DNA from: Maribacter sp. MMG018
GTDB taxonomy: Bacteria; Bacteroidota; Bacteroidia; Flavobacteriales; Flavobacteriaceae
Assembly: GCF_018100785.1 (NCBI RefSeq)
Contig: NZ_JAGJEC010000002.1
Coordinates: 496,001 to 560,000 of the forward strand
DNA length: 64,000 bases
Direction: 5' to 3'
A program made the position numbers and the translations under genes. This document shows positions 1-64,000 of this stretch, one piece after another (the stretch's first letter is position 1; each line of letters starts with the position of its first letter). The notes below the pieces were generated by a model, which saw only the letters and a list, made by a program, of their open reading frames with translations, made no database searches and was not told the origin of the DNA.

Positions 1-757
1 ATATACTATCGAACACGACCGTGTTGGAGGGGAACAAACTTTCGAAAGCCTTATTTTCTATGAGTTTCGATGGTTTTTCAAAGGGGTTTTTATGGCCGTC
101 CAAAATTAAAATTTTATCACACAATTGAATGGCCATTTCAATTTCATGACTGGTAAATACGATTGTTTTATTGGTTTTGTGGGCTATGGATTTTAAAATT
201 TTAAGTATCTGTACCTTGTGGAACAGATCAAGATGGGTAGTGGGCTCGTCCAATAAAATAATGTCCGTATCCTGCGCCAATGCCCTTGCGATGAGTACCC
301 GTTGCAATTGGCCATCACTTAGTTCGTAACATTTTTTTTGCTTCAGGTTGTCCAGTTCCAATATCTGTACGGCTTCGTTGATTTTCGATTTATCGGTCGG
401 CGATAAATTACCTATCCAATTGGTATAAGGTTGTCTGCCCAGAGCAATAAGCTCAACAACGGTCAAATTTTTAGAAGCAATGGGTTCGGTCAGCACAACA
501 CTTACTTTTTTTGAAAAATCTATAGGAGCAAAGTCGGTTTGTGGTTTTCCTTCAAATAAAATATCTCCCGCTATTTTAGGTTGAAAATTGCCTATAGTTC
601 TTAGTAAGGTAGATTTGCCGATTCCATTTATTCCCACAATGGCCATAAATTCACCCTGACTTGCCTTAAATGAAATATTGTTACATATAGGGGTTGCATT
701 ATAACCTATCGAAAGATCGTTAATATCTAGGGTACTATGTTTATCTGTATTTTTTAT
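1..757 (-). CDS. btuD: ABC transporter ATP-binding protein, B12/siderophore type (partial, C-terminus beyond window)
   Basis: ATPase subunit that would power a BtuCDF-type importer at the inner membrane. The reading frame is open to the window edge, so the C-terminus is missing. Visible motifs are a Walker A of the form GINGIGKST, a signature loop LSDGQLQR and a Walker B ILLDEPTTHLD, as in the FecE/BtuD/HmuV class. It follows the permease gene by a few bases. No ATG, GTG or TTG lies between the upstream in-frame TGA (764-766) and the Walker A region. The only near-start codons are ATT, ATC and ATA at 763-755, and an ATA at 757 sits where related proteins would begin with Met-Lys-Asn. A start at the in-frame ATG near 646 would remove the first strands of the fold. 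The B12 assignment rests on the adjacent riboswitch; haem or siderophore is the alternative. Confidence 0.85.
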   Translation of the reverse strand, partial: MKNTDKHSTLDINDLSIGYNATPICNNISFKASQGEFMAIVGINGIGKSTLLRTIGNFQPKIAGDILFEGKPQTDFAPIDFSKKVSVVLTEPIASKNLTVVELIALGRQPYTNWIGNLSPTDKSKINEAVQILELDNLKQKKCYELSDGQLQRVLIARALAQDTDIILLDEPTTHLDLFHKVQILKILKSIAHKTNKTIVFTSHEIEMAIQLCDKILILDGHKNPFEKPSKLIENKAFESLFPSNTVVFDSI

Positions 758-770
758 GATAATTCAGTAT

Positions 771-1802
771 TTAAAAAACCATTTTTCTTTTTCGTACCAA
801 AAGCCAAATAACGACAGGAGCTCCTATAATGCTGGTTATCGCATTTATGGGAAGAACACTGGCCATACCCGGTAACTGGGCCACAATATCACATATCAAC
901 AATATTATACTGCCATATATTAGTACTGCAGGCACCAAAACTCTATGGTCGGTCGTATTAAAAATTTGCTTGGTCAAATGGGGTACCGCCAATCCAATAA
1001 ATGCAATGGGGCCGGCAAAGGCAGTAACACTGCCAGCTAAGATACCTGCGGCCAAAATAATTAGCAGCCTGGATTTTTTTATGTCTACACCAAGGCTTCT
1101 CGCATAATTTTCTCCCAATAGATATCCATTGAGAGGTTTAATGGAAAGTATGCTCAGTACAATGCCGGTAATGATCGTGATAGAGAGAATACCCAGTTGT
1201 TGCCAAGATAAATTTCCTAGGCTACCAAAAGTCCAATAAATATATTGTTGTAGCTTTTCCGCATCTGTAAAATAGGAAAGGACGCTTACTATGGCTGCAG
1301 TGATGCTACCGAACATTAAACCAATGATCAATAGGGCCATTGTGTCCCTTATTTTAGCAGAAACGCCAATTACCAAGAAAAGCACTAAAAAGCTACCCAA
1401 ACTAGAGGCAATGGCCAATGAAATATCATTAATAAGGGCCAGCGATAAAAAGCTTGATAGAATGGAAGCTCCCATAATAAGTATGGCGGCCCCTAAACTT
1501 GCTCCAGAACTTATTCCCAGTACAAAAGGCCCTGCCAATGGATTTCTAAACAAGGTCTGCATTAAAAGACCGCTTAGGGCCAAACCGCTGCCTACCAGTA
1601 TTGCGGTTATAGCTTTTGGAAAACGATAATTGAATATGATATATTCAAAAGCGGGGTTGTCTATGGTAAATCCAAAAATAGCTTTTAATGTATCTGTAAA
1701 TGAAATGGTTACGGACCCTAAGCTCAAGTTAAGTATAAAGCAAAAGCACAAGACCGCGAAAAGAACCGCAAACCGAAGAAAATATGTTTTCGTTTTATTC
1801 AA
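771..1802 (-). CDS. btuC: ABC transporter permease, BtuC/FecCD family
   Basis: Inner-membrane permease of 343 residues, the usual length for FecCD/BtuC proteins, with many hydrophobic segments. The family hallmarks are present: a segment beginning SGLALSGLLMQTLFRNPLAG near residues 73-92 and a GPIAFIGLAVPH stretch near residue 265 that faces the ATPase. The start is a TTG directly after the stop of the binding-protein gene (TAATTG), and no ATG occurs before residue 81, so translation is probably coupled to the upstream gene. It lies between the binding protein and the ATPase and should form the transmembrane channel for B12 (inferred from the riboswitch). Confidence 0.9.
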   Translation of the reverse strand: MNKTKTYFLRFAVLFAVLCFCFILNLSLGSVTISFTDTLKAIFGFTIDNPAFEYIIFNYRFPKAITAILVGSGLALSGLLMQTLFRNPLAGPFVLGISSGASLGAAILIMGASILSSFLSLALINDISLAIASSLGSFLVLFLVIGVSAKIRDTMALLIIGLMFGSITAAIVSVLSYFTDAEKLQQYIYWTFGSLGNLSWQQLGILSITIITGIVLSILSIKPLNGYLLGENYARSLGVDIKKSRLLIILAAGILAGSVTAFAGPIAFIGLAVPHLTKQIFNTTDHRVLVPAVLIYGSIILLICDIVAQLPGMASVLPINAITSIIGAPVVIWLLVRKRKMVF

Positions 1803-2948
1803 TTATTTCAATGGCTTAAAAAAGAATGGTTCATGTTTTGGCAAAAGTCCTGGATGCAAAATATGAATCAGGTCCTTTAGTACCAAATCGGGTCTTTGGG
1901 GAGCAAGTTCATAATACAACAGGCCTCCTGTTTCACCTACAGTGCTTGAAAAAGTATATATTTTTTTATTTTGAAAAGCATCAAATTGTTTATAGTGTTC
2001 GCTGGAACTGGACATATCTTCATAACCTACAAATTGGGCCGGGGATATCCAATATTCCGCATTTTTTGCTTTTTGCAGTACGTGTTCCCAACTAAGTGAC
2101 AAGCTACCGGTTTCGGTTGTTTCTTTCCACAGATAATCTGCATTGGCATCATTTATAAACTGGGCTGCCCAGCTATTGCCACCGGGAAGATACCAAACAT
2201 CTTTATACATGGCCCCACTAAGCACCGTAGGGCTATGCGATGCGCTTTTTGCAATCTGTTTTGCAGATAGATAGCCTTTTTCTATATCGGAAAAAATTTG
2301 CGCTGCTTCTTTTTCCTTATTAAAAAATGGGGCAAAAAATTTGATCCATTCGGCCTTTCCCAATGGTGTTTCCTCCGTCCAATCACCATTATATACCACG
2401 GGGATATTGGACCGTTCTATATTTTCATAGGCACGGTTCTGCGCATTGATACCAAAACCGACCACAAGATCAGGCCGTAAAGATATTACCATTTCGGTAT
2501 TAATGGTCTCGTTGTTTCCCAATTCAATAATCTGGCCGCTTTCTATGCGTTTTCTAGCTTCTTTTGATGAAATGTATTGTGTATCGGGGAATCCGGTTAA
2601 TTTATCCAGCTCATTTAAAGCTTCCAACGCAGGAATGTGGGTTGTGGAAGTGACTACCACGGTTTGGATAGGAACCGGTATTATGGCATCAAAATCGGTT
2701 TTGTTAAGGTTGATCGTGCCCGCTTTTTCTTTTGGCACCAGTGCATATGTGAAAGAAGCTTCAGCATTGGGCCAAGGCGAAGTCAACTCTATAATGGTAA
2801 CACCGTCGGTCGTTTTTTTCAAGGTAAACCCCTGAGCATATTCAATAGGGTCAGCTTCAGCATTGTATTGGGGTGGTTTTGTTTCTTTTTTCTCGGATTT
2901 ACATCCAAAAACAAACAACAGGGCAATGAAATAAAAAATCTGTTTCAA
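1803..2948 (-). CDS. btuF: Periplasmic cobalamin/siderophore-binding lipoprotein (BtuF/FepB-like)
   Basis: Substrate-binding component of the importer. The 381-residue protein begins with a short hydrophobic segment ending in a lipobox (FVFGC, Cys16), so it is probably a lipid-anchored periplasmic protein. The middle and C-terminal parts follow the class III binding-protein pattern of two lobes: a region near residue 150 (ETINTEMVISLRPDLVVGFG) resembles the conserved segment after the first lobe, and a VLSGAMYKDVWYLPGGNSW segment lies in the second. It is the first gene of the btuFCD operon and is divergent from btuB. Ligand specificity cannot be read from the sequence; cobalamin is inferred from the neighbouring riboswitch and BtuB. 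Confidence 0.85.
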   Translation of the reverse strand: MKQIFYFIALLFVFGCKSEKKETKPPQYNAEADPIEYAQGFTLKKTTDGVTIIELTSPWPNAEASFTYALVPKEKAGTINLNKTDFDAIIPVPIQTVVVTSTTHIPALEALNELDKLTGFPDTQYISSKEARKRIESGQIIELGNNETINTEMVISLRPDLVVGFGINAQNRAYENIERSNIPVVYNGDWTEETPLGKAEWIKFFAPFFNKEKEAAQIFSDIEKGYLSAKQIAKSASHSPTVLSGAMYKDVWYLPGGNSWAAQFINDANADYLWKETTETGSLSLSWEHVLQKAKNAEYWISPAQFVGYEDMSSSSEHYKQFDAFQNKKIYTFSSTVGETGGLLYYELAPQRPDLVLKDLIHILHPGLLPKHEPFFFKPLK

Positions 2949-2976
2949 AAGATGGTGGTTTTTATAAATGCTTTTT

Positions 2977-2984
2977 CAAAAGTA
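2977..2984 (-). promoter_or_regulatory. Candidate -7 element for btuFCD
   Basis: Reads TACTTTTG on the minus strand, an exact match to the Bacteroidota TAnnTTTG element, about 29 bases before the btuF start. No convincing -33 TTG is seen at the usual spacing. Confidence 0.45.
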
Positions 2985-2998
2985 ATATTATTTAACTC

Positions 2999-3032
2999 TT
3001 GCCTATAAAAATGGACAAAATGTTTATTTTCG
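2999..3032 (+). promoter_or_regulatory. Candidate promoter for the riboswitch-btuB transcript
   Basis: TTG at 2999-3001 and TATTTTCG at 3025-3032, separated by 23 bases, one mismatch from TAnnTTTG. The position just upstream of the aptamer is right for a riboswitch leader. Confidence 0.35.
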
Positions 3033-3042
3033 CCCCGAATTT

Positions 3043-3222
3043 TGGTTCAAGATGGTTTTTACATAACTGTTTTGATTAAAAGGGAATCCGGTGAAAAACC
3101 GGAACTGTTCCCGCAACTGTAAGCTCAGCCGTTTATCGGCACTTATTGTAGACTTCAAGACCACTGGTTTTTATAGACCGGGAAGGTAAACAATAAGATG
3201 CAAGTCAGGAGACCTGCCAAAT
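3043..3222 (+). ncRNA. Cobalamin (adenosylcobalamin) riboswitch
   Basis: Leader element that binds a B12 coenzyme and represses the downstream gene. The core blocks are visible in order: a GGGAA...CCGGTGAAAAACCGG...GTTCCC hairpin from 3082, the GCAACTGTAAGC block after it, a CCACTGG...CCGGGAAGG segment around 3161-3186, and the B12 box GCAAGTCAGGAGACCTGCC at 3200-3218. No strong intrinsic terminator follows before the btuB start at 3308, so control is more likely by masking translation initiation than by attenuation; this is inference. The 359-base gap between btuF and btuB is accounted for by this element and the divergent promoters. Confidence 0.95.
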
Positions 3223-3307
3223 TCAAACAACTATTGTTAAACTTTCGGGATAAAGGTTTACGTATGGGTACAGACATACTATTCGCTCGAACAAGAGATT
3301 TAAAAAA

Positions 3308-5185
3308 ATGAACAAAAAACTTGTAGGTTTTGGTGGCTTGGCATTGCTATGCACCAACGTAATTGCACAGCAAGTAGTGCAAAATGATTCTATTTCGGTC
3401 CAGCAATTGGACGAAGTGGTCGTAAGTGATTCTCGTTTTAAATTAAAAAGGGAAAATTCAGGTAAAACGGTGATTAAAATTTCAGCCGAAGAATTGGAAA
3501 GAAACCAAGGGCGTTCGGTGGCCGAGATTATTAACACTAAAAGTGGATTAGAGGTAAATGGTAGCAGAAGTTATGCGGGACAGAATATTTCTGTGTACGC
3601 AAGAGGCGGAAACAATCGTCAGGTTCTGGTGATCATTGATGGTATACAGGTATCGGACCCTTCTAATGTAAGTGCCGAATATGACCTTCGTTTGTTGAAC
3701 ACTTCACAAATTGAAAGTATAGAGATCATAAAAGGGGCTTCCAGTACCCTTTATGGCAACTCTGCAGCAACGGCTGTCATCAATATAACAACTAAAAAGG
3801 CAAAAGAAGATGGCTTGGCTTTAGATGTGTTGTCAAGTGTTGGCACCAATCAACCAGAGAACGATCAGAATTATAATATTTCCGATTTTTCCAATACGGT
3901 TACTATTACTGCCAAAGAGGGAGGTTTAACTGTCTTGGCCTCTGGTGGGCATCAATATACCGATGGTTTGTCTGCAGCGGTCGGAGAGGAGGCCGACGAT
4001 TTTTCTAGAATAGACGGTACTGTTAAAATAGGGTATCGGTTCTCTAACAAGTTAGATCTAACGGCATCCGCTTTTTACAACAAACTAAATGCGGAGTACG
4101 ATAATGGGTTTCCTATAGAGGATGCAGATTTTTATTATAAAGGAGAGCAGTCTCGATTTGGTCTTGCGGGAACTTACTTTTACAAGAACGGGGAAATACA
4201 TGCAAATACTGCTTTTAACCAGATAAATAGGGAGTTTGTTTCGAATTTTCCTTCGGCGTATGATTCTGAGTCTTTAGTGTTCGATGTATTTAATAAATAT
4301 ACTTTTAATAAGAATCTACACACTGTTCTAGGGGTAAACTATGTTGATGGCAAAACACTGTTCGATGAAGAGAAAAATGCGAATAATTTTGATCCCTATG
4401 CGAATGTTGTCTATGTAAGTGATTTTGGTCTAAACTTGAATATTGGGGCAAGGTTGAACAATCATAGCGAATATGGCAGTAATCTCATTTATAACATTAA
4501 CCCTTCTTACCGTGTTAGGGTCAACGATGGGTATATTAAGGTGATGGGCTCTTACGCAACATCGTACATAGCGCCGAACCTTTCGCAGTTGTATGGCCCG
4601 TATGGTGCCAACCCTGATTTGGAACCCGAAGAAGATACGACCATAGAGGGAGGCTTAGAGGTGAAATTTTCTGATTGGCTAAGGTTGAGTGGAATCTATT
4701 TTAATAGAAGGGAAGAAGGGCGTATCGGTTATGTTACCATTAACCCAGAAACGTTCGAAAGTCAGTACAGAAATATTCTAGAGGATGTTAATTTGTCCGG
4801 TATAGAGATAGAGCTGCAGGCAAAACCCATAAAGAATATGGATGTTTCCGCTAATTACACCTTAACGGAAGCAGAGGAGGATCTGGCTTTGAGAATACCA
4901 AAGAACAAGATCAATGCAACAGTAGGGTATACTTTTGGAAACAAGACCTATGCTTCTGTGATGTACCAAAATGTCTCTAGCCGAACCGATACTGATTTTA
5001 TTACCTATAGTACCGTAGATTTAGAGCCTTTTAGTCTTGTGGACCTTTATTTGAAACATGAGGTTTGCGATCAATTTAGTTTTTTTATATCGGTCAACAA
5101 TATCTTCAACGAAGAGTATGTAGAGATACTTAATTATACTACGAAAGGAAGAAACGTTCGTATAGGAATGAATTTAAAATTATAA
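3308..5185 (+). CDS. btuB: TonB-dependent outer-membrane receptor, BtuB-like
   Basis: Outer-membrane beta-barrel (625 residues) for TonB-driven uptake, very probably of vitamin B12. It has a signal peptide ending near Ala20, a TonB box LDEVVVSD at residues 34-41, and a plug domain containing QVLVIIDGIQVSDP and the segment IESIEIIKGASSTLYG typical of TonB receptors. The C-terminus ends in an aromatic-rich strand and a final Leu-Lys-Leu. The length matches BtuB (about 600) rather than large SusC-type receptors. Regulation by B12 follows from the riboswitch immediately upstream. Its partner importer genes are divergent on the other strand. Confidence 0.93.
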   Translation: MNKKLVGFGGLALLCTNVIAQQVVQNDSISVQQLDEVVVSDSRFKLKRENSGKTVIKISAEELERNQGRSVAEIINTKSGLEVNGSRSYAGQNISVYARGGNNRQVLVIIDGIQVSDPSNVSAEYDLRLLNTSQIESIEIIKGASSTLYGNSAATAVINITTKKAKEDGLALDVLSSVGTNQPENDQNYNISDFSNTVTITAKEGGLTVLASGGHQYTDGLSAAVGEEADDFSRIDGTVKIGYRFSNKLDLTASAFYNKLNAEYDNGFPIEDADFYYKGEQSRFGLAGTYFYKNGEIHANTAFNQINREFVSNFPSAYDSESLVFDVFNKYTFNKNLHTVLGVNYVDGKTLFDEEKNANNFDPYANVVYVSDFGLNLNIGARLNNHSEYGSNLIYNINPSYRVRVNDGYIKVMGSYATSYIAPNLSQLYGPYGANPDLEPEEDTTIEGGLEVKFSDWLRLSGIYFNRREEGRIGYVTINPETFESQYRNILEDVNLSGIEIELQAKPIKNMDVSANYTLTEAEEDLALRIPKNKINATVGYTFGNKTYASVMYQNVSSRTDTDFITYSTVDLEPFSLVDLYLKHEVCDQFSFFISVNNIFNEEYVEILNYTTKGRNVRIGMNLKL

Positions 5186-5191
5186 ACAAGG

Positions 5192-5219
5192 AAAAGGCGG
5201 CTAAAAAGCCGCCTTTTTT
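5192..5219 (+). terminator. Rho-independent terminator of btuB
   Basis: Stem GGCGGC/GCCGCC extended by A/T pairs with a short loop, followed by a run of T, 7 bases after the btuB stop codon. Confidence 0.9.
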
Positions 5220-5238
5220 AATTTTTTTTGATTATTCT

Positions 5239-6699
5239 TTATTCCAAGTTGGTGTTGTAATGTGTGTCGTCAATCATTTTATCCTTGAAAGGACTATACC
5301 TTTTAGAGCTACTAAAAATTTCAATGGGGTTTTGGACCGTGAAGTCCGTTTTTCCGGTAGTTCCCGTTATCTCTTGAATCGCACGGGCCAATAAGGGCTC
5401 GTTCAAATCTCCTAGAATTCCCAAATTATCATAATCTTCCTTAAGTAGAATATCCGGTACCAACCCACTGGTAAAGTCAGAGAAACCATCTGCATTTTCA
5501 TTTCGGCCCAAAAGGGGCTGTATGGCCCATTCGTTGTTCGAATTTATTTGGTTTACCCTACTTGGGGTATATAGGTAAGAGTTTTCCCTATCATCTACCA
5601 AAGTAGTGGAAAACTCATTTTTTCCCCGTGTTACATCACCAATATGTACAATATCCATATAAGGTTCTAAACTATTGATCAAAAGCTCACTGGCCGAAGC
5701 GGAGCTGGCCGTGGTTAGGACATATAGTTTTGATAGTCGTAAAGGGTCGATAGTATTACCTTCAACTTCATTAGTAAAATATACCTCTAACTGGCTTTCC
5801 GAAAGTTGTTCTTGAACCTTGTCATTGTACCTTTTTCTTAAGAACAGATTGCTATTGTCCGTATCATAGATCATACTGGCCAGTAGTCTTGTAGTGTTTA
5901 CGGACCCACCAGGATTATATCGTAGGTCCAACACCAGTTCTGTTATACCTACATCTTTTAAGCCAGCGATGGCATCATATAGATCGTTGTCATATTCATT
6001 GGTAAACTGGTTGTACATTAGGTAACCGATTGTAATACCGTTTATCTCAAATGATTTGGAAATAAATACCGGGTTTTCTGCAAGGGCCTCTTGTTTGGTC
6101 AATGATACTTCCTCGTCATTTTGTACTACATCGCCATTGGCAAAATCGGCCATATTCAACACATAAGTGTCATTATCCCCAAATAGTAGGTCGGCATAGT
6201 TATTGATCGTAAGTGTCTGCCCGTCTACACCGGTAAAAAGGTCTCCTCTTTTAATGTTCTTGGTAGCTGCATCAGAATTCGCTACAATATATCGTACGTA
6301 CCCGAATACTTCATCGCTATTGGCCTTACGCACCAATCCAAATTCTAATCCGTTACTTCTAGAGATACCTGCCAAAGATTGCGTTAATACCCTATAATCG
6401 GAATTGTAGAAACTAAATCTGTCCTCAATATATAGAAGTTTATTGTCGAAAAAGGCTCCGGGGTCATCTTCAGACTCTAAGAATGCGGTATAGGTTTCAG
6501 AATCGGCAAACCTATCGTCTGCCAAATCTGGCATATCCGCTTGCCAGAAATACCAAAAGTTCATTGCTTTCCACATAAAGTCTTGTACGGTTACATCTGC
6601 AGAGGACAATGGATCTATGGTACCTGGAATACTGAGCTCATCGTCTTTGGAACAAGAGATGACGATTACCGTTAAAAATAAAATTAAGAACCTTTTCAT
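5239..6699 (-). CDS. S41 family peptidase lipoprotein (copy 1)
   Basis: Secreted serine protease of the C-terminal-processing (tail-specific) class, 486 residues. The N-terminus has a lipobox (VIVISC, Cys16). A PDZ-like region spans about residues 105-200, followed by the peptidase core with LVLDLRYNPGGS near 256-266. The catalytic Ser-Lys dyad is visible as Ser335 in SASE and Lys360 in RGKN, with the family spacing of 25 residues. It lies 27 bases downstream of a paralogue on the same strand, probably one operon. The substrate is unknown; such lipoproteins occur widely in Bacteroidota. Confidence 0.88.
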   Translation of the reverse strand: MKRFLILFLTVIVISCSKDDELSIPGTIDPLSSADVTVQDFMWKAMNFWYFWQADMPDLADDRFADSETYTAFLESEDDPGAFFDNKLLYIEDRFSFYNSDYRVLTQSLAGISRSNGLEFGLVRKANSDEVFGYVRYIVANSDAATKNIKRGDLFTGVDGQTLTINNYADLLFGDNDTYVLNMADFANGDVVQNDEEVSLTKQEALAENPVFISKSFEINGITIGYLMYNQFTNEYDNDLYDAIAGLKDVGITELVLDLRYNPGGSVNTTRLLASMIYDTDNSNLFLRKRYNDKVQEQLSESQLEVYFTNEVEGNTIDPLRLSKLYVLTTASSASASELLINSLEPYMDIVHIGDVTRGKNEFSTTLVDDRENSYLYTPSRVNQINSNNEWAIQPLLGRNENADGFSDFTSGLVPDILLKEDYDNLGILGDLNEPLLARAIQEITGTTGKTDFTVQNPIEIFSSSKRYSPFKDKMIDDTHYNTNLE

Positions 6700-6726
6700 T
6701 ATAGGTAGAACTTTGAAAGCTGTGTT

Positions 6727-8241
6727 TTATTTTAGTTTATCTATAGGATTTTTAGAGACTCGTCTCAAATTATCCAAAATAAGAACGTTTTTTCTGTCGT
6801 CGAACAGTTTAGAGCTAGAGACCAGATTGGCCGGCATTACCACTTCAAAACTTCTTTTGGCACTAATACCGGTAATTTCTTCTATGGCCTTGGCCAATAA
6901 TGGTTCATCGGGATCACCTAATGTGCCTAATTTGGTTACATCCTCTTCTAGTTCTATGTCAGGAATCAGACCATCGGCATAATCAGAGAAACCTGCACTG
7001 TTTTCGACCCTGCTTACTATAGGTTGTAGCGCCCACTGGTTATCCGGATTAATTTGGTCTTCCGTTTCTTCGTCATAAAAATTGCCATTTTCCGGATTAT
7101 CCACAAAAGTGATCGACCCTTGGTTTTTACCAACAGTTGTGGTTCCGATATGTACTACTTCCATATATGGCTCTAGCCCTACCATGACCAATTCACTTGC
7201 CGAAGCCGAAGAATCTGTGGCAAGAATATACACTTTACTCAAGTTTAAAGTGTTTAAAGGCGTATCTGTATTACCAAACAACGTACCGGTAGTGGCCACG
7301 AAATTATTATCGAGTTCCCCTTCTTCGAAAAGGGCCTGTAATTTTGCGTTATATCTAGTGGTGTACAACAAATCGCTGGTATTGGTACCGTATATAAGGC
7401 TGGCCAATATTTCGGCCGTAGATCCGCTACCTCCCAAATTGTATCGTAGGTCTAGAACAAGATCGGTAACATTCTGACTCTTAAACTCTCCAAAAACTTC
7501 GTTAAGAGCCTCACCAGATCCCCCTATAAACGAATTGTACATAAGGTAGCCGATTCTTTTATCCCCAATGTTAAGAACGGTATTGGTTAAAATAGGATCT
7601 TCGACCAAACCTTCTTGTTTTGTAAGAGAGACCTCTTTACCATTGGGACTAATAGTATTGTCCTCGATGGTGGCCATATTTAGAACATAAGTATCGTTAT
7701 CTCCGAAAAGTAAATCGTAGTAATTGTCCACCGTAAGGTCGATTCCGTTTACACCTATAAAATAATCACCCCTTTTAATATCTTTCGTAGCTGCATCGGA
7801 ACCTTTTACCACATATTGTACAAATCCGAAAACGTCATCGGTATTCCCGATTCGGCTAAGGCCGAACTCTAATCCGTTACTTTTTGATATACCTGAAAGG
7901 TAGTTCGTTAATTCCCTGTAATCATCGCTATAAAATGTAAAGCGGTCTTCTTCATAAAGAAGTTCGTCTATTAAAAAATCTTCGGGATCCTTATGTTCGG
8001 CCAAATAACTTTCATATTCTGTTTGGGTGGCAAAACGGTCATCTGCCAAAACGGGTACATCACCTTGCCAATAATAATAAGCATTTAAGGTTTGCCACAT
8101 AAAATCCTGTACCTGAATATCAACTTCTTCAGCAACTTCATCGTCGGTAACTTCCTCTTCAACTACTGGGTTGTCATCATTTTTTTTACAAGAGACAACG
8201 ATTATCCCTAAAAATAACAGGTGGAAAAAATACTTCTTCAT
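6727..8241 (-). CDS. S41 family peptidase lipoprotein (copy 2)
   Basis: Paralogue of the gene just downstream, with the same layout over 504 residues: lipobox IIVVSC (Cys18), an acidic linker at about 26-45, a conserved QDFMW segment, a PDZ-like region, LVLDLRYNLGGS near 261-272, and catalytic Ser347 (SASE) with Lys372 (GKN), again 25 apart. Many segments are shared nearly unchanged with the first copy (for example LLFGDNDTYVLNMA), so this is a tandem duplication in which both copies have kept their active sites. It is divergent from an ECF sigma factor gene, with 231 bases between them. Confidence 0.88.
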   Translation of the reverse strand: MKKYFFHLLFLGIIVVSCKKNDDNPVVEEEVTDDEVAEEVDIQVQDFMWQTLNAYYYWQGDVPVLADDRFATQTEYESYLAEHKDPEDFLIDELLYEEDRFTFYSDDYRELTNYLSGISKSNGLEFGLSRIGNTDDVFGFVQYVVKGSDAATKDIKRGDYFIGVNGIDLTVDNYYDLLFGDNDTYVLNMATIEDNTISPNGKEVSLTKQEGLVEDPILTNTVLNIGDKRIGYLMYNSFIGGSGEALNEVFGEFKSQNVTDLVLDLRYNLGGSGSTAEILASLIYGTNTSDLLYTTRYNAKLQALFEEGELDNNFVATTGTLFGNTDTPLNTLNLSKVYILATDSSASASELVMVGLEPYMEVVHIGTTTVGKNQGSITFVDNPENGNFYDEETEDQINPDNQWALQPIVSRVENSAGFSDYADGLIPDIELEEDVTKLGTLGDPDEPLLAKAIEEITGISAKRSFEVVMPANLVSSSKLFDDRKNVLILDNLRRVSKNPIDKLK

Positions 8242-8472
8242 AAATTCTTTTTGTTTTTATTAAAGTCCTTTGAACAAGTATTATACCAATAATGAGATGT
8301 AAAATAATCGTAGGGGACTTTAGGTAATTAATTATTATACGTAATAAACATTGATAAGAGATGTTAAATTTACCTAGATGAAACAGAAAAAAAAATTAAT
8401 TGTAACAAAATTCGTTTAACCTCGTCTTCCTAATATAAACCGGTAATAAGGTTTATGGACAACTAAACCAGC

Positions 8473-8982
8473 ATGAAACAAGGGGAATTTTTAAATGTGG
8501 TAATGCCTTTTAAGGATAAATTATACCGACTGGCGAAACGTCTTTTGGTCTCTAGTGAGGAGGCAGAAGATGCCACACAAGAAATTTTGTTGAAGTTGTG
8601 GGCCAAAAAGAAATCAATGGCCAATTACAAAAATGTAGAGGCTTTTGCCATGACAATGACTAAGAATTTTTGTTTAGATCGCTTAAAGTCGAAACAGGCA
8701 GGTAATTTAAAATTGGTTCATAGTAATTATAAGGAAGAAGGCACAAGCTTACAAAACCAAGTAGAGGCACGAGATAGTATAAGTTGGGTAGAGAGAATAA
8801 TGGAGGAGTTGCCCGAACAACAAAAAATGGTATTGCAGTTGCGAGATGTAGAGCAATATGAATATGATGAAATTGAAGCATTGTTGGGTATGAAGCCAAC
8901 GGCTATACGAGTAGCTCTATCTAGGGCAAGAAAAACAGTAAGAGAAAAATTAATGGAAAAACATAGTTATGGAATTGGATAA
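8473..8982 (+). CDS. RNA polymerase ECF-type sigma factor
   Basis: Alternative sigma factor of 169 residues. Region 2 (about 9-75) contains the LAKRLLVSSEEAEDATQEILLKLW-type core-binding pattern, and region 4 (about 110-165) has LPEQQKMVLQLRDVEQYEYDEIA-like helices ending in a helix-turn-helix (AIRVALSRARKTVREKL). The following membrane-protein gene overlaps it by 14 bases, the usual arrangement of an ECF sigma with its anti-sigma factor. The three DUF4252-type genes downstream are probable members of its operon or regulon. Confidence 0.9.
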   Translation: MKQGEFLNVVMPFKDKLYRLAKRLLVSSEEAEDATQEILLKLWAKKKSMANYKNVEAFAMTMTKNFCLDRLKSKQAGNLKLVHSNYKEEGTSLQNQVEARDSISWVERIMEELPEQQKMVLQLRDVEQYEYDEIEALLGMKPTAIRVALSRARKTVREKLMEKHSYGIG

Positions 8983-9403
8983 CATAGAAAAATTGTTGGA
9001 AAAATATTTTGAGGCCACTACAACGGTTGCCGAAGAAGAGGAGTTAAGGCGATATTTCTCTAAAGAAGATATACCGGCCCATTTAGAGCAATACGCTTCT
9101 ATGTTCCAATATTTTAATTTGGCAAAAGAAGAGCGTTTTACCAAACAGTTGGCATTAAAACCTAAAACGCACCTTTATAAATGGGCTTCTGTTGCAGCGG
9201 TGGCAGTGTTGGCTTTTGGGGTGTATTTCGGAAACGACTATCGCCAGCAAAAACAAGCGGAAAAAGAGGAAGCTTTATTTGCCTATAACCAAACAAAAAA
9301 GGCCTTTGCGCTTTTGGCGGAAAACTTTAATAAAGGAACACAAAAGGTTGCTTATTTAAAGGAGTTCGAAGAGGCTAAAGGGAAAATTTACAATAACGAT
9401 TAA
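8969..9403 (+). CDS. Putative anti-sigma factor, single-pass membrane protein
   Basis: 144 residues: a soluble helical N-terminal part (1-68, including a charged AEEEELRRYF segment), one transmembrane helix (about 71-88), and a C-terminal helical part rich in Lys, Glu and Ala that would lie in the periplasm. No zinc-binding anti-sigma motif (HxxxCxxC) is present, so the role is inferred from the 14-base overlap with the sigma factor gene and the topology. A generic membrane protein of the operon is the alternative. Confidence 0.65.
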   Translation: MELDNIEKLLEKYFEATTTVAEEEELRRYFSKEDIPAHLEQYASMFQYFNLAKEERFTKQLALKPKTHLYKWASVAAVAVLAFGVYFGNDYRQQKQAEKEEALFAYNQTKKAFALLAENFNKGTQKVAYLKEFEEAKGKIYNND

Positions 9404-9420
9404 AATTAAAAATAGAAGAA

Positions 9421-9966
9421 ATGAAAAAGATAATAGTAACCGTAGCATTGGCATTGATATGTTCTACAGGGTTTTCTCAATCCGTGTTCGATAAATACGA
9501 AGATTTAGATAATGTAAGTGCCGTTGTAGTGAACCAAAGTATGTTCAGACTACTGTCAAATATAGATGTAGAGGTAGATGACCCAGAAGCCAAAGACTTT
9601 ATGGACATTGCCAAAAGTTTAAAAAACTTAAAGGTCTTTGTTACAGAAGACAAAAAAATATCTGCGGATATGTTGGGCACCATGAATTCTTACCTAAAGT
9701 CAAATTCATTGGAAGAACTGATGCGTGTAAAGGATAAGGATGCGAACGTAAAGTTTTACATTAAGCCAGGAAAAGACGAAGACCATGTAAGTGAGTTGCT
9801 TATGTTCGTTACCGGTATCAATAATTCAGATGTTGAGCTGAACGGAAGAAAGGTCGAAACGGTACTATTATCCTTGACCGGAGATATAGACCTGAACAAG
9901 ATAGGCTCACTTACCAGTAAAATGAACCTTCCGGAAGAATTGAACAAAGCCGGAAAGGACAATTAA
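9421..9966 (+). CDS. DUF4252 domain protein, exported (copy 1)
   Basis: 181-residue protein with a signal peptide cleaved near residue 19 (after GFSQ) and a DUF4252 domain over the rest. Function unknown. It is closely similar to the gene 94 bases downstream: both have QSVFDKYE after the signal peptide, an ELMRVKDKD segment near the middle, and a SLTGDIDLNKIG motif near the end. It starts 17 bases after the putative anti-sigma gene, so it is probably cotranscribed with the sigma factor. Confidence 0.8.
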   Translation: MKKIIVTVALALICSTGFSQSVFDKYEDLDNVSAVVVNQSMFRLLSNIDVEVDDPEAKDFMDIAKSLKNLKVFVTEDKKISADMLGTMNSYLKSNSLEELMRVKDKDANVKFYIKPGKDEDHVSELLMFVTGINNSDVELNGRKVETVLLSLTGDIDLNKIGSLTSKMNLPEELNKAGKDN

Positions 9967-10060
9967 AATGATTGACCGGTCAGATTTAGGTATTCTAAAA
10001 TTAGGCCGAGAGATCGATATATAAATAATTCATCAATAATAAATCAAAAAACAAACAGTC

Positions 10061-10603
10061 ATGAAAAAATTAGCAGTAGTACTTTTAGTAGCCATTTTAC
10101 CCGTATTTGGATTTTCACAATCGGTATTCGATAAATATGAAAGTATGGATAACGTGGGTTCTGTCATCGTAAATAAAGGAATGATAGATCTGGTATCAAA
10201 GATAGGAGCTTTGGACGATGATCGGGAAACACAAGAATTCGTGGAAGTCGCAAAAGGACTTAAAGGGGTAAAAGTGTTTATGACAGAAGATAAATCTGTC
10301 TCCGCAGATATGGCCAAGACGGTCAAGAAATATTTAAAATCCTCAAGGTTAGAAGAATTAATGAGGGTTAAGGATAAGGATGTCAATGTTAAATTCTATA
10401 TCAGAAATGGAAAGAAAAAAGACCATGTAACAGAATTGTTGATGTTTGTTTCTGGAATGGATAACGTTGAAATTGGACACAACGGAAGAAAGCTGGAAAC
10501 GGTTCTGGTAAGTCTTACCGGAGATATAGACTTGAATAAAATAGGGGCTTTAACCGATAAAATGGATTTACCCCAAGACCTGAACAAGGCAGGTGGCAAA
10601 TAA
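10061..10603 (+). CDS. DUF4252 domain protein, exported (copy 2)
   Basis: 180-residue tandem paralogue of the preceding gene, with the same signal peptide layout (ends near VFGFSQ) and the shared SVFDKYE, EELMRVKDKD and SLTGDIDLNKIG segments. The 94-base gap in front contains a TGACCGGTCA palindrome (9973-9982) and could hold an internal promoter. A strong terminator follows, so most transcripts of the sigma operon probably end here. Confidence 0.8.
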   Translation: MKKLAVVLLVAILPVFGFSQSVFDKYESMDNVGSVIVNKGMIDLVSKIGALDDDRETQEFVEVAKGLKGVKVFMTEDKSVSADMAKTVKKYLKSSRLEELMRVKDKDVNVKFYIRNGKKKDHVTELLMFVSGMDNVEIGHNGRKLETVLVSLTGDIDLNKIGALTDKMDLPQDLNKAGGK

Positions 10604-10612
10604 AAACATCTA

Positions 10613-10644
10613 AAAAGACCTATCGAACAATCGATAGGTCTTTT
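10613..10644 (+). terminator. Rho-independent terminator after the second DUF4252 gene
   Basis: Perfect 10-base stem GACCTATCGA/TCGATAGGTC with an ACAA loop, flanked by AAAA and TTTT. Confidence 0.9.
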
Positions 10645-10666
10645 CTTATTTTAAAATATGATAACT

Positions 10667-11206
10667 ATGAAAAAAATTAAAAATGCGATTGTTCTTGTTA
10701 TAGTGGTAATCGTAAGTTCTTGTTCCTCTACCCAGAGCCTGCAAGAATATTATATAGACAATACCGAGAATCCCAATTTTTTACATCTAGATATTCCAAC
10801 GAGTATTTTGAATATTAAAGAAGCGGACCTGTCGCAGGAACAACAAATGGCATTGGCCTCTTTAAAAAAATTGAATATTCTTGCCTTTAAGAAAACAGCG
10901 AGCAATGCGGATGAATATAAATTAGAGAAAAAACAGGTAAGGGCTATTCTGTCGGCAGATGACTATACGGAATTAATGAAAATGAATACCGATTTTGGCC
11001 GTGCAACAATAAAATATTTAGGAGACGACGACGCCATTGATGAGGTAATTATATATGGTGATAATAAAGATAAAGGCTTTGCCTTGATAAGGGTATTGGG
11101 AAATAATATGAACCCAGCACATTTTGTACAATTATTACAGGCCATTCAAAAATCTGATTATAAAGGAGAAGGTCTGGGCGAGATCAGAGACCTGTTTAAA
11201 GGTTAA
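10667..11206 (+). CDS. DUF4252-like lipoprotein
   Basis: About 179 residues from the second of two closely spaced ATG codons (10658 and 10667); the second gives the cleaner signal sequence, a hydrophobic stretch ending in the lipobox VSSC. The mature part has the same size and rough pattern as the two preceding DUF4252 proteins (a DDYTELMKMNTD-like centre, and an end region with FVQLLQ) but is much more diverged, so the family membership is an inference. It lies between two terminators and may be expressed separately or by read-through. Confidence 0.65.
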   Translation: MKKIKNAIVLVIVVIVSSCSSTQSLQEYYIDNTENPNFLHLDIPTSILNIKEADLSQEQQMALASLKKLNILAFKKTASNADEYKLEKKQVRAILSADDYTELMKMNTDFGRATIKYLGDDDAIDEVIIYGDNKDKGFALIRVLGNNMNPAHFVQLLQAIQKSDYKGEGLGEIRDLFKG

Positions 11207-11227
11207 AACATAAAGTATCTTTAAAGA

Positions 11228-11259
11228 AAAACCTGTTATGATATCATAACAGGTTTTTT
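11228..11259 (+). terminator. Rho-independent terminator
   Basis: Long perfect inverted repeat AACCTGTTATGAT/ATCATAACAGGTT followed by six T, 21 bases after the DUF4252-like lipoprotein gene. Confidence 0.88.
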
Positions 11260-11282
11260 GTTTTCCATGCTGAAATTTAAAT

Positions 11283-11329
11283 TTTGAATACAAAAGAGTG
11301 ACCTTTTACTAATTTTAGTGTCACACTAA
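11283..11329 (+). promoter_or_regulatory. Candidate promoter and operator for mscS
   Basis: TTTG at 11283-11286 and TAATTTTA at 11310-11317 (one mismatch to TAnnTTTG), 23 bases apart. Overlapping the -7 element is a perfect 15-base palindrome TTAGTGT-C-ACACTAA (11315-11329), placed where a repressor would block initiation. Confidence 0.4.
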
Positions 11330-11362
11330 TAAATAACCCTTAAAACTAAAATTAGAGAAAAA

Positions 11363-12175
11363 ATGGAACAGAACGCACAAGTATGGATAGATAAAGGAAT
11401 AGGACTCGCAATAGAGTATGGCCCCAAATTATTAATGGCAATTTTAATTTACATTATAGGTTCTTGGGTAATCAAGAAATTAATGAACCTTCTTAAAAAG
11501 GGGATGACAAAACAAGACTATGATAAATCGCTTCAAAAATTCTTGTTGAGCCTAGTTAAATGGGGACTTACCATTTTTCTTATAATAACGGTCATTTCTA
11601 CCTTGGGTGTTGAAACTACTAGTTTGGCAGCTGTTATAGCCGCGGCCGGTTTGGCAGTCGGTTTAGCCTTACAGGGGTCGTTGTCGAACTTTGCCGGTGG
11701 TGTTTTGATCATAATCTTTAAACCATATAAGGTCGATGATTTAATAGAGGCCCAAGGTGAATTGGGGCATGTAAAGGAAATAGATATTTTTACTACCAAA
11801 TTGATAACGCCGCAAAACAAATTGGCTATCGTACCGAATGGGGCAATGGCGAACGGTAATATTGTTAATTATACCGCCGAAGGAAAAATGAGGGTAGATA
11901 CCGTGATAGGAGTAGGGTATGATGAAGATATTAAGAAAACGAAAGAAGTATTGATGGATGTTTTGGCCTCTAACCCAAAAGTTCTTTCAGATCCGGCACC
12001 ATCTGTAAACGTTATGGAATTGGCCGATAGCTCTGTAAATTTTGCCGTACGTCCATACTGTAGACCAGAAGATTATTGGGACGTGTATTTTGGAACGATA
12101 GAAGGGTGTAAACTGGCCTTGGACAAAGCTGGTATCGAAATACCATATCCACACGAGGTACAGATAAATAAGTAA
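11363..12175 (+). CDS. mscS: Small-conductance mechanosensitive channel, MscS family
   Basis: 270-residue channel protein, close to the length of E. coli MscS. It has transmembrane segments at about 18-38, 58-80 and 85-115; the third is the pore helix, rich in Gly and Ala (AAVIAAAGLAVGLALQGSLSNFAGG). A beta domain (FKPYKVDDLIEAQG onwards) and an alpha/beta C-terminal domain follow. It should release solutes on hypo-osmotic shock. It stands alone between a terminator and purB on the opposite strand. Confidence 0.92.
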   Translation: MEQNAQVWIDKGIGLAIEYGPKLLMAILIYIIGSWVIKKLMNLLKKGMTKQDYDKSLQKFLLSLVKWGLTIFLIITVISTLGVETTSLAAVIAAAGLAVGLALQGSLSNFAGGVLIIIFKPYKVDDLIEAQGELGHVKEIDIFTTKLITPQNKLAIVPNGAMANGNIVNYTAEGKMRVDTVIGVGYDEDIKKTKEVLMDVLASNPKVLSDPAPSVNVMELADSSVNFAVRPYCRPEDYWDVYFGTIEGCKLALDKAGIEIPYPHEVQINK

Positions 12176-12193
12176 TAGAATTTGATACTAAAG

Positions 12194-12224
12194 AAAAAGG
12201 ACCGTTTTAAACGGTCCTTTTTTA
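12194..12224. terminator. Bidirectional terminator between mscS and purB
   Basis: Inverted repeat AAAGGACCGTTT/AAACGGTCCTTT with A run on one side and T run on the other, located between convergent gene ends. Confidence 0.85.
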
Positions 12225-12243
12225 TTTACTATATTTTATAAAA

Positions 12244-13587
12244 CTATATTCCTGTATAATTACTAGGTGTTATCTGTTTCAGTTCAGTTTTAATTTCGTC
12301 TGAAACATCTAATGTTTCTATAAAGGATGCAATAGATTGTTGGTTGATCTTTTCGTTGGTTCTCGTAAGTCCCTTTAGTGCTTCATAAGGGTTAGGGTAA
12401 CCTTCTCTTCTTAAAATGGTTTGAATGGCCTCTGCTACTACGGGCCAGTTGTTTTCCAGGTCTTGTTCAAATTTTTCCTTATTGAGCAATAATTTGTTCA
12501 AACCTTTTATTGTAGATAGAAATGCTATGATGGTATGTGCAAAAGGTACGCCCACGTTTCTTAATACCGTACTATCGGTTAGATCGCGTTGCAGTCTTGA
12601 AACGGGAAGTTTTGCCGATAGGTGCTCAAAAAGGGCGTTGGCGATCCCAAGGTTTCCTTCAGAGTTTTCAAAATCTATAGGATTCACTTTGTGTGGCATG
12701 GCCGATGAACCAACCTCTCCCGCTTTAATTTTTTGCTTAAAATAGTCCATGGATACATAAGTCCAAAAATCACGATCCAAGTCTAAAATAATGGTGTTAA
12801 TACGTTTCATGGTATCAAAAAGAGCTGCCATATGGTCATAATGCTCAATTTGTGTTGTGGGAAAAGAGTGGTACAACCCTAATTTATCCTGCACAAATTC
12901 TTGACCGAATTTTTTCCAATCAATTTCTGGGTAAGCTACTTTATGTGCATTGTAATTTCCGGTAGCACCTCCGAATTTTGCGGCACTCGGAATGTCGTTC
13001 AATAAATTAAACTGTTCTTTTAGCCTAACAACGAATACTTGGATCTCTTTTCCTAAACGGGTAGGGGAGGCCGGTTGCCCATGGGTTCTTGCCAACATAG
13101 AAATCTCGGCCCACTCTTTTGAAAGTTCTTCTAGCTTGTTTACTACATTTAGATATTCGGGAACGTATACATCGTTCAAAGCCTCTTTTATAGATAAGGG
13201 TATGGCCGTATTATTGATATCTTGGGAGGTGAGTCCAAAATGTATGAACTCTTTAAAAGAAGAAAGCCCCAGATTGTCAAAGGCTTTTTTTATAAAGTAT
13301 TCGACCGCTTTTACATCATGGTTGGTCGTTTTCTCTATTTCTTTGATCTCTAACGCATCTTTAGCGTCAAAATTTAAATAGATATCCCGTAAGGCACCAA
13401 ATTTTGAGTTATCAAAATCCACTAGTTGTGGCAATGGTATTTCACATAGGGCGATAAAGTATTCTATTTCTACCCTGACCCTGTATTTTATTAACGCTTC
13501 TTCAGAGAAATAGGGGGCTAGGCTTTCAGTTTTGTTTCTATATCTGCCATCTATCGGAGAAATGGCGTTCAATGCATTTAAGACCAT
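12244..13587 (-). CDS. purB: Adenylosuccinate lyase
   Basis: Purine biosynthesis enzyme that splits succinylaminoimidazole carboxamide ribotide and adenylosuccinate with release of fumarate. 447 residues, the normal length. The fumarase/aspartase superfamily signature is clear as GSSAMPHKVNPIDFEN near residues 295-310, and the N-terminal LNAISPIDGRY is typical of PurB. A TGQ/HGQPASPT segment (TARTHGQPASPT region) carries the catalytic His. It is monocistronic or shares a transcript with the downstream HEAT-like gene only if read from further upstream, since that gene lies on the 5' side. Confidence 0.96.
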   Translation of the reverse strand: MVLNALNAISPIDGRYRNKTESLAPYFSEEALIKYRVRVEIEYFIALCEIPLPQLVDFDNSKFGALRDIYLNFDAKDALEIKEIEKTTNHDVKAVEYFIKKAFDNLGLSSFKEFIHFGLTSQDINNTAIPLSIKEALNDVYVPEYLNVVNKLEELSKEWAEISMLARTHGQPASPTRLGKEIQVFVVRLKEQFNLLNDIPSAAKFGGATGNYNAHKVAYPEIDWKKFGQEFVQDKLGLYHSFPTTQIEHYDHMAALFDTMKRINTIILDLDRDFWTYVSMDYFKQKIKAGEVGSSAMPHKVNPIDFENSEGNLGIANALFEHLSAKLPVSRLQRDLTDSTVLRNVGVPFAHTIIAFLSTIKGLNKLLLNKEKFEQDLENNWPVVAEAIQTILRREGYPNPYEALKGLTRTNEKINQQSIASFIETLDVSDEIKTELKQITPSNYTGI

Positions 13588-13611
13588 GATGTTCGGTTTG
13601 TTTTAAGGAGG

Positions 13612-13619
13612 CAAATATA
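13612..13619 (-). promoter_or_regulatory. Candidate -7 element for purB
   Basis: TATATTTG on the minus strand, an exact TAnnTTTG match 25 bases before the purB start codon. Confidence 0.5.
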
Positions 13620-13686
13620 CCGATAACTGATAGAGTTTAAAATACTTCTGAGAACTAAAATTTAGTAGATATTTTTTAATAGGGGG

Positions 13687-14268
13687 TTAAGTACGTTTGC
13701 CTTTCTTTCGTTGTAATTTTTTTAGTACCCTTTTGGCCCTTGCTTGGTATGCGGCACTACTTTTTACATAGTTCTGTTCCAACACCATTTTTAATTCTGG
13801 ATGTATCCAGTCATATTCGGTTCCTAATAAAAATAATGTTGTCATGGCATATGCTTTTGGAGCTACTTTATGATTGCCTATCAACCAATCAAAACAGGTC
13901 GAGGTAATTAGCTCTAAATGATTGTTCTTGATGTGTTTGTGACTTTTATCCTTATTAGCGGAAAAATGGTCATCGATCAACAGTTCGCAAATTTTTGCCA
14001 TGGGGCGTATAGAGGATTCTAAGATTACCTTGTCTATCACGTTTGTAAAATCGTCTAAATACGGGTACATGATAGCCAGTTCTTTTCTGGCGGTAAACTC
14101 CAAAACCCAACTTGCCTTACATGAAATTGGGTTGTTGTTTTTGCCGATTATCTCTAATAAAAGTTTTATGGATCCAGGTTCTGACAATACAATTTTGACC
14201 GCTTCTTCTCTTTTTGCAAGGGTGGCATCCACATAATTTAACAATTGATATAATCCATCTACGGTCAT
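13687..14268 (-). CDS. HEAT-repeat-like helical protein of unknown function
   Basis: 193 residues, almost entirely predicted helix, with spaced segments such as IKLLLEIIGKNNNPISCKASWVLEF-type helix pairs that resemble HEAT/ARM repeats, and a very basic C-terminal tail (RAKRVLKKLQRKKGKR). No catalytic motif is seen. It sits directly upstream of purB on the same strand. Proteins of this type may carry an adenylosuccinate lyase label in databases because of that position, but nothing in the sequence supports lyase activity. Confidence 0.7.
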   Translation of the reverse strand: MTVDGLYQLLNYVDATLAKREEAVKIVLSEPGSIKLLLEIIGKNNNPISCKASWVLEFTARKELAIMYPYLDDFTNVIDKVILESSIRPMAKICELLIDDHFSANKDKSHKHIKNNHLELITSTCFDWLIGNHKVAPKAYAMTTLFLLGTEYDWIHPELKMVLEQNYVKSSAAYQARAKRVLKKLQRKKGKRT

Positions 14269-14307
14269 AGTATCGTAATTTTATAAATAAAAAATTTCCC
14301 CACTCAA

Positions 14308-14781
14308 ATGAAAATACTGAAAAAAATTACAGTAGGCCTACTTTTAGTATTCATTGCCCTACAATTTTATAGACCGCAAAAAAATATCAGCAACGGTGAT
14401 CATACCAAAGTTTTTGTAGAAGAAACAAATCCGTCAACAGAGGTTTTGGCTATATTAAAGACCTCGTGTTACGATTGTCATAGTAATAATACCATATATC
14501 CATGGTATAATCAGGTAGCCCCTGTTTCTTTTTGGTTGTCTGATCATATAAAAGACGGAAAAAAACATCTTAATTTTTCTGATTGGGAAAACTACACCAA
14601 ACAAAAAAAGGATCATAAATTAGAAGAGATTATCGAAGAAGTCCAAGAAGGGGGCATGCCTTTAAGAGAATATACTTGGACACATAAAGAAGCTGATCTT
14701 TCTGAACAACAAACAAAACAGATAGTAGATTGGGCCACTAAAACTAGGTTATTGTACCAATTAGGGAATCAACCAAATTAG
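14308..14781 (+). CDS. Haem-binding domain protein, membrane-anchored cytochrome c-like
   Basis: 157 residues with an N-terminal hydrophobic segment (about 5-20), then a single c-type haem site CYDCH at about residues 53-57, followed by a YPWYNQVAPVSFWLSDHI segment and a GGMPLREYTW segment typical of the Haem_bd family, where the Met may be the second axial ligand. It probably faces the periplasm and takes part in electron transfer or haem handling; the partner is not evident. Its 3' end overlaps the convergent sirtuin gene by 38 bases. Confidence 0.85.
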   Translation: MKILKKITVGLLLVFIALQFYRPQKNISNGDHTKVFVEETNPSTEVLAILKTSCYDCHSNNTIYPWYNQVAPVSFWLSDHIKDGKKHLNFSDWENYTKQKKDHKLEEIIEEVQEGGMPLREYTWTHKEADLSEQQTKQIVDWATKTRLLYQLGNQPN

Positions 14782-15436
14782 GGACACCCTTTTTTGCTTT
14801 TTCCGGTATTATCGTTAGGTTTTGTCTACTATTTTCAGAAATGGAGGGTTTAGGGTCAATATAATAAATAGGGGTTGTGTCGGTTGCAAAATCGATCAGG
14901 CTTGCCGCCGGGTATACCTGCATTGATGTACCAATGATAATTAGTATATCTGCAACGGCCGTTATTTTTATGGCTTCCTCCAAAAGAGGAACTGCTTCTC
15001 CGAACCACACGATATGGGGTCTTAATTGATATCCCCGTTCACAGGTGTCTCCCAACAACAAGTCTTTTTTCCAGCTTATTTCTTTTCCGTCTTCTTTGGT
15101 GCTTCTTACTTTTAATAATTCTCCATGAAGATGTATAACATTAGAACTGCCGGCCCTTTCATGTAAATCGTCTACATTTTGTGTGATAATGTGTACGTTG
15201 TAATATGATTCTAGTTGTTTTAGGGCGGTATGGGCGGGGTTTGGGTGCACTTGTAAAAGTTGCCTTCTTCTTTGGTTGTAAAATTCCAGTACCAACTCGG
15301 GGTTTCTTTCAAAAGCTTCTGGCGTGGCCACCTCCATGACATTATGCCCTTCCCAAAGCCCATCCGCGTCCCTAAAGGTCTTTAAACCGCTCTCGGCGCT
15401 TATACCGGCGCCAGTGAGTACTACAATGTTTTTCAT
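14744..15436 (-). CDS. cobB: NAD-dependent protein deacylase, sirtuin (Sir2/CobB family)
   Basis: Removes acyl groups from lysine using NAD+. The ATG at 15436 gives a 230-residue protein starting directly at MKNIVVLTGAGISAESG; the longer frame begins with TTG. Visible motifs: GAGISAESGLKTFR (9-22), TQNVDDLHERAG (85-96), catalytic His104 in IHLHGE, and GTSMQVYPAA near the end. Tyr53 and Arg56 (FYNQR) match the Y-x-x-R pair that favours succinyl and other acidic acyl groups in class III sirtuins. Only one cysteine (Cys132) is present in the usual four-cysteine zinc region, so the structural zinc site is missing. Confidence 0.92.
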   Translation of the reverse strand: MKNIVVLTGAGISAESGLKTFRDADGLWEGHNVMEVATPEAFERNPELVLEFYNQRRRQLLQVHPNPAHTALKQLESYYNVHIITQNVDDLHERAGSSNVIHLHGELLKVRSTKEDGKEISWKKDLLLGDTCERGYQLRPHIVWFGEAVPLLEEAIKITAVADILIIIGTSMQVYPAASLIDFATDTTPIYYIDPKPSISENSRQNLTIIPEKAKKGVPNLVDSLIGTIT

Positions 15437-15482
15437 GATCGCTTTTTGTTTCAAAAATATACTTTTTATTATCTTGGATTTT

Positions 15483-16139
15483 ATGATCGATACAGAGCTT
15501 TTAACTTATTTGGAGGATTTTATATCCGAAGAACGAAAAGAACGTTTTATTTCAATATTAAAAGAACGTACTAAATTTATTACCGTAGCTATCGAAGATG
15601 TCTACCAAATGCACAATACCAGTGCCGTTATAAGAAGTTGTGAATCTTTTGGGGTGCAAGAAGCCCATTTGATCGAGGGTAGGTTCGGGAAACGTTTGGA
15701 CAAGAATATTGCTATGGGGGCACAACAATGGGTAGATGTTTATAGGTACACCTCTTCGCGACAGACAATTAAAAATCTTAAGGACAAAGGCTATAAAATA
15801 ATAGCCACTTCGCCACATGCCGACAGTTCTTTATTGACCGATTTTACATTCGATTCAAAAATTGCTTTGTTTTTTGGTACTGAGAAAGAAGGCCTGAGCG
15901 ATGAGGTTACGACCAATGCCGATAGCTTTTTAAAAATACCTATGGTCGGGTTTACCGAAAGCCTTAATATTTCGGTTTCGGCGGCAATTATTCTTCATGA
16001 TTTAACCACCAAACTAAAAAAGAGTGATTTAAACTGGCAACTGACACCTGAAGAAATCATTGAAAAAAGATTGGATTGGACCAAAAAATCAATTAAAAGT
16101 ATTGATGATATTTTAAAAAGATTATACCAATCCAAATAA
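15483..16139 (+). CDS. trmH: SpoU-family RNA 2'-O-methyltransferase (TrmH-like)
   Basis: 218 residues from the ATG at 15483; earlier in-frame starts lie inside the opposite-strand sirtuin gene and are unlikely. The SPOUT motifs are visible: a HNTSAVIRSCESFGVQE segment (motif 1, about 43-60), LFFGTEKEGLSDEV (motif 2) and SLNISVSAAIILHDL (motif 3) with the knot-forming Asn. The C-terminal extension (DWTKKSIKSIDDIL) resembles TrmH, which methylates G18 of tRNA. An rRNA target cannot be excluded. Confidence 0.88.
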   Translation: MIDTELLTYLEDFISEERKERFISILKERTKFITVAIEDVYQMHNTSAVIRSCESFGVQEAHLIEGRFGKRLDKNIAMGAQQWVDVYRYTSSRQTIKNLKDKGYKIIATSPHADSSLLTDFTFDSKIALFFGTEKEGLSDEVTTNADSFLKIPMVGFTESLNISVSAAIILHDLTTKLKKSDLNWQLTPEEIIEKRLDWTKKSIKSIDDILKRLYQSK

Positions 16140-16183
16140 TATTTTTACTATATTAAAGAAATAACCAACTAATTGATACACAA

Positions 16184-16711
16184 ATGGATATAGTGATTTA
16201 TATTTTGGTTGGCGTTGTTGCTTTGGTATTACTATTGGCAGTGGTCGCCCCTAAGTCTTACAATGTTTCTAGAAGCATAAATATCAATAGTTCTAAGGAT
16301 GTTATATTTCCGTATCTTAAATATTTGGAAAAACAACGAGAATGGTCCCCGTGGTCGAAAAAAGACCCTGCGATGCAAACCAAGCTAACTGGTACAGATG
16401 GAGAAGTAGGAGCCGTAAGTTATTGGAATGGGAATAGAGAAGTCGGAGAAGGGGAACAGGAGATTAAAAAGGTTGTGGAAGGTGAAAGGGTAGAAGGTGA
16501 GCTGCGTTTTTTTAAACCAATGAAATCTCAATCGGATTGTTATTTTGTCTTAGAGGAATCCTCTGGGGATACATGTAAGGTTACATGGGGCTTTTCTGGA
16601 AAAAATAAATTTCCGTTCAGTATAATGATGCTTTTTATGAGTATGGACAAAATGGTGGGAAAGGATTTTGAGGAGGGATTACAAACCCTAAAAAGTATAT
16701 TGGAAAACTAA
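16184..16711 (+). CDS. SRPBCC-family (polyketide cyclase/START-like) membrane-anchored protein
   Basis: 175 residues: an N-terminal transmembrane helix (about 2-22) and then an SRPBCC fold, recognisable from SRSININSSKDVIFPYLKYL, the W-SPW segment REWSPWSKKDPAMQ, and the late GFSGKNKFPF strand. Such proteins bind hydrophobic ligands, but the ligand and role are unknown. It follows trmH by 44 bases on the same strand. Confidence 0.75.
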   Translation: MDIVIYILVGVVALVLLLAVVAPKSYNVSRSININSSKDVIFPYLKYLEKQREWSPWSKKDPAMQTKLTGTDGEVGAVSYWNGNREVGEGEQEIKKVVEGERVEGELRFFKPMKSQSDCYFVLEESSGDTCKVTWGFSGKNKFPFSIMMLFMSMDKMVGKDFEEGLQTLKSILEN

Positions 16712-16790
16712 TGTCTATAAGGGGCAGAAGATTTTATGAACCTTGCAAACCACTATAAAATAAGTGTTGGTCAGTTTTTGTTACTAATTG

Positions 16791-17612
16791 CTATACATAG
16801 AAAATAGAGGCTTCTGCCCTTGCACCGAACCTTACAGGTAGTAACGTAGTGCCGATACCTTTAGAAACATACATTCTAATATTGTTGGTAGTATACCACC
16901 CTTTTAAGTAAATGCCACTACCGACCGGTTTAAATAATTCTTTGCCGAAAAAAGTAATCTGTCCGCCATGGGTATGCCCGGATAGTATACAGGTAATATT
17001 CACTTTTTGCGATGAGTTCAGTTCTGAGATGGTATCGCTGTATTCCGGACAATGGTTTAAGACAATGGTATCTAGTTGTTTGTTGTCCATATCGTTCGCG
17101 GCTTTTTGAAAATCGGCTGTACCCCCAACAAAATCATCGATACCCACTATGTTAATGCTTCTGGTGCCTTTGGTGAAAATATGATTTTTATTCACCAGAA
17201 CAACTCCGTTATGTTTATTAAGTACCGGAGCTATTTCTTCATAAAGAATTTTACCCGAATGTTCTTTGTTACCGTAAATCAGAATTTTTAAAATGCTTTG
17301 GTCGAACAGGGCAAGTAGTTCATTTAGCATGGGTAGCTTACTTTTTCTAGTAATGGTGTCGCCCGTAAAGAGGATAACATCGGGTCGAATATTATTTACC
17401 TTCTCGACAATTGAAATGAGGGAGGAGTTGAGTTCCTTTAAATGTATATCGGATAACTGAATTAAGGTTATTCTGTTCTTTTTGTTTTTACTGATGTCAA
17501 ATACGGTCCAATCGATAATATATTTTTCGAACCAAAATGCGTCCAAAGCAAAAAGGCTACCAAGACCAACAATAGAAAAAAACAATTTTTTGATAAACCC
17601 CCTTCTCTTCAT
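16791..17612 (-). CDS. Metallophosphoesterase, YkuE-like
   Basis: 273 residues. After a basic-then-hydrophobic N-terminus (MKRRGFIKKLFF, hydrophobic 10-26) the calcineurin-like motifs appear in order: Asp55 and His57 (SDIH), Asp85 (GDT), Asn115 (GNKE), His187 (NHCPE), and His213/His215 (GHTHGG). The residue after Asn115 is Lys, where many phosphoesterases have the GNH histidine that protonates the leaving group. All metal ligands are present. It is the last gene of a probable three-gene minus-strand operon with the amylase. Substrate unknown; lipid A or UDP-sugar hydrolases are more distant relatives. Confidence 0.85.
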   Translation of the reverse strand: MKRRGFIKKLFFSIVGLGSLFALDAFWFEKYIIDWTVFDISKNKKNRITLIQLSDIHLKELNSSLISIVEKVNNIRPDVILFTGDTITRKSKLPMLNELLALFDQSILKILIYGNKEHSGKILYEEIAPVLNKHNGVVLVNKNHIFTKGTRSINIVGIDDFVGGTADFQKAANDMDNKQLDTIVLNHCPEYSDTISELNSSQKVNITCILSGHTHGGQITFFGKELFKPVGSGIYLKGWYTTNNIRMYVSKGIGTTLLPVRFGARAEASIFYV

Positions 17613-17651
17613 TACTTCTTCAACTCTCTTCGATGCTATGCTATATTTCTT

Positions 17652-19355
17652 TTAAGGTTTAATGGCCAACTGTAATAGTGCTATATCGTAGTCATTATCC
17701 AAAAGTACTTTTCCGTTTTTGACTTCTACGGACGTTTCCGAATACGTATCAAATAATTTGGTGCCGTCGCCAAAAAAACCTTTTACCCAGATAGACTTTT
17801 TTCCTTTGGGTAAATCTAGGCCAACTACCACTTTGTCTTTATAATCGCCCTTTATATAGGTTCTTCCGAATGAATAAGGCGATTTTCCCAAACGTTTATG
17901 CCTGCCTGCCCCAATGGCGGGGTGGTTGTTTCTAAACTGCCCCAGTTTCTGCCAATACTTTAATGTTTCATGCACTTTTGGTACGGTATCGAGCTCGTTC
18001 CAGTTCATAAAAGACCTAAGTGTAGCGTCTCCTTGGGTACTATCTATGACCAAACTTCTTATGGTTTCGTCCCCGTAATAAATTTGTGAGGCACCTGGTG
18101 TAAGAAGAAGAACGTTGGCAGCCCTTTTCGACTTTGAACGTAGTTTGTCGTATGGGTTGCCATCGTCATGAGAAGTTAAATAATTAAGTACACTTTTTCC
18201 TTTTAATTGAGAGTGAAGTATTTTGTCGTATTTAGAGAAAATGGTCTCATAGTCATCTTTCGCATCCTCTTTCAGTTCAAAATTGATCAGGCTGTGGAAA
18301 CCGTTTTTAAAATAATCTACTTTTTTATCACCAAAATCGTAATTTCTGCCAGATGAGATACCATATCCGTATACTTCTCCGACCATATAAAACTCAGCAT
18401 CGTCCAAAACCGATTTTGGATGTTTTCTTTTCCATGTGTTAAAGGCATAGGATGCTTCTTTGTATAATTCGGCCCAGGCATTTTCATCAACATGCTTTAC
18501 GGTATCTACCCTAAAGCCATCGATTCCGAACTCATGAATATAGTCTGTTAGCCACTTTATTATATAATATCTTGGAGCTCTCGGATAACCGGTTCTTTCA
18601 AAAAATAGTTGCAACTCGTCCAGTTCGGTACTTAACCTTCCTTCTTTTTTCCATTTTGCCAACAAATGATCGGGTAGTTTAACAGCTTCGTCCGAGGCTG
18701 TTATAATGTCTGGCAAGTTATTTACCAGTGTACAATTTGTGGTGTTCTCGTAGGTTGTAAATTCGCATGTAGGTTCGGTGATAACCCATTCTTCTGGCCA
18801 AACGGGATCTTCATCTGTTACCGGCCCCGTATGGTTAAGAACAACATCCATAATAATTCTTATACCATTTTTATGGGCAGTTCGCACTAAATTGGCCAAA
18901 TCCTTTCTTGTCCCGAAGTTGGGGTCTAAAGCGGTCCAATCTTTGGTCCAGTAGCCATGGTAACCGTATGTGTTGCCCGTACCTTCATCGGTATCGCCAT
19001 GTATTTGCTCTACGATGGGCGAAAACCAAATAGCGTTAATTCCGAGATCGGTAAAGTATCCTTCTTTAATTTTTTGTGTGATTCCTTCTATGTCTCCGCC
19101 CATAAACTCTCTGAGCTTTCCGGTTTTATGGGTACGCCCAAAATTTATGTCGTTATGGGGATTGCCATTATTGAATCTATCCGTAAGTAAAAAATAGATA
19201 TTGGCGGCATCCCAAGAAAAGGGAGTTTTCTTTTTTGTGGTAGTCGGTGTGTTGTTAGAGGCTATAGGCGCTTTGGGGACCTCTTTGTTTTTTAAGTTGC
19301 ATGAAAATAAAAGAGAAAATATACCTGCGACAACGATCAAGTTTTTCATATGCAT
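17652..19355 (-). CDS. Alpha-amylase family lipoprotein (glycoside hydrolase family 13)
   Basis: 567 residues. The N-terminus carries a lipobox (SLLFSC, Cys19 counted from the first Met); an ATG two codons later is an equally good start. The GH13 barrel shows DVVLNH at about 170-175, nucleophile Asp284 in GFRVD, acid/base Glu327 in GEVYG, and the transition-state Asp397 in TSHDD. A C-terminal beta domain starts near residue 480. It should act on alpha-glucans at the cell surface or in the periplasm. No SusC/SusD pair is nearby, so it may serve glycogen or maltodextrin turnover outside a full utilization locus. Confidence 0.92.
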   Translation of the reverse strand: MHMKNLIVVAGIFSLLFSCNLKNKEVPKAPIASNNTPTTTKKKTPFSWDAANIYFLLTDRFNNGNPHNDINFGRTHKTGKLREFMGGDIEGITQKIKEGYFTDLGINAIWFSPIVEQIHGDTDEGTGNTYGYHGYWTKDWTALDPNFGTRKDLANLVRTAHKNGIRIIMDVVLNHTGPVTDEDPVWPEEWVITEPTCEFTTYENTTNCTLVNNLPDIITASDEAVKLPDHLLAKWKKEGRLSTELDELQLFFERTGYPRAPRYYIIKWLTDYIHEFGIDGFRVDTVKHVDENAWAELYKEASYAFNTWKRKHPKSVLDDAEFYMVGEVYGYGISSGRNYDFGDKKVDYFKNGFHSLINFELKEDAKDDYETIFSKYDKILHSQLKGKSVLNYLTSHDDGNPYDKLRSKSKRAANVLLLTPGASQIYYGDETIRSLVIDSTQGDATLRSFMNWNELDTVPKVHETLKYWQKLGQFRNNHPAIGAGRHKRLGKSPYSFGRTYIKGDYKDKVVVGLDLPKGKKSIWVKGFFGDGTKLFDTYSETSVEVKNGKVLLDNDYDIALLQLAIKP

Positions 19356-19399
19356 CTTAATTTTGTTAAAGCTATAAAATGCAGATGGAAGGCTAAAAT

Positions 19400-20170
19400 T
19401 TATTTCTTGCGATTTAAAACTTTAAACTCTTCATAACAGCTACTAATGGCGTCCAAAATTTGAAGGTCGTTCGCTGTTGTTATAAAAGATTTTGAATAAT
19501 TACAATTGTTGAGGATGTCTTGAATATCCATTTTGTCCAATTGTAAAAGTTCCATCAGTGTTTCACGATCAAATTTAGAGGCTAGAAGATCACGTATCTG
19601 GTCGTCTTCCTTCATTTGACGCAGTTTTCTCATTTGTGCGGGTCTTTTTCCGAACAAATTCCTTAGTAGGTCTGCAGGGTTTAATATGGCACCTAAAACC
19701 TTTGTAACTGCACTTGGGTTTTTGTTACCGCCTTCGTAACCTACCGATAAACCAGAGATACTATATTGATATGCATTGTTGATAGGTAGGTTTTTAACGT
19801 CTATTTCTAAATATCCCGTTAGTTGATAGGGTCTTACGATAACCTCTTCAAGTGCATATGCAAGCTCTGTTAAGGCAATTTCGGTATTTTGAAACTTGAA
19901 CATGTCGTTGGTTACCCTTATTTTCTGAGACTTAAAACCTAGGTAGGAAAAGTATAGGGTATCGTTAACGGCCGCCGAAATAGAAAATTCCCCTTTTTGG
20001 TTGGTAATGGTACCAATGACCTGATTAAGGTTTACGACGTGTACACTTTCTAAAGGTTCATCGGTTTGGGCATTTTTAACAACCGCCTTTAAAGATCTAA
20101 TTGTAGAATCTTCTTGGGCAACCATAAAAACACTAAAAAAACAAAAAATTCCTACAATGAGAACACGCAT
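19400..20170 (-). CDS. CarboxypepD_reg-like domain protein, exported
   Basis: 256 residues with a signal peptide ending near MVAQE (residue 20), a beta-sandwich carboxypeptidase-regulatory-like domain (about 26-105, with DEPLESVHVVNLNQVIGTITN and SYLGFKSQKI, as in the N-terminal domains of SusC proteins), and a helical C-terminal half rich in Lys, Met and Leu (RKLRQMKEDDQIRDLL). It lies 44 bases upstream of the amylase gene and probably starts that operon. Function unknown. Confidence 0.75.
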   Translation of the reverse strand: MRVLIVGIFCFFSVFMVAQEDSTIRSLKAVVKNAQTDEPLESVHVVNLNQVIGTITNQKGEFSISAAVNDTLYFSYLGFKSQKIRVTNDMFKFQNTEIALTELAYALEEVIVRPYQLTGYLEIDVKNLPINNAYQYSISGLSVGYEGGNKNPSAVTKVLGAILNPADLLRNLFGKRPAQMRKLRQMKEDDQIRDLLASKFDRETLMELLQLDKMDIQDILNNCNYSKSFITTANDLQILDAISSCYEEFKVLNRKK

Positions 20171-20207
20171 AAATCTGTTTCGTCAAAATTTAAAGATACA
20201 AACAAAA

Positions 20208-20236
20208 TAAAAAAATACGCCGAAGCGTATTTTTTA
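20208..20236 (-). terminator. Rho-independent terminator of the DEAD-box helicase gene, UUCG loop
   Basis: On the minus strand the stem AAATACGC/GCGTATTT closes a C(TTCG)G tetraloop, an exceptionally stable RNA hairpin, followed by seven T. Confidence 0.9.
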
Positions 20237-20248
20237 ATATACAATTAA

Positions 20249-22033
20249 CTAAAAGAAATCACCTTTTCTTTTTTGGCTCCGTCTTTTACCGGAATTTGGA
20301 CTTTGTGAATTTCCGCGGTCCCTACCTTTGCTTCGGCTTCTATCATCGTTTCTAGAGCGACTTCTTCCTTTTCCCCTGTCTCCTCTAAAACCTCCGCCTC
20401 CGCGTCGTTTACCTCCGCCTCCGCCTGGATTCTTAGAGATTTCCACGTTTACGAACCTACCATCTACCTTAAAGTCTTTAAAGGTGCTCAGTATTTTCTC
20501 GGACACTTCGGCATCGGTGTTAAAGAAAGAGAAGCTTTCTTTGACATCTACCTTGAAAACATCTTCTTTGCCAAGCCCTACGGTATCTCTGATAAAATCT
20601 TTTAGGGACATCCAGTCATAACCGTCTTTTTCCCCGACATTAACAAAATACCTAACGGACCCATTACTCGGTACAGATGAGTTTCTTCCATAATCGTTAT
20701 CCCTTCCGGATCCGGAACTAAGATCCTTCGCCTTATTGTAGTAGTTATAGAATCTTGTAAATTCTACGGAAACTATCTTTTTGATCAGTTCTTCACGATC
20801 GATACCCTGTAAAACATCATTGATGGCCGGTAGGTAGTTATCTACTTCCGGATTAATTTGGGTATCCTTTATTTTGTTGGCCAAATGGTAAAGTTGTATC
20901 TCGCAAATTTCCATTCCCGTAGGAACGTTCTTAGATATAAAATCCTGTTTTATCTTATTCTCTATTGCTTTGATTTTTCTTAGCTCACTTCGGGTGACTA
21001 TTACCATAGAGATACCCGATTTTCCCGCACGTCCAGTTCTACCACTTCTGTGGGTATATGTTTCTATTTCGTCGGGCAATTGATAATTGATAACATGTGT
21101 AATATCGTCAACATCGATACCCCTGGCCGCAACATCGGTGGCCACAAGCATTTGAATCTGCTTTTTTCTGAACGCGTTCATTACAAGGTCACGTTGGTTT
21201 TGGCTCAGGTCACCATGCAACGCTCCGGCATTATACCCATCTTCAATTAGTTTTTCGGCCACTTTTTGGGTGTCTCGTTTTGTTCTACAGAAAACAACCG
21301 AAAAAATATCAGGATTCGTGTCCGCCAATCTTTTTAAGGCGGGGTAACGATCTCTGCCACTTACCACATAATATTCATGTTGTACAGTAGAAGCTCCCGA
21401 GTTTTTTGCACCTACCGTAATTTCTTGTGGCGAGTGCATGAATTTTTTTGCTATTACCGACACCTCTTTTGGCATGGTAGCGGAAAATAGCCATGTAGAC
21501 TTTTCGTTGGGGGTATTTGACAGAATATCTTTGATATCTTCAAAGAAACCCATGTTCAACATCTCGTCCGCCTCATCAAGAACACAATAATCGATTTTGG
21601 TGATATCCACCAAACGACGATTGATCATGTCTTTCATTCTACCTGGGGTGGCCACGACTATTTGTGCGCCTCTTTTTATCTGTCTGGCTTGTTCGGTAAT
21701 ACTGGCACCACCATATATGGCAACCACATTAACGTTTTTCTCGTATTTGGAATAGAGTTGCAACTCATTTGTTATCTGTAGGCACAACTCACGTGTAGGC
21801 GATAATATAAGGCCTTGCGTTGTTCTACTGTTGCTATCTATTTTTTGAATCAGGGGAAAACCAAAAGCGGCGGTTTTTCCGGTTCCTGTTTGTGCAAGTG
21901 CTACCAGATCGGTCTCACTTTCCAATAAAATTGGGATTGCTTTTTCCTGTACTTCGGAGGGCGATTCAAAACCCATATCCGAAACAGCATCTAATAGAGA
22001 CTTTTCTAGTCCCAGTGCTTCAAACTTTGTCAT
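20249..22033 (-). CDS. deaD: DEAD-box ATP-dependent RNA helicase with DbpA-type RNA-binding domain
   Basis: 594 residues. Helicase motifs in order: AQTGTGKT (47-54), PTREL (79-83), DEAD (153-156), SAT (184-186), ATDVAARGID (298-307) and HRSGRTGRAG (328-337). A DbpA-like RNA-binding domain follows at about 462-536, and the tail (537-594) is rich in Arg, Gly, Ser and Lys. This layout fits CsdA/DeaD, which remodels structured RNA in ribosome assembly and cold adaptation. It has its own strong terminator and is probably monocistronic. Confidence 0.93.
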   Translation of the reverse strand: MTKFEALGLEKSLLDAVSDMGFESPSEVQEKAIPILLESETDLVALAQTGTGKTAAFGFPLIQKIDSNSRTTQGLILSPTRELCLQITNELQLYSKYEKNVNVVAIYGGASITEQARQIKRGAQIVVATPGRMKDMINRRLVDITKIDYCVLDEADEMLNMGFFEDIKDILSNTPNEKSTWLFSATMPKEVSVIAKKFMHSPQEITVGAKNSGASTVQHEYYVVSGRDRYPALKRLADTNPDIFSVVFCRTKRDTQKVAEKLIEDGYNAGALHGDLSQNQRDLVMNAFRKKQIQMLVATDVAARGIDVDDITHVINYQLPDEIETYTHRSGRTGRAGKSGISMVIVTRSELRKIKAIENKIKQDFISKNVPTGMEICEIQLYHLANKIKDTQINPEVDNYLPAINDVLQGIDREELIKKIVSVEFTRFYNYYNKAKDLSSGSGRDNDYGRNSSVPSNGSVRYFVNVGEKDGYDWMSLKDFIRDTVGLGKEDVFKVDVKESFSFFNTDAEVSEKILSTFKDFKVDGRFVNVEISKNPGGGGGKRRGGGGFRGDRGKGRSRSRNDDRSRSKGRDRGNSQSPNSGKRRSQKRKGDFF

Positions 22034-22193
22034 AATTATGTTATACTTAATCGCAAATAAGAATGTTGCTTAGAGCGATTATTTTATAACCTGTTTAGAC
22101 TCAGCGCAACACATGCTATACCAGCGGCATTAATTAAAGCGGCAAAGGTACTGCTAATTAATGAGATGTTATAATTATTAACGGCATTGATTT

Positions 22194-22838
22194 TTAAGGG
22201 GCCAAAAAATAGCCGTAGGAGGACATTAAAATACCTACGATGCCAAATGCTATCATAAGAACGATAAAGGTTTTTTGAAGCTTGGGATTGTCGTATATGA
22301 TAATACAAACTGCCCCGAGAACTATGCTTATTTGAAAGAAAAGCATGCCCAGATCAAATTTTTTGGTAGCATTGTCATATTCTTTGGTCAATGTTTCCCA
22401 TTCATTGATTCCGACAATTTTACCCATTTTCCCGTCAAGGTCTTGAGCCCATTTATCTTTAGGGGTATTAGCTGATCCGATCAATATCTCTTTCTTTTCG
22501 GCACCGTATTTCTCAATTTTACCTTTTATAGCGTCAATTTTGTTCTTAACACCCTCTTTGTTGTCTTCGAGTACTATACCGCTTTCCAATAATAGTTGTA
22601 AATAATCTAGTTCTCCTTCTTTTAGGCTTTCTTTGATGCTTTTTGATTGATACCAGTTAGAGTAGTTTACGACTTTGTTGTGGGCGATCATCATTTCTTC
22701 TTCCAATTCTCCGTTGATCATTTGCGAGATGGCCATTAAGGCCGCAAAAAATGCTATGAGAACACCTCCGACAGCTTCCGCTCTTTCGGAGGCAACAGAA
22801 ACTTCTACGGTATCGTTGTTCTTTTCAGGGTCTGACAT
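22194..22838 (-). CDS. DUF4337 family membrane protein
   Basis: 214 residues: an N-terminal acidic segment, a transmembrane helix at about 24-42, a long soluble helical section with a charged coiled-coil character (about 50-150), and two more hydrophobic helices at the C-terminus (about 160-182 and 188-208). This matches the DUF4337 pattern; the function is unknown. Its start overlaps the end of rdgB by 14 bases, so the two are translationally linked. A 160-base stretch between its stop and the helicase start holds no gene I can support. Confidence 0.75.
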   Translation of the reverse strand: MSDPEKNNDTVEVSVASERAEAVGGVLIAFFAALMAISQMINGELEEEMMIAHNKVVNYSNWYQSKSIKESLKEGELDYLQLLLESGIVLEDNKEGVKNKIDAIKGKIEKYGAEKKEILIGSANTPKDKWAQDLDGKMGKIVGINEWETLTKEYDNATKKFDLGMLFFQISIVLGAVCIIIYDNPKLQKTFIVLMIAFGIVGILMSSYGYFLAP

Positions 22839-23412
22839 GCTGGGTGTTTAGATAGGAAATAAGCTTCGAGAAAGCTTTTCCCCGATGTCCGATTTGATTC
22901 TTTACCTTCAATGGTAGCTCTGCAAATGTTTTGTCGAATCCTTCGGGTTTGAATATGGGATCGTAACCAAAGCCGTTTTTACCGTTTTTTACCTTGGTGA
23001 TCTCTCCTTTGACAGATCCTTTGAAAAACAATGTGTGATTATCAAGGTTTAATGCTATGACCGTCTTAAAACTTGCAGACCTATCTGCTTTGTCCTTAAG
23101 ATTGGTCAAGAGTTTATCCATATTCGCATTGGCGTCGTTTTCTTCTCCGGCATATCTGGCGGAGTATACACCAGGTGCCCCGTTCAGGGCATCAACAAGA
23201 AGTCCGGTATCATCGGCGAAACAGGGAAGTTGATATGTTTTGTATACATAATCGGCCTTCAGTTTGGCATTGCCCTTTAAGGTGTCTGCAGTTTCGGGGA
23301 TAGGTTCTAAACATCCTAAGTCCGTTAAGGAGACCAGGTTGATAAAAGGGGGAAGCAATTTTTGTATTTCCTTTAATTTGTTTTGGTTGTGCGTGGCGAA
23401 TACAAGTTTCAT
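22825..23412 (-). CDS. rdgB: dITP/XTP pyrophosphatase (RdgB/HAM1 family)
   Basis: House-cleaning enzyme that hydrolyses non-canonical purine triphosphates (ITP, dITP, XTP) to monophosphates. 195 residues, normal length. It starts with the classic LVFATHNQNKLKEIQ, followed by FADDTGLLVDALNGAPGVYSARYAG (about residues 65-88, given here as the family signature region) and FGYDPIFKP with EL.LKVKNQIGHRGKA near the end. Confidence 0.95.
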   Translation of the reverse strand: MKLVFATHNQNKLKEIQKLLPPFINLVSLTDLGCLEPIPETADTLKGNAKLKADYVYKTYQLPCFADDTGLLVDALNGAPGVYSARYAGEENDANANMDKLLTNLKDKADRSASFKTVIALNLDNHTLFFKGSVKGEITKVKNGKNGFGYDPIFKPEGFDKTFAELPLKVKNQIGHRGKAFSKLISYLNTQHVRP

Positions 23413-23454
23413 TTAAATGAATTATTCTTTAGGGGAAAAGGAAGTTATCAGAAT

Positions 23455-23462
23455 CAAAAATA
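23455..23462 (-). promoter_or_regulatory. Candidate -7 element for rdgB
   Basis: TATTTTTG on the minus strand, an exact TAnnTTTG match 43 bases upstream of the rdgB start, in the 63-base gap shared with the divergent methyltransferase gene. Confidence 0.45.
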
Positions 23463-23475
23463 CTAATTTTATAAT

Positions 23476-23928
23476 ATGGAACTAAAACTGCCTCCTATTC
23501 TGGTATTTATCTTTTTTGCTATTATGATGTATTTGGTGGGGAGGTTCTTGCCTTTTGGCTTTTTTGATTTTTTCGGACGCTTTCTTCTGGCCAAAATATT
23601 GAGTGTGTTGGCTGTACTGGTCGCGCTGGCATCACTGGTTCAATTTTATAGGTTAAAAACAACTGTAGATCCTAGAAATCCCCAGAAAACGATCAGATTG
23701 GTAACCACCGGTTTGTACAAATATTCTAGAAATCCCATGTATTTGGCCATGTTACTTTTAATGTTGGCTTTTGGTTTACAGATCGGAAATGCGTTTAATA
23801 CATTGGTAGCGGCCGGGTTTGTTTCGTATATGAACCGGTTTCAGATAATTCCGGAAGAGAAAATTTTACATCAGAAATTTGGAAAGGATTATAAAATATA
23901 CCTTTCTCAAACAAGAAGGTGGTTCTAG
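23476..23928 (+). CDS. Isoprenylcysteine methyltransferase-like integral membrane protein
   Basis: 150 residues with about four transmembrane segments and the ICMT/PEMT C-terminal signature: GLYKYSRNPMYLAMLL at about 76-93 (RNPMY is the family hallmark) and a final EEKILHQKFGKDYKIYLSQTRRW region. These enzymes methylate small hydrophobic or lipid-linked acceptors with S-adenosylmethionine; bacterial substrates are mostly unknown. It lies divergent from rdgB and 100 bases upstream of the SatD gene. Confidence 0.85.
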   Translation: MELKLPPILVFIFFAIMMYLVGRFLPFGFFDFFGRFLLAKILSVLAVLVALASLVQFYRLKTTVDPRNPQKTIRLVTTGLYKYSRNPMYLAMLLLMLAFGLQIGNAFNTLVAAGFVSYMNRFQIIPEEKILHQKFGKDYKIYLSQTRRWF

Positions 23929-23948
23929 ACAGGTAAATACCTTTTTTG

Positions 23949-23969
23949 TATTAGTTTTTGGGCTAATAA
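23949..23969 (+). repeat. Operator-like repeat, copy 1 (upstream of the SatD gene)
   Basis: TATTAGTTTTT-GGGC-TAATAA. The ends form an inverted repeat (TATTA...TAATA). A second copy with the same geometry starts exactly 56 bases further on. It sits 20 bases after the preceding stop codon and 58 bases before the SatD start. Confidence 0.5.
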
Positions 23970-24004
23970 TGTCAAATATTACTTAATTAACTTATTTATG
24001 AGTA

Positions 24005-24025
24005 TATTAGTTTTTTAATTAATAA
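24005..24025 (+). repeat. Operator-like repeat, copy 2 (overlapping the SatD leader)
   Basis: TATTAGTTTTT-TAAT-TAATAA, matching copy 1 at 11 contiguous bases, then 4 variable bases, then 6 more identical bases. It ends 2 bases before the SatD ATG at 24028. Bound protein here would block translation start or transcript elongation. Confidence 0.5.
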
Positions 24026-24027
24026 CT

Positions 24028-24633
24028 ATGATAGCAATAATAACAGGTGATATTGTCAATTCTCAAGAGCACCCTTCATCTGAATGGATGGGTGTTTTAA
24101 AAGAATATTTTTCGCGTTTTGGGCCGTCTCCGATGAACTGGGAGATATATAGGGGAGATGAGTTTCAGCTAAAGGTGACACAAGACAATGCTTTGTTTGT
24201 GGCCATTCAAATAAAGGCTATTTTAAAATCTATCAAGGGATTGGATGTGCGTATGGGAATTGGAATTGGTCTTGAGACCTATATTGGCTCGGGGGTTAGT
24301 GAATCCAATGGTCCGGCCTATCAAAGATCTGGTCGTAAATTGGAGTCTTTAAAAGATAGTAGGGTGAATCTTAGTATAGCTACAGGAAACGAATTCTATG
24401 ATCGGACATTGAATCTTATGTTGCGGCTTGCGCTCGACTTTATGGACGATTGGAGTGTGGTATCTGCAGAAATAATAGCATTGGTGTTGGATGAGCCCAA
24501 TGCTTCCCAAAAAGAGATAGCAAAAAAACTGGGCATTAAGCAATCTGCGGTTAGCCAAAGGTTAAAGAGGGCTCGTTTAAACTTGGTTTTGGATCTATTG
24601 GACTATTATGAAAATCAAATCAAAGAAATATAA
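24028..24633 (+). CDS. SatD family protein: cyclase-like domain plus helix-turn-helix
   Basis: 201 residues. The family is known only by name (SatD, from acid-tolerance work in streptococci). Residues 1-125 carry a series that parallels class III nucleotidyl cyclases: ITGDIVNS with Asp8 (compare the FxDIVGST metal site), YRGDEFQL with Asp44 (second metal Asp), VRMGIGIG at 74-81 (compare VRIGIHTG), and GPAYQRSGRKLESL at 95-108 (compare GDAVNxAARLExL), where Gln99 and Arg103 keep the 4-residue spacing of the transition-state Asn and Arg. Residues 157-185 form a helix-turn-helix (SQKEIAKKLGIKQSAVSQRLK). Catalysis is not proven: Asn is replaced by Gln and the Asp spacing is 36, not about 44. DUF3307 follows after 3 bases. 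Confidence 0.85.
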   Translation: MIAIITGDIVNSQEHPSSEWMGVLKEYFSRFGPSPMNWEIYRGDEFQLKVTQDNALFVAIQIKAILKSIKGLDVRMGIGIGLETYIGSGVSESNGPAYQRSGRKLESLKDSRVNLSIATGNEFYDRTLNLMLRLALDFMDDWSVVSAEIIALVLDEPNASQKEIAKKLGIKQSAVSQRLKRARLNLVLDLLDYYENQIKEI

Positions 24634-24636
24634 TAG

Positions 24637-25338
24637 ATGCAAATATTCATAAAGCTATTGTTAGCCCATTTAATAGGTGATTTTATGTTGCAGCCCAGTA
24701 AATGGGTGATACATAAAGAAGCCAACAAGGCAAGGTCCAAGTACCTTTATTTTCATGTTTTAGTGCATTTTGCCCTGTATATGTTGGTTCTATGGAATAT
24801 AAACGATTGGAAAATAGCCGTTGTAATTACTATAAGCCATTTGTTCATAGATATGGGCAAGCTGTATGCGGCTTCATTTTTTAAGAACCAAAGTGTTCCT
24901 TTTTTCTTAGATCAAGTACTCCACATTCTAGTTCTTTATATCTGTTGTTTTTACGACAATCTGTATGGGCATACCATAACGCTTTTCGATAATTTGGATT
25001 GGGGCCTAGTATTGGCGGTCGTTTTTGTTACCTTTCCTTCTGCAATTATAATGGCGAAGCTTTTGGAGGGAATGTCCGATCAGATCAGTACCGACCATAA
25101 ATCATTGCCGAACGCGGGTAAGTACATAGGGATCATAGAGCGGTTGTTCGTGTTGATATTTATCATAATGGGAAGGTGGGATGCCATCGGTTTTTTAATC
25201 ACCGCCAAATCTGTTTTTAGGTTCAACGACCTAAAAGAAAGCAATAGTAGAAAGCTTACGGAATATATTTTGATCGGTACCTTGGTAAGCTTTGGTTTGG
25301 CCATTATGGCCGGTATTCTCTATACTAGTTTTAATTAA
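24637..25338 (+). CDS. DUF3307 integral membrane protein with intramembrane His/Asp pairs
   Basis: 233 residues with about six hydrophobic segments. Four helices each hold a polar pair spaced four residues apart: His11/Asp15, His40/His44, His68/Asp72 and Asp92/His96, together with Gln19, Lys75 and Gln93. Such a pattern suggests a metal centre buried in the membrane, somewhat like YdjM-type membrane hydrolases; no function is established for the family. It starts 3 bases after the SatD stop, so the two are surely one operon, and a conserved functional pair is likely. Confidence 0.8.
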   Translation: MQIFIKLLLAHLIGDFMLQPSKWVIHKEANKARSKYLYFHVLVHFALYMLVLWNINDWKIAVVITISHLFIDMGKLYAASFFKNQSVPFFLDQVLHILVLYICCFYDNLYGHTITLFDNLDWGLVLAVVFVTFPSAIIMAKLLEGMSDQISTDHKSLPNAGKYIGIIERLFVLIFIIMGRWDAIGFLITAKSVFRFNDLKESNSRKLTEYILIGTLVSFGLAIMAGILYTSFN

Positions 25339-25347
25339 TTCAACGAT

Positions 25348-26127
25348 ATGAACAGGTTTGCGGTATTTTTGATAACATGTGGGATTGTACTTAACGTTGC
25401 TGCCCAAACCGAACATTTCACTTCTTTTGACGGTGTTGATATAGCGTACACGGATCAGGGGCTTGGTAGTCCTATATTACTTGTTCATGGGTTTTTAAAC
25501 TCTGGGCGGTCGTGGCAAAACACCCAAATAGAAAAAGATTTACTGGAAAAGGGGTATCGGGTGATCGTTCCCGATTTACGGGGAACGGGAATGTCAGACA
25601 AGCCACAAGACGATATATATTATCAAAACGATGCGGAGGTCAAAGACCTTCAGCTTTTAATGTCACATTTAAAGATAGTTCGGTACGATGCCATCGGATA
25701 TTCTAGGGGAAGTATCGTTTTGGCCAAGCTTTTAACAAAAGACGAACGAATAAAGAAAGCCGTGCTTGGGGGTATGGGCATAGATTTTACCGATCCTGAA
25801 TGGGATCGGCGTTTAATGTTCGCCGAGGCGTTCAATGGCAATATAACGGAGACGACACAAGGTGCGGTTGCCTATGCCAAGTCTATAAATGCCGATTTTC
25901 GTTCCCTTCACTTACAACAGAAATACCAACCGGTAACTTCGATAAAAGATCTTGCCCAAGTAAAGGCCAAGGTTTTGGTAGTAGTTGGTGACAAGGATAT
26001 GGACAATGGGGATCCAGTGGCATTGAGCAAGGTTTTTAAAAGAGGAAGACAGGTTACGGTACCCGGAGATCATAACGGAGCATGGAAAACAAAAGAGTTT
26101 TCAAAGAAGGTTCTTCGATTTTTGTAA
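25348..26127 (+). CDS. Alpha/beta hydrolase, exported
   Basis: 259 residues with a signal peptide ending near NVAAQ (residue 20). The fold is clear: the oxyanion strand LLVHGFLNSG near 44-53, DLRGTGMSDKP near 77-87, the nucleophile elbow GYSRGS (Ser119 region), the acid in VVGDKDMDNG, and the catalytic His in PGDHNGAW near the C-terminus. It begins 9 bases after the DUF3307 gene, so it probably belongs to the same transcript. The substrate is unknown; an esterase or lipase acting in the periplasm is the simplest reading. Confidence 0.85.
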   Translation: MNRFAVFLITCGIVLNVAAQTEHFTSFDGVDIAYTDQGLGSPILLVHGFLNSGRSWQNTQIEKDLLEKGYRVIVPDLRGTGMSDKPQDDIYYQNDAEVKDLQLLMSHLKIVRYDAIGYSRGSIVLAKLLTKDERIKKAVLGGMGIDFTDPEWDRRLMFAEAFNGNITETTQGAVAYAKSINADFRSLHLQQKYQPVTSIKDLAQVKAKVLVVVGDKDMDNGDPVALSKVFKRGRQVTVPGDHNGAWKTKEFSKKVLRFL

Positions 26128-26274
26128 GTTATTTTCCTCTTTGTATGGCTACGTTGATTAGAATTTTCATCAAACTAAGATCTTTTTGTTTTATTTCATA
26201 TTATGAGTAAGATCAAACAAATATAATTTTTACTTTTACGCCTTGGTTTTCAAAAACAGAAATCCCAAGTAAAT

Positions 26275-28167
26275 ATGGTTACAACAGGCAGAAAGTATGT
26301 GTTTGATTTTGACAGTACGTTAACAAGGGTAGAGGCCTTGGATGTATTGGCCGAAATGACATTGGAAGGTAAATCCAATAAGGAAGAAATCATTAATGAG
26401 ATCCAAAATATAACCAATCTTGGTATCGATGGTGATATTTCCTTTACAGAGTCGTTAGAGCGAAGAATTAAGTTGTTAAATGCCCACAAAGACCATTTAG
26501 ATGGTTTGGTGAACGAGCTTAGGCACAAAATATCAAAATCGATTGCCTCGAACAAAGAGTTTTTTGAAAAGTATTCAGATGATATTTATGTAATATCATG
26601 TGGATTTAAAGAGTTTATAGATCCTATTGTAGAAGAGTACAATATACCGTCCGAAAGGGTGTATGCAAATACATTCAAGTTTGACAGTGACGGAAACATT
26701 ATCGGTTTTGATGAGCATAATGTATTATCTCATCATAACGGAAAAATAGAATGCCTAAAACAAATGAACTTGGACGGAGAAGTTCAGGTCATTGGTGATG
26801 GCTATAGTGATTATGTAATGAGGGAAGCGGGCATTGCGGATAAGTTTTTTGCATATACAGAAAATGTACATAGAGATAAAGCCACCGACAAAGCTGACCA
26901 TATTGCGCCTAACCTAGATGAATTTTTATTTGTGAACGATTTGCCAAGAAATATATCCTACCCAAAGAACAGAATTAAGATCCTTTTATTGGAGAATGTG
27001 CATCCGGCAGCTTTTGAGAACCTTTCTAAAGATGGTTTCTCTGTAGAGTTGGTAAAACATAGTCTTCCGGAAGAGGAATTGATAGAGAAGATCAAAAACG
27101 TCCATGTTTTGGGTATCCGTTCTAAGACACAGGTTAATCAAAAAGTACTGGATGCGGCAGAGAAATTATTGGTCGTAGGTGCGTTTTGTATCGGAACTAC
27201 GCAAATAGACCTTGACTATGCCAAGAAAAAGGGAGTTGTTGTTTTCAATGCTCCTTATAGCAACACAAGATCGGTCGTAGAGTTGGCCATAGGCGAAATT
27301 ATCATGCTAATGCGTAGCGTTTTCGCCAGGAGTTCAGAAATACATAACGGACAGTGGCAGAAAACAGCTGCAGGTTCCCGTGAGGTCCGTGGTAAGAATT
27401 TAGGTATTGTAGGTTACGGTAATATAGGTAAGCAATTGTCGGTATTGGCGGAAGCCATGGGTATGAAAGTGTACTACTATGACGTAAACGACCAACTGGC
27501 TATCGGTAATGCGGTAAGGTGCGGTACATTAGAGGATCTATTGAACGTTTCCGATGTGGTTACACTTCATGTAGACGATAACAAGGCCAACAGGAACTTT
27601 ATTGGGGCCAGAGAAATAAACCAAATGAAGAAAGGGGCTATGTTGATCAATCTTTCTAGAGGTTTTGTGGTCGATATTGATGCTTTGGCAGAAGGTTTGG
27701 AAAGTGGTAAAATTGGTGGGGCGGCAGTAGATGTATACCCCGAAGAACCAAGAAGTAACGGTGAATTTAAAACAAGGCTGCAAGGTTTTCCAAATGTTAT
27801 TTTAACCCCGCATGTGGGTGGTAGTACCGAAGAAGCTCAAAGAGATATTGCCGATTTTGTGCCCAATAAAATAATGGATTATATTAACTCTGGTAATACG
27901 GTAGATGCGGTAAACTTTCCTAATATCAGGTTGCCGAAACAGAATAAGGTTCATAGATTTTTGCACATACACAAAAATGTACCTGGCATCATGGCCAAAA
28001 TAAATGAGGTGTTGGCCAAATATGAGCTTAACATATCAAGTCAATATCTTTCTACCGATAATGAAGTAGGGTACGTAATTACCGATTTGGACAAAGAATA
28101 CAACAAAGATGTTATCAAAGCCCTTAAAAAGGTAGAGAACACCATTAAATTTAGGGTGCTGTACTAG
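26275..28167 (+). CDS. serA: Phosphoserine phosphatase / D-3-phosphoglycerate dehydrogenase fusion
   Basis: 630-residue bifunctional protein for serine synthesis. Residues 1-215 are a HAD phosphatase of the SerB type: nucleophile Asp11 and Asp13 (DFDSTLT), Ser108-Gly110 (ISCGF), Lys157 (NGKIE) and GDGYSD at 174-179. Residues about 233-545 are a 2-hydroxyacid dehydrogenase: RSKT at 282-285, GYGNIG at 380-385, and catalytic Arg462, Glu491 and His513. An ACT domain (about 560-630) should give serine feedback control. The two enzymes catalyse steps 3 and 1 of the pathway. The aminotransferase SerC is not in the window. It ends 2 bases from convergent rlmH. Confidence 0.93.
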   Translation: MVTTGRKYVFDFDSTLTRVEALDVLAEMTLEGKSNKEEIINEIQNITNLGIDGDISFTESLERRIKLLNAHKDHLDGLVNELRHKISKSIASNKEFFEKYSDDIYVISCGFKEFIDPIVEEYNIPSERVYANTFKFDSDGNIIGFDEHNVLSHHNGKIECLKQMNLDGEVQVIGDGYSDYVMREAGIADKFFAYTENVHRDKATDKADHIAPNLDEFLFVNDLPRNISYPKNRIKILLLENVHPAAFENLSKDGFSVELVKHSLPEEELIEKIKNVHVLGIRSKTQVNQKVLDAAEKLLVVGAFCIGTTQIDLDYAKKKGVVVFNAPYSNTRSVVELAIGEIIMLMRSVFARSSEIHNGQWQKTAAGSREVRGKNLGIVGYGNIGKQLSVLAEAMGMKVYYYDVNDQLAIGNAVRCGTLEDLLNVSDVVTLHVDDNKANRNFIGAREINQMKKGAMLINLSRGFVVDIDALAEGLESGKIGGAAVDVYPEEPRSNGEFKTRLQGFPNVILTPHVGGSTEEAQRDIADFVPNKIMDYINSGNTVDAVNFPNIRLPKQNKVHRFLHIHKNVPGIMAKINEVLAKYELNISSQYLSTDNEVGYVITDLDKEYNKDVIKALKKVENTIKFRVLY

Positions 28168-28169
28168 TC

Positions 28170-28643
28170 TTATTTATGATGGTAAGGCTCGTTTCTTAAG
28201 ATGGTGAAGGCACGGTATATCTGTTCTACCACGAATAAGCGTACCATTTGGTGAGAGAAAGTCATTTTTGACAGGCTGATCTTACCGGCGGCCCTATTGT
28301 ATACTTCTTGACTAAAGCCATATGGGCCTCCGATTAAAAATACCAATTGCTTTAGACCGGAGTTCATCTTCTTTTGCAAATAGGCAGAAAACTCTATTGA
28401 GGTATATTGTTTTCCTTTTTCGTCCAACAGAACCAGAACATCCGTATTGGATAGGTGTTTTAAAATAAGTTCTCCCTCTTTTGTCTTCTGCTGGTCTTCT
28501 GAAAGGTTTTTTGTTTTCTTTAAATCAGGAATGAGTTCAATGTCGAATTTTATATAATGCCCTAATCGCCTTTCGTAAAGGTCTATAAGCTTTTGTAATT
28601 CAGAACTATCAGTTTTGCCTATGGCCAGTAGTTTAATCGTCAT
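28170..28643 (-). CDS. rlmH: 23S rRNA (pseudouridine1915-N3)-methyltransferase
   Basis: SPOUT methyltransferase of 157 residues, the normal RlmH length, that methylates pseudouridine in helix 69 of 23S rRNA. It has the typical start MTIKLLAIGKTDS, the cofactor loop FLIGGPYGFS near 102-111, and the invariant end SLSKMTFSHQMVRLFVVEQIYRAFTI-type region with final YHK. Confidence 0.95.
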   Translation of the reverse strand: MTIKLLAIGKTDSSELQKLIDLYERRLGHYIKFDIELIPDLKKTKNLSEDQQKTKEGELILKHLSNTDVLVLLDEKGKQYTSIEFSAYLQKKMNSGLKQLVFLIGGPYGFSQEVYNRAAGKISLSKMTFSHQMVRLFVVEQIYRAFTILRNEPYHHK

Positions 28644-28647
28644 ATTT

Positions 28648-28655
28648 CAAAAGTA
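28648..28655 (-). promoter_or_regulatory. Candidate -7 element for rlmH
   Basis: TACTTTTG on the minus strand ends only 4 bases before the rlmH ATG. Initiation 5-7 bases downstream would give a leaderless or nearly leaderless mRNA. Confidence 0.4.
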
Positions 28656-28706
28656 AATCAATTTCCCAAAATGGATTCGTATTTTAGCATATAACAAGTT
28701 TAAAAT

Positions 28707-29564
28707 ATGATTACAGAAGAACAATTTAATATAGAGATAGAAGGAATAATAGTCAATGCGATTAGGGAAGATGTAGGGGACGGGGATCATAGTTCTTTAG
28801 CCTGTATTCCTAAAGAGGCTACCGGAAAAGCAAAATTGTTGGTCAAGGACGAAGGTGTTATCGCCGGTGTAGAATTTGCAAAAAAAGTTTTTGAATATGT
28901 AGATAAAGATTTGGTTGTAAGTACCTTAATAGAAGATGGTGAGAAGGTAAAATACGGCGATATCGTTTTTTATGTAGAAGGAAGGTCCCAAAGTATCTTA
29001 AAGGCAGAAAGATTGGTTTTAAATGCCATGCAGCGAATGAGTGCAATAGCCACAAAAACAAATTTTTTCGTAAGCTTATTGGAAGGTACGGGAACCAAGA
29101 TATTGGATACCAGAAAAACAACACCTGGAATAAGGGCCTTGGAGAAATGGGCCGTAAAAATAGGGGGTGGGGAAAACCATAGGTTTGCGCTCTATGATAT
29201 GATAATGCTGAAAGATAACCATATAGATTTTGCGGGTGGGGTAACAAAGGCCATAGAGAAAACAAAGGCTTATTTGAAAGAAAAGAGAAGAGATCTTAAA
29301 ATTATTGTAGAAGCAAGAAACCTTGAGGAAATAAAGGAAATTTTAAAAACCGACGGTGTATATCGCATACTTATAGATAATTTTAATTATGACGATACTC
29401 GAGAGGCCGTAAGGCTGATCGGAGATAAATGTTTGACAGAATCGTCTGGTGGGATCAATGAGAAAACTATTCGTAAGTATGCCGAATGCGGTGTAAACTA
29501 TATTTCTTCGGGCGCCCTTACCCATTCGGTTTATAATATGGATCTAAGTTTAAAAGCAGTGTAA
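28707..29564 (+). CDS. nadC: Quinolinate phosphoribosyltransferase (carboxylating)
   Basis: NAD biosynthesis enzyme that converts quinolinate and PRPP into nicotinate mononucleotide, CO2 and pyrophosphate. 285 residues, normal length. Recognisable segments: EDVGDGDHSS near 19-28, LNAMQRMSAIATKT near 106-119, LDTRKTTPGIRALEKWAVKIGGGENHR (around 131-157; the Arg/Lys/His residues bind quinolinate), KDNHID near 172, and SSGGINEKTIR with YISSGALTHS at the end. First gene of a tight four-gene operon. Confidence 0.95.
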   Translation: MITEEQFNIEIEGIIVNAIREDVGDGDHSSLACIPKEATGKAKLLVKDEGVIAGVEFAKKVFEYVDKDLVVSTLIEDGEKVKYGDIVFYVEGRSQSILKAERLVLNAMQRMSAIATKTNFFVSLLEGTGTKILDTRKTTPGIRALEKWAVKIGGGENHRFALYDMIMLKDNHIDFAGGVTKAIEKTKAYLKEKRRDLKIIVEARNLEEIKEILKTDGVYRILIDNFNYDDTREAVRLIGDKCLTESSGGINEKTIRKYAECGVNYISSGALTHSVYNMDLSLKAV

Positions 29565-30533
29565 ATGTCTGCAGAGATAGAAGAGAAGCTAGATAAAATA
29601 CCGATTATAAATAAGATCGTTAAAGTATTAAAAACGATTAAGCTACCCGGATTTGAAGGTCTGTCCATTTACGATCTGATGGAGATGTATATTAGTGGTA
29701 TTGTTCAAGGGGCCTTGTCCTCAAGGGCGAGTGCCATATCTTTTAGTCTTTTTATGGCGTTGTTCCCCTTGTTGATATTTATGGTAACCTTGGTGCCTTA
29801 TTTGGTAGACTATGTAAGTATAAAAAACGCCGATTTTGAACTCGAGTTTCAATTCTTTTTAGAGTCGTTTCTGCCAAATGCAACGGGAGATTACTTCGGA
29901 GAAGTTTTTCAACAGATTAAAGATCAAAAACGAGGAGGATTATTATCATCTGCATTTTTACTTTCAATATTTCTTGTTGCCAACGGGGTAAACTCAATTT
30001 TTGGCGGTTTCGAGACTTCTTACCATATAGAATTGAGGCGTAATTTTTTTCGGCAATATCTTTATGCGTTAATGGTGGGGTTGATTTTGGCAATTTTAAT
30101 AATCGTCGGTTTTATCGCGTATGTGTATTTTGAGTTTTATGTACTGGGGTATTTAACAGAGTTTGCCGCAAAACAAGGTGGTTACGTGTTAGGAGATGAT
30201 GAGATTATCGGGGTGCGGATAGCCAAAGTTCTTTTCTTTATAATTTTATCTTATTTTACAACAGCGGTTCTTTATTATTTTGGAACTAGGGAAGGAAAAC
30301 AGGCCAGATTCTTTTCAGCTGGTTCCTTAATGACAACGGTCTTGTTCTTGTTGACTTCGTATTTGTTCGGTATTTATGTTGAAAAATTCGCTAGATACAA
30401 TGAACTTTATGGGGCTTTGGGGGGATTGTTGATATTAATGGTTTATATATGGTTAAATTCCAATATATTGCTACTTGGTTTTGAGTTGAACGCATCATTA
30501 AATTCCTTACGGAGAATCAGTAAAAAAGAATGA
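29565..30533 (+). CDS. YihY/BrkB family membrane protein
   Basis: 322 residues with six hydrophobic helices and the family signatures: RASAISFSLFMALFPLLIF near residues 54-72, a FGGFETSYHIELRRNFFRQYL-like region near 145-165, and YGALGGLLILMVYIWLNSNILLLG near the end. Homologues were once mislabelled ribonuclease BN; the real role is unknown, perhaps lipid transport. The ATG begins directly after the nadC stop codon (0-base gap) and its own stop overlaps the next start. Confidence 0.88.
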   Translation: MSAEIEEKLDKIPIINKIVKVLKTIKLPGFEGLSIYDLMEMYISGIVQGALSSRASAISFSLFMALFPLLIFMVTLVPYLVDYVSIKNADFELEFQFFLESFLPNATGDYFGEVFQQIKDQKRGGLLSSAFLLSIFLVANGVNSIFGGFETSYHIELRRNFFRQYLYALMVGLILAILIIVGFIAYVYFEFYVLGYLTEFAAKQGGYVLGDDEIIGVRIAKVLFFIILSYFTTAVLYYFGTREGKQARFFSAGSLMTTVLFLLTSYLFGIYVEKFARYNELYGALGGLLILMVYIWLNSNILLLGFELNASLNSLRRISKKE

Positions 30534-30970
30534 TAGATTATAAAAAATATATACTTGTACTATTTCTAGTTTGCTTTGCGAATTATGTATCGGCACAGAG
30601 CATTTTTGGTAAATGGAAAACGATAGACGACCGTACTGGCAACCCAAAAGGGATTATCAATATCTATGAAAAAGATGGGCTCATGTACGGTTTTGTAGAA
30701 AAAATATTGGAAGAGGGCAAAGAAAATGCCACTTGCCATAAGTGTGAAGGCGAGTTAAAAAACAAGCCAGTAGTAGGTATGGAGATAATTACCGCTGCCG
30801 AGAAACATGGTGATGGGGAGTGGAAGGGGAAAAGGCTTTTTGACCCCGAACAAGCAATGACCTTTCGTTGTAAAATATGGTTAAACCCCCACAATCCCAA
30901 TGAATTAAAGGTAAGAGGGTATTTAGCGTTTATCTACCGTACTCAAACCTGGTTGCGGGTAGAAGATTAA
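30530..30970 (+). CDS. DUF2147 family exported protein
   Basis: 146 residues with a signal peptide ending near SAQ (residue 23), then the DUF2147 domain: IFGKWKTIDDRTGNPKGIINIYE, a CHKC pair near 65-68, and GYLAFIYRTQTWLRV at the end. The fold is thought to be a small beta-barrel of lipocalin type; the function is unknown. The start overlaps the yihY stop by 4 bases (ATGA), showing translational coupling. Confidence 0.85.
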   Translation: MIDYKKYILVLFLVCFANYVSAQSIFGKWKTIDDRTGNPKGIINIYEKDGLMYGFVEKILEEGKENATCHKCEGELKNKPVVGMEIITAAEKHGDGEWKGKRLFDPEQAMTFRCKIWLNPHNPNELKVRGYLAFIYRTQTWLRVED

Positions 30971-30975
30971 AAATA

Positions 30976-33432
30976 ATGTCACATTTTATAAATGTCATAT
31001 TGCCCATTCCTTTAGAAAGGCTGTTTACCTATAGTGTTACATCTGATCAGGTACAGGAGATTAAGCCGGGGATGAGGGTTTCGGTTCCCTTTGGAAAATC
31101 AAAAATATATACGGGAGTGGTGCATAGTGTGCATCAAAAAGCCCCAGAGGCCTATGAAGCCAAGGCAATAGACCAAATACTGGATTATGAACCCATTGTT
31201 ACCCCGACACAGATACAACATTGGGAGTGGATCGCAGAATACTATATGTGTACTTTGGGCGAAGTGCTAAGGAGCGCTCTGCCTTCTGCTTTTTTGCTCG
31301 AGAGTGAGACCCTGGTGTTGCGCAATACAGAGGCCGATATCAACGAGAGCGATTTAAAGGATGACGAATTTTTGGTTTTTGAGGCACTTCAGCATCAATC
31401 TGTTTTAAAAGTACAGGAAGTGGCTGTCATCGTTGATAGAAAAAATGTTCTACCGGTGCTCAATAGATTATTGAAAAAAAAGGTAATTCATTTAAAAGAG
31501 GAGGTTTTTGAGCAGTATAGGCCAAAATTGGTAAAGTACATAAGAATGGGGGAGGCATACAGCTCCGACGAGTCATTGGAAACGTTGCTAGCGTCTTTGA
31601 CAAGGGCGCCAAAACAGAGTCAGGTCGTGCTTGCCCTGTTTCAGCTGTTGGGCCAGACAAAGAAACCTATTTCGGTAGCAGACCTAGAGAAGGCGAGCAA
31701 TAGCTCAAAAGCTGTGATCAAAGCATTGGTGGATAAGGAAATACTGGAAGAATATTTTATTAGAACAGATAGGATAAATTATGACGGTTCCAATTACAAT
31801 GCGGCTATAAAAGACCTGAACGAATATCAAAAAATAGCCTTAGGAGATATAGAAAAGTCTTTTAACGACAAAAAAGTTACCCTTTTAAAAGGGGTTACTT
31901 CTTCTGGAAAAACAGAAGTATATGTAAAGCTGATAGAAGCTTGTTTGGCAACAGAAAAACAAGTGCTCTATCTATTGCCGGAGATCGCATTGACTACCCA
32001 GCTTATTTCAAGGTTACAAGAATATTTTGGAGAAAAAATAGCCGTATATCATTCTAAATATAATGTACATGAAAGGGTAGAGGTTTGGAACAATGTTCTG
32101 AACCAAGAGCCAAAGGCCCAGATAGTAATAGGGGCGAGGTCGTCTTTATTTCTTCCTTTTAAAAATTTAGGGCTGTTAATTGTAGATGAAGAACACGAGT
32201 CATCCTTTAAACAGTTTGATCCGGCACCAAGGTATCATGCCCGGGATGCCGCTATAGTCTTGGCTAATTTTCATGGGGCCAATGTTCTTTTGGGCTCTGC
32301 TACACCTAGTATTGAAAGTTATTATAATGCCCAAACAGGTAAATATGGATATGCCGAGATAAACAGGCGTTTTGGTAATGTGTTGATGCCCGACATAGAG
32401 TTGGTTGATATTAAGGAAGCGCATCGTAAAAGAAGGATGAAAGGTCACTTTTCTGAACGGTTGATGGAAGAGATCCAAGAAGCTTTAGATGTAGGGGAAC
32501 AAGTTATTTTATTTCAAAATAGAAGGGGATATGCCCCCGTTTTAGAATGTATGACTTGCGGACATACACCACAATGCCCAAATTGTGATGTAAGTTTAAC
32601 GTATCACCAATATAGAAAGCAAATACGCTGTCATTACTGTGGTTACCATGCTGCGTTGCCAGAAAGTTGCCATGCTTGTGGAAGTTCAGAACTGGATACC
32701 AAAGGTTTTGGTACACAGCAAATAGAGGAAGAGGTGTTAAAACTGTTTCCGGAGGTCAAGGTTGGCAGAATGGATTTGGATACCACTAGGGGCAAGCATG
32801 CCTATGAAAAAATCATAACATCTTTTGAACAGCAAGAGCTAGATATATTAATTGGGACACAAATGCTTACCAAAGGGCTAGATTTTAGAAATGTAAGTCT
32901 GGTAGGTGTTATGCAGGCAGATACACTTTTAAATTTTCCGGACTATAGGGCCCATGAGAAAGCTTTTCAATTGTTGACCCAAGTTTCGGGTAGGGCGGGC
33001 AGAACCAAAAAGAGGGGCAAGGTGATCATACAGAGTTACAATCCGTACCATCAAATATTAAAACAGGTAACAACCGGGGATTATGGGGAAATGTATAAAG
33101 AGCAGCTCTACGAAAGGGAACAATACAAGTACCCTCCTATAAACAGGGTAATCAAAATAACCTTTAAACATAAAAATTACAATGTTCTCAATGAGGCGGC
33201 CGATTGGTTTGCCGGAGCCTTAAAGAACAATTTTGGAGGAACTGTTCTAGGGCCTGAGTATCCACCTGTTTCCCGTATAAGAAACCAATATCTAAAACAT
33301 ATCTTGATCAAGATTTCAAAAAATGATTCTTTGACGCGCAGTAAACGGAATATAAAAAGAATAGAAAAGTCGTTTAATGCCATATCTACGTACAGAAGTG
33401 TTCGTGTTATATATAATGTGGATCATATATAA
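30976..33432 (+). CDS. priA: Primosomal protein N' (replication restart helicase PriA)
   Basis: 818 residues, a 3'-to-5' helicase that reloads the replisome at stalled forks. The N-terminal DNA-binding domain occupies about 1-105. Helicase motifs: Walker A GVTSSGKT (306-313), DEEH (404-407), and GSATPS. Eight cysteines in the CMTCGHTPQCPNC and RCHYCGYH...CHACGS segments (about 520-565) bind two zinc ions. The C-terminal part has QVSGRAGR (motif VI). It ends the nadC operon and is followed by a terminator. Confidence 0.96.
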   Translation: MSHFINVILPIPLERLFTYSVTSDQVQEIKPGMRVSVPFGKSKIYTGVVHSVHQKAPEAYEAKAIDQILDYEPIVTPTQIQHWEWIAEYYMCTLGEVLRSALPSAFLLESETLVLRNTEADINESDLKDDEFLVFEALQHQSVLKVQEVAVIVDRKNVLPVLNRLLKKKVIHLKEEVFEQYRPKLVKYIRMGEAYSSDESLETLLASLTRAPKQSQVVLALFQLLGQTKKPISVADLEKASNSSKAVIKALVDKEILEEYFIRTDRINYDGSNYNAAIKDLNEYQKIALGDIEKSFNDKKVTLLKGVTSSGKTEVYVKLIEACLATEKQVLYLLPEIALTTQLISRLQEYFGEKIAVYHSKYNVHERVEVWNNVLNQEPKAQIVIGARSSLFLPFKNLGLLIVDEEHESSFKQFDPAPRYHARDAAIVLANFHGANVLLGSATPSIESYYNAQTGKYGYAEINRRFGNVLMPDIELVDIKEAHRKRRMKGHFSERLMEEIQEALDVGEQVILFQNRRGYAPVLECMTCGHTPQCPNCDVSLTYHQYRKQIRCHYCGYHAALPESCHACGSSELDTKGFGTQQIEEEVLKLFPEVKVGRMDLDTTRGKHAYEKIITSFEQQELDILIGTQMLTKGLDFRNVSLVGVMQADTLLNFPDYRAHEKAFQLLTQVSGRAGRTKKRGKVIIQSYNPYHQILKQVTTGDYGEMYKEQLYEREQYKYPPINRVIKITFKHKNYNVLNEAADWFAGALKNNFGGTVLGPEYPPVSRIRNQYLKHILIKISKNDSLTRSKRNIKRIEKSFNAISTYRSVRVIYNVDHI

Positions 33433-33436
33433 AATA

Positions 33437-33464
33437 AAAAAACCGCCAATTGGCGGTTTTTTCT
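33437..33464. terminator. Bidirectional terminator between priA and the LytTR regulator gene
   Basis: Stem AAAACCGCC/GGCGGTTTT with an AATT loop, A run upstream and T run downstream, between two convergent genes. Confidence 0.88.
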
Positions 33465-33494
33465 ATAATAAGTAAAATAATATCATATATATTG

Positions 33495-34187
33495 TTAAAC
33501 GTTACTAAGGGCCTCGGCCAATTCAGTTTTCTTGTTTCGACTTAACGGAATGGATCTACCGCTAACCTCAACATTTTTACTATTGAATTTTTCTACCTTT
33601 TCCAAGTTAACGATATAAGACTTGTGTATTCTTAAGAACTTATCTTGTGGCAACTGTTTTTCAAAAGATTTCATTGTTGATAAAATTACGATATTGGCTT
33701 CGTCGGTGACCAATTTTATATAATCGCCCAAGGCTTCTATCCATTTAATATCGTTCAATATAACCTTTCTTTTCTTTAGGTTGCTCTTAACAAAAATGTG
33801 CTCTTCATCTTCAACGACCCTGTTCATTTGCTCGTATTTGGCAACAGCTCTTTTTACAGAGGCGTCAAAACGGGCCATAGTGATCGGCTTGTGCAAATAG
33901 TCGGTTACGTCGTAATCAAATGCTTTTAATGCGTAATCCGGTTTACCGGTAATCAAAATTACTTGAGGACTGTTTTCTAGGGACTCCAGTAGGTCGAATC
34001 CTGTAATAATAGGCATCTCAACATCAAGAAAAATCAAATCGATTTCATTGTTTTTGATACCGTTTTTAGCTTCGATAGCATTACTGTACTCCGCTACCAT
34101 GGCCAAGTTGGGGTGGTTGTTTACCAACTTTGCGACGGCCATCCTCTGCATAGACGAATCGTCAACGATAATACTTCTTAATTTCAT
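33495..34187 (-). CDS. LytTR-family response regulator
   Basis: 230 residues. The receiver domain (1-118) has the acidic pair Asp9/Asp10, phospho-acceptor Asp55 (FLDVEMP), the switch Thr in LITGKPDYA and Lys in YLHKPI. The LytTR DNA-binding domain (about 132-230) has IKWIEALGDYIKLV and FLRIHKSYIVNLEKVEKF, the standard pattern. No histidine kinase gene is in the window, so it is an orphan here; the partner is usually a LytS-type kinase. Confidence 0.93.
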   Translation of the reverse strand: MKLRSIIVDDSSMQRMAVAKLVNNHPNLAMVAEYSNAIEAKNGIKNNEIDLIFLDVEMPIITGFDLLESLENSPQVILITGKPDYALKAFDYDVTDYLHKPITMARFDASVKRAVAKYEQMNRVVEDEEHIFVKSNLKKRKVILNDIKWIEALGDYIKLVTDEANIVILSTMKSFEKQLPQDKFLRIHKSYIVNLEKVEKFNSKNVEVSGRSIPLSRNKKTELAEALSNV

Positions 34188-34393
34188 AAGGGCTGATTTG
34201 TGGGGTTAAATCATCGACAAATAACCGAAAAAACACGTTCAACTGCAACAAAAGATGTAAACAATGCTTTAATACCTGTGTAAATGGCGATGACCATTGG
34301 ATTATTTAAGATTTGGTTCGTTCAATTTTATTATATTCTCCTAGGTATAACGAATAAATTTCCCTTTTCTTATAATTATTTTAAAATAATATC

Positions 34394-34401
34394 TATTTTT
34401 G
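34394..34401 (+). promoter_or_regulatory. Candidate -7 element for the rpsF operon
   Basis: TATTTTTG, an exact TAnnTTTG match, 25 bases before the rpsF start codon. The -33 element is not clear. Confidence 0.55.
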
Positions 34402-34425
34402 CACTCCTTAAAATAAAATATAATT

Positions 34426-34767
34426 ATGAACCATTACGAAACTGTTTTCATTTTGAATCCCGTTCTATCTGATGTTCAGATAGAGGAAACAGTTAAGAAA
34501 TTTGAAGATTTCTTAATTAACAATGGAGCCAAAATGGTAGCCAAAGAAAATTGGGGCCTAAAGAAATTGGCGTATCCCATCCAAAACAAAAAGAGTGGCT
34601 TTTACCACTTGTTCGAATTTACTAGTGCAGGCGAGGTTGTAATGCCTTACGAGCAAGAGTTTAGGAGAGATGAACGCGTTATGAGGTTTTTGACCGTTAA
34701 ATTGGACAAACATGCCATTGCGTGGGCAGAAAAAAGAAGAACAAGAAACAAAACCGCTAAAGCTTAA
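34426..34767 (+). CDS. rpsF: 30S ribosomal protein S6
   Basis: 113 residues. Starts [16 protein letters not shown], the standard S6 beginning, and has [21 protein letters not shown] in the middle. Forms a dimer with S18 on the 30S platform. First of three adjacent ribosomal protein genes. Confidence 0.97.
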
Positions 34768-34772
34768 GTATT

Positions 34773-35069
34773 ATGTCGACATTACAACAACAAGCAAAAG
34801 GTAAAAAGGATGGGGAGATAAGATATCTTACCCCGTTGAACATTGAGACCAATACCAAAAAGAAGTATTGTAGGTTTAAAAAATCCGGAATCAAATATGT
34901 TGATTACAAAGATGCGGACTTTTTGATGAAATTGGTGAACGAGCAAGGTAAGTTATTACCAAGAAGACTTACAGGAACTTCTTTGAAGTACCAAAGAAAA
35001 GTAGCCCAAGCGGTAAAGAGAGCTCGTCATTTGGCGTTAATGCCATATGTTGGTGATTTATTAAAATAA
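34773..35069 (+). CDS. rpsR: 30S ribosomal protein S18
   Basis: 98 residues with the S18 core [20 protein letters not shown] and the signature [21 protein letters not shown], ending LALMPYVGD. It lies 5 bases after rpsF, its binding partner in the ribosome. Confidence 0.97.
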
Positions 35070-35081
35070 AAGAAAAGAATC

Positions 35082-35534
35082 ATGGAGCTTATATTAAAGC
35101 AAGACGTAGAGAATTTAGGTTTTAAAGACGATTTGGTCAATGTAAAGAACGGTTACGGTAGAAATTACCTTATACCAAAAGGTTTGGCAGCAATGGCAAC
35201 TCCTTCTGCTAAAAAAGTTTTGGCAGAAAACCTAAAGCAAAGAGCACATAAAGAGAAGAAAGTTGTTGAGGCAGCAACCAAAATTGCAGATGCATTAAAA
35301 GCATTGGAATTAAAAATTGCCGCTAAAACAGGTGCTGGAGACAAATTGTTTGGATCTGTTACCAATAATGACTTGGCCGAGGCACTTGGCAAAGAAGGTC
35401 ATACTATAGAAAAGAAGTTTATCAGTATTCAAGGTGGTGCCGTTAAAAGGACAGGACCTTACAATGCTCAGATCAGACTTCATAGAGAGGTAATTGTTGA
35501 CTTTGCTTTTGAAGTAGTCGCAGAAAAAAAATAA
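35082..35534 (+). CDS. rplI: 50S ribosomal protein L9
   Basis: 150 residues. The N-terminal domain has the L9 signature MELILKQDVENLGFKDDLV and VKNGYGRNYLIPKGLA; a long helix (about 40-75) links to the C-terminal RNA-binding domain that contains LFGSVTNNDLAEAL. It completes the rpsF-rpsR-rplI operon. Confidence 0.97.
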   Translation: MELILKQDVENLGFKDDLVNVKNGYGRNYLIPKGLAAMATPSAKKVLAENLKQRAHKEKKVVEAATKIADALKALELKIAAKTGAGDKLFGSVTNNDLAEALGKEGHTIEKKFISIQGGAVKRTGPYNAQIRLHREVIVDFAFEVVAEKK

Positions 35535-35553
35535 TTTGAGTAAATAATAATGT

Positions 35554-35590
35554 ATAAGCCTTTCAGGAAACTGAAAGGCTTATTTGTTTT
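35554..35590 (+). terminator. Rho-independent terminator of the rpsF-rpsR-rplI operon
   Basis: Perfect 13-base stem ATAAGCCTTTCAG/CTGAAAGGCTTAT with a GAAA tetraloop, followed by a T-rich tract that reaches to the start of the next gene. Confidence 0.9.
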
Positions 35591-35598
35591 TGCTTTTC

Positions 35599-36069
35599 AT
35601 GAAATATACAAGACTTACAAAAGAACAGCTAGAGGAACTTCACCAAGAATTCATAAATTTTTTGGCAACACAATCCATTACCAAAAGTGAATGGGACGAT
35701 ATTAAGGCCAATAAACCGGAAGTAGCTGAAGAAGAGTTGGATATCTTTAGCGACTTGGTCTGGGAGGGTGTATTGACGAAAGTGAAATATTTGGAAAACA
35801 TCTCAAAGGAGCAAATGCATTTATTTCATTTAACGGATAAAGAGATGAAACTTATTGCCGTAAAAGTCATGAACCCCGAGATAGATTTAACCACAAAGGT
35901 TGGTTTTGATTGGTTTAAAAGAAATTGGCAATCCGATTTTGTGGATTATATGACCGCTTCCAAGGCCTATACGGAAGATCCTAATCAAGACAAGTTCGAA
36001 TTGATTCGACAAGGGGCCGTAATTACCAAAGGAGAATTGTACCAGTGGTTTGATAAAGTGATCGGATAA
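35599..36069 (+). CDS. DUF6495 family protein
   Basis: 156 residues from the ATG at 35599 (a TTG start 15 bases earlier would fall in the terminator stem). Soluble and acidic, with no signal peptide and no catalytic motif I recognise; notable segments are KYTRLTKEQLEELHQEFINFLA and KVGFDWFKRNWQSDFVDYM. Conserved in Flavobacteriaceae as far as I recall, function unknown. The start lies only 9 bases after the L9-operon terminator, so expression must come from read-through or a promoter inside that region. Confidence 0.75.
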   Translation: MKYTRLTKEQLEELHQEFINFLATQSITKSEWDDIKANKPEVAEEELDIFSDLVWEGVLTKVKYLENISKEQMHLFHLTDKEMKLIAVKVMNPEIDLTTKVGFDWFKRNWQSDFVDYMTASKAYTEDPNQDKFELIRQGAVITKGELYQWFDKVIG

Positions 36070-36123
36070 AACGATATTTGCCCGTCGATACAATCCTTAA
36101 TTTAGCTTAAAAGAACTTATTTA

Positions 36124-37500
36124 ATGGCACAAAAACCATCTATACCAAAGGGAACCCGAGATTTTACACCATCAGAAGTCGCAAAACGAAATTACATTTT
36201 CGACGTAGTAAAAAAACATTTTCAAATTTTCGGTTTTCAACCTATTGAAACTCCTTCTTTTGAAAACTCGGAGACTTTAATGGGGAAGTATGGTGATGAA
36301 GGAGACCGCTTGATATTTAAGATATTGAACTCCGGGGATTACCTGAAAAAAGTAGATGAGGAGCTATATAGCTCTAAAAACAGCACTAAGATTACTCCAA
36401 AGATATCGGAGAAGGCATTAAGGTACGATTTAACGGTTCCTTTTGCCCGGTACGTCGTCATGCATCAAAATGAGTTGAATTTTCCGTTTAAACGCTATCA
36501 AATACAGCCGGTATGGAGGGCAGATAGGCCTCAAAAGGGAAGATTTAGGGAGTTTTATCAATGCGATGCCGATGTGGTTGGGTCAAATTCGCTTCTTCAA
36601 GAAATAGAATTGGTTCAATTGTATGATGCCGTATTTACCGATTTAAAACTGAAAGGCGCCACTATAAAATTGAACAACCGAAAAATATTGGCAGGTATAG
36701 CAGAGGTTATCGGGGCAAAAGATTTACTGGTCGATTTTACCGTAGCCCTTGATAAATTGGATAAAATAGGGGAAGAGGGTGTTAAAAAGGAAATGCTCTC
36801 TAAAGGAATTTCCGAAACGGCAATAGAAAAGGCCTCACCGCTATTTAACTTAAGTGGTAGTAATGTAGATCAGTTACAAATGCTGGGCGAACTATTAAAA
36901 GATTCGGAAGAAGGTACCAAAGGTGTGGACGAGTTGTGCTTTATTGTAGAGGCAGTGGCAAGTTTAGGACTTCAATCTTGTAACCTTGCCATTGATGTTA
37001 CATTGGCCAGGGGATTAAATTACTATACCGGTGCTATTTTTGAAGTGTCTGCTCCAAAAGGTGTATCCATGGGGTCTATTGGTGGTGGAGGAAGATACGA
37101 TGACCTAACCGGTATTTTTGGACTGAAAGATGTTAGCGGTGTAGGTATTTCGTTCGGACTCGACCGTATTTACTTGGTGTTAGAAGAGTTGTCCCTTTTT
37201 CCAAAGGCCATAGACAGGTCGTTGGATGTTCTGTGCCTTAATTTTGGCAATATGGAAGGACTGGCAGCACTTAAATTGACTACCGTGCTTAGAAATGCTG
37301 GTATAAAGGCCGATTTGTATCCATCTGCTGCAAAACTGAACAAACAGTTTAAATACGCCAATAGTAGAAATGTACCTTATGTAATACTATTGGGCGAACA
37401 AGAATTGATAGATGGTTCTTTTGTTGTGAAGAATATGGAGAGCGGAACGCAACAGACCTATTCCATTGATAATGCGCAAGAATTTGTAGCTACCCTATAA
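36124..37500 (+). CDS. hisS: Histidyl-tRNA synthetase
   Basis: 458 residues, class II synthetase. Motif 1 region RDFTPSEVAKRNYIFD, motif 2 FKRYQIQPVWRADRPQKGRFREFYQCDAD (around 118-146, with the ATP-binding Arg), the histidine A loop LARGLNYYTGAIFEV and motif 3 GVGISFGLDRIYL. The C-terminal anticodon-binding domain runs from about 360. The 3' end overlaps the convergent Nudix gene by 6 bases. Confidence 0.96.
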   Translation: MAQKPSIPKGTRDFTPSEVAKRNYIFDVVKKHFQIFGFQPIETPSFENSETLMGKYGDEGDRLIFKILNSGDYLKKVDEELYSSKNSTKITPKISEKALRYDLTVPFARYVVMHQNELNFPFKRYQIQPVWRADRPQKGRFREFYQCDADVVGSNSLLQEIELVQLYDAVFTDLKLKGATIKLNNRKILAGIAEVIGAKDLLVDFTVALDKLDKIGEEGVKKEMLSKGISETAIEKASPLFNLSGSNVDQLQMLGELLKDSEEGTKGVDELCFIVEAVASLGLQSCNLAIDVTLARGLNYYTGAIFEVSAPKGVSMGSIGGGGRYDDLTGIFGLKDVSGVGISFGLDRIYLVLEELSLFPKAIDRSLDVLCLNFGNMEGLAALKLTTVLRNAGIKADLYPSAAKLNKQFKYANSRNVPYVILLGEQELIDGSFVVKNMESGTQQTYSIDNAQEFVATL

Positions 37501-38043
37501 ACGCTGGTCTATGGCGGCCAATACCGCCCGATAGTAACCAAGGTCATGAGGAACATATTTCTTTGAAAAATCGGCTAGTAAGAGCTCTTTTTCAAATTGA
37601 GCCAAAGGGATAAGGGCTAGGTTCTCTACCTCGCTTTCTTGTTTTTTAAGTTTGTGAAAAGGTGTTTTTAAAGAAGATATAAAAGTATGGTGAAATTCGG
37701 CATCAATTAAGGTTTCAGAATGTTTCTGTATTGATTTGAAGGTTCCTATTTTTTCCAATTGATGCGGATGAACATTTAGTCCTATTTCTTCTAAAATTTC
37801 CCGTATTGCCGATATTTCGACGCTTTCACCTGCGCCTACATGTCCGGCTACGGAAACATCCCAAAGTAGGGGATAGGTATCTTTGTTCTTTCCTCTTTGT
37901 TGTATAAGAATTTCTTTATTATCCGTGTAGAACCAGATGTGAACGGTAGCATGAAACAATCCTTTACGGTGTGCTTCTGTTTTCATGGCGGTTATACCTG
38001 TCGGTTCTCCGGCCTCCGATAAAATATCTACAAGTTCGTCCAT
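37495..38043 (-). CDS. Nudix hydrolase, isopentenyl-diphosphate isomerase-like subgroup
   Basis: 182 residues. A complete Nudix box GX5EX7REUXEEXGU is present as GHVGAGE...REILEEIGL near residues 67-89. The N-terminal MDELVDILSEAGEPTG and HRKGLFHATVHIWF segments match the subgroup that includes YfcD and type 1 IPP isomerase. It probably hydrolyses a nucleoside or prenyl diphosphate; the substrate is not predictable. Confidence 0.88.
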   Translation of the reverse strand: MDELVDILSEAGEPTGITAMKTEAHRKGLFHATVHIWFYTDNKEILIQQRGKNKDTYPLLWDVSVAGHVGAGESVEISAIREILEEIGLNVHPHQLEKIGTFKSIQKHSETLIDAEFHHTFISSLKTPFHKLKKQESEVENLALIPLAQFEKELLLADFSKKYVPHDLGYYRAVLAAIDQRL

Positions 38044-38067
38044 GATAAAGACACTGCTTAAAATGGG

Positions 38068-38124
38068 TGTTTAAAAAAGAGGGCGAAGCCGATAAAATAA
38101 TTCTTATTTCGACTTCGCCCTTAT
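38068..38124 (-). terminator. Rho-independent terminator of the M42 aminopeptidase gene
   Basis: On the minus strand a stem AAGGGCGAAG/CTTCGCCCT, extended by further A/T pairs, is followed by TCTTTTTT. It lies 27 bases after the peptidase stop codon. Confidence 0.85.
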
Positions 38125-38150
38125 ATCAATTTAGTTTTCCTTTTTGTTAT

Positions 38151-39239
38151 TTAATCAAAATAGCTAAAAGTTTCGCCTTCTTTTATATTCAGCAACGTTT
38201 CATAAATTAATCTGATTACATTTTCTACGTCATCTTTATGAACGGTCTCTACTGTAGTATGCATATAACGTAATGGTAAGGAAATCAATGCAGAGGCAAC
38301 ACCGCCATTGCTGTAGGCGAAAGCATCTGTATCGGTCCCCGTCATTCTAGAAGCGGCCATACGTTGAAAAGGAATGTTTTTGGCCTCTGCGGTCTCTATA
38401 ATACGCTCCCTTAATTTGTTTTGTACGGCGGGCGCATAAGAAATAACCGGTCCGGCACCCATTTCTGTATGTCCCTGTGTTTTTTTCTCTATCATAGGGG
38501 TCGTAGTGTCATGACAAACATCGGTAACGATGGCCACATTCGGCTTAATGGTTTGTGTGATCATTTCGGCGCCCCGTAAGCCAATTTCTTCTTGTACCGA
38601 GTTGGTAATATAAAGTCCGAAAGGCAATTTCTTTTTATTCTCGTGCAGTAATCTTGCAACCTCGGCAATCATAAATCCACCGGCACGGTTATCTATGGCC
38701 CTACAAACGTATTTATTGTCGTTGAGAACATGAAAAGTGTCGGGGTAAGTGATGACACAACCTACGTGTACCCCCATTTTTTCAACCTCGTCCTTATCTT
38801 TGGCGCCTATATCAATAAAAATATTGTCCAATTTTGGAGATTCTTCTTTCTCGTTTTTTCTAGTGTGGATGGCCGGCCAACCAAAAACACCTTTTACGAT
38901 ACCTTTTTTGGTATGTATATTTACCCATTTGCTAGGTGCGATCTGGTGGTCGCTTCCTCCATTTCTAATAACGTATAACAGTCCGTTGTCAGTAATATAG
39001 TTTACGTACCATGATATCTCATCGGAATGCCCTTCTATAACGACCTTATATTCGGCATCCGGGTTTATGACCCCCACAGCGGTGCCGTAAGTGTCTGTTA
39101 TAAATGTGTCTACGTATGGTTTTAGGTAATCCATCCATAATTTTTGCCCTTCCCATTCATAACCTGTAGGAGCGGCATTATTCAGGTATTTTTCAAAAAA
39201 TGCCAGCGATTCTTCTGTGATGATATCTTTTTTAGCCAT
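38151..39239 (-). CDS. M42 family metallopeptidase (glutamyl aminopeptidase-like)
   Basis: 362-residue cytoplasmic co-catalytic zinc aminopeptidase. Metal ligands and catalytic residues are visible: His71 and Asp73 (EGHSDE), Asp183 (AIDNR, bridging), the catalytic Glu pair at 217-218 (VQEEIG), Asp240 (TDVCHD) and His327 (YMHTTVET). Members form dodecameric tetrahedral shells that trim peptides. Single gene with its own promoter and terminator. Confidence 0.93.
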   Translation of the reverse strand: MAKKDIITEESLAFFEKYLNNAAPTGYEWEGQKLWMDYLKPYVDTFITDTYGTAVGVINPDAEYKVVIEGHSDEISWYVNYITDNGLLYVIRNGGSDHQIAPSKWVNIHTKKGIVKGVFGWPAIHTRKNEKEESPKLDNIFIDIGAKDKDEVEKMGVHVGCVITYPDTFHVLNDNKYVCRAIDNRAGGFMIAEVARLLHENKKKLPFGLYITNSVQEEIGLRGAEMITQTIKPNVAIVTDVCHDTTTPMIEKKTQGHTEMGAGPVISYAPAVQNKLRERIIETAEAKNIPFQRMAASRMTGTDTDAFAYSNGGVASALISLPLRYMHTTVETVHKDDVENVIRLIYETLLNIKEGETFSYFD

Positions 39240-39257
39240 GTATGTTTTGTTTATCTA

Positions 39258-39265
39258 CAAACTTA
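39258..39265 (-). promoter_or_regulatory. Candidate -7 element for the M42 peptidase gene
   Basis: TAAGTTTG on the minus strand, exact TAnnTTTG match, 19 bases upstream of the start codon. Confidence 0.5.
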
Positions 39266-39309
39266 GTAATATTCACCTATTTTTAATAATATGCTCTGCC
39301 AATAATCGT

Positions 39310-39317
39310 TAATTTTG
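39310..39317 (+). promoter_or_regulatory. Candidate -7 element for the DUF4294 gene
   Basis: TAATTTTG, exact TAnnTTTG match, 27 bases upstream of the start codon at 39344. Confidence 0.5.
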
Positions 39318-39343
39318 GCAAGGCTTTTGTTTATATTTTAAGT

Positions 39344-40054
39344 ATGGGAAAAAATACTTGTTTTCTAATAATCGTAATTCTTGCCATGTGTAAAACCATG
39401 GGGCAAGTAGAGGAGCAGGTTTTAGATTCTGTATCCGAGAAAATGATAATTATAGCAGGAGATTCTTTGGTACAAAGTTCAATTGCACTAGAAGAGGCCT
39501 ATGTCTTCGGAAAACTTAAATTTTCTTCCTATGACGAAAAATTACGGTATTACATACTTAGGCGAAAAACACATAAAGTTTATCCGTATGCAAAATTGGC
39601 GGCCGAGCGGCTGGTAGAGCTTAATGATAGCTTGTCAAAGATTACAAAAACAAGAAAACGTAAAAAATATACCAAAAAGGTACAGAAATATATAGAAGAA
39701 GAATTTTCTGAAGAGTTAAAGAAACTAACCAGGACCGAAGGTCAGATATTGGTAAAATTAATTTATAGGCAAACGGGCTCTACGGCCTTTGACCTGGTAA
39801 AAGAGTTGCGAAATGGGTGGCGGGCCTTTTGGTACAATACAACGGCCAAACTCTTTAAAATTAGCATAAAGGAAGAGTTTCATCCCGATCAGGTAGAAGA
39901 GGACTATTTAATAGAGGATATCTTGCAACGGGCCTTTGCATCCGGGAAATTGGAAAGGCAGGAAACGGTTTTAGATTACAATTATGATGAATTGTACAAC
40001 AAGTGGAAAAAACCACGCAAGAAAAGAAACGTTCGTCCAGAAAAGAACCAATAA
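39344..40054 (+). CDS. DUF4294 family exported protein
   Basis: 236 residues with a signal peptide ending near TMGQ (residue 20). The central part (about 60-200) matches the DUF4294 pattern with YYILRRKTHKVYPYAKLAAERL, LTRTEGQILVKLIYRQTG and LVKELRNGWRAFWYNTTA. The C-terminus is strongly basic (KKPRKKRNVRPEKNQ). Function unknown; well conserved in Bacteroidota. It abuts the convergent DUF6095 gene with no base between the two stop codons. Confidence 0.85.
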   Translation: MGKNTCFLIIVILAMCKTMGQVEEQVLDSVSEKMIIIAGDSLVQSSIALEEAYVFGKLKFSSYDEKLRYYILRRKTHKVYPYAKLAAERLVELNDSLSKITKTRKRKKYTKKVQKYIEEEFSEELKKLTRTEGQILVKLIYRQTGSTAFDLVKELRNGWRAFWYNTTAKLFKISIKEEFHPDQVEEDYLIEDILQRAFASGKLERQETVLDYNYDELYNKWKKPRKKRNVRPEKNQ

Positions 40055-40291
40055 TCAAGATTTTCCTTTTTTGGGTCCAAAGAGAGAGTCTACGATGGTA
40101 GATATACCCTTAAACCCCATATATACAGCGGTAATGGCCAAGATAATACCAATAATCAATACGGGCCAATAAAAAGGATGGCCTTCATTTTTAAAAGCTT
40201 GCCAAATAACAAAAGGGGCGGAAAACATTAGGATTAAAGTGAATCCCAATTTTTTTAATCCCTTTAGCATCATTTCCTTATCTGTCCTCAT
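40055..40291 (-). CDS. DUF6095 family small membrane protein
   Basis: 78 residues with two hydrophobic helices (about 14-32 and 42-60) and a basic end (FGPKKGKS). Its start overlaps the stop of the DUF4249 gene in an ATGA arrangement, so it belongs to that operon. Function unknown. Confidence 0.75.
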   Translation of the reverse strand: MRTDKEMMLKGLKKLGFTLILMFSAPFVIWQAFKNEGHPFYWPVLIIGIILAITAVYMGFKGISTIVDSLFGPKKGKS

Positions 40292-41148
40292 TCTATAATA
40301 ATAGTTTGTTTAAATTCTTGAACTACGGCAAAATATCCCAAGGCAAAGTTATCCGTTTGTTCTATACTTTGTAAATCATCAAGATTCTCTATTCCGGTAA
40401 TATTGAAAATATTTCCCCTTACCGTTGCAGCCGGGGTTTGAAAAGGGCCTTGGTCGCCGCTTGATGATTGTACGATGACTTGATTCATGTAATTGTAAAA
40501 AGATTCGTCAGCCCCCATTATACTGATGTTAATTTCTTGTCCCGGTTTTATACTGTCGCCATAGAAATACGAAAATTCAAATTCCTGACCTTGGTAAAAC
40601 TCATCTTCGGAGACAAGATATTCGTTGAAATCAAAGTCAAAAATATAGAAATCATCTCGGGTACCATCATCTGTAAAACTAATAACCACCTCGGTTTCAT
40701 CGCCAGAAAAAAGAGTTTCGTTGCCTTGTTCCAATTTGTTTATGGGCGATGTTGGTACAAACTCGGTCTCGGCGTAATACTTTTCTTTGTTATATTCTAT
40801 ATGAAGCGATAGTTTACCTGTAGTAAAAAAAGAAGTTTCCTTTGTGCCCTCGTAAACGCCCGGAGCAACTTCAAAAAAGAACAATACGTTGGATTTAGAG
40901 GGGTCTTCGGGGGCATAATCCAGATTTTGAATAAATACGCTCTTTACGGATAAAGGTTCGTTGTTATCAAAAAAAGAACTGCTAAGGTTTACTCTGATAC
41001 GTGCCGTGGTGCTTGCTAATGTTGTATCCAGTCTTATAACCGCATCTACTGAAAGCCTCGGAGGTTCGGTTGGGGTATCTATATCGACCACGTCTTCACA
41101 AGAGGTCAAAATCGCTATCATGCCCAGAAAATAGAGTATCTTTTTCAT
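40288..41148 (-). CDS. DUF4249 family lipoprotein
   Basis: 286 residues with a lipobox (AILTSC, Cys17) and a domain of mostly beta character that matches DUF4249, including PPRLSVDAVI near the start, YFGDSIKPGQEINISIMGADESFY-like strands in the middle and NFALGYFAV at the end. DUF4249 proteins are typically encoded with a TonB receptor and presumably sit on or under it as an outer-membrane partner. The receptor gene lies 3 bases upstream here. Confidence 0.85.
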   Translation of the reverse strand: MKKILYFLGMIAILTSCEDVVDIDTPTEPPRLSVDAVIRLDTTLASTTARIRVNLSSSFFDNNEPLSVKSVFIQNLDYAPEDPSKSNVLFFFEVAPGVYEGTKETSFFTTGKLSLHIEYNKEKYYAETEFVPTSPINKLEQGNETLFSGDETEVVISFTDDGTRDDFYIFDFDFNEYLVSEDEFYQGQEFEFSYFYGDSIKPGQEINISIMGADESFYNYMNQVIVQSSSGDQGPFQTPAATVRGNIFNITGIENLDDLQSIEQTDNFALGYFAVVQEFKQTIIIE

Positions 41149-41151
41149 TTG

Positions 41152-43542
41152 TTACAACTTAAAGTTATAAGTAACCGCCGGTACTATTCCAAAAATTGAA
41201 GTTCTCACGGCTTCATTTGCTCCAGTATCATCATTTCTTCTAAAATTTATGGAAGCGGCATTTTTCTTATTGTATACGTTATAGAGACTAAACACCCATT
41301 CTCCCTTAATTTTTTTGTTCTTGTTTCTTTTGGGGGTCAATGTTGCTGAAATATCCAATCGGTTATAGGCCGGCAAACGTTCTTCGTTTCGTAGGCCGTA
41401 GTAGGGAACCGTTAGACCTTGAAATTCGTATTGACCTATGGGATAGTTGGTCGGCTGCCCTGTCTGGTATACAAAATTGGCGTTAAAATTCCATTTTTCA
41501 TTTAAGTCATAACTTGCATATACCGAGATATCGTGGGTTTTGTCGTAAGGTGTATTATACCACTCCCCAAAATTTATCCCTGTTTCGGTTATATTGCCAA
41601 AAGGTAGGTTTCTTCCTGGTGTACGTTGTTCGGATTTTGATAAGGTATAGGCCAACCAACCTTGAAATTTACCTTCATTTTTACGCAAAAGTAACTCAAG
41701 ACCGTAAGCTCTGGCCTCACCGTTGAGGATTACCTGTTCTATGGCGTTGTTGGCAATTAGGTTGGCCCCATCAATGTAATCTATTCTATTTTGAACATCC
41801 TTATAAAAGATTTCGGTTTCCATGGAATAGGTTGCATCCTTAAAATTTCTAAAATAGCCAAGGGCATATTGATCTAACAATTGGGGCTTTATAAAAGGTC
41901 CGCTCGGCGTCCAGACGTCCAATGGAGTGGGGGAGCTCGTGTTCGAAAGTAAATGTAGGTATTGCGCCAATCTGGTATAGCTTGCCTTTATTGAGCTATT
42001 ATCGTTTAATGTATATGATAAAGAGGCCCTAGGTTCAAAATTGGTGTATGAGGCAAGGCTTTTACCTTTTTCCGGGTTTATAACATCAATAGGGGAAGCT
42101 TCCTTATAAATTAATAATATAGGGTCGTAATCTACCGGATTGTCATTGGCGTAAACATTTAGTTCATCTTGACCGAGTCTATTGAAATAACTAAAACGTA
42201 GCCCGTAGCCTAAGCTTAAATTACTCGTTAGTCGATGTTCAAAATCTACATAAGCGGCAAATTCATTGGCATATTTTTGAACAAGTTGTTCTTCAACGAT
42301 TCCCGAACTTGTATTGGAAGGCTCAATTTTTCCCGGATTAAATTGGTAGTAAATATTGTTTATGCCATAGTTCACCTGAAGTTTATCGCTTACATAGTGT
42401 TTTAAGTCATATTTTAGATTGAAATTTTGAATTCCGGAATTCCAATTAAAACCGACAAAATCTAGTTTCAGGCCGTAATAGTAGTCGGAATAAATTAAGG
42501 AAAGGTTGGAAAACAGTTTGTCGGAGAACAGATGGTTCCAGCGAAAATTCCCTACTGCATTACCATAGGTATTCACAAAACTGTCGCTGATACCAAAAAC
42601 ATCCCTACCAAAATACCCAGAAAGGAAGATATTGTTATTATCGTTGATCTTATAATTGAGTTTTGTGTTCAGGTCATAGAAATAGGCGGTGTTGTCCACA
42701 TCGAACAAGGGCAAAAATAGATGGGCGTATGAAGCTCTACCTCCGATTAAAAAAGCTGCTTTCCCTTTTTTTATAGGGCCTTCGGCCAAAAGTCTACTGG
42801 CTACGGCTCCAATTCCGCCGTTAATTTTAAATTCATTGCTGTTTCCCTCTTTTTGAAAAATATCCAAAACAGAGGAGACCCTACCGCCGTAACGTGCAGG
42901 AATACCGCCTTTATAAAGTTTTATATCCTTAATGGCATCTGGGTTGAAAACAGAAAAGAAACCAAATAGATGCGAGGAATTAAAAATTACGGCCTCATCT
43001 AAAAGAATAAGGTTTTGGTCGGCAGAACCGCCTCTTACATTAAATCCTGACGCTCCTTCGCCCGCATTGGTAACACCGGGCAGTAGTAATATTGATTTGA
43101 TAACATCGGCCTCTCCTAGAATTACCGGTATTTTTTTGATGGTTCCTACAGAAAGGGTGTTTACACTCATCTGTGGTTTTCGAATGTCCATTTTTTCAAC
43201 ATTCTCCGTTACGATCACTTCTTGTAATTGCTCGGCTTCTTCCGAAAGTTTAAAATCGATTTTCTGATCTTGGGTAAGAGAAATATTCTGAACAATATTC
43301 TTAAAACCTAGGTAACTTACAATTACTTGATACTCACCTTCAGGTAAGGTTATTGAGTAAAAGCCATATTCATTGGTGGTAACACCGGTACTCAATGAGG
43401 GGAAGGCTATGGTAACACCGATTAAGGTTTCGTTGCTGTTTTCTTCCGTTACCGACCCGCTTAAGGTATATTTTTGTTGAGAAAAGGACATGGTGCCATT
43501 AAAAAGGCATACAAGCAAAAATAGCCAGATAGGCTTCTTCAT
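41152..43542 (-). CDS. TonB-dependent receptor with carboxypeptidase-like N-terminal domain
   Basis: 796 residues. Signal peptide ending near SFSQQ (residue 23); a CarboxypepD_reg domain at about 26-110 (LSGSVTEENSNETLIGVTIA, VSYLGFKNIVQNI); a plug domain at about 120-230 (LLPGVTNAGEGASGFNVRGG, IKLYKGGIPARYGGRVSSVLDI); and the barrel to the C-terminus. Shorter than SusC proteins (about 1000). Together with the DUF4249 lipoprotein it forms an uptake system of unknown substrate. Confidence 0.9.
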   Translation of the reverse strand: MKKPIWLFLLVCLFNGTMSFSQQKYTLSGSVTEENSNETLIGVTIAFPSLSTGVTTNEYGFYSITLPEGEYQVIVSYLGFKNIVQNISLTQDQKIDFKLSEEAEQLQEVIVTENVEKMDIRKPQMSVNTLSVGTIKKIPVILGEADVIKSILLLPGVTNAGEGASGFNVRGGSADQNLILLDEAVIFNSSHLFGFFSVFNPDAIKDIKLYKGGIPARYGGRVSSVLDIFQKEGNSNEFKINGGIGAVASRLLAEGPIKKGKAAFLIGGRASYAHLFLPLFDVDNTAYFYDLNTKLNYKINDNNNIFLSGYFGRDVFGISDSFVNTYGNAVGNFRWNHLFSDKLFSNLSLIYSDYYYGLKLDFVGFNWNSGIQNFNLKYDLKHYVSDKLQVNYGINNIYYQFNPGKIEPSNTSSGIVEEQLVQKYANEFAAYVDFEHRLTSNLSLGYGLRFSYFNRLGQDELNVYANDNPVDYDPILLIYKEASPIDVINPEKGKSLASYTNFEPRASLSYTLNDNSSIKASYTRLAQYLHLLSNTSSPTPLDVWTPSGPFIKPQLLDQYALGYFRNFKDATYSMETEIFYKDVQNRIDYIDGANLIANNAIEQVILNGEARAYGLELLLRKNEGKFQGWLAYTLSKSEQRTPGRNLPFGNITETGINFGEWYNTPYDKTHDISVYASYDLNEKWNFNANFVYQTGQPTNYPIGQYEFQGLTVPYYGLRNEERLPAYNRLDISATLTPKRNKNKKIKGEWVFSLYNVYNKKNAASINFRRNDDTGANEAVRTSIFGIVPAVTYNFKL

Positions 43543-43605
43543 TTAGAATTTTTTCTTAAAAATAAAGAGAAATTGTGTAAGGATTCAATTATAAGCGATT
43601 AATAA

Positions 43606-43638
43606 AAAAAACAAGGCCTCTTTTTAGAGGCCTTGTTA
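43606..43638 (-). terminator. Rho-independent terminator of icd
   Basis: On the minus strand the stem ACAAGGCCTC/GAGGCCTTGT with a TAAAAA loop is followed by eight T, 11 bases after the icd stop. Confidence 0.9.
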
Positions 43639-43646
43639 TAAGTGTT

Positions 43647-45944
<2,298 letters not shown>

Positions 45945-45975
45945 TTAAGGGTTTTACAAAGATTTGTTTAATAGC

Positions 45976-46015
45976 AAAAGCCATATCGATATATAAATAT
46001 ATGGATATGGCTTTT
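45976..46015 (-). terminator. Orphan terminator-like hairpin upstream of icd
   Basis: Outer stem AAAAGCCATATC/GATATGGCTTTT with an inner ATATAT pairing. It is followed by four T on the minus strand and five T on the plus strand. No coding gene ends nearby on either strand. Confidence 0.45.
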
Positions 46016-46038
46016 TAGAAATAGTTTACAGACATGTT

Positions 46039-46058
46039 GTTTTGATTTTAATCAAAAC
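46039..46058. repeat. Perfect 20-base palindrome upstream of icd
   Basis: GTTTTGATT-TT-AATCAAAAC. Could be an operator or a short hairpin; 173 bases from the icd start. Confidence 0.4.
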
Positions 46059-46460
46059 CGCAACCCTTGATTGCTTCTGCGTCACTATATCAACGTTTGA
46101 CGTGTATTTTGGCCTTAATTATAGAACCAAGCGCCTACTTTACATGTCTTTTTTGTTGTCTTAACAAATCAACTTCTTCACTTTTGACGGTAAAAAATGT
46201 TTGTCTATAACAATCTTAAGAGCGACAGCCCTTAATTTTATTACTCACCTTTCCCAATTTTTTCAAAGAAAACTTTAAGATTGGTTAAACAACAATATAA
46301 AGAACGTAAACTTTATAGTGAACAGATAATAACGAACTTTACCGTTCAGATACTTTCTATTTCACACTTAAATATAGTAATTTTTTTTGAGTAAACGGCA
46401 ATAATGTAAACAATTAATAATGAACATGTTATAAACAGGTCTTTTTAACAATTGTTCATA

Positions 46461-46492
46461 AAAAAACACCGACACATAAGTATCGGTGTTTC
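46461..46492 (-). terminator. Rho-independent terminator of rplS
   Basis: On the minus strand the stem AAACACCGA/TCGGTGTTT is followed by a run of T; 21 bases after the rplS stop. Confidence 0.88.
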
Positions 46493-46512
46493 CATTCTAT
46501 TTTAAGTAGAAA

Positions 46513-46863
46513 TTATGATCTAATTTCCTTGATTCTAGCTTTTTTACCGGTTAAGCCTCTGAAATAGTAAATACGAGATCTACGTACTTTACCTTTCTTG
46601 TTAACCTCTATTTTTTGTAGTGCGGGTAAATTAATTGGGAAAATACGCTCAACACCTACAGTTCCCGACATTTTTCTAATAGTAAATGTCTCAGTGGCAC
46701 CAGTGCCTCTACGTTGTATAACCACACCTTTAAAAAACTGTGTACGTGTTTTTTCACCTTCCTTAATTTCGTAATAAACGGTGATAGTGTCACCAGCCGA
46801 AAATTCAGGAAATTCTTTTTTTTCTACAAATTCGTCTTGAACAAACTTAATTAATGATTCCAT
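46513..46863 (-). CDS. rplS: 50S ribosomal protein L19
   Basis: 116 residues, the usual length. Contains the L19 segments FSAGDTITVYYEIKEGEKTR, FKGVVIQRRGTG and RIFPINLPALQKIEV, and ends in the basic RSRIYYFRGLTGKKARIKE. Located at the 30S-50S interface. Downstream of trmD on the same strand but with its own well-formed promoter and terminator. Confidence 0.97.
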   Translation of the reverse strand: MESLIKFVQDEFVEKKEFPEFSAGDTITVYYEIKEGEKTRTQFFKGVVIQRRGTGATETFTIRKMSGTVGVERIFPINLPALQKIEVNKKGKVRRSRIYYFRGLTGKKARIKEIRS

Positions 46864-46934
46864 TTTTATTTTAATATAGGAATTAGATTAAAACAACTTT
46901 CACGATTCTCGTCAGAGGTTGATTTAACAGGGTG

Positions 46935-46965
46935 CAAAAATAGTTCTAATATTAATACTTGCAAA
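46935..46965 (-). promoter_or_regulatory. Promoter of rplS, full Bacteroidota consensus
   Basis: On the minus strand TTTG (46965-46962), a 19-base spacer, then TATTTTTG (46942-46935). This is the exact TTTG-N19-TAnnTTTG arrangement of the primary sigma factor of Bacteroidota. The element overlaps the gap after trmD, 72 bases before the rplS start. Confidence 0.75.
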
Positions 46966-46994
46966 TATTTTTGTTATTTTATTTTGATGGCATG

Positions 46995-47669
46995 CTACCT
47001 CAAAAGATCCGGTCTCATTTTCTCGGTCCTTTCCAAGGCCTTTTCTTCCCGCCATTGTTCAATTTTACCAAAATTACCGCTTAGTAATACTTCTGGAACC
47101 TTCATTCCTTTATAATCTGCGGGTCTTGTGTATACGGGAGGAGCTAGTAAATCGTCTTGAAAACTATCTGTCAGGGCAGATGTTTCGTCGTTTAAAACAC
47201 CCGGAAGCAATCTTATGATGGTGTCGCACAGTACGGCGGCTCCTAATTCTCCGCCAGAAAGTACATAATCTCCTATAGAAATTTCTTTGGTTACAAAAGC
47301 ATCCCTTACCCTTTGGTCCACACCCTTATAATGGCCACAGAGTATAATAATGTTTTTTAGCAGCGATAGACTGTTTGAAGTTTTTTGGTTCAGGGTTTCC
47401 CCGTCGGGCGTCATGTATATTATTTCGTCGTAACTACGTTGAGATTTTAGATCGCTAATACATTTGTCTATAGGCTCTATCATCATTACCATTCCGGCAC
47501 CGCCCCCAAATTGGTAATCGTCTACCTGTTTGTAGTTACTATCGGTGTAGTCCCTTAAATTATGGAAATGGACCTCTACCAATCCTTTTTCGATTGCTCT
47601 TTTCATAATAGAGGCCTCAAAAGGACTTTTTAGTAATTCTGGTAATACAGTTATGATGTCGATTCGCAT
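46995..47669 (-). CDS. trmD: tRNA (guanine37-N1)-methyltransferase
   Basis: 224 residues from the ATG at 47669 (start [13 protein letters not shown], the standard beginning); the longer frame with 25 extra residues is unlikely. SPOUT trefoil-knot motifs: [29 protein letters not shown] and [14 protein letters not shown]. The C-terminal [20 protein letters not shown] is typical. Prevents frameshifting at G37 of tRNAs. The usual partners rpsP and rimM are not adjacent. Confidence 0.96.
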
Positions 47670-47701
47670 AATACTTATAGGAATAACGTTGTTTAGCGAT
47701 T

Positions 47702-47709
47702 CAAAAGTA
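47702..47709 (-). promoter_or_regulatory. Candidate -7 element for trmD
   Basis: TACTTTTG on the minus strand, exact TAnnTTTG match, 33 bases upstream of the trmD start; this also supports the shorter TrmD start. Confidence 0.45.
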
Positions 47710-47844
47710 GTGAAAACAAAAAGATTTTTTTTGTCTGCTTTCACGGATAATTTTGGAATGAATGGTGTAGGGGAGTAGTGGTTGTAAAGGATACATAATG
47801 TACGGTAGCTCTAGGTTAAAAGGGTGCATTATAGATAGGGGCCA

Positions 47845-47880
47845 CAAAAAAACAAGCCCCGTAATGGGGCTTGTTTTTAT
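47845..47880 (-). terminator. Rho-independent terminator of the coiled-coil membrane protein gene
   Basis: On the minus strand the stem AAACAAGCCCC/GGGGCTTGTTT with an ATTAC loop, then seven T, directly after the stop codon. Confidence 0.9.
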
Positions 47881-47881
47881 A

Positions 47882-48502
47882 TTATTTAGCTTTTTTTTGC
47901 TTGTTAAGTTCGTCTTGCAGTTGACGACTTATTTTCTGCTCCCGTTCCAGTGCCCTACGGCGATGGTCTTCATATTCTTTTTCCAATTCAGATAAGTTTT
48001 GTTTCGCTTCTTGCGTAAGGATATTGCTATTTCTGAATTTGTAGATGAATATTCCCAATAACAAGAAAAGCCCGGCAATTATCGTCCATAAAATAATATT
48101 ATAGGTAGCTTTTGAAACCAACATTCCCAAGAAAGACATACTGTCCTTTTCTTCTGTTACGGCAGTAAGGTTGGTAGTGGTCTCATCAAGTTTTTTGTTT
48201 AAAGAGGTTATGGTCGTCTCATGTTCGGAAATAGTATTCTTTAACTCCGATATTTTCTTGTTGAAACCCGCTATGGAATCCAGAACATTCTTTCTTAATT
48301 TATAAAGATTGGATTCTTTTACAACTTCATACCGAATACCATCTGCGCGATAATTACCCGATTTCTTGGATACATAATCGAATTGACCGCTTATAGGGCC
48401 TTCGTCAAGTGATAGTTTTTCTTCGTTCTCTGCATCTTGCGCAAATTGTAAATTAACACTAAGTAGGATTGTTAACAAACATAGTAATCTTAAGATCTTC
48501 AT
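47882..48502 (-). CDS. Exported single-pass coiled-coil protein of unknown function
   Basis: 206 residues: a signal peptide (about 1-21, ending near LQFAQ), a periplasmic part with a coiled coil at about 75-120 (ISELKNTISEHETTITSLNKK), a transmembrane helix at about 133-155, and a charged cytoplasmic helix to the end (REQKISRQLQDELNKQKKAK). No enzyme motif is present. Its position upstream of trmD could lead to a mistaken tRNA methyltransferase label. A strong terminator separates it from trmD. Confidence 0.7.
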   Translation of the reverse strand: MKILRLLCLLTILLSVNLQFAQDAENEEKLSLDEGPISGQFDYVSKKSGNYRADGIRYEVVKESNLYKLRKNVLDSIAGFNKKISELKNTISEHETTITSLNKKLDETTTNLTAVTEEKDSMSFLGMLVSKATYNIILWTIIAGLFLLLGIFIYKFRNSNILTQEAKQNLSELEKEYEDHRRRALEREQKISRQLQDELNKQKKAK

Positions 48503-48647
48503 TCGTTTAAAAAATTGCCGTTAAAAAATGATTTAGAGAAGACTAAAGTAATTGAATAAAATCAATTAAGAAAAAAAAACGCCTAAAGCTTGTCTTCTCA
48601 TATAGTAGTACGTAAAAACAAAGAAATAGGATGTTTTTTATTTAACT

Positions 48648-50096
48648 TTAATAATACGTGTATCTTCTAACTTTTGCAATGTACTTTGCGAGTCTTATAA
48701 CTTGATGCGAGTAGCCATATTCGTTGTCGTACCATATATATAGAATAAGGTTTTTCCCGTTTTCGGTAACTATGGTGGCCTTACTGTCATATACCGCTGG
48801 TGCCGAGGATCCTACGATATCGGAGGAAACCAACTCTTTGCTAAGGGAGTATTTTATCTGTTCTACAAGGTCGCCTTCAAGGGCGTATTTTTTTATAATG
48901 GTATTAATACCTTCCAATGACGTTTTGTTCTTTACCTCTAAATTAAGAATGGCCAATGATCCATTGGGTACCGGAACCCTAATGGCGTTAGAGGTAAGTT
49001 TGCCCTTTAGTGAAGGTAGCGCTTTGGCCACCGCTTGGCCTGCACCTGTTTCGGTTATAACCATATTAAGGGCCGCCGCCCTGCCTCGGCGGTACTTGCC
49101 ATGCATATTGTCCACAAGGTTTTGGTCGTTCGTATAGGCATGTATCGTTTCTAAGTGCCCCTTTCGAATGCCTAAGGAATCTTCTACTACTTTTAATATT
49201 GGGGTAATGGCATTGGTGGTACAGGATGCTGCCGAGAATATATCGGTAGAATCTGGATCATATTTTAAATGGTTGACCCCATGTACGATATTCGGAATTT
49301 CCTTGCCAGGAGCCGTGAGCAAGACTTTAGAAACTCCTTTTGCTTTTAAATGGCGCGATAATTGGTTTTTGTCTCTAAAAGCACCTGTATTGTCTATTAC
49401 GAGAGCGTCAGAGATATCATATTTTGTGTAATCCACGTTCTCCGGTTTGTCGGCACTTATCATATACACCGTTGTACCGTTTATTATCAAGGAGTTTTCT
49501 TCGGAATCGGTGTTTACGGTTCCCGTAAATTTTCCGTGGACAGAATCTGTACGTAACAGACTTGCCCTTTTTTCCAATATTTCTTCGTTGATATCTCCCC
49601 TGACCACTATTGCCCTTAAGCGCATTTGTGAGCCCTTTCCTGTTTTCGACATCAATTCCCTCGCTAACAGGCGGCCTATTCTTCCAAAACCATAAAGAAC
49701 TACATCTTTGGGACGGATACCTTTATAATCTTTGGCGCTTTTAAGTTTGTCGATTACAAAGGCCTTTACATTGTTAAAGTTATTGTCGTCAGAATGATAT
49801 TCATAGGTTAGTTTTCCTATATCCAATTTTGAGGGGGGCAACGGAATATCATTTATGGCCCTTAGTAATTCTACAGAATCAAAAATAGATATCGGTTTCT
49901 GTACAAACTCGCCCGCATATTCGTGCAGTTGTATGATGTCGCTGACGTTACGGTCTATGAGTTGGTTTTTGAATAGAACTATTTCAATTGATTTGTCATA
50001 CCACAAATCACTAATTATCTTAATAAATTCGGTAGTGGCCTTTCTTCTGTCGGCTTGAAAGGCTAATTCTTTTTCGTAAGATACTTTACGTGGCAT
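48648..50096 (-). CDS. gap: Glyceraldehyde-3-phosphate dehydrogenase, N-terminally extended form
   Basis: 482 residues from the ATG at 50096; the longer frame begins with TTG. The dehydrogenase core starts near residue 130 with VVLYGFGRIGRLLAREL (NAD binding) and has catalytic Cys292 in AASCTTNAITP and His319 in ETIHAYTNDQ. GAPDH proteins are normally about 335 residues; here about 125 residues precede the Rossmann fold (SYEKELAFQADRRKATTEFI, then a largely helical region) with no recognised domain. This long form occurs in other Bacteroidota and may be a second, perhaps gluconeogenic, isozyme; that role is inferred. Confidence 0.92.
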   Translation of the reverse strand: MPRKVSYEKELAFQADRRKATTEFIKIISDLWYDKSIEIVLFKNQLIDRNVSDIIQLHEYAGEFVQKPISIFDSVELLRAINDIPLPPSKLDIGKLTYEYHSDDNNFNNVKAFVIDKLKSAKDYKGIRPKDVVLYGFGRIGRLLARELMSKTGKGSQMRLRAIVVRGDINEEILEKRASLLRTDSVHGKFTGTVNTDSEENSLIINGTTVYMISADKPENVDYTKYDISDALVIDNTGAFRDKNQLSRHLKAKGVSKVLLTAPGKEIPNIVHGVNHLKYDPDSTDIFSAASCTTNAITPILKVVEDSLGIRKGHLETIHAYTNDQNLVDNMHGKYRRGRAAALNMVITETGAGQAVAKALPSLKGKLTSNAIRVPVPNGSLAILNLEVKNKTSLEGINTIIKKYALEGDLVEQIKYSLSKELVSSDIVGSSAPAVYDSKATIVTENGKNLILYIWYDNEYGYSHQVIRLAKYIAKVRRYTYY

Positions 50097-50123
50097 AGGG
50101 ATTGAGATTGTTATATTTTTATT

Positions 50124-50131
50124 CAAAAGTA
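50124..50131 (-). promoter_or_regulatory. Candidate -7 element for gap
   Basis: TACTTTTG on the minus strand, exact match to TAnnTTTG, 28 bases upstream of the ATG at 50096; it overlaps the alternative TTG start and so argues for the ATG. Confidence 0.5.
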
Positions 50132-50165
50132 AGACAATAAAATATTTTTATAACAGATTTATAAA

Positions 50166-50198
50166 AAAGAAGCATCCGTTTTTGGCGGATGCTTCTTA
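50166..50198 (-). terminator. Rho-independent terminator of the htrA gene
   Basis: On the minus strand the stem AAGAAGCATCCG/CGGATGCTTCTT with a CCAAAAA loop, followed by TTTTT, 20 bases after the stop codon. Confidence 0.9.
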
Positions 50199-50217
50199 CT
50201 AAGTCTATTTATCGACG

Positions 50218-51618
50218 TTACTGAAAAATGAGTCTTTCTTTTTCGCCACCCTTACTTAACAAGGTAATTATTGTTTTTCCGTATCTTGATATGGCACCGA
50301 AGGCAGTATCCGCGTCAGATATATTTTTTATATCCTTATCGTCGACTCGTACAATAACTTTACCTTCAAGCCCATACCCTCTATATCTTTCGGGAACACC
50401 AATGATTTTTACGCCATATTTGGTCCTGTACCGTTTTTTATCGGCTTCGGTAAGGTTTCTTACTTCCATTCCCATTTCCGGAACTATTAATTGCTGGCGT
50501 TCTTTTAAGATTATGGGAAGAACTATTTCTTCTTCATCTCTTCTAACAGTCACATTAATGGTATCGTTTGGTCGCTTGGTAGATAGGTAGCCGGTTAAAT
50601 CCGGATATTTATGAACGTAAATGTCATCTACCTTTTTAATGATATCTCCCAATTCCATACCTGCTTCGAATGCTCCCGATTCTTCTTCTATATATTCAAC
50701 ATATACACCGTCGATATTATTTATGCCCCTTTCTACGGCATCTCTTGTATTTACTGGTGCGGGTCTAATGCCCATAAAGGCTTTACGTACATTGCCATAC
50801 TCTATAATATCGTTGACAACCTTTTTGGCAATGTTGCTAGGTACGGCGAAAGAGTAGCCTACATAAGAACCGGTTTGGGACGATATTGCGGTATTTATCC
50901 CAATTAAATCCCCGTTGGTGTTTACCAAAGCTCCTCCAGAGTTGCCCGGGTTTACTGCTGCATCGGTTTGAATAAAAGACTGGTTGGATCGGGTGTCCAG
51001 ACTTCTTGCCTTTGCACTTACAATACCCGCCGTTACGGTAGAGGTTAAGTTAAAGGGGTTGCCGACCGCCAGTACCCATTCGCCAATTTTTGTGTTATCG
51101 GAATCTCCAAAAGCTAAATAAGGCAATTTTTCGTCCGTATCTATCTTTATAAGTGCAATGTCAGAATTAGGGTCTGTTCCTACCAATTCGGCTTCATAGG
51201 TTCTGTTGTTGTTCAAGGTTACCTGAAGTTGTGTGGCATTTGCGATTACATGGTTGTTGGTGACAATATAGCCATCTTGTGATATAATGACACCAGATCC
51301 CATTCCAACTTGTGGGGTTACGGTTTCCCCATATCCATAAAAGAAGTCGAAAACACTTGTTCGTCTCTTGTTTAATGTCAAATTTTTAACGTGTACTACA
51401 GAGTTTACGGTAGTTTCCGCGGCGTTGGTAAAATCTACTTCATTTATTCCCGCACCTTTGGCAGAAGTGGGAGTATAGCTGGTGCTTACAACAGGGTGCG
51501 AATTGTCGCTTGTAGAAACAATGGCAAAACCAGTTTTCTCGAAGAAGAATTTATATGCTCCCAAAGTAATGGCTCCCGAAAAAATGGAAACAAGTAAAAG
51601 ACTTCCAATTCTTTTCAT
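50218..51618 (-). CDS. Periplasmic serine protease, HtrA/DegP family
   Basis: 466 residues: an N-terminal membrane anchor or signal (about 5-24), trypsin-like domain with the catalytic triad His123 (IVTNNHVI), Asp153 (NSDIALIKI) and Ser227 (VNPGNSGGAL), and two PDZ domains (about 275-370 and 385-466). Protein quality control in the envelope. Monocistronic, followed by a terminator and divergent from dapF. Confidence 0.95.
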   Translation of the reverse strand: MKRIGSLLLVSIFSGAITLGAYKFFFEKTGFAIVSTSDNSHPVVSTSYTPTSAKGAGINEVDFTNAAETTVNSVVHVKNLTLNKRRTSVFDFFYGYGETVTPQVGMGSGVIISQDGYIVTNNHVIANATQLQVTLNNNRTYEAELVGTDPNSDIALIKIDTDEKLPYLAFGDSDNTKIGEWVLAVGNPFNLTSTVTAGIVSAKARSLDTRSNQSFIQTDAAVNPGNSGGALVNTNGDLIGINTAISSQTGSYVGYSFAVPSNIAKKVVNDIIEYGNVRKAFMGIRPAPVNTRDAVERGINNIDGVYVEYIEEESGAFEAGMELGDIIKKVDDIYVHKYPDLTGYLSTKRPNDTINVTVRRDEEEIVLPIILKERQQLIVPEMGMEVRNLTEADKKRYRTKYGVKIIGVPERYRGYGLEGKVIVRVDDKDIKNISDADTAFGAISRYGKTIITLLSKGGEKERLIFQ

Positions 51619-51722
51619 AATCTGTTCTGTTTTAAGGAATTCTATGTAAAATTACATTATTTCATTTTTTTTAGTGATGGTTTAACTACTTTTTAACTGC
51701 ATAAACAACTTTAATAAAACCC

Positions 51723-51730
51723 TATCTTTG
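51723..51730 (+). promoter_or_regulatory. Candidate -7 element for the dapF operon
   Basis: TATCTTTG, exact TAnnTTTG match, 17 bases before the dapF start codon, so the leader is very short. Confidence 0.5.
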
Positions 51731-51746
51731 TGGCTTTATCTGGCTT

Positions 51747-52523
51747 ATGGAAACTACATTTTATAAATATCAGGGAACCGGAAATGACTTTGTGGTCATT
51801 GATAATAGGACACTTTTTTTTCCGAAAGAGGACGAAAGGTTGGTGGCGCATTTATGTCACAGAAGATTCGGTATAGGAGCGGACGGACTAATTATCTTAG
51901 AAGATGATACTGATACAGATTTTAAGATGGTCTATTTTAATGCAGACGGTAAAGAGGGTAGTATGTGTGGCAATGGAGGTAGATGCATCGTTGCTTTTGC
52001 CAAGTTTTTGGGAGTTATAGGAGAGGTTACAAGGTTTATGGCGGTAGATGGTCTTCATGAAGCCTCTGTGAATGAAGATATTATAAGTCTTAAAATGCAA
52101 GATGTTTCGGAGATACATGAGAAGCCGAATGCCATTTTTCTAAATACGGGGTCTCCTCATCATGTTCAGTTGGTTTCAGATATAGAGAACTTTAATGTGG
52201 TTAAAGAAGGTGCTAAACTTAGGTATGGTATTTATGGCGAAACGGGCAGTAATATAAATTTTGTTGAACAAGGGGCAAGTGATACTTTTAAGGTGAGAAC
52301 CTATGAGCGTGGTGTTGAGAACGAAACATTATCCTGTGGAACAGGGGTTACGGCGGTAGCATTGGCAATGCATCATTCTGGAAAGGTAGACGGAGAGAGC
52401 GTGAATATTGATGCAGTCGGAGGTAGACTAAAAGTTGATTTCAAATTGGATCAAGGAACGTACCATCAAATATATTTGACAGGAGAGGCAAAACAGGTAT
52501 TTAAAGGAACGATATCATGGTAA
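51747..52523 (+). CDS. dapF: Diaminopimelate epimerase
   Basis: 258 residues. Converts LL- to meso-diaminopimelate for lysine and peptidoglycan. Starts FYKYQGTGNDFVVIDNR; the catalytic cysteines lie in MCGNGGRC (about 72-79) and LSCGTGVTA (about 196-204). First of three overlapping genes with an acetyltransferase and mltG. Confidence 0.96.
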   Translation: METTFYKYQGTGNDFVVIDNRTLFFPKEDERLVAHLCHRRFGIGADGLIILEDDTDTDFKMVYFNADGKEGSMCGNGGRCIVAFAKFLGVIGEVTRFMAVDGLHEASVNEDIISLKMQDVSEIHEKPNAIFLNTGSPHHVQLVSDIENFNVVKEGAKLRYGIYGETGSNINFVEQGASDTFKVRTYERGVENETLSCGTGVTAVALAMHHSGKVDGESVNIDAVGGRLKVDFKLDQGTYHQIYLTGEAKQVFKGTISW

Positions 52524-53041
52524 GCCTCAGGGGAGAAAATATAAAGTTAAGGGCTCTTGAGCAGAGAGATTTGGATTTTTTGTATCAATTGGAGAACAAC
52601 CCTGCCGTATGGGAAATAAGTGGGACAATTACTCCTTATTCTAAAGATGTATTACAATTATATCTAGATAATGCGCACAGAGACATCTATGATGTAAAAC
52701 AACTACGTTTGGTAATTAGTAAAATAGATGATACCCCAATAGGATTTATAGACCTGTTCGATTTTGACCCTAAGAACAAAAGAGCGGGGGTAGGTATAAT
52801 CGTAGTCAACGAAAAAGACCGTAACAAAGGAGTAGGAGGTGAGGCGTTACAGATTTTATGTGAGTATGCTTTTGGTGTCTTGCAATTAAGGCAATTGTAT
52901 GCCAATATTTTAGAGGAAAATACACCAAGTATACATCTTTTTGAAAAATTAGGTTTTAAGCTTGTTGGGGTCAAGAAAGATTGGATATCTTCTAACGGAA
53001 AATATAAGAACGAATTATTATTTCAAAAGATTAATAAATAA
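52517..53041 (+). CDS. GNAT family N-acetyltransferase, RimJ/RimL-like
   Basis: 174 residues with the RimJ/L pattern: LRGENIKLRALEQRDLDFLYQLE at the start, GFIDLFDFDPKNKRAGVGIIV, the acetyl-CoA loop RNKGVGGEAL near residue 107, and NTPSIHLFEKLGF near the end. The start overlaps the dapF stop by 7 bases and its stop overlaps mltG (TAATG). It may modify an amino group of a protein or small molecule; the target is unknown. Confidence 0.88.
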   Translation: MVSLRGENIKLRALEQRDLDFLYQLENNPAVWEISGTITPYSKDVLQLYLDNAHRDIYDVKQLRLVISKIDDTPIGFIDLFDFDPKNKRAGVGIIVVNEKDRNKGVGGEALQILCEYAFGVLQLRQLYANILEENTPSIHLFEKLGFKLVGVKKDWISSNGKYKNELLFQKINK

Positions 53042-54084
53042 TGTATATCAAGAAGATTTTGTTGGCCATTGTACTGCTTGGCCTTGTAGTAGGTAGCTTA
53101 TTTGCCTACATGGTCTATAGTACCTTTTTTACGCCGAATACTAATTTTAATAATAAAGAAGCTTATGTGTATATAGGTTCAGAGGCATCTTTTGATGAAG
53201 TTTTGGAAAATCTTGAGCCATTATTGACCGATTTGGATTCTTTTAAGTCTGCGGCGGAAAGAAAAGGGTATGATCAAAATATAAGGGGGGGGAAGTATAA
53301 AATCTCGAAAGGGATGAACAATAATGAGATTATAAACACCTTAAGGGTAAACAACATTCCCGTAAAGGTTTCTTTCAACAATCAAGAAAGGGTAGAAAAC
53401 CTGGCGGGTAGAATTGCCGACCAAATAGAGGCCGATAGCCTTAGTTTACTAGCGGCATTTAAGGATATCGATTTTTTAAAATCCAATAATTTTAATGCCG
53501 ATAATATGTTGTCTCTATACATTCCGAATAGTTACGAGTTTTTTTGGAATACCTCTGCAGAAGAATTCAGGGATCGCATGTTAAAAGAATATAAGCGATT
53601 TTGGAACGAGGAGCGTGTGGCGAAGGCAAAGAAACAAGGGCTTAGTCCAAACGAGGTAATTGCCTTGGCTTCTATAGTCCATAAAGAAACGGCCAAGGTA
53701 GACGAACGGCCAAAAGTAGCGGGCGTTTACCTTAATAGGTTAAAAAAAGGAATGCTTTTGCAGGCAGATCCCACGGTCATTTATGCCATTAAAAAAGAAA
53801 CAGGAAATTTTGACACGGTCATAAAAAGGGTTTTGTATAAAGATTTAGAGCTAGATTCGCCTTACAATACCTATAAATATGGAGGGTTACCACCAGGACC
53901 CATTACAATGCCTGATATTAGTGCCGTAGATGCAGTCTTAAACCCCGAAAAACATAACTATTATTATTTTGTGGCCAACGTAGAGAATTTTGGGTACCAC
54001 ATGTTTGCGGAGAATATTGTGCAACACAACCGAAATAAAGCGCAATACATCCGATGGATCAATGCTCAGAAGATAAATAGGTAG
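53041..54084 (+). CDS. mltG: Endolytic transglycosylase MltG
   Basis: 347 residues: a transmembrane anchor (about 5-28), a LysM-like region (about 80-110), and the YceG/MltG catalytic domain with Glu216 in SIVHKETAKVDERPKVAGVY and QADPTVIYA, followed by YNTYKYGGLPPGPI and a PDISAVDAVLNP motif. Cuts nascent glycan strands and sets their length. It is coupled to the upstream acetyltransferase gene by a 1-base overlap. Confidence 0.95.
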   Translation: MYIKKILLAIVLLGLVVGSLFAYMVYSTFFTPNTNFNNKEAYVYIGSEASFDEVLENLEPLLTDLDSFKSAAERKGYDQNIRGGKYKISKGMNNNEIINTLRVNNIPVKVSFNNQERVENLAGRIADQIEADSLSLLAAFKDIDFLKSNNFNADNMLSLYIPNSYEFFWNTSAEEFRDRMLKEYKRFWNEERVAKAKKQGLSPNEVIALASIVHKETAKVDERPKVAGVYLNRLKKGMLLQADPTVIYAIKKETGNFDTVIKRVLYKDLELDSPYNTYKYGGLPPGPITMPDISAVDAVLNPEKHNYYYFVANVENFGYHMFAENIVQHNRNKAQYIRWINAQKINR

Positions 54085-54167
54085 TTCAATTATCCGAATT
54101 TTAAGACATGTTAACTAAAACTGTATAGTTTTAACAAATACTTCTAAAAAGCTGGTTAAAAGTGATC

Positions 54168-54175
54168 TAAATTTG
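54168..54175 (+). promoter_or_regulatory. Candidate -7 element for the lysozyme-like gene
   Basis: TAAATTTG, exact TAnnTTTG match, 57 bases before the start codon at 54232. Confidence 0.45.
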
Positions 54176-54231
54176 CAGCGAGAAATTTAAGCAAGCATTT
54201 TTTATGCTGTAAGTCTTAAGAAAAACGCTTT

Positions 54232-54861
54232 ATGAAAAGATGGATATTAATAACTTGTCCACTTATCGTGATTTTTATTTTATCAAGTTATGGTTTCAGC
54301 CTTTACAAGGTTACGGTGCCAGAATCACTTAAGATAAAAGAACCCATTCCGGTTTTGTTCCCCCAGGATGAGACCTTTTTCAAAAACAATTTGGTACAAC
54401 CGCCCTTTGTAGGAAGCAGGTTTGTTGGCTTCAAAGAGGCCTTGGCTTTTAAAGAGTCTCAAGGAAATTACCTGGCCGTAAATTCTTTTGGGTACATGGG
54501 TAAATACCAGTTCGGTGTTAATACACTAGAGTTGGTGGGGGTTTACAACATGGAGAATTTCTTAAGGGATCCTGCCTTACAAGAAAAGGTGTTTAAGGTA
54601 AACATAGCGAGAAATAAGTGGATATTGCGTAAAGACATCAAACGATTTGTTGGAAAATACATTAAGGGTACCGAGATTACGGAATCCGGTATTTTGGCAG
54701 CGGCACATTTGGCCGGCCCAGGTAACGTACAGCAATATTTGAGGTCTTATGGAAAAATTGATGTAATGGATGGTTACGGAACTACCATTGCAACGTATAT
54801 CAAGAAGTTTTCAGGATATGATATTACGTTGGTGGAGCCGATTAAAAATCCTAGGATTTAA
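54232..54861 (+). CDS. Lysozyme-like (SLT-fold) exported protein
   Basis: 209 residues with an N-terminal hydrophobic segment (about 5-22). The centre has the transglycosylase-like pattern EALAFKESQGNYLAVNSFGYMGKYQF, with Glu75-Ser76 in the place of the catalytic Glu of soluble lytic transglycosylases, and later GILAAAHLAGPGNVQQYL, again like the SLT/lysozyme fold. A peptidoglycan-cleaving role is likely but not proven. It has its own promoter and terminator after mltG. Confidence 0.75.
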   Translation: MKRWILITCPLIVIFILSSYGFSLYKVTVPESLKIKEPIPVLFPQDETFFKNNLVQPPFVGSRFVGFKEALAFKESQGNYLAVNSFGYMGKYQFGVNTLELVGVYNMENFLRDPALQEKVFKVNIARNKWILRKDIKRFVGKYIKGTEITESGILAAAHLAGPGNVQQYLRSYGKIDVMDGYGTTIATYIKKFSGYDITLVEPIKNPRI

Positions 54862-54885
54862 AGATTATTTAAATATGAAAATGAG

Positions 54886-54918
54886 AAAGCCTTGACAGTT
54901 TATGTCAAGGTTTTTTTT
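54886..54918 (+). terminator. Rho-independent terminator of the lysozyme-like gene
   Basis: Stem CCTTGACA/TGTCAAGG with a GTTTA loop and eight T. The T run reaches the stop codon of the convergent methyltransferase gene. Confidence 0.88.
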
Positions 54919-55639
54919 ATGCGTGAATTATAAAAATAGCGGGTCTCTTGTGGAGGTCTATCTTTTCGTTCTTCCACATAGAGGCATTTTTGGTCTTAAT
55001 GTATTCGGTGGGTAAGGTCAGATCACAAGCTACGCATATTTTGGTGTTACCGGCTAAAGTCTTTTGTAGGTCTTCTAAAAGTTTGTTGTTTCTGTAAGGG
55101 GTCTCTATAAAAATTTGTGATTGGTTTTCTTCCCTAGATTTTCTTTCCAGTTTTTTTATTTCCTTCCTTCTATCCGAACTATCTATCGGTAAATATCCGT
55201 TAAAAGCAAAATTTTGACCATTGAGCCCACTGGCCATTAAAGCTAAAACAATGGACGAGGGCCCTACCAGTGGAACAACCTGAATGTTTTTTTCGTGCGC
55301 AATTTTAACCACGGCCGCACCGGGATCGGCAATACCCGGGCAACCGGCTTCCGATAAAATGCCAATGTCATGCCCTTCTTTGCAAGGAGCTAAAAAGCTT
55401 GGTAATTCTGAAGCCTCCGTAAATTTGTTTAAAGTGAATAAATGCAGGCTTGGTTGTGATTTTCGGGGTGAAATCTTTTTTATGAAATGACGGGCGGTCT
55501 TTTCATTTTCAACTACGTAATGGTTTATTTCCTCAATGGCCCTCTTAATGGAAATAGGAAGTACTTCCAAAGGTGGTATTTCACCTAATGTGGTGGGTAT
55601 TAAATAAAGTTTTCCCTGTTTTAAGGTTTCTTTGGCCAT
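54917..55639 (-). CDS. SAM-dependent methyltransferase, RsmI-like tetrapyrrole methylase fold
   Basis: 240 residues. The RsmI-type pattern is visible: LYLIPTTLGE at the start, DIGILSEAGCPGIADPGAAVV near 92-112, PLVGPSSIVLALMASGLNGQNFAFNGYLP, and FIETPYRNNKLLEDL. RsmI methylates C1402 of 16S rRNA; this shorter protein belongs to the same family, but the exact target is uncertain. The N-terminal TLGEIPP differs from the NLGNL of canonical RsmI. 6 bases downstream of the phosphatase gene. Confidence 0.85.
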   Translation of the reverse strand: MAKETLKQGKLYLIPTTLGEIPPLEVLPISIKRAIEEINHYVVENEKTARHFIKKISPRKSQPSLHLFTLNKFTEASELPSFLAPCKEGHDIGILSEAGCPGIADPGAAVVKIAHEKNIQVVPLVGPSSIVLALMASGLNGQNFAFNGYLPIDSSDRRKEIKKLERKSREENQSQIFIETPYRNNKLLEDLQKTLAGNTKICVACDLTLPTEYIKTKNASMWKNEKIDLHKRPAIFIIHA

Positions 55640-55645
55640 AATGAG

Positions 55646-56101
55646 CTATTCTAGTTTTTTTGCGATAGCGGTACAGGCTTCATCAATAAGTTGAAAAACG
55701 TTTTCAAATCCGTTTATGGAATCATAATAAGGATCTGGCACTTCTTTTTCGGTACCGTCTATTTCGTCAAGAAGCAATTTAACCTTATTGTTATGGTGCG
55801 CATTGTTGCTTAACCTTAAGATGTTGGTATAATTGCTTTTGTCCATGGCGTAAATGATGTCAAAATCATCTAGGTCCTCAGGTCTAAGTTTTCTGCAGAT
55901 CTGGTCGCTTATATCTATGCCATATTTATTGGCAACATTGATAGATCTAGGGTCCGGAGGGTTTCCAATATGGTAACCTCCCGTACCCGCAGAATCTATA
56001 TAAACCTTATCAGGGTCAACCTTGCTTTTTAGAATGCCTTCGGCCAATGGTGACCTGCAGATATTTCCAAGGCAGACCATTAAAACTTTAGTCTTGATCA
56101 A
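55646..56101 (-). CDS. Low-molecular-weight protein-tyrosine-phosphatase
   Basis: 151 residues. The P-loop VCLGNICRSPLAEGIL has catalytic Cys10 and Arg16 (CX5R), and the general acid Asp lies in VPDPYYDS near residue 120. Dephosphorylates tyrosine or small phosphates. It follows dnaA by 3 bases, so the two are cotranscribed together with the RsmI-like gene. Confidence 0.93.
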   Translation of the reverse strand: MIKTKVLMVCLGNICRSPLAEGILKSKVDPDKVYIDSAGTGGYHIGNPPDPRSINVANKYGIDISDQICRKLRPEDLDDFDIIYAMDKSNYTNILRLSNNAHHNNKVKLLLDEIDGTEKEVPDPYYDSINGFENVFQLIDEACTAIAKKLE

Positions 56102-56104
56102 TGT

Positions 56105-57529
56105 CTATGAGAATTTCTTAGTAAGATCTTCTATGTATTTCCTGAACTGCTTGTCTGTTTCTGCAAGGTTGTCTACCGTCTTACATGCATGTAGAACGGT
56201 AGCATGGTCTCTTTTTCCAATTTGAGAACCGATACTTGCCAATGAAGCTTTGGTGAATTTCTTGGCAAAGAACATGGCTAGTTGTCTCGCTTGTACGATA
56301 TGTCTTTTTCTTGTTTTAGACTGTAGCGTTGCGACATCCATCTCAAAGTAATCGGAAACTACTTTTTGTATATAATCTATAGAGACTTCTCTTTTCGTGT
56401 TTTTCACGAATTTTTCCACTACCTGTTGCGCTAGCTCTATGGTAACTTCCCTTTTGTTCAAGGTAGACTGCGCAATTAATGAAATAATGGCACCTTCCAA
56501 CTCACGAATGTTCGTTTTTATATGTTTGGCGACATATTCTATGATGTCTTCGGGCATTTCAACCCCGTCTCTATAGAGTTTGTTCTTTAGAATGGAAATT
56601 CTGGTTTCGTAATCTGGGCTCTGCAGCTCTGCAGAAAGGCCCCATTTAAACCTGGACAACAATCGTTGTTCAAAATCTTGCATATCAACAGGTGCCTTGT
56701 CCGAAGTAAGTATAACCTGTTTTCCATTTTGGTGTAAATGGTTGAATATATGGAAGAAAACATCTTGCGTTCCTGATTTTCCGGATAAGAACTGTACGTC
56801 ATCTATAATCAATACATCTATCAATTGATAGAAGTGGATAAAATCGTTTCTGGTGTTCTTTTTAACGGACTCTATATATTGTTGTGTAAACTTTTCGGCA
56901 GATATATAAAGAACGGTTCTTTCTGGGTACTTGTCTTTTATCTCTACACCTATGGCATGTGCCAAATGTGTTTTTCCAAGGCCAACGCCACCAAAAACCA
57001 ATAAAGGGTTAAAAGACGTGCCACCCGGTTTGTTGGCAACGGCCATACCAGCCGATCGTGCCAATCTATTAGAGTCGCCTTCTAGAAAATTGTCAAAATT
57101 GTAATTCGGATTTAATTGCGATTCTATCTTAATGTTTCTTATTCCAGGAATCACAAAAGGATTCCTCAACTCAGGATTCTTGGATTTTATCGGAACGTCC
57201 ATTTCTTGTGGCGCCATGTTACCTCTGTTCGAACTAGGAATTTTTTCGGTAAAAGGTTCCTTGTTGCCATAAGTGTTTTCCATTCTGATAATGTACACCA
57301 ACTTGGCCGACTCTCCCAATTGTTTAGTAAGCGCTACCTTCAAAAGTTTTACGTAATGCTCCTCAAGCCATTCGTAGAAAAATTTACTGGGAACTTGAAT
57401 GCTTAGCGCATTGTCCGATAATTTAATTGGTTTAATAGGCTCAAACCAAGTTTTGAATGCCTGCGGTTGGATATTATCTTTGATAAATATCAAACAATTT
57501 TTCCAAACGGAATTAGCAGTAACACTCAT
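56105..57529 (-). CDS. dnaA: Chromosomal replication initiator protein DnaA
   Basis: 474 residues. Domain I is at 1-80; the AAA+ domain has Walker A GGVGLGKT (180-187) and Walker B VLIIDDVQFLSGK; the C-terminal DNA-binding domain contains ASIGSQIGKRDHATVLHACKTV (DnaA signature, near 435-456). It begins a minus-strand operon with the phosphatase and RsmI-like genes. The 205-base region upstream (57530-57734) shows no TTATNCACA DnaA box, so the origin is probably not here. Confidence 0.97.
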   Translation of the reverse strand: MSVTANSVWKNCLIFIKDNIQPQAFKTWFEPIKPIKLSDNALSIQVPSKFFYEWLEEHYVKLLKVALTKQLGESAKLVYIIRMENTYGNKEPFTEKIPSSNRGNMAPQEMDVPIKSKNPELRNPFVIPGIRNIKIESQLNPNYNFDNFLEGDSNRLARSAGMAVANKPGGTSFNPLLVFGGVGLGKTHLAHAIGVEIKDKYPERTVLYISAEKFTQQYIESVKKNTRNDFIHFYQLIDVLIIDDVQFLSGKSGTQDVFFHIFNHLHQNGKQVILTSDKAPVDMQDFEQRLLSRFKWGLSAELQSPDYETRISILKNKLYRDGVEMPEDIIEYVAKHIKTNIRELEGAIISLIAQSTLNKREVTIELAQQVVEKFVKNTKREVSIDYIQKVVSDYFEMDVATLQSKTRKRHIVQARQLAMFFAKKFTKASLASIGSQIGKRDHATVLHACKTVDNLAETDKQFRKYIEDLTKKFS

Positions 57530-57734
57530 AATAAAAAAAAGCTCTAGTTAATGGTTATAAATTAATCAAATCAATACCCTGAAAGAGTAATTGAGTTGAT
57601 TCTGTCAAGCGAACAAATATGTGAACAAAAATTCTAAAAAAAAAATCAATCTCTATTGAATTTGACCTTTTTTTTTCTCATGTTCGTTACCGAACTGGGG
57701 GAGCTTTAAATATATAGTTTTTACTTTTAATAAT

Positions 57735-58130
57735 ATGAAAATAAATGAAATTTCTTTTCGGGTAAGATACGGTGAGACCGATCAGATGGGTATAGTCTAT
57801 TATGGTAATTATGCCCAATACCTAGAGATGGGGAGGGTAGAGTGGCTAAGGGCTTTGGGGGTTTCATATAAAGATATGGAGGAAAAAGGTGTTATGCTTC
57901 CCGTGGTAAGTCTTCAGATAAAATATTTTAATCCGGCAAGGTATGATGATTTGATTACCGTCCGAACTTCCCTAAAAAAAATTCCGTCCGTTAGAATAGA
58001 GTTTGATTATACTATATTAAATGAAAAGGGAGAAGTCTTGGTAGAGGCAAATACGGTCTTGGCGTTTATGGATTCCGAAAGAAAAAAGCCTATAAAATGT
58101 CCCGATTATATTTTAGAAAAACTAAACTGA
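57735..58130 (+). CDS. Acyl-CoA thioesterase, YbgC/4-hydroxybenzoyl-CoA type hotdog fold
   Basis: 131 residues. Starts with VRYGETDQMGIVYYGNYAQYLEMGR, the YbgC signature with the catalytic Asp in TDQMG. Hydrolyses an acyl-CoA or similar thioester; the YbgC relatives act next to the Tol-Pal system, but no tol genes are adjacent here. Single gene, divergent from dnaA. Confidence 0.9.
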   Translation: MKINEISFRVRYGETDQMGIVYYGNYAQYLEMGRVEWLRALGVSYKDMEEKGVMLPVVSLQIKYFNPARYDDLITVRTSLKKIPSVRIEFDYTILNEKGEVLVEANTVLAFMDSERKKPIKCPDYILEKLN

Positions 58131-58135
58131 TCCCA

Positions 58136-58160
58136 GAAAAAATACAAGTGGTATTTTTAG
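58136..58160. terminator. Probable bidirectional terminator
   Basis: Stem AAAAATAC/GTATTTTT with an AAGTG loop between the convergent thioesterase and YigZ genes. AT-rich, so weaker than the others. Confidence 0.5.
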
Positions 58161-58765
58161 GTCGATACTTCTATCTTGTGATAGGTCTCCAGTGATTTTT
58201 TTGTTTGTTCAAAAGTTGATTGTCGCACCGAAATAACGATCTTGCATCTAAGGTGCATTTCTTGGGATATAATTTCAAGTTGGTGTTTTTTTATGAAACG
58301 CATTACAATATCCATTTCTTCGTAGCCAAAACGCAGTGTAATCTGTTTTTGAAGAATTTCTTCTTTTATTGTAGAGTTTTCCAAGGTTAGTTTGGCGGCT
58401 TCCCTGTATGCGCTGATCAATCCTCCGACTCCTAATTTAGTTCCTCCGAAGATTCGTGCGACCGCTACCAATATATTCGTAAGGTCAAAAGATTGTATTT
58501 GTCCGTAAATGGGCATTCCTGCCGTGTTGTTGGGTTCGCCGTCGTCATTGGCTCTATAGGTGGGGTTTTCGACGCCAATTTGCCATGCGTAACAAACGTG
58601 ATTTGCAGATGGGTGTTTGGCTTTCAAGTTCTCTATGATGTCTTTGACCTCTTCTTCGTGTTTTATAGGAAAGGCATAGCCGTAAAACTTACTTTTCTTT
58701 TCTTTTAAAAGAATTTCGTCCGAAGCTTTTGCAATGGTTTTATATGTGTCTGAAGCTTTCTCCAT
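58157..58765 (-). CDS. YigZ/IMPACT family protein
   Basis: 202 residues from the ATG at 58765, which starts 1 base after the upstream transporter stop; the longer frame would overlap that gene. The UPF0029/IMPACT signature is present: SKFYGYAFPIKHEEEV, HPSANHVCYAW, NDDGEPNNTAGMPI and FGGTKLGVGGLISAYREAA. A C-terminal DUF1949-like domain follows from about 135. Homologues relate to translation control; the precise role is unknown. Confidence 0.9.
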   Translation of the reverse strand: MEKASDTYKTIAKASDEILLKEKKSKFYGYAFPIKHEEEVKDIIENLKAKHPSANHVCYAWQIGVENPTYRANDDGEPNNTAGMPIYGQIQSFDLTNILVAVARIFGGTKLGVGGLISAYREAAKLTLENSTIKEEILQKQITLRFGYEEMDIVMRFIKKHQLEIISQEMHLRCKIVISVRQSTFEQTKKSLETYHKIEVST

Positions 58766-58766
58766 T

Positions 58767-59657
58767 TTATGAAAATAAAAAGGTTTGTATTTTATTGCCA
58801 AAGGCTACAAGGATTATACTGGTGACCGATAATGCTATTCCGATCCAATTCTTAGGGCTTATTTTTTCTTGAAACAGAATAATACCTAGTAAAGTAGATA
58901 GCATAACTATGGCTACATTGTTCAATGTAAATATTGAAGCACTGTTTAAAGTATTTGAGTCTAGGGCCTTCATTAAGAAGTAAATAGAAAAGTAATTAGG
59001 AATACCTAAGCAGATGCCCCCAAGAATGTTTTTTATGTTGATTTTGATTGGGTTTTTTAAGGTTTTGAATATGATGAATAGAATGCCCGTGCAGGCTGCA
59101 GATCCAAAAACAATGGCTGAAAATAAAGGAAACTCTTTTTCTTTTATATATGTTTCCTGTGCGAATTTAATACAGGTATCTATGGCGCCGGACCCTAAAA
59201 AGACAAGTAAAGGGAGTAGTAGAGAGTGTTTGTTGGTAATGGTGTTCTTTTCTTTTGTGGTGGCTAGATAAACAGCAAATAAGGCCAGTATGATTCCACT
59301 TGTTTGAAGAAAGCTCAAGTGCTCATCGAACATGATTATTCCGAATAACACCGGTACGACCAATGACATTTTTGTGGCTATGGACGCTACGGAAACCCCC
59401 ATTTTCTGCGAAGTGGCGGCCATTAAGTTGAAAACGACGATAAATAGTATGCCTAGGGCTATTGTGCTTAAAAACCATGGTTTTGTAGGTATTTCCGATA
59501 AGTTTACTGTTCCGTTATAAAAAAACAGTCCTGCGCCGCATGCAATTATGTAGTTGGTGATAATAGCGTATAAGGTCTGTATTCTATATTTTGTGTAGAG
59601 TTTAAAAATTACAAATATTAGACTGGAAGAGAGGATGCTTAAGCCTAGGTATTGCAT
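58767..59657 (-). CDS. EamA/DMT-superfamily transporter
   Basis: 296 residues with ten hydrophobic helices in two related halves, as in the drug/metabolite transporter superfamily; GIIMFDEHLSFLQTSGIILALFAVYLA in the first half and GIILFQEKISPKNWIGIALSV in the second mark the EamA repeats. Substrate unknown. Its ATG shares one base with the stop of the HAD gene (TAATG). Confidence 0.85.
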   Translation of the reverse strand: MQYLGLSILSSSLIFVIFKLYTKYRIQTLYAIITNYIIACGAGLFFYNGTVNLSEIPTKPWFLSTIALGILFIVVFNLMAATSQKMGVSVASIATKMSLVVPVLFGIIMFDEHLSFLQTSGIILALFAVYLATTKEKNTITNKHSLLLPLLVFLGSGAIDTCIKFAQETYIKEKEFPLFSAIVFGSAACTGILFIIFKTLKNPIKINIKNILGGICLGIPNYFSIYFLMKALDSNTLNSASIFTLNNVAIVMLSTLLGIILFQEKISPKNWIGIALSVTSIILVAFGNKIQTFLFS

Positions 59658-60259
59658 TATAGTTTATTCTTTAGTTCTATAATGTCTTCGTGTCCAACCT
59701 GTAGGTTCCAGCATTTTATGCCTAATTGTGCGGCGCTGTCCGTGTTTTCTTCGGTATCGTCCACAAAGAAGGTTTCATTGGCGTTTAATCCGTTTTTTTC
59801 TAATACGAACTGATAAATATCCGCATTGGGCTTTCGCATATTTATGAGGTGTGACAGGTAGAACCTTTCGAAACAATTTTTGAATTTTTCATATCGTTCC
59901 GTTCCCATGTTTTTTATAACCTGCTCTATGTGAAGTTCGTTGGTATTGCTTAATAAAAACAATCGGTATGAACCTTCTGATGCTAAAGAGGTAATAAAGT
60001 CCAATCGGTATTCCGGGAAGTCAAGAATAATGGAGTTCCAGGCTTCGATTATTGAGGTCGGGGTGGCTTCTGGGAAAATTCGATTTATGTTATTGATAAA
60101 TTGTTGGGTCGCTATTTTTCCAGTTTCGTATTGTTGTCCTAATAACTCTAATTCCTTGGTCGGGTTTGTGTATCCAAAAAGGGACATTTTGTCGAATACG
60201 GCTTTTTTGTCCAAATTGATGAAAATATCGCCAAAATCAAATATGATGTTCTTGATCAT
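59657..60259 (-). CDS. HAD-superfamily hydrolase, YihX-like
   Basis: 200 residues. HAD motif I is the variant FDFGDIFINLD at 7-17; motif II is LLSNTNELH, with Lys in MRKPNADIYQFVLEK (about 138-152), and motif III VDDTEENTDSA. This matches the YihX-type sugar-phosphate phosphatases. A position inside an operon with ribD suggests it might be the phosphatase missing from riboflavin synthesis; this is speculative. The start overlaps ribD by 23 bases. Confidence 0.88.
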   Translation of the reverse strand: MIKNIIFDFGDIFINLDKKAVFDKMSLFGYTNPTKELELLGQQYETGKIATQQFINNINRIFPEATPTSIIEAWNSIILDFPEYRLDFITSLASEGSYRLFLLSNTNELHIEQVIKNMGTERYEKFKNCFERFYLSHLINMRKPNADIYQFVLEKNGLNANETFFVDDTEENTDSAAQLGIKCWNLQVGHEDIIELKNKL

Positions 60260-61331
60260 TTCTTAGGATTGTTAATTGATCGTTTATCAGTTGTTGTCTA
60301 TGGAGTATGGTTCCTTTGATTGTAGGTGCCTTAACTCCGTTGTCAAATGTTGAATTGCCTTTAAAAATTCTAGCTTCGTCCCATAGGTTTGTGTCGATAA
60401 AACTTTGTAGTGTCATAGAGCCCCCTTCTACAATAATGCTTTGAATGTTTGATTCGTGCAGGGTTTCGCAGATGTTATAGGTTGCATTTTTTGAAAAATC
60501 AATATGTTTATAATCACCAGTTTCTTGTATTTTATCTAAATTATTAATTGAGGTTATTATAATGGTGCTCTGTTTTTTTTCATGAATATGAAAACTGGAC
60601 GGTATTTTTAGGTTTTTGTCCAAAACTATCCTGATTGGGTTTTTTCCCGACCATGTGCGTACATCTAGTTTTGGGTTGTCTTCCAACGCTGTATTTGTTC
60701 CTATTAAAATGCCTTGTTCTTCACTTCGCCACTTGTGGACCAACTGTCTTGAAATGTTGTTGGTGATCCAGAAAGGTTCGGGGTTGGTGTTGCGCATTTC
60801 TTTGGAAGGGGCTATAAAGCCGTCCGATGTTTCCGCCCATTTTAAAATAATATAGGGGCGTTTTTTTTCGTGAAAAGTTAAAAATCGTTTATGATGCTCC
60901 CTGCATTCTTCCTGTAAAACTCCGGTTGTGACCTTGCATCCGGCATTTTCAAGTTTTATAATGCCTTTGCCCGCTACTTTTACGTGGGGGTCTTTAAGGC
61001 CGATTACAACTTTAGGTATTTTATGCTCTGTAATCAGATCGGCACAAGGGGGCGTTTTTCCATAGTGCGAACATGGTTCTAAGGTAACGTATAAGGTGGC
61101 CTTTTTCAGAAGATTTTTGTCTTTCACGCTATTAATGGCGTTTACCTCGGCGTGTGCGCCCCCAAAGGGGCTTGTGTATCCTTCTCCTATTATGGTGTTG
61201 TTGTAGACGATTACGGCACCCACCATAGGGTTTGGGGCTGTTTTTCCCAATCCACATGTGGCGATTTGGATACATCTGCGCATGTACTTTTCGTCTATCG
61301 CCCTTGTATTTGGTGTTTCTGCGCCTTGCAT
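60237..61331 (-). CDS. ribD: Riboflavin biosynthesis deaminase/reductase
   Basis: 364-residue bifunctional enzyme. The deaminase domain (1-150) has zinc ligands His60, Cys87 and Cys96 and catalytic Glu62 (HAEVNA, PCSHYGKTPPC). The reductase domain (about 155-364) includes ILKWAETSDGFIAP and IIVEGGSMTLQSFI. Converts the first GTP cyclohydrolase product to the ribitylamino pyrimidine. No other rib gene lies in the window. First gene of a four-gene minus-strand operon. Confidence 0.94.
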   Translation of the reverse strand: MQGAETPNTRAIDEKYMRRCIQIATCGLGKTAPNPMVGAVIVYNNTIIGEGYTSPFGGAHAEVNAINSVKDKNLLKKATLYVTLEPCSHYGKTPPCADLITEHKIPKVVIGLKDPHVKVAGKGIIKLENAGCKVTTGVLQEECREHHKRFLTFHEKKRPYIILKWAETSDGFIAPSKEMRNTNPEPFWITNNISRQLVHKWRSEEQGILIGTNTALEDNPKLDVRTWSGKNPIRIVLDKNLKIPSSFHIHEKKQSTIIITSINNLDKIQETGDYKHIDFSKNATYNICETLHESNIQSIIVEGGSMTLQSFIDTNLWDEARIFKGNSTFDNGVKAPTIKGTILHRQQLINDQLTILRNDQEHHI

Positions 61332-61399
61332 TAGGTGGCTTTTATTTTTATTGGTGTATCTACTTTAACTTTTTATGCATTTCCTGTATCTTCACCCGT

Positions 61400-61407
61400 C
61401 AAAAATA
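61400..61407 (-). promoter_or_regulatory. Candidate -7 element for the ribD operon
   Basis: TATTTTTG on the minus strand, exact TAnnTTTG match, 69 bases upstream of the ribD start. No FMN riboswitch is seen in the leader. Confidence 0.45.
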
Positions 61408-61434
61408 GCACTTTAAAACTAGCTAGCGTAAACA

Positions 61435-61920
61435 ATGAAAGGCCCTATTATAAGAGAAATAAAAAAAGAGGATAATGCTTCTGTTGCAGCGGTGGTTCGA
61501 AGGGTTTTAGAAGATTTGGGGGTTCCTAAGGTAGGTACGGCCTATGCTGATAAGGCTTTGGATCATATGTATGAGAATTATCAAAGGCCCAGGGCCAGTT
61601 ATTTTGTGGTAGAAGATGGTTCTGAGGTTGTTGGTTGTGCTGGCGTAGCTCCGTTGGACAATTACGAAGGTAATGTTTGTGAGCTGCAAAAAATGTATTT
61701 TTTGGAAGAGGCCAGGGGTAAGGGTATCGGAGGTAAGATGATTCAAATGTGCTTGAAAAGGGCAAAGGAGTACGGATTTGAGAAATGTTATCTTGAAACC
61801 ATGCCTTATATGAAGGTGGCTCAAAGATTATATATTAAAAATGGGTTTGAATATCTAGATGCTCCATTGGGCGATACGGGGCATTACTCTTGTCCGGTCT
61901 GGATGATAAAAGAGTTGTAA
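61435..61920 (+). CDS. GNAT family N-acetyltransferase
   Basis: 161 residues with the GNAT core: CELQKMYFLEEARGKGIGGKMIQMCLKRA (acetyl-CoA loop RGKGIGGK near 104) and AQRLYIKNGFEYLDAPLGDTGH at the end. The substrate is not predictable. It is followed after 2 bases by prmC, so the two share an operon; a ribosomal or release-factor target is possible but unproven. Confidence 0.9.
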   Translation: MKGPIIREIKKEDNASVAAVVRRVLEDLGVPKVGTAYADKALDHMYENYQRPRASYFVVEDGSEVVGCAGVAPLDNYEGNVCELQKMYFLEEARGKGIGGKMIQMCLKRAKEYGFEKCYLETMPYMKVAQRLYIKNGFEYLDAPLGDTGHYSCPVWMIKEL

Positions 61921-61922
61921 CG

Positions 61923-62771
61923 ATGCAGTTAAGGGAAATTAAGAATATTTTTCACAAAGAGCTGGATGATCTTTATGGGGAGCGAGAGGTCGCCAGTTTT
62001 TTTTATATGCTTATTGAGCATTTTTTAGGGCTTCAGCGCTTTGTGTTGGCTATGGAGCCTAATTTGGTTGTCGATAAAGGGCAAGAGACCCCAATGTTTA
62101 AGGCGTTGTCAGAATTAAAGGGTTATAAACCTGTGCAATATATTATTGGATCTGCCCATTTTATGGACATGACGTTTAAGGTGGGGCCTGCGGTATTGAT
62201 TCCGCGTCCAGAGACAGAAGAGTTGGTTAGGTGGGTATTGAGCGATGTGGGAGAGATAAAAGATATACGGTTAAAAGTTTTGGACCTTGGTGCGGGTAGT
62301 GGCTGTATTTCGGTGGCCCTTGCCAAGAACTTGAAAATGGCCGAGGTGACGGGCGTGGATATTTCGGATGAAGCTATAGAGATTGCTAAGAAAAACGCTC
62401 TTGAAAATGGTGTGGAAGTTGAGTTTTTAAAATCTGACATGTTAACTCTTACTATTAAAGAAAAGTATGATATAATAGTTTCTAACCCTCCTTATGTTAG
62501 ATGTTTGGAAAAAAATAAAATGAAAGAAAATGTAATTTATCACGAACCGGAACTGGCATTGTACGTGTCCGATGAAGACTCATTGGTATTTTACAGGGCT
62601 ATTGCGAATTTTTCGGAGAAAAGTTTAAAAACAGATGGTATTTTATACCTCGAAATCAATCAATATCTTGGTAAGGAAACCGTAGACTTATTCGAAAAAC
62701 ATAATTTTAAAAAAGTAGAGTTGCGGAAAGATATGTTCGGTAACGATCGTATGATTAAAGTAGTAAAGTAA
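61923..62771 (+). CDS. prmC: Peptide chain release factor N5-glutamine methyltransferase
   Basis: 282 residues from the ATG at 61923; the longer frame would start inside the preceding gene. The methyltransferase motif I is VLDLGAGSGCISVALAK and the catalytic NPPY is followed by VRCLEKNKMKENVI. Residues 1-75 form the helical N-terminal domain that binds RF1/RF2. Methylates the GGQ glutamine of release factors. The stop overlaps the next ATG (TAATG). Confidence 0.95.
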   Translation: MQLREIKNIFHKELDDLYGEREVASFFYMLIEHFLGLQRFVLAMEPNLVVDKGQETPMFKALSELKGYKPVQYIIGSAHFMDMTFKVGPAVLIPRPETEELVRWVLSDVGEIKDIRLKVLDLGAGSGCISVALAKNLKMAEVTGVDISDEAIEIAKKNALENGVEVEFLKSDMLTLTIKEKYDIIVSNPPYVRCLEKNKMKENVIYHEPELALYVSDEDSLVFYRAIANFSEKSLKTDGILYLEINQYLGKETVDLFEKHNFKKVELRKDMFGNDRMIKVVK

Positions 62772-63352
62772 TGAAAAGTGTTGTTGTTTTTTGTGGTAGC
62801 AGTGAAGGGTTTGAAAATGTTTTTGGGGAACAGGCTTATGTTTTGGGAAAAACATTGGCAGAAAAGAATAGGACCTTGGTGTACGGTGGTGCAAAAATAG
62901 GGGTCATGGGGAAAGTGGCGCAAGGAGCTTTGGAGAATAAGGGTCGTGTAATCGGGGTGATTCCTGAATTTTTAAAAATTAAGGAAGTGGTGCATGAAAA
63001 CTTGTCAGATCTTATAGTGACCCAAAACATGCAAGAACGTAAACTAAAGATGCACGAGTTATCGGACGGAATTGTAATGCTTCCCGGAGGGTTTGGAACC
63101 TTGGAAGAATTTTTTGAAATGTTGACGTGGTCTCAATTGGGCCTGCATCAATATCCGATAGGAGTTCTTAACATCAATGGTTTTTATGATGAATTGTTGC
63201 AAATGCTATGGAAAATGGTAGGTATGGGTTTTGTGAAAGAAACTGATTATAGGTCTATTCTGGTAGATGATGACGTTCTTGGATTGTTACAAAAAATGGA
63301 TGATTATGCGCCGAAACCTGTTCCTAAATGGATAAATAAAGAACAATTGTAA
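62771..63352 (+). CDS. LOG/TIGR00730 family Rossmann-fold protein
   Basis: 193 residues. Contains VFCGSSEGF at the start, YGGAKIGVMGKVAQGAL, and the hallmark PGGFGTLEEFFEMLTW near 97-112. Relatives cleave nucleoside 5'-monophosphates to base and ribose 5-phosphate (LONELY GUY, cytokinin riboside monophosphate phosphoribohydrolase); in bacteria the physiological nucleotide is often unclear. The ligA start follows its stop directly. Confidence 0.9.
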   Translation: MKSVVVFCGSSEGFENVFGEQAYVLGKTLAEKNRTLVYGGAKIGVMGKVAQGALENKGRVIGVIPEFLKIKEVVHENLSDLIVTQNMQERKLKMHELSDGIVMLPGGFGTLEEFFEMLTWSQLGLHQYPIGVLNINGFYDELLQMLWKMVGMGFVKETDYRSILVDDDVLGLLQKMDDYAPKPVPKWINKEQL

Positions 63353-64000
63353 ATGGATATTTCTAAAAAAATAAATGAGCTTAGAGAAGAACTCAGGGCT
63401 CATAATTACAATTACTATGTGCTTGATAATCCGACGATTTCAGACTTTGAGTTTGATATGAAGTTGAAGGAGCTACAAGCCTTGGAAGCTGCGCATCCAG
63501 AGTTCTATGATGAAAGCTCTCCAACTCTTCGCGTAGGTGGTATGGTCACCAAGAATTTTGAAACGGTCGTTCATGAACACAGAATGTTTTCTTTGGACAA
63601 TAGTTATTCAAAAGAAGACTTGGAGGATTGGGAAAAACGGATACAGCGTAATCTGGGCGATGTTCCCGTTCAGTTTACTTGCGAGTTAAAATATGATGGG
63701 GCTTCCATTAGTATTACATATGAAAAAGGAAAACTTGTAAGAGCGGTTACCCGGGGCGATGGTATTCAGGGGGACGATGTTACCACCAACATAAAAACAA
63801 TAAAATCGGTTCCATTGCGCTTAAAAGGCGACTACCCCGAAAAGTTTGATATTAGAGGAGAGATAGTCTTGCCTTTTGATGGGTTTCTTAAAATGAACGA
63901 AGAGCGTATAGAAAACGGTGAAGATCCGTATATGAACCCTAGAAATACCGCTTCGGGAAGTTTAAAATTGCAAGATAGCGCGGCTGTTGCACAGCGGCCT
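63353..64000 (+). CDS. ligA: NAD-dependent DNA ligase LigA (partial, C-terminus beyond window)
   Basis: The first 216 residues of a normally about 670-residue enzyme; cut by the window edge. Domain Ia has NYYVLDNPTISDFEFD (NMN binding), and the adenylation motif CELKYDGASI holds the nucleophile Lys113. RGDGIQGDDVTTNI and DIRGEIVLP (motif III) are present. The ATG follows the LOG-family stop with no gap. Seals nicks during replication and repair. Confidence 0.95.
   Translation, partial: MDISKKINELREELRAHNYNYYVLDNPTISDFEFDMKLKELQALEAAHPEFYDESSPTLRVGGMVTKNFETVVHEHRMFSLDNSYSKEDLEDWEKRIQRNLGDVPVQFTCELKYDGASISITYEKGKLVRAVTRGDGIQGDDVTTNIKTIKSVPLRLKGDYPEKFDIRGEIVLPFDGFLKMNEERIENGEDPYMNPRNTASGSLKLQDSAAVAQRP

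Follow-up and report, generated by a model that had tools for sequence, protein, structure and literature searches.

SatD of Maribacter sp. MMG018, a predicted palm and helix-turn-helix protein with a putative operator array and a nearly constant partner gene

SatD appears in the literature as an acid-tolerance gene (PMC11323703, PMC10326533, PMC10210942), and the accessible parts of these publications name an acid-tolerance operon and describe no mechanism. According to the part of one report that is available, satD is essential in the tested strains of Streptococcus pyogenes and present in 178 of 249 genomes (PMC11323703). A literature search combining SatD with cyclase returned, among the matches listed, only unrelated chemistry and natural-product work, subscription journals being mostly outside its scope. 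The gene considered here lies in a stretch of 64,000 nucleotides from Maribacter sp. MMG018 (contig NZ_JAGJEC010000002.1, positions 496,001 to 560,000), called the window below. The original prediction, made from these letters, described a SatD-family protein resembling a class III nucleotidyl cyclase joined to a helix-turn-helix (HTH). The locus therefore raises the question of whether SatD is a nucleotide-responsive regulator and, if so, what it would regulate.

Domains and conserved residues of SatD

On the evidence of its sequence, the open reading frame (ORF) at 24028..24633 (plus strand, 201 amino acids) is a genuine SatD-family protein, with a palm (residues ~1-120) followed by a C-terminal helical/HTH region. 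It scores 49.7 bits against the Pfam family SatD PF16264, whose curated cut-off is 29, with residues 37-187 matched. Its closest relative with an organism name among the matches listed is the Maribacter thermophilus homologue (96%), and a PDB sequence search gave no close match (best E 0.35). The HTH that had been proposed was recovered at residues ~145-186 (24460..24585, plus strand) and is like sigma-70 region 4. The Pfam families HTH_24 (E 1.7e-7) and Sigma70_r4 (E 1.9e-7) match at ~147-186, and the sigma -35-binding domain 3hug forms one Foldseek row for the SatD model. Pfam and AlphaFold2 together place a DNA-binding HTH and a palm, the putative sensor, in a single chain.

The nucleotidyl-cyclase-like palm (24028..24387, plus strand) was modelled confidently by AlphaFold2 (pLDDT 92.3), with strands at residues 2-9, 38-41, 45-51, 74-81, and 115-118 and helices at 21-31, 55-67, and 96-108. 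The cyclase-like fold first read from the motifs is supported by this predicted structure, whose top matches in Foldseek and VIA-align include class III cyclases, Cas10, GGDEF, and GTP cyclohydrolase III. The Anabaena uridylate cyclase 8jsz stands at Foldseek row 38, and no Foldseek match of the SatD model reached E <= 0.001. Profiles were compared with class III cyclases and, as the sole other family, GGDEF. Three SatD palm profiles scored 28.7-31.1 when aligned with 30 class III cyclases of the same phylum and 21.0-26.1 with 27 GGDEF sequences, the hhalign probabilities being 28-46% and 5-20%, respectively. Twenty column shuffles of one of the three SatD profiles reached at most 19.3 against class III and 17.1 against GGDEF, and the class III and GGDEF profiles scored 26.2 against each other.

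Class III cyclases (PF00211) have a palm fold, a DIV-x-S/T loop with a metal aspartate, a Gly-Asp hairpin, and an RxGIxxG strand, all of which SatD shares, the fold by prediction, and SatD scores higher against their profile than against that of GGDEF. Bacterial class III motifs such as DIVGST and GDxxM are close to the commonest readings of the window-type SatD subfamily (six sequences), GDIVNST and RGD[ESG][FW]Q. SatD differs from these enzymes in its shorter Asp-Asp spacing, in its attached HTH, and in that the Asn-x3-Arg dyad is not conserved. In addition, a PF00211 search of the genome to which the window belongs gives two hits at E <= 0.001, and satD is not among them. PF00990 (GGDEF) has no match in that genome, and the HTH together with the lower GGDEF profile score sets SatD apart from the palms of GGDEF, mCpol, and Cas10. 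The proposed kinship with class III cyclases stands for the predicted palm fold and the two putative metal aspartates, and fails for the dyad and the PF00211 match.

The motif positions given in the original prediction, namely Asp8 and Asp44 with a spacing of 36, VRMGIGIG at 74-81, and GPAYQRSGRKLESL at 95-108, were all confirmed in the translation. Asp8 (codon 24049..24051, plus strand) lies in strand 1 and Asp44 (codon 24157..24159, plus strand) in the beta2-beta3 hairpin (RGDEF); both are predicted metal ligands. Among 204 distinct relatives, Asp8 (201), Ser12 (203), Asp44 (203), and Gly95 (201) are near-invariant, and E (131) and S (62) account for most of position 45. The invariance expected of Asp8, Asp44, and Arg103 extends to the two aspartates and not to position 103, which is Arg in 58 of the 204. 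Gln occupies position 99 in 29 of 169 relatives; the others have for the most part His, Tyr, Thr, Val, or Ile there. Since neither position is conserved, we reject Gln99/Arg103 as a catalytic dyad and as the counterpart of the Asn/Arg pair; the Asn-x3-Arg transition-state dyad of class III was not found as a feature of the SatD family.

A basic residue of the SatD family occurs at position 42 or 102 (L42-R102 in 101/169, R42-G102 in 64/169, both basic in none, neither in one). This exchange is suggestive and no more, because the tree needs just three changes; a sign test is unable to reach significance, and the exchange was not accepted as proof.

Exceptions to the aspartates are rare. One relative (L076) has a gap at position 8, in another (L313) this position is misaligned or altered, and in L223 both aspartates are replaced. 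The last, a Flavobacteriaceae SatD at 4891-5520 of its locus with D8E, S12P, and GD changed to EN, is the sole relative in which Asp8, Ser12, and Asp44 are all replaced. Its 10-kb locus contains no match to the partner gene described below and no operator array (11/20). It is a single anecdote, yet it goes in the expected direction. A separate hairpin variant, FRHDSWQ in place of RGDEFQ, occurs in 11 SatD (L298-L301, L308-L311, L314, L319, L320), with Asp44 kept and Gly43 changed to His; none of these has a 28/29-bp array, and the gap to the partner is 1 to ~150 bases.

The partner gene and the distribution of the pair

Three base pairs after satD, a second gene begins (24637..25338, plus strand), which the original prediction had missed. 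It encodes a 233-aa DUF3307 protein (PF11750, E 1.7e-26), multi-helix and probably membrane-located according to alignments and its model. PF11750, which a single paper in the literature searched mentions, spans residues 3-103 of the protein, and the rest has no Pfam match. The C-terminal module (residues ~158-233; 25108..25335, plus strand) is common to all partner types compared. The 18 partners compared come in three sizes (the 233-aa DUF3307 type, ~240-250 aa, and 104-115 aa), and the module is present in every one, with G165, E168, R169, K191, L212, G214, and S218 invariant. When 49 long partners were aligned, the same picture emerged. The partner model is all-helical, with nine helices of at least four residues (pLDDT 79 overall, 84-97 over most of the module), and its comparison with PDB structures yielded nothing significant (best E 1.0).

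By eye, the DUF3307 partner carries in its N-terminal region (24637-24930) the repeated His/Asp pairs H11/D15, H40/H44, H68/D72, and D92/H96, which resemble a membrane metal site. Similar motifs are present in the Halorientalis partner, and the shorter partners in the 18-sequence alignment are without this region. One in-frame TAA lies inside the partner matches of five genomes of one family (G012, G210, G265, G277, G281), and a stop is present in those of G239, G127, and G201 too. In Fusobacterium (L268 3500-5030), a longer SatD with the divergent hairpin AGDEIQ is followed by a DUF3307-type partner.

The gene pair is nearly obligate. With adjacency defined as -120 to +400 bases, a module gene lies 3' of satD on the same strand in 157 of 169 distinct loci, overlapping it by 4 bp in 79; four of the 12 loci lacking one have fewer than 700 bases of downstream sequence left. 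Of 296 genomes from the window's phylum, 66 are hit by PF16264 (60 over the cut-off) and 104 by the partner profile. By these profiles, 63 of the 66 PF16264 genomes also have the module, and 41 genomes have the module alone. Loci were taken from 38 of these 41 and joined by second partner places in two other genomes, giving 40, and a purpose-built profile detected a SatD-type ORF beside the partner, on the same strand, in 35. Three of the remaining five are near contig ends, one is a weak partner call (11 bits), and L302 is a true orphan. In the three of the 41 genomes outside this set (G021, G118, G226), a protein search located a window-type satD, with the partner adjacent in L214, L244, and L243. 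The SatD-type ORFs beside module-alone partners thus indicate both that PF16264 misses many window-type SatD and that the pairing is nearly constant.

A SatD relative was found in 111 of 199 Flavobacteriaceae genomes, with one match each except for one that is split in two pieces, and the window's gene neighbourhood is retained around the pair in 7 of 40 fetched Flavobacteriaceae loci. Plasmid records with relatives numbered six when searched with the window protein and nine and seven with two other SatD. In ten plasmid regions examined, a module-bearing partner follows satD by profile in L032-L036 (5/5) and by eye in L266-L270 (5/5, two of them haloarchaeal; the partner is annotated short in L270 and divergent in L267). 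No SatD relative was present in the viral contigs searched, and the phage records searched with relative L005 gave no match. A PADLOC scan of 18 partners and 76 SatD returned no strong match; those of the window SatD were weak (best E 0.0022) and lay wholly or for the most part in the HTH.

Two side observations were made. On a Sphingomonas insulae plasmid (L034 944-8434), the satD-DUF3307 pair adjoins genes whose annotations read TIR protein, ImmA/IrrE, Pycsar effector, E2-associated protein, and cyclase, and this satD has no 28/29-bp array (8/20). In the PADLOC scan, one of the 18 partners matched PDC-M18B (E 0.0011).

Tandem dyads upstream of satD

A 20-bp imperfect dyad of approximate form TATTAGC-N6-GCTTATA recurs 5' of satD with a pitch of ~28 bp, both in the window and in seven genomes syntenic with it, an array that had also escaped the original prediction. 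The window has three putative operator copies on the plus strand, TATTAGTTTTTGGGCTAATA at 23949..23968, TATTACTTAATTAACTTATT at 23977..23996, and TATTAGTTTTTTAATTAATA at 24005..24024, recognized by repeat comparison and, for the first, by a family-wide test. They lie at -79, -51, and -23 from the satD start, and the array spans 23949-24024, its third copy ending 3 bp before the start codon. Three steps of 28 bp amount to ~8 turns of DNA.

Within the 64-kb window, the dyads score 20.4, 19.8, and 15.3 and the best site outside the satD promoter 11.1, a scoring that is partly circular because the motif was trained partly on these same sites. A motif-free test looked for any 20 bases repeated at a set distance in the 150 bases 5' of an ORF (threshold 14/20). 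Repeats at 28 or 29 bp were found before 143 of 169 satD. As controls served the upstreams of the other ORFs of these loci, taken mechanically rather than as curated promoters, and 6 of 788 had such repeats. Tandem dyads at this pitch occur in 140/169 against 2/788, and a stricter dyad score gave 72 at 28 bp, 56 at 29 bp, and at most one at each of nine other distances. When dinucleotide shuffles served as the background, 28 or 29 bp stood out as the leading distance in all five locus groups (z 9.9 to 19.9). After clustering at 40% identity, the array was kept in 16 of 22 satD clusters. Among 73 genome-contig loci, at least one array occurs in 12 of 14 named phyla, the two exceptions being single loci, and two haloarchaeal satD (L266, L267) and two alphaproteobacterial ones (L269, L270) reach 15-17/20 at 28 or 29 bp.

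The array is common, not universal. The dyad threshold is missed by 29 of 169 satD, and among 35 divergent satD found through their partner, judged by the simpler repeat test and not the dyad test, 19 reach 14/20 at 28/29 bp and 16 miss it, including all 11 FRHDSWQ types. The promoter box TAnnTTTG accompanies 26 of 56 Flavobacteriaceae arrays versus 56 of 209 control upstreams and is absent from the window's satD promoter. An Rfam scan of 23400-26300 gave no match. A tandem operator architecture of constant pitch and drifting sequence is unusual, and it can be predicted beside most satD.

Dyad types follow clades by eye: AACC-GGTT goes mostly with YKN recognition helices, TTTCA-TGAAA with the IWKRR type, and TATTAGC with the SQRxKRA type. 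Half-site similarity correlates with recognition-helix similarity once palm similarity is allowed for (partial r 0.252, reached by 0 of 300 permutations, n=140), in an analysis to which the automatic setting of the dyad axis, placed between copies in some Maribacter-clade loci, added noise. Palm similarity itself retains a partial r of 0.197 with the half-sites, and the helix-operator correlation in these sequences is partly phylogenetic.

Genome-wide searches allowing at most two mismatches gave two sites for the operator of G029 (2.6 Mb), both directly in front of satD, and two for that of G484 (3.4 Mb), whose spacing equals that of the copies at satD in L094. For the window's genome, a degenerate pattern of the operator with up to three mismatches had fewer hits than the reversed pattern used as control (76+78 vs 140+111); at no more than one mismatch, it recovered two satD sites out of three and one further site. 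This near-perfect single dyad, which matches as well as the satD sites do, lies between two ORFs elsewhere in that genome (L247 1501-1520; G000:C10:234271-234290). It was rejected as a second array, no further copy being seen at 28 bp.

A proposed circuit and its alternatives

The interpretation in the original prediction is partly supported: its reading frame, motifs, palm, and HTH hold, its Gln99/Arg103 pair does not, and it lacked both the partner gene and the array. The best reading, which we consider probable, is that SatD is an autoregulating palm-HTH protein, likely binding a metal-nucleotide, and dedicated to one membrane partner. HTH dimers would occupy two to four tandem ~20-bp dyads, at a 28- or 29-bp pitch, just 5' of their own two-gene operon. 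SatD bound there would most likely repress that operon, an outcome favoured rather than proven by the placement of the window's last dyad next to the start codon. The palm most likely binds a metal-nucleotide at Asp8/Asp44 as its input, given that both metal aspartates and the Asp-Ile-x-x-Ser loop are kept, and turnover is possible. The fixed pitch suggests contacts between neighbouring dimers, plausibly via the palms, and the ligand state may govern these contacts and, through them, how dimers assemble on the array. The output would be the amount, perhaps the activity, of the membrane partner, whose C-terminal module may be contacted by SatD or its nucleotide. Of this reading, the predicted palm, the conserved aspartates, the near-constant pair, and the array with its co-variation with the HTH come out of the computations; SatD binding to DNA, repression, nucleotide binding, and partner control are inferred. 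Against it stand the missing Asn of the dyad, the moved Arg, an hhalign probability for class III that stays low, and Foldseek matches that all fall short of E <= 0.001. The satD without an array, in the main and the divergent set, and the pattern counts in the window's genome likewise speak against it.

The missing Asn and the moved Arg also lend weight to a possible but clearly less probable account, in which SatD is an ordinary HTH autoregulator whose degenerate, catalytically dead palm serves binding or dimerization and senses NTP or metal, the partner being a housekeeping membrane enzyme or transporter. The variability of position 45 would fit such a protein, as would an operator confined to satD in the two genomes G029 and G484. 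However, the metal aspartates are more nearly invariant than a dead fold seems to need, and L223, which lost both, is also without partner and array.

It is unlikely, though a precedent exists, that the pair is inhibitory, with SatD, or a cyclic nucleotide that it makes, keeping a harmful membrane effector off until loss of SatD or of the nucleotide releases it. In Panoptes (mCpol/OptS with a 2TMbeta effector), a palm enzyme holds a membrane effector in check, as far as the available parts of the reports describe it (PMC12657230, PMC12657218). By analogy with that description, both systems have two genes, for a small palm protein (predicted here) and a membrane protein (predicted multi-helix here); they differ in the HTH and operator array, which belong to SatD. 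The effector is 2TMbeta there, and the partner here has an all-helical model with no significant PDB match. The near-constant pair, its spread over many phyla and carriage on plasmids, the defence-type annotations around L034, and the simultaneous absence of aspartates, Ser12, partner, and array in L223 would all suit such a pair. So would the S. pyogenes gene in the part of the report available (PMC11323703), since an antitoxin-like gene is expected to be essential though accessory. On the other hand, the retained neighbourhood and the occurrence in 111 of 199 family genomes make satD look more like a resident gene, and the viral, phage, PADLOC, and PDB searches offered this idea no support.

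Other known arrangements are only partly similar. In Pycsar, a class III-like cyclase fold lies beside a membrane protein gene, as the predicted cyclase-like fold of SatD does; however, no Pycsar family was among the best 25 of 30 families matched in the PADLOC scan of 76 SatD, and we know of no cyclic-pyrimidine activity for SatD. Mycobacterial cyclase-LuxR fusions, e.g., Rv0386, likewise join a cyclase domain and an HTH in one chain, but the HTH is of another kind, and to our knowledge they have no tandem array or membrane partner.

That another regulator binds the dyads while the SatD HTH acts elsewhere is very improbable: one operator-like site away from satD in the window's genome would allow it, but the array sequence co-varies with the SatD recognition helix, and the arrays at satD across 12 of 14 sampled phyla and in haloarchaea mean that any other factor must travel with satD.

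A bolder extension of the favoured autoregulatory reading, to which we assign little probability, is that SatD is a nucleotide enzyme or switch forming a helical nucleoprotein filament on phased operators, the same nucleotide state restraining a membrane effector through the C-terminal module in a guard circuit of bacteria and archaea. If true, it would unite synthesis, sensing, and gene control in one 200-residue protein. New for SatD are the fold prediction, a metal site and a DNA target that are both probable, and a partner dedicated to it, all of which can be tested directly. Should the palm produce or require a nucleotide, the family would represent a widespread, uncharted nucleotide-signalling circuit, which would in turn offer an explanation for the reported essentiality of satD in strains that carry it.
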